Source: a virus
IMG/VR virus record: IMGVR_UViG_3300000101_000154
Location: 1-24,617 of that record
Length of the DNA stretch: 24,617 nt
Strand: one strand, 5' to 3'
The notes under the pieces are model-generated. The model worked only from the letters and a program-made list of their open reading frames with translations, did not search any database and was not told the DNA's origin. Made by a program: the position numbers and the translations under genes. Of the stretch, positions 1 through 24,617 are shown piece by piece (the first letter of the stretch is position 1; each line of letters opens with the position of its first letter).

Positions 1-171
1 ACAGGCAAATGTGAAAAAGGTGACTTAATGGTACATGACGGACAAGGTGGAGCCACTGCTTGGTATCATGTTGCTACTATTATGCAACCAGGCGTAGTAA
101 TAGGTAAGGCTATAGCAGACAAAGATAACTCTGAATTATCTATTATTGAGATCGCAGTCGGTCGTCTATAA
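1..171 (+). CDS. C-terminal end of a fibre-like virion protein (5' partial)
   Basis: The reading frame is open from the first base and stops with TAA after 56 codons, so only the C-terminus is visible. It reads GDLMVHDGQGGATAWYHV, then VVIGKAIADKDN, and ends EIAVGRL. In my memory, a GDL(M/L)V segment followed by a V(I/V)GKA motif and a final VxVGR is typical of the C-terminal domain of tail-fibre-like and other large structural proteins of marine T4-like phages; some relatives carry a self-cleaving or trimerising tip there. That assignment is family recognition from a short fragment and not proof. The following genes on the same strand are also virion-type, which agrees. Substrate or receptor cannot be inferred. 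Confidence 0.6.
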   Translation, partial: TGKCEKGDLMVHDGQGGATAWYHVATIMQPGVVIGKAIADKDNSELSIIEIAVGRL

Positions 172-312
172 ACCACAAAATTTTCAACTAATCATAAATA
201 CATTTGATTGTTCTCGTTTATCGAAAACTCAATAAACAATCTCATGCGGTGCATATTCCCACCGAACGTGTGACCTAGAACGTCTTAACTAATTCTTTAG
301 GAGAAAAATAAA
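172..312 (+). other. Intergenic leader with late promoter and two hairpins
   Basis: This 141-base gap contains no open frame of note. It carries a late-type promoter (193-200), a hairpin with arms 206-212 and 235-241, and a smaller hairpin with arms CGGTG 247-251 and CACCG 260-264. The segment 265-284 resembles one at 2886-2903. The region ends with the Shine-Dalgarno TAGGAG at 298-303 for the next gene. The long leader is unusual for this window, where other leadered late genes mostly start much closer to their promoter. Confidence 0.6.
193..200 (+). promoter_or_regulatory. T4-type late promoter (CATAAATA)
   Basis: CATAAATA matches 7 of 8 positions of the T4 late consensus TATAAATA, which is read by RNA polymerase with the phage late sigma factor gp55. 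It lies 112 bases before the ATG at 313, giving a long predicted leader of about 105 bases. Confidence 0.5.
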
Positions 313-1677
313 ATGGCGAATAAATTAAAAATAGCAAAGGTTTCAGCCTTAAAGGTACTATCCGATACGACTGCAACCACAAACGTAATCACAGTAGATT
401 CTACAACTAACTTAACATCAGGCGACCGATTCATGGTTGCATCAACTGTTGGTGGGTTAACTGCAGGAACTACATATTTTGTAAACGAAGTTCTTAACGC
501 AACTACTTTTACAGCATTAAATTCTAGTACTTCAGTACAACCTCAAGTATCACCAACATTGACAACTACAACAGGTGGTAGTGTTAAAGTAAGTTTTAAC
601 CAAGTTGATGAAGGATATCCATCAGACACACCACAAGACATGGGCGTAGTCGGTGGAGATACAGGACAACAAGGTAAACAGTTAACTGCATTTGGTGCAA
701 TTGCTGTAGCACAACCTGGTAAGTTCTGGTTCAGTACAGCAAGTAATGATGTATACGGTGACAAAGATGCAGACTTCACTACTAACGTATCAGCAGGTGA
801 GCAACTTTCATTCAAAGGTGACAATATACCTTTCACAGTAGGTGCATTAGTTACTGGAGTTCAGTATGTAATCAACAACACTGTTGGTACAACTGCGGCA
901 CAATGGATTACAATGGGTGCAACAGGTGCTAACTTAGGTGAAGTATTTATAGCGGCAGCCGCTGGAGCAGGTACTGGTACAGTATCATATGCATCAAACG
1001 GCGCTAACGTACCATTAGGTACAGTGAATGCATTAGCAGTAGTGTCAACACCAACAGCAAGTTCAGATGCAGGCACAGACTTAATCACAGTAACTGCAAC
1101 AGCGGCATTTGATTTAGATGCTCCAATTTACTTTGGCGCAAACATTGGTGGATTGACAGCAGGTACTACTTACTTTGTTAAAACAATTGACAGTGGAACA
1201 ACTTTCAGTGTTTCAGCAACAAGAGGTGGAGCGGCATTAGCATTAACAACAACAACTGTTGTATCAACTGCTAACATTGAAAAATTAGACTTAGATGCAG
1301 TAGCAACATTTACATTAAATGAAAATGCTTCAATTCTTGGTTCTAATGATGAAGCAGTTTACATCAAACGTCAAAAAGGCAAAAGAAAGTACTTAGTAAG
1401 CAACGCAGATGGCAGTAGATCAGGTATCTGTACTATGGTCAAAAAAGCACAAGCAGATTTACTTGCAGGTGAAATGAGCATTCAAGGTACATATAGTAAT
1501 GCGGCGAATTCTTACATGGAATCAATATCTGATGTTAATGGTTTACCATTCACTGATGATAGTGGTACTGACCTTACTAAAGTAACTCAGACTGGATCAC
1601 AGTCTACGTTTGAAACAATCGCTGGTACGCCACTAGCTGGTTCAACAAAACCAGTAATTGAATTGCCTTCAGCATAA
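313..1677 (+). CDS. Virion structural protein with internal repeats
   Basis: A 454-residue protein, rich in Thr, Ala, Gly and Val and almost free of Cys, as is usual for a beta-rich virion protein. Residues 24-68 and 257-301 are a diverged duplication, each with a (V/L)ITV start and the shared core GGLTAGTTYFV. A third, weaker copy may lie around 163-226. The last 110 residues (for example RQKGKRKYLVSNADGSRSG and then GEMSI) resemble a C-terminal domain I recall from structural proteins of T4-like cyanophages. The start is supported by AGGAGA ending 5 bases upstream. It follows the end of a fibre-like gene and precedes a membrane-anchored coiled-coil gene. Its exact place in the virion (head decoration, collar or whisker) cannot be read from the sequence. 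Confidence 0.8.
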   Translation: MANKLKIAKVSALKVLSDTTATTNVITVDSTTNLTSGDRFMVASTVGGLTAGTTYFVNEVLNATTFTALNSSTSVQPQVSPTLTTTTGGSVKVSFNQVDEGYPSDTPQDMGVVGGDTGQQGKQLTAFGAIAVAQPGKFWFSTASNDVYGDKDADFTTNVSAGEQLSFKGDNIPFTVGALVTGVQYVINNTVGTTAAQWITMGATGANLGEVFIAAAAGAGTGTVSYASNGANVPLGTVNALAVVSTPTASSDAGTDLITVTATAAFDLDAPIYFGANIGGLTAGTTYFVKTIDSGTTFSVSATRGGAALALTTTTVVSTANIEKLDLDAVATFTLNENASILGSNDEAVYIKRQKGKRKYLVSNADGSRSGICTMVKKAQADLLAGEMSIQGTYSNAANSYMESISDVNGLPFTDDSGTDLTKVTQTGSQSTFETIAGTPLAGSTKPVIELPSA

Positions 1678-1694
1678 TTGAGGCATAGCAGATA

Positions 1695-2024
1695 ATGGCA
1701 CAAAGTAACGCACAAAAGCAATTGCAACAGTATGATACTGACATTGCTGTACTTAAAGTCGAGTTTAAAAACCTCGACACTAAGTTCGATACTGCCCTTG
1801 AAGACGTTAAAGCAGACATTAAAGTTAATTCTGATTTGATAAAAGAAGGCAATGCGTCAACTCACAAGATGCTGAATGATTTTCAAAAATCAAATCAAGC
1901 ATCACACGATGAAATGGCTGTTAAAATTACAGCCCTAGAACGTTGGAGATGGATGCTTATGGGTGCAGGTTTAGTATTAGGTTCTGTAGGATATTCATTA
2001 ATAGAATTTTGGATGTCTCATTAA
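1695..2024 (+). CDS. Small coiled-coil protein with a C-terminal membrane segment (XhlA-like)
   Basis: A 109-residue protein. Residues about 8-50 have heptad-like spacing (for example TDIAVLKVEFKNLDTKFDTA) and should form a coiled coil. A second helical stretch runs to about 82. Residues 87-105 (MLMGAGLVLGSVGYSLIEF) form one hydrophobic helix preceded by ERWRW. Coiled coil, then an aromatic/basic patch, then one C-terminal transmembrane helix is the layout of the XhlA (haemolysin/holin-associated) family, so a role in lysis or membrane attachment is possible. It could equally be an unrelated membrane-anchored coiled coil. It sits 17 bases after the structural gene, with GAGG upstream, and is followed at once by a terminator, so it is the last gene of that unit. 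Confidence 0.75.
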   Translation: MAQSNAQKQLQQYDTDIAVLKVEFKNLDTKFDTALEDVKADIKVNSDLIKEGNASTHKMLNDFQKSNQASHDEMAVKITALERWRWMLMGAGLVLGSVGYSLIEFWMSH

Positions 2025-2039
2025 AGTAATCTAAAAGTT

Positions 2040-2069
2040 AAGAAGGGGTGCTAGTCACCCTTTCTTTTT
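2040..2069 (+). terminator. Rho-independent terminator
   Basis: An 11-bp stem (AAGAAGGGGTG with CACCCTTTCTT, one G-T wobble) has a 5-base loop CTAGT and is followed by a T run. It ends the unit that contains the 313 and 1695 genes, so the following aldolase gene needs its own promoter. Confidence 0.9.
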
Positions 2070-2071
2070 GG

Positions 2072-2079
2072 ATTAAATA
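2072..2079 (+). promoter_or_regulatory. Late-type promoter set against the aldolase ATG
   Basis: ATTAAATA lies directly after a terminator and ends 6 bases before the ATG at 2086. T4 late promoters place +1 about 6 bases after the last A, so the predicted transcript starts at or one base before the start codon. This is the weakest match and the only 6-base spacer of the five short-spaced sites. Confidence 0.45.
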
Positions 2080-2085
2080 AGAGAT

Positions 2086-2820
2086 ATGGAAGATACTGAA
2101 TGGAAATTAAGATGCGATCTCGCCGCTTGCCATCACCTATTTCATCATTTCGGCTGGACAGATGTAATCTTTACTCATTTAAGTGTTCGGCTGCCTCAAA
2201 ATAAAAATCATTACTTGACTACTCCTTATGGCTTAATGTTTGATGAGGTAACTGCGTCTAATCTTGTTAAGGTCGATTTCGATGGAAAAATCTTAGCAGG
2301 AGAATCTTATATGGATGCAGGACATGCAATTCATACAGCAATAATGAAAACTAGACAAGATGTGAATTGTACTTTGCACTCACATACCCGTGCGGGGATT
2401 GCAGTTTCATGTATGACAGAAGGACTGATGAACTTGTCACAACAATCAGGAGAAATACAAGACAAGATAAACTATTACGATTACCATTTACTCGAGGATC
2501 CGAATACAGCGGCATGCGCCAGATTAGGAAGAGATATTGGCAATAAACCTTTACTGATCATGCGAAATCATGGCTTACTATCAGCAGCCAATAATATTCC
2601 AGAGGCTCTTTATAACCTCTATGTCCTTGAGAACGCCTGCAAAATTCAAGTGGATGTTCTGCGTACTGGTGCAGAACTATCAGTTCCTCCTAAATCAGAA
2701 TGGGATAAACTAGCAAAAATTAATGTCTCACCAACAAATGATGTAGCAGAACATGTAAACTTATTTTGGACTGCATTACTGAGAATGCTAGATCGAAATG
2801 GTGTTAATTACTCTTCCTGA
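2086..2820 (+). CDS. Class II aldolase/adducin-family protein
   Basis: A 244-residue protein that spans a whole class II aldolase/adducin domain. The family binds Zn2+ through three histidines. Here these are H98 and H100 in LHSHTRAGIAVS, and H162 in RNHGLL. Upstream, HHFGWTDVIFTHLSVRLP and TTPYGLMFDEVTASNL match the N-terminal part of the domain. In L-fuculose-1-phosphate aldolase the catalytic acid/base is Glu73; by eye the matching residue here is G79 (DAGHAIHTAI). A Gly there is typical of the adducin-like subgroup common in Proteobacteria, whose reactions are mostly unknown. The substrate is therefore open, and retro-aldol activity of the FucA type is not predicted. The gene stands alone between a terminator and convergent minus-strand genes, and no Shine-Dalgarno is visible. 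A host origin (auxiliary metabolic gene) is an inference. Confidence 0.9.
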   Translation: MEDTEWKLRCDLAACHHLFHHFGWTDVIFTHLSVRLPQNKNHYLTTPYGLMFDEVTASNLVKVDFDGKILAGESYMDAGHAIHTAIMKTRQDVNCTLHSHTRAGIAVSCMTEGLMNLSQQSGEIQDKINYYDYHLLEDPNTAACARLGRDIGNKPLLIMRNHGLLSAANNIPEALYNLYVLENACKIQVDVLRTGAELSVPPKSEWDKLAKINVSPTNDVAEHVNLFWTALLRMLDRNGVNYSS

Positions 2821-2917
2821 GACCTCGTATATCGTCATATAAACAGACTTAATACAAAACATCTATGTGTATAGATATCACAATTACGTGTCTTAGAACG
2901 TCTCTGAGGGCTTTATA
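2821..2917. other. Intergenic gap between convergent genes
   Basis: These 97 bases lie between the stop of the aldolase gene and the stop of the minus-strand Nudix gene. I see no convincing bidirectional terminator. The segment 2886-2903 resembles one at 265-284 in the leader of the 313 gene. Confidence 0.5.
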
Positions 2918-3334
2918 TTAACGATTTTTAAGAGTTGCTAACTTTTCTACTACATTATCGATGTTGATAGTAGAATACAATCCAGGATGTAATGGCTTGG
3001 GATACTTATCACTTCCAACCCAAGCATACCCAGAATGTTCATCATTTAGAACAGGGGAAAACTCTTCGGGTACTTCACAAAAGAATGTGTGATATGCAAA
3101 TGTGTTGTTAACAAATTTTTGTATAGGAACTAATTTTAAATCATCGTCCCAATAGTTAATTTCTTCTTGGCATTCTCTTTTTAAACCGTCTAGTAATGTT
3201 TCATTCTTTTCAATTTTGCCACCAGGAATAGACCAAGTAGGATTCTTAGATTCATTTCGTAATAGATATAATGATCGATCAGTTGATTTACTGTAGAAGA
3301 AAATACCAGCAGATTGATTAATGATAATTGCCAT
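2918..3334 (-). CDS. Nudix hydrolase
   Basis: A 138-residue single-domain protein. The Nudix box (consensus GX5EX7REUXEEXGU) is at residues 39-61: G39, E45, R53-E54 and E57-E58 are all present, preceded by TWSIPG. The Gly normally found after the EE pair is Asn (N60), a tolerated change in some members. Nudix enzymes hydrolyse nucleoside diphosphates linked to another group X, such as oxidised dNTPs, ADP-ribose, NADH or capped RNA ends. The substrate cannot be chosen from the motif. Small Nudix genes occur in T4 and in many marine T4-like phages. The gene is the last of the minus-strand group gp14-gp15-Nudix, 30 bases after gp15, but has its own late-type promoter 5 bases before the ATG and no Shine-Dalgarno. 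Confidence 0.92.
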   Translation of the reverse strand: MAIIINQSAGIFFYSKSTDRSLYLLRNESKNPTWSIPGGKIEKNETLLDGLKRECQEEINYWDDDLKLVPIQKFVNNTFAYHTFFCEVPEEFSPVLNDEHSGYAWVGSDKYPKPLHPGLYSTINIDNVVEKLATLKNR

Positions 3335-3339
3335 ACAGT

Positions 3340-3347
3340 TATTTAGT
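3340..3347 (-). promoter_or_regulatory. Late-type promoter 5 bases before the Nudix ATG
   Basis: Read on the minus strand the sequence is ACTAAATA, then ACTGT, then ATG. The 5-base spacer puts the predicted +1 on the A of the start codon. No Shine-Dalgarno is present between promoter and ATG or within the preceding bases. Confidence 0.55.
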
Positions 3348-3364
3348 AAGAGACAGGGTCGCCC

Positions 3365-4960
3365 TTAAATAACTATACTGTAATCACCTTCGTTATAATA
3401 ACCTTCGTATGACTTCATCCATTGAGCGGGCAATCCAGGTTGAACAGAATCAGCAGGAGTTGCAGACCATCTGTATTGAATCTCTGTTGTTAGATTTGTT
3501 ACGTACTCAAGACCAGCAAGATTAGCACTTGCATCGAAAGAAACAAACCATTGCATAAGAGTTGCATTGAATTGTAAAATATCATTTGTTCCTGCTTCTA
3601 CAATCGTGTATGCAGTTCCAGTACCGTCTGGTTGAACATTATTCATAGTAAATTTAGTACCTACATTGTTGTCTGGAGCACCATAGAGTCTAAAGTCTGT
3701 TGTTCCTATCGTTGCAATTTGATACTTAACAGTAGGCATTAAAGTATTTGCAAGTTGTGATTCAGGCGCAATTGATTTTCCTGTTTGACTACCTATAATT
3801 GTTCCCCAAGATGGAGTATCAGATGCAATGTCACTGACTAACAAATATCTAACATTTGGTATCGGCCCTGGTAAACCTGAATTAGGACCTGATATTTGAG
3901 GGTTTATAACTGCTGTTACTGGCTCTAAAGTATTTTGTGGTAATGTATCTTCATCAACGTTAAAAATTAAATAACGATCATCAAGAGGATCAACAACAAT
4001 TGTCCCTACAATTTCTGTATCCATATATGGATTGTCTAATGTAATCTGTGAAATACCTGGACGATATGCACCATACATATTTAATATTGATGACCAATAT
4101 AAATCGGTATCTGGATTAACAGGTTTTTCTAACGCAAAGTTAGATGGTTGATCTGGTTGATCTTGTGGTAACAACTGTAATGAGTTACCTATAAATAATA
4201 ATTGATAACCATATGGCGATATCTTTTGTCTTGTACCTAATAACAAATCATCATCTTGCATGTCATCAATAGTTTTACCTTCAAAAATAGAAGTAATAAT
4301 CTTGTTGATAACACCATACTTTTTAAGTTTAGAAGATGTAGTAATCCACATGGGTAAGTAAAATTTCCATGACATAACATCAATTGGATTACCTGTTCCT
4401 TGTGGTATACTACGAGATGAGAACGTAAGTCCATCCTGATATACAATTGTTAATGATGTCCAGTCTACGAAATTGTCTGTACTTTGAATTTCTAATGAAG
4501 GATTAAACAATGTTCCCAATTGCTCAATCAATTCTAATTTTTGCTGGTAGTTAGTTGTCCAAAAATCAACTTGTAATCGAAGTGTATATGGAACTGGCAT
4601 CAACTTCTCAACAGTAAATGCTTGTCCCTGTTCGTCACCGTAATTCTGTGAGCCAGCATCATATTTTCTTTGACGTACATTTTGTTTCTCTACAAAGTAA
4701 GGCTCTTGCATACGTTTTTGATCATACTCTAATCCGTTAATAAAATAAGTAATCAAAGGTGCAGAGGGCAGGTTGGATGCCGAGTTGTTCGCAATAATAG
4801 TTGCGGCTTGTCTACTAGAGTCACCATATTGAATTGGTACTCTAACTAATATAGGATTGCCGTTAGGATCTTTTCCTGCTGTTACATACCAGTTACTAAA
4901 AATCTTAGCAAACTGTAATAAAAATCTTCTTATCTGATTGTCGTAAAAATATTGTGCCAT
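3365..4960 (-). CDS. gp15: Proximal tail sheath stabilisation protein, gp15-like
   Basis: A 531-residue protein. Its N-terminus YFYDNQIRRFLLQFAKIFSN and then VRVPIQYG match the pattern of T4 gp15 (YFYN..FRRY...FSN, then IRVPITY). In T4, gp15 forms the ring that closes the sheath and tube and gives the tail its docking face for the neck. Similarity to the T4 domain continues to about residue 225 (LIEQLGTLFNPSLEIQ, and then the MSWKFYLPMWI strand). T4 gp15 is only 272 residues, so roughly 300 residues after position 225 are an extension of unknown role, rich in beta-type sequence and Asp/Pro/Gly turns. A similar long form exists, as far as I recall, in marine T4-like phages. Its ATG overlaps the TAA of the upstream gp14 gene in a TAATG junction, so translation is probably coupled. 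Confidence 0.88.
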   Translation of the reverse strand: MAQYFYDNQIRRFLLQFAKIFSNWYVTAGKDPNGNPILVRVPIQYGDSSRQAATIIANNSASNLPSAPLITYFINGLEYDQKRMQEPYFVEKQNVRQRKYDAGSQNYGDEQGQAFTVEKLMPVPYTLRLQVDFWTTNYQQKLELIEQLGTLFNPSLEIQSTDNFVDWTSLTIVYQDGLTFSSRSIPQGTGNPIDVMSWKFYLPMWITTSSKLKKYGVINKIITSIFEGKTIDDMQDDDLLLGTRQKISPYGYQLLFIGNSLQLLPQDQPDQPSNFALEKPVNPDTDLYWSSILNMYGAYRPGISQITLDNPYMDTEIVGTIVVDPLDDRYLIFNVDEDTLPQNTLEPVTAVINPQISGPNSGLPGPIPNVRYLLVSDIASDTPSWGTIIGSQTGKSIAPESQLANTLMPTVKYQIATIGTTDFRLYGAPDNNVGTKFTMNNVQPDGTGTAYTIVEAGTNDILQFNATLMQWFVSFDASANLAGLEYVTNLTTEIQYRWSATPADSVQPGLPAQWMKSYEGYYNEGDYSIVI

Positions 4961-6717
4961 TATGTGCCATCACTCGGTGGGTTGTCATCTGGTGCTAAAT
5001 TTAATATCGAACTTAATCCTTGTGCCGATGAAACATTGCCACCAGTCTGTTGAACGAAAATATTCGCATCGTTATTTATAAATCCTGAAAGTTGTGAAGT
5101 ATCTTCAGAAGTATAACCAGTTGTTGTTCTTACATCTTCACTCACTCTCAACCAAAGAGCACCTGACCAACGATATAAAACATTAGGTGTATAATCTATA
5201 CGCAAGAAATAGTCTCCAACTTGCGGAGATGCAGGGAATGATATGCCTGCTCCTGCGGGTAAACCGTTTGGTGGAGTACCCTCACCACTTAAGTAACCTG
5301 ATGTGTAACCAAAGTCACGTGGAGTTGATCTTGCTATGTATTGAAAACGAGGATCACAGTCAGCACGATAGTCCATTGTATTCGGACCATAAGGTTCCGT
5401 ACCTGTGAACCCTGCCGCTGTTGGGTCTTGGTCTGCTGTTGCGTAAGTGTTATCAGCAGTACCATATGGACCTACAACAGGTCCTGAAATATTAACTGTA
5501 AGAAGTTTTGTTCCTTCTAATTGTCCTGAACCAGTTGAAGACATCTCTGGTGCTTCAACTGCAATTGATAAGTTTGCTTGTACAAACTTTTCTATCATTG
5601 CTTCTAGGTCAATGTTTTGTTCTTTATGTTTAGCCTGCATCACATCAATAACTTCTTTAGGTATTCTTATACCTGATGATTCATACTTGTACTTGTCACT
5701 TTTCATTGTAATGACTTCACCAGTTGAACTCAGAGGATTGTTTCCTGGCATCCATGATCGAACATCGACTGGAGGAGCGGGCTGATTTTCTTTATTTGAT
5801 GGGATACCATTTGCTTCAAAGATACCATAGCCGGGTACAACATATAAATCTGATGTATCGTAACCTGCTTTAGGGACAATACGTGCCGCTTCTTTTAAGT
5901 TAGCATCATTGATTCTAAGATTTTCATTGTAACGACCCAAGACATCTTTAAGAGTTCTTCCTGTATCAAGTACCCAATAAGGATCTGGATCAGTTGCACC
6001 TGGCTTAGTTCCAGCTGGTACTTCTTGTAATGCAAGATAGTTCTTGTCTCCGAATGTCATTGTATACCCTGCAGGGTATGTTTTGTTTTTATCCCAGTCG
6101 CCTAAGTAATTGTCTTTATCAACTGGGTCACGTAAAATATCTGCAAACTCTTGGCTGTCTACTAGTTTCTCACACTTGATACGCCATAGATGAGGATACC
6201 AATCGATTGCAAATCCTTCACTTCCAAAGTTAGCATCAGTAATTTGATAAAATCTTTTAAGTGCTGTTGGAAATTCAGTTGCGTTGTCGTTTAATGGGTT
6301 GTAGTCTAATAAGTGAGGTAGTTCAATAACATCACCAACCATAAGTTTTCTACCTATAATATCAATCATGTCATTATAATGAACATTGATAAAAATAGTA
6401 TCATTACTTAAGAATAAACCGAACTGACTAAGATCAAAGTCTAAGTTTTGTACAGAGTAATGACCACGTAATCGATAAATATCCTTTTCATATTTTCGAT
6501 CTCTGTTCTCTAAGAACAGCAAGTCTTGTATGTTTGTAGGGTCCATAGCACTATATTCAGGCTGTGTAAAATCTGCTGAAGGTCCTTGATCCATCGGTCC
6601 AGCATACTTGTGAATATATAAATCAGTACCGCCCACAGTCAATTGCTCAGATATATTTCTGTCTAAAAAACGATAATCGTTTTGCTTCTGTTCCCGGTAT
6701 AAACTTAGTCTTGGCAT
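4960..6717 (-). CDS. gp14: Neck protein, gp14-like, with carbohydrate-binding-like insertions
   Basis: A 585-residue protein (T4 gp14: 256). Residues about 60-200 resemble the gp14 neck domain: LLFLENRDRKYEKDIYRL, then LSQFGLFLSNDTIFINV, then GDVIELPH, then DWYPHLWRIK. The neck joins the portal vertex to the tail, and immediate co-transcription with gp15 repeats the T4 order 14-15. Two aromatic modules are inserted. Residues 206-250 (GDWDKNKTYPAGYTM ... PDPYWVL) look like a CBM5/12-type carbohydrate-binding fold. Near residue 510, GDYFLRIDYTPNVLYRWSGA with a following LWLRV is a second W/Y-rich module. The start at MPRLSLY is what I recall for marine homologues, and a late promoter lies 5 bases upstream with no Shine-Dalgarno. 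The gp14 name rests on pattern and synteny and not on alignment. Confidence 0.78.
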   Translation of the reverse strand: MPRLSLYREQKQNDYRFLDRNISEQLTVGGTDLYIHKYAGPMDQGPSADFTQPEYSAMDPTNIQDLLFLENRDRKYEKDIYRLRGHYSVQNLDFDLSQFGLFLSNDTIFINVHYNDMIDIIGRKLMVGDVIELPHLLDYNPLNDNATEFPTALKRFYQITDANFGSEGFAIDWYPHLWRIKCEKLVDSQEFADILRDPVDKDNYLGDWDKNKTYPAGYTMTFGDKNYLALQEVPAGTKPGATDPDPYWVLDTGRTLKDVLGRYNENLRINDANLKEAARIVPKAGYDTSDLYVVPGYGIFEANGIPSNKENQPAPPVDVRSWMPGNNPLSSTGEVITMKSDKYKYESSGIRIPKEVIDVMQAKHKEQNIDLEAMIEKFVQANLSIAVEAPEMSSTGSGQLEGTKLLTVNISGPVVGPYGTADNTYATADQDPTAAGFTGTEPYGPNTMDYRADCDPRFQYIARSTPRDFGYTSGYLSGEGTPPNGLPAGAGISFPASPQVGDYFLRIDYTPNVLYRWSGALWLRVSEDVRTTTGYTSEDTSQLSGFINNDANIFVQQTGGNVSSAQGLSSILNLAPDDNPPSDGT

Positions 6718-6722
6718 ATATA

Positions 6723-6730
6723 TATTTATC
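6723..6730 (-). promoter_or_regulatory. Late promoter 5 bases before the gp14 ATG
   Basis: On the minus strand the sequence is GATAAATA, then TATAT, then ATG. The octamer is the same as the one in front of gp13, gp18, gp19 and others here, but the spacer is only 5 bases, and there is no Shine-Dalgarno. A leaderless gp14-gp15 transcript is predicted. Confidence 0.65.
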
Positions 6731-6768
6731 TCAATATAATTGCACAGAGAATTTGGGTAAATAAAAGG

Positions 6769-6797
6769 TTGAAGTAGAAAATTATTTGATGTATAAT
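6769..6797 (+). promoter_or_regulatory. Sigma70-type promoter
   Basis: A -35 element TTGAAG (6769-6774), a 17-base spacer and a perfect -10 TATAAT (6792-6797) precede the gene at 6839. There is no late octamer close to this ATG, which suggests expression by unmodified host polymerase early in infection. Confidence 0.8.
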
Positions 6798-6838
6798 GCG
6801 AACACTAAGTATGAACATTAAAATGTATAAGGGGTCAA

Positions 6839-7981
6839 ATGGCTAGACGAAAGCAAAAAACAGTTTATCTAACACCTGAACCTAAATGGGAACAGTACAA
6901 AAGTATTGTGGATCCTGAGGCACAGGCTAAGGCATTCCAAGACTGTCAATATTTTATACGTACTGAAATTGGCGATAAGAAAAGATTGATGCGGTGCAAG
7001 ACATGGATCAAAAAAGATTCTGGATGGTCTGATGAAGATGTAGAAATTATTTTACGTAATCCAGATTGGAACTTTAACTCTCTTGCAAACTCAGTTTGGT
7101 TTAGTGATAAAGTTGGGTATATGCCCAAACCTCATACTGATCATATCGTAAAGAGCAAAGAAGAATGGCTAGAGAAAGGCGAGAAGATTGCTCAAGTCAA
7201 AGAAGAAAAAGCAAAAGACAAACCCAATCGTCCTTCTATACAAGATATAATGAAAGATAAATTGTTAGAGGCTGGTGGAGAGATAGATGGTGTTATGGAT
7301 CAATTTTTTGAAGACGAGATAAAAATTGATAACAAGTTTAATGCTCAGATTATGAGAATTTTAAACACATTCAATCCATTAGCAAATCATATTCCTCACT
7401 TAGTTGAAACTTACGAGAAAGAACAGAAAGAATTTAAAGAAGTAATTGAAGGCACAGACGAACAGTTAGTTGAAGCATACAATCATTTCAATAAAAAGAA
7501 ACTAAAGCAGACTGTGGTAGCCTATGATACTGTAATTAGTGTTCTAAACTCTTATGCTAGTCTTAAGATTGCGTCTAGGGCTAAACGTAAGACTAAGCCG
7601 ATCACACCTGAGAAAGCAACACAGAAGTTAAAGTATCAAAAACATTTTGAGTGTGAAGCAACAAAACTAAAACTAGAAAGCATTCGTCCAGCAGAACTGC
7701 ACTTGTCTAAAGAAGCATGGTGCTATGATACTGCTAAACGAAAACTGCATCACTATATTGCAGATGACATGAGTGGAGAAATGTTTGTTAAAGGAAACAC
7801 ATTGTATGGATTTGACAAGGCTAAGAGTGCAATTAAAACATTGCGTAAACCCAAAGATCAAATAAAAGAAATTATGGGCAGTAAGCCCGCGGCACGTAAA
7901 TACTTTGATGATATCAAAGCAGTCGGAGTCAAACCAAAAGGTCGTTTCAACGATCAAATGATTATTTTAAAGGCGTTTTAA
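6839..7981 (+). CDS. Conserved protein of unknown function of marine T4-like phages
   Basis: A 380-residue, Lys- and Glu-rich protein. I recall relatives in T4-like cyanophages with the same ends (start MARRKQKTVYLTPEPKW; end RKYFDDIKAVGVKPKGRFND), but no known function. Residues 1-105 form a Trp-rich N-terminal part. A charged linker with KPNRPSIQDIMKDKLLEA follows. Residues about 150-250 are helical (NAQIMRILNTFNPLANHIPHL). The C-terminal 120 residues contain KYQKHFECEATKLKLESIRP and a repeated basic pattern, which might bind nucleic acid. No enzyme motif was recognised. AAGGGG is placed 4 bases before the ATG. A sigma70 promoter in front argues for early expression and therefore against a purely structural role. 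The next gene begins 3 bases after its stop. Confidence 0.85.
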   Translation: MARRKQKTVYLTPEPKWEQYKSIVDPEAQAKAFQDCQYFIRTEIGDKKRLMRCKTWIKKDSGWSDEDVEIILRNPDWNFNSLANSVWFSDKVGYMPKPHTDHIVKSKEEWLEKGEKIAQVKEEKAKDKPNRPSIQDIMKDKLLEAGGEIDGVMDQFFEDEIKIDNKFNAQIMRILNTFNPLANHIPHLVETYEKEQKEFKEVIEGTDEQLVEAYNHFNKKKLKQTVVAYDTVISVLNSYASLKIASRAKRKTKPITPEKATQKLKYQKHFECEATKLKLESIRPAELHLSKEAWCYDTAKRKLHHYIADDMSGEMFVKGNTLYGFDKAKSAIKTLRKPKDQIKEIMGSKPAARKYFDDIKAVGVKPKGRFNDQMIILKAF

Positions 7982-7984
7982 TAC

Positions 7985-8743
7985 ATGGCAAATTATATGT
8001 TAATTGCGGGGTGTTCTCACGCCGCAGGGTCGGAGATTGATGGGACACTATCAAGTCCAGATAATCGTCAGGCAAGTTTTGGTAATCAATTAGCAAGACT
8101 AATAGACCATGAGCCGATTAACATTGCAAGAAACGGTTCTTCTAATAGTGCAATACATCGTAGTGTATTAAATTGGTTTACTCTTAACCAAGACTTAGTA
8201 CAAAATAAAAATAATAATCTTTTTGTTTTAGTTAACTGGGCAGAGAGTTGTAGAATGGAAGCTCCTGTCCCTCATGCTGTCGGCATTGACCAAGATACAT
8301 GTGCTGATTGGGCAGACCCATCGTTCTTAGATTCAGTACAAGTTAATGTAATGACTAATCCTCATCAAGTTGCACCACAAGAAAAAGAACAGTTTCTTAC
8401 AACACAAAGATTTTTAGTTTATTCTGAAATTTATACAGAAATGTTAACTGCCAAAGATGCACTGTCGTTGCAATACTTTTTTAAAGCAGAGGGTATTAGA
8501 TATCTTATGACTAACTCTGGTATTGCATTTAACAACAGAAACATGAAACATTTAAAACCTTATCTGTCAAAGATAGATGCCAAAAGATATTATATGTATA
8601 GAAACAATGAATTTGGATTCTATGAAAAATATAAACAAGCAGGAATGCTTAATCCAAATGCTAAGTACGGACATCACGGAGCAGATGCACACTTATCCAG
8701 AGCCACTGACTTAGCCAATTATATTAAACAGAAAAACATTTAG
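7985..8743 (+). CDS. SGNH/GDSL-type hydrolase-like protein
   Basis: A 252-residue protein. The N-terminal strand and nucleophile elbow are MLIAGCSHAAGSE, with S11 as the likely catalytic serine (block I). INIARNGSSNSAIHRS fits block II (Gly/Asn oxyanion region). LFVLVNWAESCRMEAP fits the strand that carries block III in phage members of this group. KYGHHGADAHLSRATDLANY near the C-terminus supplies the D234/H236 pair and the following helix (block V). SGNH enzymes are esterases or deacetylases acting on acylated sugars, peptidoglycan or lipids. The substrate here is unknown. No signal peptide or membrane segment is visible, so it would act in the cytoplasm or be packaged. It begins 3 bases after the stop of the unknown gene at 6839 and probably shares that gene's sigma70-driven transcript. 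Confidence 0.82.
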   Translation: MANYMLIAGCSHAAGSEIDGTLSSPDNRQASFGNQLARLIDHEPINIARNGSSNSAIHRSVLNWFTLNQDLVQNKNNNLFVLVNWAESCRMEAPVPHAVGIDQDTCADWADPSFLDSVQVNVMTNPHQVAPQEKEQFLTTQRFLVYSEIYTEMLTAKDALSLQYFFKAEGIRYLMTNSGIAFNNRNMKHLKPYLSKIDAKRYYMYRNNEFGFYEKYKQAGMLNPNAKYGHHGADAHLSRATDLANYIKQKNI

Positions 8744-8746
8744 TCT

Positions 8747-8754
8747 GATAAATA
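8747..8754 (+). promoter_or_regulatory. Late promoter for gp13
   Basis: GATAAATA is followed by 22 bases that include the Shine-Dalgarno TAGGA (8762-8766) and then the ATG at 8777. This is the standard leadered geometry of the window, with the same spacing as at 17987 and 22693. Confidence 0.75.
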
Positions 8755-8776
8755 CTAGAAATAGGAATATATTAGT

Positions 8777-9562
8777 ATGGCATCAGAACAATTATCAGTC
8801 CCAAACGGCGAAAACCTCGAGCAACTTAAAGAGTCTATGTTTGATAACATCCGCTATAGGCTTGGCGACGGCATTGTAGATTTAGAGTTAGATCCAGAGC
8901 ATTACGAAGCCGCATATAATTATACAGTCAAAACATATAGACAACGTGCAGAAAATTCTGTACAAGAATCTTATACATTATTAACTGTAGACAAAAACCA
9001 AGATACTTATACATTGCCATCTGAATTTATTAATGTTCGACAATGTTATCGAAGAACAATTGGTCTTGAAACAGGTCCTGGTGCATCATCATTTGATCCA
9101 TTCTCATCTGCTATCTTAAACACTTACTTGTTGAACTACAACTATGCAGGTGGATTAGCAACGTATGACTTCTATGCAGGGTATGTAGAACTAGCCGCAA
9201 GAATGTTTGGTGGGTTTGTTATATACACATTTGATCCTGTTACTAAAACAATCAGATTTGTTAGAGACTTTAAAGGCTCTGGTGAACAGATTCTTATCTG
9301 GGCAGATGTAACACGTCCAGAAACTTCTCTCTTACAAGATCCGGGTATTGCACCTTGGATAGAAGACTTTGTATTAGCAACTGTTACAATCTCTATCGGA
9401 CAAGCACGTGAGAAATTCTCAACTATTGCAGGTCCTTCTGGTGGCACTGCATTAAACGGTGCGGCAATGAAAGCAGAAGGTATGGCAGGACAAGAGAAAG
9501 GTCTCAAAGACCTCAGAGACTACGTAGACTACTCACAACCTCTTACTTGGATACAAGGATAA
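8777..9562 (+). CDS. gp13: Neck protein, gp13-like
   Basis: A 261-residue protein (T4 gp13: 309). The N-terminal helix pair NIRYRLGDGIVDLELDPEHY, then YNYTVKTYRQRAENS, followed by YTLPSEFINVRQCYRR, and the central SSFDPFSSAILNTYLLNYNY are what I recall of gp13 in T4-like cyanophages. gp13 works with gp14 to complete the DNA-filled head so that the tail can dock. In T4, genes 13, 14 and 15 are contiguous. Here gp13 is on the opposite strand from gp14 and separated from it by two non-structural genes. Its TAA overlaps the next ATG (TAATG), indicating coupled translation with a small coiled-coil protein. Confidence 0.85.
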   Translation: MASEQLSVPNGENLEQLKESMFDNIRYRLGDGIVDLELDPEHYEAAYNYTVKTYRQRAENSVQESYTLLTVDKNQDTYTLPSEFINVRQCYRRTIGLETGPGASSFDPFSSAILNTYLLNYNYAGGLATYDFYAGYVELAARMFGGFVIYTFDPVTKTIRFVRDFKGSGEQILIWADVTRPETSLLQDPGIAPWIEDFVLATVTISIGQAREKFSTIAGPSGGTALNGAAMKAEGMAGQEKGLKDLRDYVDYSQPLTWIQG

Positions 9563-9885
9563 TGAAAGAACGATCAATGCAAGAACTTATGCAATTACTT
9601 GAAAACATCTCTGGCAATAAGCCAGATACTATCGATAGTGAAATGGATGCATACTTTGGATCTAAGCCCGGTGTATTAGAAGAAGATGAAATTGCTACAT
9701 TAGAAGAAGTTATAGAAATGCAAATGAACATGGGTGGCTTTATAAAAAACCTCAAAGAAAATATGGACAATAACTTTGAAGCACTAGCAGATTTACTAAA
9801 AGAACAAGCAGAGTTTATGCAAAATTTTGATGAAAGAATTACAAACTTAGAAGAAATTCTATCCAGCGATAGAACAATAAATTAA
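9562..9885 (+). CDS. Small acidic coiled-coil protein
   Basis: A 107-residue protein that I do not recognise. Its ATG overlaps the stop codon of gp13 in a TAATG junction. I chose this start over an in-frame TTG at 9547, because the TAATG arrangement recurs at two other junctions of this phage and because the TTG lies inside gp13. The protein is acidic and helical. Residues about 50-102 (for example GGFIKNLKENMDNNFEALAD and then MQNFDERITNLEEI) show heptad spacing, so an oligomeric coiled coil is likely. There is no membrane segment or enzyme motif. Coupling to gp13 suggests a chaperone or assembly partner for the neck, which is inference. A 69-base gap with a sigma70 promoter follows. Confidence 0.78.
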   Translation: MKERSMQELMQLLENISGNKPDTIDSEMDAYFGSKPGVLEEDEIATLEEVIEMQMNMGGFIKNLKENMDNNFEALADLLKEQAEFMQNFDERITNLEEILSSDRTIN

Positions 9886-9899
9886 TTATCCAAAAACAC

Positions 9900-9928
9900 T
9901 TGACTTTCCCTCTATATTAGTTTATAAT
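9900..9928 (+). promoter_or_regulatory. Near-perfect sigma70 promoter for the dNMP kinase gene
   Basis: TTGACT (9900-9905), a 17-base spacer and TATAAT (9923-9928) match the host vegetative consensus at 11 of 12 positions. The Shine-Dalgarno AGAGGA follows at 9942-9947, before the ATG at 9955. No late octamer is present. Confidence 0.9.
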
Positions 9929-9954
9929 AGACTATCTAACTAGAGGAATATCAG

Positions 9955-10575
9955 ATGATTATAGGTGTTACAGGACTTATCAGCAGTGGCAAAGACACAG
10001 CCGCAGATTATCTTATTCGATTTCATGGCTTTAAAAAACTAAGTTATGCAGGCCCATTAAAGGACTGTGTATCTGCTATCTTTGGTTGGGATAGAGAAAT
10101 GCTAGAAGGCACAACTCAATCTAGTAGAGAGTGGCGAGAAGAAGTTGATGAGTGGTGGGCAAAACGATTAAACATGCCTCACTTAACTCCTCGTTGGGTC
10201 TTGCAGTATTGGGGAACTGAAGTAGGCAGACGTACATTTCATAACGACATTTGGGTATCATCAGTAGAAAATCAATTGCGTAAGATAGAAGACAATGTTG
10301 TTATAACCGATTGTCGATTTAAGAATGAAGTTGATGCAATCAAAAATGCAGGTGGAACGACTGTTAGAGTGAATCGAGGACTAGATCCTGAGTGGTTAGT
10401 CGATGCAGTTGACTATAATTACTATCAGAATCCACAAGCACTTGCCAGACTAACTGAACTTGGTGTACATGCTAGTGAATATAGTAGTGTAGGTTTAGAC
10501 TACGATCATACTGTAGACAACAACGGCACGATTGATGACTTGCATAAACATATGGAATTAATAGTCAACAGTTAA
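9955..10575 (+). CDS. Deoxynucleoside monophosphate kinase (T4 gp1-like)
   Basis: A 206-residue P-loop kinase. The start MIIGVTGLISSGKDTAADYL carries the Walker A lysine K13 (G7-x4-G12-K13-D14-T15), a form shared with T4 gp1 (SGVKRSGKDTTAD) and phage dNMP kinases. YAGPLKDCVSAIFGW fits the substrate-binding helix (AGPIKDAL in T4). VLQYWGTEVGR and then VVITDCRFKNEVDAIKNAGG fit the LMQALGTD and VPDTRQDHEMDAARAMGA segments of T4 gp1. The enzyme phosphorylates dNMPs (dGMP, dTMP, hydroxymethyl-dCMP in T4) for phage DNA synthesis in the cytoplasm. It has its own strong sigma70 promoter, as expected for an early gene placed inside a late region. Its 3' end overlaps the convergent HNH-like gene by 18 bases. 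Confidence 0.9.
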   Translation: MIIGVTGLISSGKDTAADYLIRFHGFKKLSYAGPLKDCVSAIFGWDREMLEGTTQSSREWREEVDEWWAKRLNMPHLTPRWVLQYWGTEVGRRTFHNDIWVSSVENQLRKIEDNVVITDCRFKNEVDAIKNAGGTTVRVNRGLDPEWLVDAVDYNYYQNPQALARLTELGVHASEYSSVGLDYDHTVDNNGTIDDLHKHMELIVNS

Positions 10576-10908
10576 GTCTCCTCTGACCCATACAACTTCT
10601 TTTCTTTTTACAACTTCAATACAATTTAAACATATTGTTCTTAGATTTTTAAAGTCTACATTTTGAGGTTGTCCGTCTATGTGATAGACAGTCATTTGAC
10701 TAGGGTATAAACTTTTAAATCCGCATAAAAAACATGTATCATCTTTTTGATATCCTGCTTTTTGCCAAAGATATACAGGCTTTCTTGTCTTGTTTATTTT
10801 ACCGCATTGATTGCACATGCTTCTGTAATGACGTTTACCATTCTTAATATAGTTTACAGCACAGACTTTTGTGTTGCAAATTTTACATATTGGTCTAGGT
10901 AAACTCAT
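10558..10908 (-). CDS. HNH-like zinc-binding endonuclease-type protein
   Basis: A 116-residue protein read from the ATG at 10908. Longer in-frame extensions upstream run through the promoter region and into the oppositely oriented gp18, so they are rejected. Two Cys clusters are visible: C8-x2-C11 with C32-x2-C35, and C59-x2-C62 with C93-x2-C96. Between the last pairs lies VYHIDGQPQNVDFKNLRTIC, which has the H-(I/L)-(D/N)-G...N...NL order of HNH nucleases (H76, N83, N88). The usual CH at the end is C96-I97, so the final metal-binding His is missing and catalysis is uncertain. I recall very similar small proteins annotated as HNH endonucleases in T4-like cyanophages. A perfect late consensus TATAAATA lies 5 bases before the ATG, which strongly supports this start. 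Confidence 0.85.
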   Translation of the reverse strand: MSLPRPICKICNTKVCAVNYIKNGKRHYRSMCNQCGKINKTRKPVYLWQKAGYQKDDTCFLCGFKSLYPSQMTVYHIDGQPQNVDFKNLRTICLNCIEVVKRKEVVWVRGDLTVDY

Positions 10909-10913
10909 ACTAG

Positions 10914-10921
10914 TATTTATA
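10914..10921 (-). promoter_or_regulatory. Perfect T4 late promoter 5 bases before the HNH-like ATG
   Basis: On the minus strand the sequence is TATAAATA, then CTAGT, then ATG. This is the exact T4 late consensus and the clearest of the short-spaced sites. The predicted +1 is the A of the start codon. Confidence 0.8.
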
Positions 10922-10923
10922 AA

Positions 10924-10939
10924 ATACCTTCGAAGGTAT
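10924..10939. repeat. 16-bp perfect palindrome between divergent late promoters
   Basis: ATACCTTCGAAGGTAT equals its own reverse complement over all 16 bases. It lies 2 bases behind the minus-strand late promoter (10914-10921) and 27 bases behind the plus-strand one (10967-10974). It is upstream of both predicted start sites. A protein-binding site, or a hairpin stopping read-through in both directions, is possible. Confidence 0.85.
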
Positions 10940-10966
10940 CTTAATCCGTTGTTTTTTGTAATACAT

Positions 10967-10974
10967 GATAAATA
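10967..10974 (+). promoter_or_regulatory. Late promoter for gp18
   Basis: GATAAATA lies 58 bases before the sheath gene ATG at 11033, with Shine-Dalgarno AAAGGA at 11019-11024. The leader is longer than for most other late genes here and holds a small hairpin. Confidence 0.7.
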
Positions 10975-10993
10975 ATAGTATGAAAAAACAATC

Positions 10994-11006
10994 AGGGTGT
11001 AACCCT
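10994..11006 (+). other. Small hairpin in the gp18 leader
   Basis: AGGGT (10994-10998), loop GTA, ACCCT (11002-11006): a perfect 5-bp stem about 15 bases after the predicted start of the gp18 transcript. It could stabilise the mRNA of this highly expressed gene. The stem is short, so the call is tentative. Confidence 0.4.
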
Positions 11007-11032
11007 CAAAATCATACAAAAGGAATATTATT

Positions 11033-14000
11033 ATGGCACTAACATCACCAGGCGTAGAAGTAAGCATCATTGACGAAAGCCAATACTTACCAGGCGCAAC
11101 AGCATCAATCCCGTTCTTCTTGTTAGCAACAGCACAAGACAAAGCGGATCCAACATCAACTGCAACAGCGGCGGCAACAACTTCTGCGAATGCAGGTAAA
11201 TTATACAGAGTCACTTCTCAACGTGATCTTGTTTCTTTATACGGTAACCCATTCTTTTACACAGCATCAAACGGTACTCCGTTACAAGGCTATGAATTAA
11301 ATGAATATGGATTACTAGCGGCTTATTCAGCACTTGGTATTAGTAATCAGGTATTTGTTCTTAGAGCAGATGTCGATCTAGCAAGTTTAGTAGGATCAAC
11401 AGGTCGTCCAACAGGAGCACCAACAGACGGTTCTTTCTGGTTAAACACAACTTCTTCTACATGGGGAATTAATGAGTTTAATAAGACTACTGGAGTATTC
11501 ACTTCTAAAACACCAATCGTTATCTCTGACTCTACTTTATTGTCAGTAGGTACACCTTTACAATCAGTAGGAAGTATCGGTGACTATGCAGTTGTTGCGA
11601 TTCCTAATTACAGAAATCCTAACAATGACAATGCACCAACATATTGGTACAAGAATAGTTCTAATACTTGGGTTAGTTTAGAATCTGAGGAGTGGTTTAA
11701 AGCATGGCCTGCACTAACAGCGCCTACTTCTAATCCTACTTTGACAGGTGGAGATACTATTAATTTAGTAGTCAACAGCACAAACGTTGCTACTCTTGTA
11801 GTTGCGGCGGCACCAAACAATACAATTACTCAACTAGCGGCAGATATAAATGCTCTAGGTTGGGCTTATGTTTCAGCGGCAGTTGTTAATAACAAACTTG
11901 AAATTTACTCAGCACAAACAGGCGGAGATCAAGGATCACCTGAATTCCCATTCTTTGTTAGATTGAATGGAGCAACTGGAACAATCTTTACAGATTTAGG
12001 ATTTACAGGAACTACAGTAACTGGATTTCAACCAAGAACATTTTATGGAACATCTGCTCAACAACCATTATGGCAATCAGGTCAAGCACAACCGGCCGAA
12101 ACTGGATCTGTATGGCTTCAGGTTAATGGCACAGGATTACAACCAGTAATCTCAGAGTATGATTCAGTTTCAGCATCTTATACTGCTAAAACACCAACTT
12201 TTGCAACTTCTGATTGGAGTCAAATCTATTCAGCAGATACAACAGGTGGACAAGCAATACCAGCTGGTAGTGTTTATGCACAATATGGATTTAATGGTGA
12301 TTATCTTGGATCCCCAGTCTATTACTTCTATAGAGTAGCAACTGGAGCAACAGTAATCAATGGTACAAATACTACACCAGACTTTACTGCAGGACCATAT
12401 GTAGCAAGAGTTCAAATTTCAACTCCTGGATCACAAACATTAAGCAATCCTTACACATTTAACTTAGGTGATGCTACAGATGCATCTGACTTTGTAACTG
12501 CATGGTCAGCGGCAAACATACCTTACACAAGTGCATCAGTTAATGATGATGGATCAATTCAATTACAACACACTTCAGGTGGAGTTATAGTTTTAGATGA
12601 TTTTAATAACACAACAGGTGTTTCTCAAGCATTATTTTCACAAGCAGGGTTCACAACAGCAACAGTAGGTTGTAAAAACGGACCATTTAGAGATGATATT
12701 ACATTTCAACCGACTCAATCTGCAACAACTGGCTCAGGTGCTAGTTTACAAATTTCAGTAACTAATGATTATGGTTACTATGATTTTGATCCAGATGCAG
12801 TCGTTGTAGGTGGTAGTGGACACGCAGTAGGTGACGTTGTTACTTTCTTAGGTTCAGACTTAGGCGGTGCTTCACCAGCAAATGATCTAAAAGTTGAAAT
12901 AACAAGTGTGACAACAGGTGTTGTTACATCTTATACTTTAGCATCAGGAACAGGTGCAGATGCATTCACAACTCAGTTATCTAACTGGAGAGAATTCTCG
13001 TTAACAACAACTGGAGCAGATTCATTAACAGCAAATGAAGGTGCACCAACTGCAATACCAACTAACTTTACTAACTGGTTCTATTCATCAACTAATCAAG
13101 TAGACATTATGATCAACTATGATGGTAATTGGAAAGGTTATAAGTCACAAGGATATGATTCAAACGGATTACCTAGTCCATCTGTAGCAAATGCAACTGA
13201 TCCTAAAGGACCACTTGTAAGTGCGACTGAGCCGACTACACAATCTGATGCAACAGCATTAGTATACGGTGATCTTTGGTTAGACACTACAGATTTAGAA
13301 ACTTACCCAAATCTTTACAGATGGCAGTCAGTTCCAGCAGTAGGTGGCGGTAGTGCTACTGATAAGTGGGTCTTAATCGACAACACTGATCAAACTACAC
13401 CAGCTGGCATCTTATTTAAAGATGCACGTTGGGCAACTAACGGAACAACTAATCCAGCAAATGATCCGATACCAAGTATTGCGTCATTACTAGCAAGTGA
13501 TTACTTAGATATTGATTGTCCTTTATCAGCAAATTACCCACAAGGTATGTTGATGTGGAACACAAGACGTAACTCATACAATGTTAAACAGTATCGTGTA
13601 AATTACTTTAATGCTGACAGATTCCCAACTGCTTCTTTACCAACACAAAAAGATGCATGGGTAACTGCTTCAGGAGATCAATCAAACGGTGCAATGAACG
13701 CAGGTCGTAAAGCACAAAGAGCAATGGTAACTAAAGCATTACGTTCAGCAGTTGACACTAACGTTGCAATTAGAGATGAAGATAACTACTTCAACTTACA
13801 AGCAACTCCAGGTTATCCTGAACTACAACCTAATATGATAGCACTAAACTCTGATAGAGGTGAAACTTCTTACATCGTTGGTGACACACCATTTAGATTG
13901 AAAGATGATGCAACTGAAATTCAGGCTTGGGCAACTAATGCCGCAGGCGCAGTAACAACAGGTGAAGATGGACTTGTAAGTAGAAATACTTATATGGGTC

Positions 14001-14641
14001 TATTCTACCCATCAGGTATCACTAGTGATCTATCTGGTAACTTAGTTGCTGTACCATCATCACACATGATGACAAGAACAATGTTACGTAATGACAATAT
14101 TGCTTATCCTTGGTTAGCTCCAGCAGGAACTAGACGTGGTATAATTGATAATGCTACAAGTATTGGTTACATTGATGCAGAAGGAGAATTCAACTCAATC
14201 AGAACACGTATTGGTGTTAGAGATGTGTTATACACTAACTTTATTAACCCAATGGTATTCTTCACAGGTAACGGATTATTGAACTATGGTAACAAAACTT
14301 CATTCAATTCATCATCTGCGTTAGATAGAGTAAACGTAGCAAGATTAGTTGCTTACATACGTAGACAATTAGTATTAGCCGCGAGACCATTCGTATTTGA
14401 ACCTAATGACCCACAAACAAGAAAATCTATTAAAGCAGTAGTAGAAACATTGTTCCAGGATCTAGTTTCAAAACGTGGATTATATGACTACTCAGTAGTC
14501 TGTGATGATTCTAATAACACTCCAGCAAGAATAGATCGTAATGAACTTTGGATTGACATAGCAGTAGAGCCCGTGAAAGCCGCTGAGTTTATCTACATTC
14601 CGGTCAGAATATTCAACACTGGTGAGTTATCAGGTTCGTAA
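11033..14641 (+). CDS. gp18: Contractile tail sheath protein, gp18-like, enlarged
   Basis: A 1202-residue protein. The start MALTSPGVEVSIIDESQY and the C-terminal block VARLVAYIRRQLVLAARPFV ... FEPNDPQTRKSI ... RGLYDYSVVCDDSNN ... WIDIAVEPVKAAEFIYIPV are hallmarks of the myoviral sheath family. The C-terminal domain forms the handshake between subunits around the tube, and contraction drives the tube through the host envelope. T4 gp18 has 659 residues, so the middle is greatly expanded. Between about residues 120 and 820 lie several aromatic modules of similar type, for example TDGSFWLNTTSSTWGINEFN, a GSVWLQVNG segment and YGDLWLDTTDLETYPNLYRW. They would sit on the outer surface of the sheath and could bind glycans, which is inference. 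It has its own late promoter and is followed by a terminator hairpin. Confidence 0.95.
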   Translation: MALTSPGVEVSIIDESQYLPGATASIPFFLLATAQDKADPTSTATAAATTSANAGKLYRVTSQRDLVSLYGNPFFYTASNGTPLQGYELNEYGLLAAYSALGISNQVFVLRADVDLASLVGSTGRPTGAPTDGSFWLNTTSSTWGINEFNKTTGVFTSKTPIVISDSTLLSVGTPLQSVGSIGDYAVVAIPNYRNPNNDNAPTYWYKNSSNTWVSLESEEWFKAWPALTAPTSNPTLTGGDTINLVVNSTNVATLVVAAAPNNTITQLAADINALGWAYVSAAVVNNKLEIYSAQTGGDQGSPEFPFFVRLNGATGTIFTDLGFTGTTVTGFQPRTFYGTSAQQPLWQSGQAQPAETGSVWLQVNGTGLQPVISEYDSVSASYTAKTPTFATSDWSQIYSADTTGGQAIPAGSVYAQYGFNGDYLGSPVYYFYRVATGATVINGTNTTPDFTAGPYVARVQISTPGSQTLSNPYTFNLGDATDASDFVTAWSAANIPYTSASVNDDGSIQLQHTSGGVIVLDDFNNTTGVSQALFSQAGFTTATVGCKNGPFRDDITFQPTQSATTGSGASLQISVTNDYGYYDFDPDAVVVGGSGHAVGDVVTFLGSDLGGASPANDLKVEITSVTTGVVTSYTLASGTGADAFTTQLSNWREFSLTTTGADSLTANEGAPTAIPTNFTNWFYSSTNQVDIMINYDGNWKGYKSQGYDSNGLPSPSVANATDPKGPLVSATEPTTQSDATALVYGDLWLDTTDLETYPNLYRWQSVPAVGGGSATDKWVLIDNTDQTTPAGILFKDARWATNGTTNPANDPIPSIASLLASDYLDIDCPLSANYPQGMLMWNTRRNSYNVKQYRVNYFNADRFPTASLPTQKDAWVTASGDQSNGAMNAGRKAQRAMVTKALRSAVDTNVAIRDEDNYFNLQATPGYPELQPNMIALNSDRGETSYIVGDTPFRLKDDATEIQAWATNAAGAVTTGEDGLVSRNTYMGLFYPSGITSDLSGNLVAVPSSHMMTRTMLRNDNIAYPWLAPAGTRRGIIDNATSIGYIDAEGEFNSIRTRIGVRDVLYTNFINPMVFFTGNGLLNYGNKTSFNSSSALDRVNVARLVAYIRRQLVLAARPFVFEPNDPQTRKSIKAVVETLFQDLVSKRGLYDYSVVCDDSNNTPARIDRNELWIDIAVEPVKAAEFIYIPVRIFNTGELSGS

Positions 14642-14652
14642 AATAAATATAC

Positions 14653-14672
14653 AAAGAGGCTTCGGCCTCTTT
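14653..14672 (+). terminator. Hairpin terminator after gp18
   Basis: A perfect 8-bp stem AAAGAGGC/GCCTCTTT is closed by a stable TTCG tetraloop. The T run is limited to the three T's that end the stem, so termination may be partial, letting some transcripts continue into gp19. Confidence 0.7.
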
Positions 14673-14682
14673 GAATTAAAAA

Positions 14683-14690
14683 GATAAATA
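14683..14690 (+). promoter_or_regulatory. Late promoter for gp19
   Basis: GATAAATA lies 32 bases before the ATG at 14723, with Shine-Dalgarno AGGAG at 14711-14715. Its position between the hairpin and gp19 gives the tube gene its own transcript. Confidence 0.75.
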
Positions 14691-14722
14691 TATTTAAGAT
14701 ATATTAAAACAGGAGATTAACA

Positions 14723-15370
14723 ATGGCAACAGCCTCAGATACATTAGCAAAACTTTCGGTTCAACCAGAAGGCGGAGCAAACCAAAACTTGTTGATGCCA
14801 AAACTTCAATATAGATTCCGTGTGAACTTTATTAATTTTGGTTTTGACGATGATTCTTCACTTATACTTACTAGACAAGTAGTAGATTGTGCAAGACCAC
14901 AAGTTCAATTTGATGAAATCACAATGAACGTGTACAACTCACGTGTCTATCTTGCAGGTAAACACACATGGCAAACACTTGCTATCAACGTCAGAGATGA
15001 TGCTTCTGGTAATGTATCAAAAGCAGTTGGCGCTCAGTTACAACGTCAATTAGACTTCTTCGAGCAGTCCTCAGCGGCCGCAGGTGGAGACTATAAGTTT
15101 GAAACTGAAATTCAAATCTTAGACGGTGGTAACGGTATCAATACACCAACAGTATTAGAAAACTGGTCATTAGCAGGTTGTTTCTTACAACAAGCAAACT
15201 ATCAGACTCTAAACTATGCTACATCTGATGCAGTGACTATTGCTATGACTTTACGTTACGATAACGCAGTCCAGACAAACGCTGGTGGCGATCTTAACGG
15301 CATACCTGGAGCAGGTGTTGGACAGTCTGGTCTACAGACTTTCCCAAGTGCAATTGGTACTGCTACTTAA
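14723..15370 (+). CDS. gp19: Tail tube protein, gp19-like
   Basis: A 215-residue protein (T4 gp19: 163). LQYRFRVNFINFG, LTRQVVDCARPQVQFDEITM and YNSRVYLAGKHTWQTLAINV, with the final strand SDAVTIAMTLRYDNAVQT, follow the tube-protein pattern. gp19 stacks in hexameric rings to form the rigid tube through which DNA passes, inside the gp18 sheath. The extra length is an N-terminal stretch and a Gly-rich C-terminal tail (GGDLNGIPGAGVGQSGLQTF). Position directly after gp18 matches T4. A strong terminator follows, so the gene is probably monocistronic and highly expressed. Confidence 0.93.
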   Translation: MATASDTLAKLSVQPEGGANQNLLMPKLQYRFRVNFINFGFDDDSSLILTRQVVDCARPQVQFDEITMNVYNSRVYLAGKHTWQTLAINVRDDASGNVSKAVGAQLQRQLDFFEQSSAAAGGDYKFETEIQILDGGNGINTPTVLENWSLAGCFLQQANYQTLNYATSDAVTIAMTLRYDNAVQTNAGGDLNGIPGAGVGQSGLQTFPSAIGTAT

Positions 15371-15394
15371 GTAACAGGATTATTTTATATAAAG

Positions 15395-15418
15395 AAACTG
15401 GTTTCGACCAGTTTTTTT
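15395..15418 (+). terminator. Rho-independent terminator after gp19
   Basis: An 8-bp stem AAACTGGT/ACCAGTTT with a TTCG tetraloop runs into seven T's. This is a strong intrinsic terminator, 24 bases after the gp19 stop. Confidence 0.93.
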
Positions 15419-15434
15419 ATGGGTTTATAGGATA

Positions 15435-15442
15435 GATAAATA
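15435..15442 (+). promoter_or_regulatory. Late promoter for the tail-tube-like gene
   Basis: GATAAATA lies 21 bases before the ATG at 15464, with a strong Shine-Dalgarno TAGGAGA at 15449-15455. It follows directly after the gp19 terminator. Confidence 0.75.
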
Positions 15443-15463
15443 CTCTTATAGGAGAAAAATAAT

Positions 15464-16660
15464 ATGGCTTCAGGTTCAGTCGATAGACTACTAGATGGTA
15501 TTCAAACAGGCATTGTTGACCAGCTAACCGGTCGAGTATACCTACGTGACTATACTCATGCGGCTAAGAATTTCTTACCCGGCGGAATGGCCAATGTTGG
15601 TAAAGTCAAATTTACTTTTCATACTTACTTTCAAATTAATCCTTCAGCATACATTCCACCAACAGGACAGAACTATGGCTTATTAGTTAAGTCAATTAAA
15701 TTACCTACATTTAATATGGATGTACAAGAAATGAATCAATACAATAGAAAACGTTTGATTCAATCAAAAATTAAATATCAACCAATTGAAATTACATTCC
15801 ATGATGATAATGCATCACAGATTACTGCAATGTGGGACGCATACTATAGATATAATTATGCAGATTCTTGGAATCCTATTGTTGCTCCTTTTTCTACTAA
15901 CAACACATCAAAAAAAGATTATAACAGACGTAACATATATGATCCATCAATAACAGGTGACACAGAATATGGTTATAGGGGAGATGCTGTCAGCCGCGGT
16001 GGAGAAGATGTTGGACAAAAAATTCCTTTTTTTAATAATATTACTGTTTATGGTTTATGGGCAGGAAACTTTATTGCATATACTTTAATTAATCCTATTA
16101 TTACAACATTCGGTCACGACACATATGATTATGCTGACGGCGGCGGAACAATGCAGAATAGAATGACAATCAATTATGAAACTGTAGTTTACAATACAGG
16201 CAAGATAGGAGATATAGGACCTGATAGTGAAGGATCAGAGTTAGTAGCAGGATTTGGTGGACCGGATAGTTATGATAGAAGGGAAAGCCCACTTGAGCAA
16301 GGTGGAAGCAATCCTCTTGATATATTCAAAAGAATGCAAAATTTAGGTGATGATGGATTTGGACTAGATGATGTTCGTACAATAGGACAACTATACGACG
16401 GTGGATTAGATACAGTCGTAGATAGTGCAAAAAATTATCTTAAAAAAGGTTTACAAGAAGCAGTGTTAGGGAAATTAGGTTTAGGTGGAGACACTGATGT
16501 ACCTACTAACGCATCAAGCCCAGCGATGGTAAACATTTCTAATCAAGGAATAGTAACTGCCGCAAACAATAACAAGACTACTGTACCCCAATCAGTAGAC
16601 GAGGGTACTGCAATAGCAGATGCTGTAAATGCTGGAACGCAAACAGGCGGACTTGCATAA
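15464..16660 (+). CDS. Tail-tube-like structural protein (possible tube-baseplate junction protein)
   Basis: A 398-residue protein. Residues about 45-250 have the layout of a tube-fold protein: VKFTFHTYFQINPSAYIPP, then YGLLVKSIKLPTFNMDVQEM, YNRKRLIQSKIKYQPIEITF with HDDNASQITAMWDAYYRYNY, and, after an insertion, TVYGLWAGNFIAYTLINPII and MQNRMTINYETVVYN. The order (strand, specific LPxF segment, then a strand with 'ITFHDD') resembles phage tube and tube-initiator proteins (T4 gp19, gp48, gp54). Residues after 250 form a flexible, Gly/Asp/Asn-rich tail. Position after gp19 and its own late promoter agree with a tail role. T4 gp54 or gp48 equivalence is a guess that needs structure comparison. 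The TAA overlaps the next ATG (TAATG). Confidence 0.75.
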   Translation: MASGSVDRLLDGIQTGIVDQLTGRVYLRDYTHAAKNFLPGGMANVGKVKFTFHTYFQINPSAYIPPTGQNYGLLVKSIKLPTFNMDVQEMNQYNRKRLIQSKIKYQPIEITFHDDNASQITAMWDAYYRYNYADSWNPIVAPFSTNNTSKKDYNRRNIYDPSITGDTEYGYRGDAVSRGGEDVGQKIPFFNNITVYGLWAGNFIAYTLINPIITTFGHDTYDYADGGGTMQNRMTINYETVVYNTGKIGDIGPDSEGSELVAGFGGPDSYDRRESPLEQGGSNPLDIFKRMQNLGDDGFGLDDVRTIGQLYDGGLDTVVDSAKNYLKKGLQEAVLGKLGLGGDTDVPTNASSPAMVNISNQGIVTAANNNKTTVPQSVDEGTAIADAVNAGTQTGGLA

Positions 16661-17037
16661 TGGCATTACAAATAACACAAACAGAAAATACATTAGAAAT
16701 TTTTGATACTTTTTATGCTCAAAACTTAATAATTAATGCAGGCGAATGGGATTCTGTGTATTCTTATTTTTTAGGTGTGCTTAAAGGTAATCCTGAATCT
16801 GAAAGAACAAAACAAACTGCATCACAATTTGCAACTGTATTGTTTAGAATCTCACAAGAAACAGGAACAGACATTCAAATCTTTATGGATTACTTTACAA
16901 CAAATGTACAAACATCTCTACAAGTAACCACTGAAATGGCTTTTTATCTTAACTTATTAAAGTCAAAGACAGCATTGTATGGAGTAGCAAATGTTCCCAC
17001 TCCTAATCAAGCCGTACAACGTAACGTATTACCTTAA
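16660..17037 (+). CDS. Small conserved protein of marine T4-like phages
   Basis: A 125-residue protein translated from a TAATG overlap with the preceding tail-tube-like gene, so the two are probably made together. Its mostly helical sequence contains DTFYAQNLIINAGEWDSVYS, TVLFRISQETGTDIQIFMDY and AFYLNLLKSKTALYGV, and ends NQAVQRNVLP. I recall the same pattern (a VLFRISQE block, a KSKTxLYG block and a closing PNQ...RN) in uncharacterised proteins from T4-like cyanophages. No enzyme motif, membrane segment or signal peptide is visible. Coupling suggests a tail assembly or chaperone role, which is inference from position only. Confidence 0.82.
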   Translation: MALQITQTENTLEIFDTFYAQNLIINAGEWDSVYSYFLGVLKGNPESERTKQTASQFATVLFRISQETGTDIQIFMDYFTTNVQTSLQVTTEMAFYLNLLKSKTALYGVANVPTPNQAVQRNVLP

Positions 17038-17046
17038 GGTTAATCA

Positions 17047-17493
17047 ATGCCTCGTAGAAGAAAATACGCACAGGGTATCTATACTGTAAAAAATCAACAC
17101 AAGTATGTAGGTAAAGGTAAGCCTATGTATCGTTCAGGTTGGGAACTCACGTTTATGATTTTTTGTGATGAAAATGACAAGATACTGAAATGGGCAAGTG
17201 AATCAATTGTTATTCCTTATATGCATCCTTTTAAAGGCAAACGTACTAATTATATACCTGACTTTTTTATTGTTTACCAAGACAAATATGGAAAAACAAA
17301 CGCAGAGTTGATAGAAATAAAACCTAAAGCAGAGAGTATTATAACAGAAAAAGTTAGAAACGCAAGACAACAAGCAGTCATCGCAATCAATCATGCTAAA
17401 TGGCATTCAGCAAAAGCATTTTGTAAAGCACAAGGTATTAAATTTAGGGTAGTCACAGAAGATGATCTTTTCTACAATGGACGTGGAAAGTAA
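17047..17493 (+). CDS. gp4: Head completion protein, gp4-like (PD-(D/E)XK nuclease fold)
   Basis: A 148-residue protein. YRSGWELTFMIFCDENDKIL, WASESIVIPYMHP, NYIPDFFIVYQDKYG and ELIEIKPKAE follow T4 gp4 (head completion) and the TnsA-like nuclease pattern. Candidate catalytic residues are E33, D72 (in PDF) and E90-x-K92, giving E...PD...ExK. T4 gp4 (also called gp50/65) is needed to make filled heads stable and joinable to tails. The presumed nuclease activity would trim or process DNA ends at packaging, which is inference from the fold. The basic N-terminus MPRRRKYAQG could contact DNA. TAAGG upstream (17035-17039) is a weak Shine-Dalgarno. The next gene encodes the small terminase, grouping two packaging functions. 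Confidence 0.88.
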   Translation: MPRRRKYAQGIYTVKNQHKYVGKGKPMYRSGWELTFMIFCDENDKILKWASESIVIPYMHPFKGKRTNYIPDFFIVYQDKYGKTNAELIEIKPKAESIITEKVRNARQQAVIAINHAKWHSAKAFCKAQGIKFRVVTEDDLFYNGRGK

Positions 17494-17500
17494 CTAAATA
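17493..17500 (+). promoter_or_regulatory. Late-type promoter 5 bases before the gp16 ATG
   Basis: The sequence is ACTAAATA, then GATGT, then ATG, overlapping the last base of the gp4 stop codon. The nearest purine-rich stretch (GGAAAG, 17485-17490) is 15 bases from the ATG, too far to act as a normal Shine-Dalgarno. A leaderless gp16 mRNA is predicted. Confidence 0.55.
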
Positions 17501-17505
17501 GATGT

Positions 17506-17988
17506 ATGACAAAAAAACTTGAAGAACTATTTGATATAGCATCCAGTGATGAAAATGAACTGAATGAGCCTATTCCAGGTGTAGCACAAGAAGTTACTAA
17601 AGAAGCATTAAGTAATTTAGAAAAGATTGAAACTGCTTTACCTACAGTCAGAGGACTAGAAGCATCTGATAGAGAGATGGATGAACTGAGTAAGAAAGCA
17701 GAGACAAGTTTTCAAGACCTTATGGATCTAGGTATGCAAGTAGATTCACGTTTTAGTGGAGATATCTTTAGTGTTGCTAGTAACATGTTAAATCATGCTA
17801 TTACTGCTAAGACTGCTAAACTAAACAAGAAATTAAAGATGATCGACTTACAATTAAAGAAAGCAACACTAGATCAACGTCAAGCAAAGGCTGATGAGAA
17901 GATTGATAATATTCCTTTAGGTGATGGACAGAACTTAGATCGTAATGAATTACTACGAGTTTTAAGTGGGAAAAACACAGAGGAATGA
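17506..17988 (+). CDS. gp16: Terminase small subunit, gp16-like
   Basis: A 160-residue, mostly helical protein, close to T4 gp16 (164). Both start with a short LxxLFDI/LLDI motif (here TKKLEELFDIASSDENE), followed by an acidic linker. The central helices here are ETSFQDLMDLGMQVDSRFSG and FSVASNMLNHAITAKTAKLN, with the basic stretch KKLKMIDLQLKKA, corresponding to the T4 central coiled-coil oligomerisation domain. A short acidic C-terminal tail ends in TEE. gp16 forms rings that regulate cutting and packaging by the large terminase gp17, which is not in this window. The TGA overlaps the next late promoter (17987-17994). Support is pattern, length and the gp4 neighbour; sequence identity to T4 is low. 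Confidence 0.8.
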   Translation: MTKKLEELFDIASSDENELNEPIPGVAQEVTKEALSNLEKIETALPTVRGLEASDREMDELSKKAETSFQDLMDLGMQVDSRFSGDIFSVASNMLNHAITAKTAKLNKKLKMIDLQLKKATLDQRQAKADEKIDNIPLGDGQNLDRNELLRVLSGKNTEE

Positions 17989-17994
17989 TAAATA
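17987..17994 (+). promoter_or_regulatory. Late promoter for the 208-aa protein gene
   Basis: GATAAATA overlaps the stop codon of gp16 and lies 22 bases before the ATG at 18017. The following CGGGAA (18002-18007) is only a weak Shine-Dalgarno. Confidence 0.7.
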
Positions 17995-18016
17995 TATTAT
18001 ACGGGAACTATACAAT

Positions 18017-18643
18017 ATGAAAAGTTTAAAACATTACATTGCAGAGTCGGTTCATACTTATGATTGTACAATCAAAGTTGCTGGCGACTGTAGCCAAAAT
18101 TTCTTAGAGTTATTTAAACATAACCTAAACAAGTTTGAGCCTAAAGAAATTAAAGGGCCAACAAGTACACCGATTATGAAATCACCATATGGTTTCCCCA
18201 ATCTTTCAAATGAGCCAGTACACATATTCAAGTGTCAATTTGCATATCCAGTAACTGAGCCAATGGTTCAGCAACTAGCACAATTGCTAGGACATAACAT
18301 TAATTATGTAAGAATGATTAATACTGCATTCGATGACAGCATTGATAATGAAATGGTTGGTTATGAAAATGAAATGGAAAACTCTCCTATTCTACAGCAT
18401 GAAGAAATGCCCGACAACGGAAAAGAAGCAAGTGAAGAATACGGTGATAAGTACTTAGACAAGATACACAAACATGCTGAATACAAGAACGTTGGTAAAG
18501 TAGGTTTGCCTGCTGATCAGAAGAATACAAAAGATGCTTTTGATCCTTGGAAGCCTTGGACAGACGATCAAGTAAAAGGTCAAAAAAGCCCAATGACTGA
18601 CGTTAAAAGAGGCCCTAAACCAGAAACTTCAGCAGGGTATTAA
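18017..18643 (+). CDS. Conserved protein of marine T4-like phages, possible head-core protein
   Basis: A 208-residue protein. The open frame extends upstream to 17966, but the ATG at 18017 is preferred: it follows a late promoter at the standard 22-base distance, does not overlap gp16, and gives MKSLKHYIAESVHTYDCTIK, which is the start I recall for relatives in cyanophages. SPYGFPNLSNEPVHIFKCQF and YPVTEPMVQQLAQLLGHN form a compact N-terminal domain. The rest (after about residue 110) is acidic and low in hydrophobic residues. Homologues are uncharacterised. The position next to gp16 and before the large acidic protein, plus the charged tail, would fit an internal head or prohead-core component, but nothing in the sequence proves this. 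The next gene starts 9 bases downstream. Confidence 0.82.
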   Translation: MKSLKHYIAESVHTYDCTIKVAGDCSQNFLELFKHNLNKFEPKEIKGPTSTPIMKSPYGFPNLSNEPVHIFKCQFAYPVTEPMVQQLAQLLGHNINYVRMINTAFDDSIDNEMVGYENEMENSPILQHEEMPDNGKEASEEYGDKYLDKIHKHAEYKNVGKVGLPADQKNTKDAFDPWKPWTDDQVKGQKSPMTDVKRGPKPETSAGY

Positions 18644-18652
18644 GGAAATATT

Positions 18653-21600
18653 ATGGATTTTAAAGATATTTTAACTCAACTAGACTCTTTAAAGGGTAAT
18701 GAAAAGAAACCTGTCGTTGAGAAAAAAACTAAAAGACCTAGCAACATGTTGACTGAATCAACTAAGTCAACTGAAGTTGTACAACCAATATCCAAAGAAT
18801 TAAAACTACCTTCATTAAGTAATATTTTTGAAGAACTATCATTAGAACCAGCAAAGCCAGGTGCACAAACAATTCAAAAAGATGGCGAAGCAATCGGAAC
18901 TGTTTCTAATCCACAAGTTGCTACTCAAATGCAACAAGCAATGGATAAAGGTGAATTACAAATCGGTCAAGAAATGACCGAAGACGAACAATTACATGAA
19001 GTTGCATTTTTAGCCGCATTAGGCCCAGCACTTATGACTGGCGCTAGAGTGGCTGCACCTTGGTTAGCAAAACGCGGTGCACAAATGATTTCTGGCATAG
19101 GCAAAGTTGCCGTTAAGAATCCAAAAACAACAGCCGTAGCAGGCGGTAGTGCATATGTAGCAGACAAAGCAGGAGATGCTTTTGATGCAGTAAATGACAC
19201 TATTGATTCAAGTAAAGAATTTGTATCTGGAGAAGTTGAAAGAATAGTAGCAATGGGCGACAGAGCAGGTGGCATGATTAGAAATGCTATTGGCGATGGA
19301 GCATTTGATGCAGTCAAATCGACAGCATCAAAATATGGTCTTCCTATGTTAGCCGCAGTAGCATTACTTTACGGTGGTAAAAAAGTCTTAGATAAAGTAT
19401 TAGATGATGATGAAGAAACATTAAAAGAAGCAAAAGATTGGATTGCTGGTGCAACTAAAAATAAAGGTGCATTTACTAAAAAAGCAAAAAGTCACGGAAT
19501 GACTACTAAAGCATTCGCAAAAAAAGTATTAGCAAATAAAGATGACTTCCCAGCAAAAACAGAAAAACAAGCAAACTTAGCCAAAACATTAGGCAAGTTT
19601 GATGAAACTGATACTCCACCTGAAGCAGGTATAGATTTAACATCTCCGATATCAGGGGGTAACATGAGAGAAAGTGACGGATCAGGTTCATATGGTGGAC
19701 AATCTCCACTTACATATGATACACAACGTTCATCAAAAATGAAAGAAGGCGCAAACATGGCCGCTCAATACGGGCCAGATGACGGATCACACAACTCATC
19801 AAATGATGAGAAAGGTAATGCCGCGGCGAACGCCGCTTTGGCAGCCAATGATTCTGATACTCCTCAACTTGTAAAAGAAAAGGCTAAGGGTAAGGTAAGC
19901 AAATCTAGTAAACTACCTAGTATTTCTAAAGTGAAATCTATGTGTTCAGAAGGCTTATCTACATCACAAATACAACAACTGCATCCTAAATGCAATAAAC
20001 AAGAACTTAATATTATGATTAAAAATACTAAAACAAACTTAAAAGAAGGCGCAGAACACATTCTGAAAGCCGCGAAGCACATGGGTAAATCTCATGGTTT
20101 ATGTAAAGGATCTTATGCATGTCCACATGATGCAGGTTCTGAAGGTGCTAGAGCATACCACGAGGGCTACAAGACAGGTCTTGATGAAGCATGTGGAATG
20201 AAAAACACTTATGAAGATGCTACAGATGGTTTCAGTGCTGATGCAAAAGGCATGGGAATACGTAACATGCCAATTGCAGGCATGGAAGAAGGTATCGTTG
20301 GCGGTGTCGGCGGTGCAATGGCAGGTTCTAAACTAGGCGGCATGGCAGGCGCGGCAGTCGGTGGTTCAATCGGCGGAGTTCCTGGAGCAACTATCGGTAA
20401 AGGAGTTGGCGCGGCATTAGGTGGAATCGCAGGTGACAAAATGACTGGCGACGGTGTATTTGAAGAAGGTGAAGATGAAATCGTAGACACTATGGCATCT
20501 TACGGTGCGATGGACGAAGCAGAATTTGATGAAGGCAATGCTTTCTCAGGTGCTCTTGCTAAAACTGCAAAAGGAGATGACTTCACTGTTGGTGGAAATA
20601 CTTACAAAAAAACTACAGAACAAGAACAAGATGCTGGTTTAGATGACAAGTATGACTGGAATGCATCAACCGAAGGTGACAGAGAAGCAACATATGAAGA
20701 TGAGTGGACATTTGAATCTTTAGAAAAAGGTTTACAATCTCATTTGAATGAAGGTAAAAAATCAAACAAAAGAAAACTTGATGAAGGCTATACAATGTCT
20801 ATCACATCAGGTGAAGAAAATCAACCAGACAGAGTTAGTGTTAATGCAACAGATGCAGAAGCAGACAAGTTAATCAAGTTTGTTAAAGACGTAGGCTTAG
20901 GTCAATACGGTGATGCAGAAGTTGTAGACGTAGAACCAGAAGTAGGAGACGTATCATTCTATGGTAGTCCTGAAGTAGAAGTTGAACCTAATGGTTCACA
21001 CGATGACATGCTCAAGTTAATGGGTATTGTTGATATGGGTGACGGCGACTTTGAAGACGAAGTAGAAGCACCAGGATCTTGTGGTTCAGATGATGAAATC
21101 GCAGTACAAGTAGATGGTATGGACGAAGCATGTGAATCATGCGGTGATAAACACAGCATGGAAGAAGGCTGTGGCGATAAGTCTATGGAAGAAACTCAAG
21201 GTTATGATGACAAAGAAGACGAGTCATTAGGCATGAGAACTGGCAAAGAGTCAGACAAACATCAATCAATGAAAGATCGCAGAGATGACTCTTACGGTAA
21301 ATTCGGTAAGAGAGATGAAGAACACAGAGACATCAAAGAGTATGAAGATGACCATGATATCAAACCTCAAGCAGACGATATGCATGAAGATCAAGGATAT
21401 GATGACAAAGAAGACGAGTCACTAGGTATGCGTACTGGTAAAGAATCAGGTAAACATCAATCTATGAAAGATCGCAGAAATGACTCTTACGGTAAATTCG
21501 GTCAAAGAGATGCAGAACATAAAGACCACAAAATGCATGAAGAATCAGATGCAGAAAGAGACGATCATGCTGAAAGAGCAGGTAAAGAAGTTGCACATGA

Positions 21601-22615
21601 TGCACATTACGACGGTCGTAGACATTCAGGCAGAGATGGCGAAGATGTCACTAAAGATTTAGAATATGATGACTATAAAGATAGACATCACATGGAAGAA
21701 GACCAAGGCTATGATGACAAAGAAGATGAGTCATTAGGCATGAGAACTGGCAAAGAATCAGATCATAAACAATCAGACAAAGCACGTAGAGATGACTCTT
21801 ATGGTAAATTTGGTAAGAGAGATTCAGAGCATAGAGAAAAATCTTTAGAAGAAACTCTTGCACAGTTAGATGAACTTGCACAGTTAGATGAATTTAAAAA
21901 ACAAGGCTATGATGACAGAGAAGACGAGTCTGAAGGCGAAAGAGACGGTAAAGAATCTGACAAAAAACAAAGCATGAAAGATCGCAGAGATGATTCATAT
22001 GGTAAGTTTGGTAAAAGAGATAAAGAAGATAGACATACTTCATTAGAAGAAAATCTTAGAACTTTAGACTTACTAGCAGAAGTAGGAGCAGAGTCTTCAG
22101 AAGAGCCTGTTCAGCCGTTAACACAACCTGATGATGAAAGACTCTTAACTAAAGAAGGCGCAGAGGATGCTCCTAAGGACTCAGTAAACGACGGTGAGAA
22201 CGAAGAAATCACTGAGACACAAACTGATGATCAAAGAGAGTTTACAGTAGCAGAAGACGATGACTTAGAAGAAGGTAAGATACCCGCAGGTCTAAAAGCA
22301 TACCAAGATAAAAAGAAAGGCAAGAAAGACGATTCTGAAAAAGATGTTAAAGAAGAAGAAGAACTTACTGAATGGGCTAATGATGCAGGTAAAAACGGCA
22401 CTGATACTTCATTTGAACAAGATATCGACTTTATGACTAAAGTAATCTCAGGTGGACTTAACAAGCAGAAATCAACAGGTCAAACTACTATCCCAGTTAT
22501 TGCAGGTCAAAATGATCGCATGGGATATAATGGTGCTGACTTAGTTAAAGAAGGCTCTGTTATGACACATGATGGTCTTGCAGGACTAATGACTAAATTA
22601 GATAGTCTAAAATAA
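18653..22615 (+). CDS. Very large acidic repeat protein, possible internal head or scaffold protein
   Basis: A 1320-residue protein; Shine-Dalgarno AAGGA sits 6 bases before the ATG. Parts in order: N-terminal motif FKDILTQLDSLKG; a GEAIGTVSNPQVATQMQQAM segment that I recall from uncharacterised cyanophage proteins; hydrophobic helices at about 110-260 including GLPMLAAVALLYGGKKVL; an HTH-like stretch near 422-460 (SKVKSMCSEGLSTSQIQQLH); a Cys/His segment (HGLCKGSYACPHDAGSEGA, about 480-510); a glycine-zipper stretch at about 548-600 (GGVGGAMAGSKLGGMAGAAV); acidic linkers; four 43-residue repeats at 850-1127; and the C-terminal motif LMTKLDSLK, which mirrors the N-terminus. High charge, repeats and glycine zippers fit a protein packed in the head, a scaffold or an ejected membrane-active protein. 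Function is unknown. Confidence 0.9.
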   Translation: MDFKDILTQLDSLKGNEKKPVVEKKTKRPSNMLTESTKSTEVVQPISKELKLPSLSNIFEELSLEPAKPGAQTIQKDGEAIGTVSNPQVATQMQQAMDKGELQIGQEMTEDEQLHEVAFLAALGPALMTGARVAAPWLAKRGAQMISGIGKVAVKNPKTTAVAGGSAYVADKAGDAFDAVNDTIDSSKEFVSGEVERIVAMGDRAGGMIRNAIGDGAFDAVKSTASKYGLPMLAAVALLYGGKKVLDKVLDDDEETLKEAKDWIAGATKNKGAFTKKAKSHGMTTKAFAKKVLANKDDFPAKTEKQANLAKTLGKFDETDTPPEAGIDLTSPISGGNMRESDGSGSYGGQSPLTYDTQRSSKMKEGANMAAQYGPDDGSHNSSNDEKGNAAANAALAANDSDTPQLVKEKAKGKVSKSSKLPSISKVKSMCSEGLSTSQIQQLHPKCNKQELNIMIKNTKTNLKEGAEHILKAAKHMGKSHGLCKGSYACPHDAGSEGARAYHEGYKTGLDEACGMKNTYEDATDGFSADAKGMGIRNMPIAGMEEGIVGGVGGAMAGSKLGGMAGAAVGGSIGGVPGATIGKGVGAALGGIAGDKMTGDGVFEEGEDEIVDTMASYGAMDEAEFDEGNAFSGALAKTAKGDDFTVGGNTYKKTTEQEQDAGLDDKYDWNASTEGDREATYEDEWTFESLEKGLQSHLNEGKKSNKRKLDEGYTMSITSGEENQPDRVSVNATDAEADKLIKFVKDVGLGQYGDAEVVDVEPEVGDVSFYGSPEVEVEPNGSHDDMLKLMGIVDMGDGDFEDEVEAPGSCGSDDEIAVQVDGMDEACESCGDKHSMEEGCGDKSMEETQGYDDKEDESLGMRTGKESDKHQSMKDRRDDSYGKFGKRDEEHRDIKEYEDDHDIKPQADDMHEDQGYDDKEDESLGMRTGKESGKHQSMKDRRNDSYGKFGQRDAEHKDHKMHEESDAERDDHAERAGKEVAHDAHYDGRRHSGRDGEDVTKDLEYDDYKDRHHMEEDQGYDDKEDESLGMRTGKESDHKQSDKARRDDSYGKFGKRDSEHREKSLEETLAQLDELAQLDEFKKQGYDDREDESEGERDGKESDKKQSMKDRRDDSYGKFGKRDKEDRHTSLEENLRTLDLLAEVGAESSEEPVQPLTQPDDERLLTKEGAEDAPKDSVNDGENEEITETQTDDQREFTVAEDDDLEEGKIPAGLKAYQDKKKGKKDDSEKDVKEEEELTEWANDAGKNGTDTSFEQDIDFMTKVISGGLNKQKSTGQTTIPVIAGQNDRMGYNGADLVKEGSVMTHDGLAGLMTKLDSLK
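21200..22033 (+). repeat. Four 43-codon (129-base) in-frame repeats
   Basis: Units are 21200-21328, 21395-21523, 21707-21835 and 21905-22033. Each starts G-Y-D-D-(K/R)-E-D-E-S and ends R-(D/N)-D-S-Y-G-K-F-G-(K/Q)-R-D plus a few charged residues. All four have exactly the same length with no internal indels, while the spacers between them differ (66, 183 and 69 bases). Units 1-3 share long DNA stretches; unit 4 is the most diverged. Confidence 0.95.
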
Positions 22616-22640
22616 AAAATATAAAACGTTGTACCCGTTT

Positions 22641-22669
22641 AAATACCCGGCTTAGTCGGGTATTTTTTT
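22641..22669 (+). terminator. Rho-independent terminator
   Basis: The stem AAATACCCG (22641-22649) pairs with CGGGTATTT (22657-22665), with a 7-base loop and a T run to 22669. It separates the 1320-aa gene from the tail-fibre gene. Confidence 0.93.
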
Positions 22670-22692
22670 ATCTGGCATTAAGATTTAAAAAG

Positions 22693-22700
22693 AATAAATA
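22693..22700 (+). promoter_or_regulatory. Late promoter for the tail fibre gene
   Basis: AATAAATA lies 22 bases before the ATG at 22723, with Shine-Dalgarno TAGGAT at 22708-22713. The spacing is the same as in front of gp13 and the 208-aa gene. Confidence 0.65.
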
Positions 22701-22722
22701 CTACTATTAGGATAGAATTACT

Positions 22723-24617
22723 ATGGCACAAAGAAATATTGACTTCGGAGCATTTCCAGACGATCCAGATGCAGATGCTATACGATCGGCATTTGAGAAA
22801 GTTCAGTTAAATTTTACAGAAGTATTTGCAGGACTCGGCGATCAAGCAGTAGTATCAGTTAACAAAACAAATGGGCCAGGAGTCTATTTAGTTAATGGTT
22901 CATCAGTAGGAAATGTAGTACTGGGTGCTAATATTTCTTGCGTACAATTCAGTTCAACAACATTATCATTGGGTACGTCACCTGGCACTGGACCAGGTTC
23001 TGTAACTATTACAGATTCTACTCAAACACTATATGTTGATATGCCAAACAATGTTGCAAACATTGCAAATGTAATAGTATCAGGCACAGTACAAGGTAAT
23101 ACAATCATCGGTAACTTATCCGGAGACTTCGGATATATATTAGCAAATACATCATCTGGTAATGGTAACATTGTTGGAAACAATATGTCATTATCTAGGA
23201 CTTTAGCAGTAACAGGTAATATCACAGGTGGTAATTTAAATTTAAGTACAGGACAAATTACAGCAGGTCCTATAATAGCAGGAAATGTTTATGCTAACTC
23301 AGGTGTAGTCAAAGGAACAACTTTAGACGGTTCTTTAGTAACTGCCGCACAGCCAAACATTACTTCATTAGGAACATTGACATCATTAGATGTACAATCA
23401 ACAGTAACTGCTGTAGCATTTACTGCAAACACAGGTTTATTCTCTGGTGATGCAGGTGGATTATCAAATATCGTAGGTGCAAATGTAACTGGAGAAGTTA
23501 CTAATTCTGCAACAGCAAATGCTGTAGCAGGTGCTAACGTAAGTGGAGAAGTTACTAATGCCGCTACTGCTAATGCAGTCGCAGGTAGTAATGTAAGTGG
23601 TGCAGTATCATTTGCAACAACCGCTAACGCAGTAGCCGGAGCAAATGTTTCAGGTGAAGTTACTAATGCCGCAACAGCAAACGCAGTTGCTGGTGCTAAT
23701 GTTTCAGGTGCAGTAAGTTTTGCAACTACTGCTAACGCAGTAGCAGGTGCTAACGTAAGTGGAGAAGTTTCATTTGCACAAGTAGCAAACTCAGTAGCCG
23801 GAGCAAATGTAACTGGACAAGTTAGTTTTGCAGGTACAGCAAATAGTATTACAGGAGCAAATGTCTCAGGTGCAGTAGCCAATGCTACACATGCAGTATC
23901 ATCCGATAGTGCTAATGCAGTAGCCGGTGCTAATGTAACAGGAGAAGTACCTTTTGCACAAGTAGCAAACTCAATCGCAGGTGCTAATGTAACTGGACAA
24001 GTAACATTTGCAGGAACTGCTAATGCAGTTGCTGGTGCAAACGTAACAGGTACTGTAGCAAATGCAACATATGCAGATACATCAGGTACAGTCGAAACTG
24101 CCGCACAACCAAACATAACAAGTACAGGTACTTTAACATCTGTTGCTGTAACAGGTAATACTGACTCAGGAAATTTAAATACTACTGGAGTAGTATCAGC
24201 AACTGGTAATATTACAGGTGGAAATGTATTAGGTGCAGGTGGTGTCTTTACATATGTATCTGGAGACGGAGCCAACTTAACAAACATATCTGTATCAACA
24301 GGTTCATATATCGAAAACGGTACAAGTGAAGCAAGAGTTGATGCTAGTGGACCATTCAGAGTTTCAGTAGGTGGAACTGCAAATGTACTACAAGTTAATA
24401 ACTCAGGAACAGCAGTCGCAGTAACAGGCTCACTGTCTGCATCAGGTGGTTTAGATAATAACATAAACTTTAATAGCACTTCTAACTTAGGCCCAGTAGG
24501 TAATGTAACAATTACTGGTGGTGTTAGCGGAGCATTCTTACATACAGATGGAGCAGGTACATTAACTTGGAACACTGGAACTGTACAGCCAACACAAGGT
24601 ACAGATACACAAATCAT
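22723..24617 (+). CDS. Tail fibre-like protein with repeat array (3' partial)
   Basis: The frame is open for 631 codons and runs off the window. The N-terminus AQRNIDFGAFPDDPDADAI followed by RSAFEKVQLNFTEVFAGL is the kind of baseplate-attachment start I recall in marine T4-like tail fibres. TAAQPNITSLGTLTSL (near residue 208) and TAAQPNITSTGTLTSVAVTG (near residue 459) are copies of a motif widespread in phage fibres. Between them, residues 252-452 form an array of 18-residue units with consensus GANVSGEVTNAATANAVA, presumably a long beta-type shaft. The sequence after the array has VTGNITGGN-type repeats and then SYIENGTSEARVDASGPF, leading toward a tip that is not in the window. The fibre probably recognises the host surface. 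The start is fixed by the late promoter and Shine-Dalgarno. Confidence 0.88.
   Translation, partial: MAQRNIDFGAFPDDPDADAIRSAFEKVQLNFTEVFAGLGDQAVVSVNKTNGPGVYLVNGSSVGNVVLGANISCVQFSSTTLSLGTSPGTGPGSVTITDSTQTLYVDMPNNVANIANVIVSGTVQGNTIIGNLSGDFGYILANTSSGNGNIVGNNMSLSRTLAVTGNITGGNLNLSTGQITAGPIIAGNVYANSGVVKGTTLDGSLVTAAQPNITSLGTLTSLDVQSTVTAVAFTANTGLFSGDAGGLSNIVGANVTGEVTNSATANAVAGANVSGEVTNAATANAVAGSNVSGAVSFATTANAVAGANVSGEVTNAATANAVAGANVSGAVSFATTANAVAGANVSGEVSFAQVANSVAGANVTGQVSFAGTANSITGANVSGAVANATHAVSSDSANAVAGANVTGEVPFAQVANSIAGANVTGQVTFAGTANAVAGANVTGTVANATYADTSGTVETAAQPNITSTGTLTSVAVTGNTDSGNLNTTGVVSATGNITGGNVLGAGGVFTYVSGDGANLTNISVSTGSYIENGTSEARVDASGPFRVSVGGTANVLQVNNSGTAVAVTGSLSASGGLDNNINFNSTSNLGPVGNVTITGGVSGAFLHTDGAGTLTWNTGTVQPTQGTDTQI
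23476..24078 (+). repeat. Array of eleven 18-codon units in the fibre gene
   Basis: Units of 54 bases start at 23476 and repeat in register, except the eighth, which is 24 codons long; the last begins at 24034. Each begins G-(A/S)-N-V-(S/T)-G. Early units alternate between E-V-T-N-A-A-T and A-V-S-F-A-T-T types. Protein conservation is much higher than DNA conservation. Confidence 0.93.

Follow-up and report, generated by a model that had tools for sequence, protein, structure and literature searches.

How a late promoter can serve a gene when its core ends only five bases before the start codon is the question raised by an HNH-like gene in the window studied here, a 24,617-base stretch of viral DNA. 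On the minus strand, the octamer TATAAATA (10914-10921) is followed by CTAGT and then by the ATG at 10908-10906, giving a distance d, the number of bases between TAAATA and the start codon, of five. T4 late promoters place TATAAATA at -13 to -6 according to the part of the source available to us (PMC1524935), and on that placement a spacer of five bases means that +1 is expected on the A of the ATG. T4 late transcription depends on gp55, gp33 and gp45, again as far as the accessible text goes (PMC2988020). We think it quite likely that a class of T4-type late promoters yields leaderless mRNAs here; both the start site and the leaderlessness are inferred, as there are no RNA data. In the mechanism we propose, a TAAATA core fixed 4-5, rarely 6, bases before the ATG would lead the late RNA polymerase of the phage, formed by the host core with a gp55-type sigma, to initiate on the A of that codon. 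The ribosome would then begin on the 5'-terminal AUG of the resulting leaderless mRNA without a Shine-Dalgarno. Other late genes of these genomes, tail tube included, have this core at a distance of about 18-33 bases from their ATG, often with a Shine-Dalgarno.

The HNH-like gene itself (10558-10908, minus strand, 116 aa, predicted leaderless) has a weak match to PHROG 10822 (E=5e-4). Its reading frame continues upstream as far as a GTG at 11214, but its homologues agree from the ATG on. A palindrome, CCTTCGAAGG (or CCTTTGAAGG), lies 5-8 bp upstream of this TAAATA, at 10927-10936 in the window. It occurs at one place, in the matching position, in each of 11 records of the window's clade, while among nine non-clade records it is found only in T4 and Melnitz, with no TAAATA after it. 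Perhaps it is an operator.

An earlier note on this DNA had pointed to TAAATA sites close before five genes (HNH-like, 160-aa, Nudix, 585-aa and aldolase), and all five are present at the coordinates claimed. Octamer ACTAAATA at 17493-17500 on the plus strand is followed by GATGT and the ATG at 17506 (d=5) of the 160-aa gene (17506-17988, plus strand, predicted leaderless). The name gp16 suggested for this gene could not be confirmed, its match being PHROG 16202, of unknown function. Since the gene before it ends at 17493, the 160-aa gene might also be translated by coupling. The same octamer, ACTAAATA, stands at 3340-3347 on the minus strand, followed by ACTGT and the ATG at 3334-3332 (d=5) of a Nudix hydrolase gene (2918-3334, minus strand, PF00293, E=7.9e-16), also predicted to be leaderless. 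Octamer GATAAATA (6723-6730, minus strand) precedes TATAT and the ATG at 6717-6715 (d=5) of a 585-aa virion structural gene, predicted leaderless, that was earlier labeled gp14 (4960-6717, minus strand, PHROG 11591, E=8.5e-78). This gene is the first of a leftward unit and is divergent from the gene at 6839. The fifth site, on the plus strand, has TAAATA at 2074-2079, then AGAGAT and the ATG at 2086 of the aldolase gene, a distance of six bases for which a leader of one base or none is predicted.

The class II aldolase gene (2086-2820) is present with its start in 9 loci among the best 80 of 596 described below, and within these d=6 holds in 9/9 homologues with 3 distinct start regions. The aldolase was also tried as a clue to the host of the clade, and was set aside as too weak: it is 80% identical to a protein on a Halieaceae-labeled 16.9-kb MAG contig, and then 51-52% to gammaproteobacterial ones.

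TAAATA alone is not enriched in the 24,617-base window (29 found against 32.3 expected). The arrangement TAAATA-N5-ATG, on the other hand, occurs six times, against a mean of 0.68 and a maximum of 3 in 100 dinucleotide-preserving shuffles. These six matches are the four named genes with d=5, a site at 7897-7910 that lies inside a 380-aa gene and is not a gene start, and a site at 10969-10982. The last belongs to the tail sheath late promoter (TAAATA at 10969-10974, plus strand), which serves the gene at 11033 across a 53-nt leader with a Shine-Dalgarno-like motif. Where the sheath mRNA is predicted to begin, the ATG at 10980 opens a 20-codon frame (10980-11042) that overlaps the sheath ATG. 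We considered this ATG as a sixth leaderless start and rejected it. ATG is found there in 25/35 sheath homologues; the other 10, distant homologues among them, have AAG, AAC, TAG or AAA, and two homologues that do have ATG at +1 meet a stop immediately or one codon later. Its replacement in 10 of the 35 means that an ATG at +1 is, on its own, no proof of a gene start. Close relatives show strong conservation of the 53-nt sheath leader. RNAalifold proposes a hairpin within it, but of its four pairs just one has changed on both sides, and the hairpin has no real support.

Other late genes in the window form a contrasting class. The claim that these have TAAATA 21-22 bases before the ATG is correct for the genes at 8777, 15464, 18017 and 22723, and for the tail tube gene at 14723 the distance is 32 bases. 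On the plus strand, the leadered promoter of the head-tail adaptor gene at 8777 lies at 8749-8754 (d=22), that of the tail-tube-like gene at 15464 at 15437-15442 (d=21) and that of the gene at 22723 at 22695-22700 (d=22). The last gene had been called a fibre, a label left without support by the lack of a PHROG match. Among the best 80 of 596 loci, the head-tail adaptor has d=17-26 in 50/50 homologues and a Shine-Dalgarno-like motif in 45/50, and the motif is likewise present in 23/23 tail tube and 35/35 sheath start regions. In the ten longer relatives, too, a broad group at about 18-30 bases, often with a Shine-Dalgarno, stands apart from the genes at d=5.

We asked how far the short distance is kept in relatives by scanning IMG/VR with the 585-aa gene, taking the best 80 of 596 confirmed loci and scoring d for each gene. 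The earlier note had allowed that relatives might lack TAAATA at this position; in the loci scored it is mostly kept, at 4-6 bases. For the 585-aa gene, d=5 holds in 65/76 start regions and d=4 in 6/76 (33 distinct). The remaining 5/76 have ATT behind a Shine-Dalgarno and no ATG. In these five loci (L074, L076, L077, L080 and L081, two distinct sequences) ATT is the apparent start, the Shine-Dalgarno is canonical, and the d=5 arrangement is lost with the start position unchanged. The HNH-like gene has d=5 in 32/34 homologues (18 distinct start regions), the other two, in L078 and L081, having TAAATA-N4-GTG instead. Nudix has d=5 in 48/64 homologues (21 distinct), with 14/64 lacking TAAATA and 2/64 lacking an in-frame ATG, and its spacing is unchanged in homologues that miss one codon after the ATG. 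All of these counts refer to the best 80 of 596 loci, where the 160-aa gene has a single homologue, at d=5. In larger records, ten listed members of the 160-aa family have d=5 with differing spacers and flanks, and an eleventh has d=4. In relatives of the 585-aa gene with about 63% protein identity, the upstream DNA has diverged while TAAATA and its distance are kept. The whole window has no match in the phage collection by megablast, and the best named relatives of the 585-aa gene are in jumbo phages, Atu_ph07 (39% over 69% of the length) and PA5oct-type phages (47% over 33%).

In this same sample of the best 80 of 596 loci, a Shine-Dalgarno-like motif is found in 0/165 scored start regions of the 585-aa, HNH-like and Nudix genes, as opposed to 103/108 for the adaptor, tube and sheath genes (p about 6e-70, uncorrected for relatedness). 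The 80 loci are redundant, and within them TAAATA occurs 166 times at d=5, while the other 14 orders of its letters occur 0-10 times. These 166 are part of 362 TAAATA-ATG pairs at 0-40 bases.

Longer records show the same class. Fourteen IMG/VR relatives were searched for the pattern and ten of them scored gene by gene, with G010, G011, G013 and G014 excluded. Per-gene counts used a simple ORF caller, TAAATA exactly at d=5 and ATGs in the first quarter of the frame, and the null was 40 dinucleotide shuffles of each upstream 60 bases. By this measure the window has 3 genes against a shuffle mean of 0.03, the HNH-like gene being missed because its frame is open further upstream. The ten relatives give 12 against 0.85 (G001, 267 kb), 10 against 0.23 (G002, 89 kb), 8 against 0.10 (G003, 79 kb), 6 against 0.03 in each of G004, G005 and G006, 3 against 0.15 (G007), 4 against 0.05 in both G008 and G009, and 7 against 0.00 (G012). 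HTVC008M has 11 (mean 0.85), its relative G015 has 10 (0.62) and Mosig has 6 (0.57); Melnitz, with 3 (0.62), and P-SSM2, with 4 (0.78; 0.8-0.9 expected), are weak and near noise. There are no such genes in T4 (mean 0.68), Syn9 (0.15) or S-PM2 (0.47), and there is one (0.72) in the first 240 kb of Atu_ph07. Without the first-quarter rule, T4 has 2 and Syn9 has 1 at d=5, all of them internal ATGs. Genes with TAAATA at 18-30 bases number 31 in T4, 19 in Syn9 and 19 in S-PM2. The shuffled null that the earlier note had proposed thus yields 0-0.85 genes per record, against 3-12 in the window, the ten longer relatives and HTVC008M.

Pattern searches with a reversed control agree with these counts and give 13 matches against 1 in G002, 14/7 in G001, 14/4 in HTVC008M, 10/5 in T4, 7/1 in G010, 3/0 in each of G011, G013 and G014, and 15/9 in the whole Atu_ph07 record. 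By pattern alone, no excess over the reversed control is seen in GAP32 (5/8), PA5oct (15/12), KVP40 (2/2), SCTP-2 (24/19) or Phosso (3/2). Alphaproteobacterial T4-like phages were considered as general carriers and rejected, Cr30 and phiN3 having zero TAAATA-N5-ATG. For early promoters, a search for -10-like hexamers near ATG in eight genomes found no comparable peak, the largest value there being 12 at distance 7 in G001, which was not repeated elsewhere.

When the clade's proteins are grouped into families, with internal ATGs kept, d=5 is represented in 23 families, d=4 in 11 and each other distance from 0 to 17 in 0-4; d=4 belongs to the same class. HTVC008M, counted in the same way, has 11 families represented at d=5. 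Restricting the count to frames of 70% completeness or more gives 29/89 clade families in which some member has d=4-5. The notion of two arrangements among the late genes, first raised from the window alone, is supported: one at d=4-5 without a Shine-Dalgarno and one at d of about 20 often with it, some families switching between them. The tail-tube-like gene has d=5 in G009 and d=21 in the window, and a gene with the N-terminus MAIDQESFN has d=5 in G002 and d=24 in G001. The G002 large terminase (PHROG 36964) has d=5. A 530-aa frame at d=4 also lies in this phage contig (57837-59426), and to us its N-terminus resembles that of a TonB-dependent receptor. The spacing class, its conservation, the absence of a Shine-Dalgarno and the turnover between arrangements are all direct observations.

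The d=5 class is not confined to the phage of the window, being found in ten relatives and also in the lineage of HTVC008M, a cultured phage recorded as Kyanoviridae with Pelagibacter HTCC1062 as its host on record. All 11 of its d=5 sites coincide with GenBank start codons, and the genes include head closure, DNA end protector, tail tube cap, a baseplate wedge subunit, tail completion, CsgF and a putative tail tape measure. Its DNA end protector and head closure genes are divergent, with two back-to-back TAAATA-N5-ATG in the 26 bp between them, and G015 has the same pair. Among DNA end protector homologues (31 loci found), d=5 holds in 18/24 scored start regions and d=8 in the other 6, which are near-identical. 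The HTVC008M gene at 59714 and the gp2 homologues in L196 and L198-L202 have d=8 with ATT-ATG, the ATT lying at the predicted +1; such cases would give a 3-nt leader. In HTVC008M a Shine-Dalgarno precedes the genes for sheath, tube, portal and major head protein. Neither of its two terminase genes has TAAATA within 45 bases upstream of the annotated start, or a clear Shine-Dalgarno there.

A bS21 gene is present in HTVC008M, G015, Mosig, Melnitz and Atu_ph07, and was not found in the records of the window's clade or in T4, Syn9, P-SSM2 or S-PM2. We rejected bS21 as a general explanation of the class: Atu_ph07 has the gene and shows no class in the half that was scanned, and in the clade records, which have the class, the gene was not found.

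Several features of the promoters and starts bear on where transcription begins. The TAAATA core is preceded mostly by A or G and then by A or C, like leadered late promoters. A gp55-type late sigma gene is encoded by G001 (PHROG 12791, E=3.7e-74) and by HTVC008M; no match to such a sigma was found in the window or in the rest of the scanned clade records, all of them fragments (24-89 kb). The base at the predicted +1 of 91 distinct long-leader clade promoters is A in 52. A preference of late promoters for ATG at +1 was considered and rejected: ATG occupies +1 to +3 in only 5/91 of these promoters, and its presence there is therefore not a promoter habit. Start codons differ between the two arrangements. 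In the clade, d=5 starts comprise 51 ATG and 1 TTG, against 106 ATG and 20 GTG/TTG at d=15-35 (Fisher p 0.009). HTVC008M and G015 together have 20 ATG and 2 TTG at d=5, against 23 ATG and 9 GTG/TTG at leadered starts, a weaker contrast that is not significant by itself (p 0.17). Pooling both groups gives 71 ATG and 3 others at d=5 versus 129 and 29 (p 0.002); ATT counts were excluded from these contrasts as background. Leaderless mRNAs need AUG, according to the part of the source available (PMC3616915), and the ATG bias at d=5 fits this need as it is stated there. The exact start site and the translation of a leaderless mRNA are inferred from these patterns, as is any link to copy number. Late start sites may vary by about a base, and the cases with d=4, 6 or 8 would need a 1-3 nt leader or a shifted or flexible start.

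Other explanations for the short distance differ in what they would have the TAAATA do. With just 9 fixed bases in the motif, chance in AT-rich DNA or misassigned start codons might be suspected. The earlier note had thought an identical spacer hard to explain by AT-richness, and rightly so: chance is contradicted by shuffles of the upstream regions, by permutation of the hexamer, by the counts at other distances and by ten more records, and the Shine-Dalgarno in five loci places the start of the 585-aa gene at the same position, which argues against a wrong start. We regard chance and misassignment as practically ruled out. A/U-rich starts can function without a Shine-Dalgarno, and TAAATA could in principle be an A/U-rich, S1-binding enhancer of translation within a leadered mRNA and no promoter. 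This is very improbable, as enrichment at d=5 is limited to the order TAAATA and does not extend to permutations of its letters, and the two bases before the core match those of leadered late promoters.

A second promoter further upstream may instead supply the mRNA that is translated, with ordinary leaders that lack a Shine-Dalgarno and with the close TAAATA adding little protein. Longer mRNAs may indeed cross 21/51 clade d=5 sites, where a same-strand gene ends within 40 nt upstream and coupling is thus possible. The other 30/51 have no same-strand gene end within 40 nt, the distance itself, besides the promoter, is conserved across diverged upstream DNA, and the 26-bp divergent region leaves no space for another leader unless it began inside the neighboring gene; we find this explanation unlikely. 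Genome compaction addresses the purpose of the arrangement and not the leaderless state, and is therefore compatible with our main reading. Deletions in leaders would have slid promoters up to the ATG, and the leaderless mRNAs would simply be tolerated and regulate nothing. As compaction could produce, some upstream genes end on the TAA of TAAATA itself, at 3/20 d=5 sites in HTVC008M and G015 and at 2/51 in the clade. Yet compaction would be expected to spread short distances, and distances of 0-3 and 7-15 are only sparsely filled; we see it as possible without favoring it.

If the close promoters do make leaderless mRNAs, the arrangement most likely serves mainly genes whose products are needed in low amounts (neck, baseplate and packaging parts, and enzymes), and it most likely saves DNA and uncouples the translation of these genes from that of the high-copy virion genes. 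The HTVC008M terminases, without TAAATA, make the link to copy number only a tendency and no strict functional rule. More speculatively, leaderless translation may have become a regular part of late expression independently in at least two marine T4-like lineages. Promoter position alone would then decide whether an mRNA has a leader, genes could switch by a shift of about 15-20 bases, and the arrangement would set a low dose of packaging, neck and baseplate products relative to high-copy sheath, tube and capsid, perhaps aided by changes to the host ribosome (bS21 in some). We offer this scenario tentatively and doubt that all of it will hold. The inference of independent origins rests on Atu_ph07, scanned per gene over half of its record, lacking the class on one side and on Syn9 and S-PM2 lacking it on the other, and not on a tree.

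According to the available part of one study, attempts to predict middle and late promoters did not succeed in pelagimyophages (PMC7029224). The paper on Melnitz predicts 15 late promoters, and in the portion available "leaderless" appears once, in the title of a reference (PMC9004378). In the accessible text of the AR9 paper, phage transcripts are said to be often leaderless, and the leaders of AR9 itself are 26-491 nt (PMC5312081). T4-type late promoters and leaderless mRNAs are each known, and a regular class combining them was not found in the literature searched, as far as the sources were available; that search, which also turned up no description of a leaderless late mRNA class in T4-like phages, did not cover the Syn9 transcriptome study. 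In these open-ocean phages, one promoter type appears to make leaderless mRNAs as a class. The use of leaderless translation becomes testable, with a defined gene set and leadered relatives as controls, and the arrangement offers a late-promoter signature for pelagimyophages as well as a start-codon rule for annotation.

Set beside known systems, the promoters described here share with those of T4 an octamer core with variable first positions, placement before structural genes on both strands, and a gp55-type sigma gene, here present in the 267-kb relative G001. They differ in that T4 has no gene at d=5 and 31 at 18-30 bases, whereas the window's clade has a separate class at 4-5. The cyanophages Syn9, S-PM2 and P-SSM2 likewise have the TAAATA core at about 18-30 bases, but the d=5 class is absent in Syn9 and S-PM2 and weak in P-SSM2. 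The pelagimyophages HTVC008M and Mosig do have the d=5 class, with 11 and 6 genes, and are recorded as Kyanoviridae, apart from the window's clade. In bacteria, 171 leaderless mRNAs are reported for Sinorhizobium meliloti in the part of the source available (PMC3616915). These bacterial messages resemble the ones predicted here in having AUG at the 5' end and no Shine-Dalgarno. The lambda cI mRNA is leaderless as well, and shares the same two features. Bacterial leaderless mRNAs are mostly known from scattered genes, whereas the genes described here form one class, with one promoter type at a fixed distance, within a single phage transcription program.
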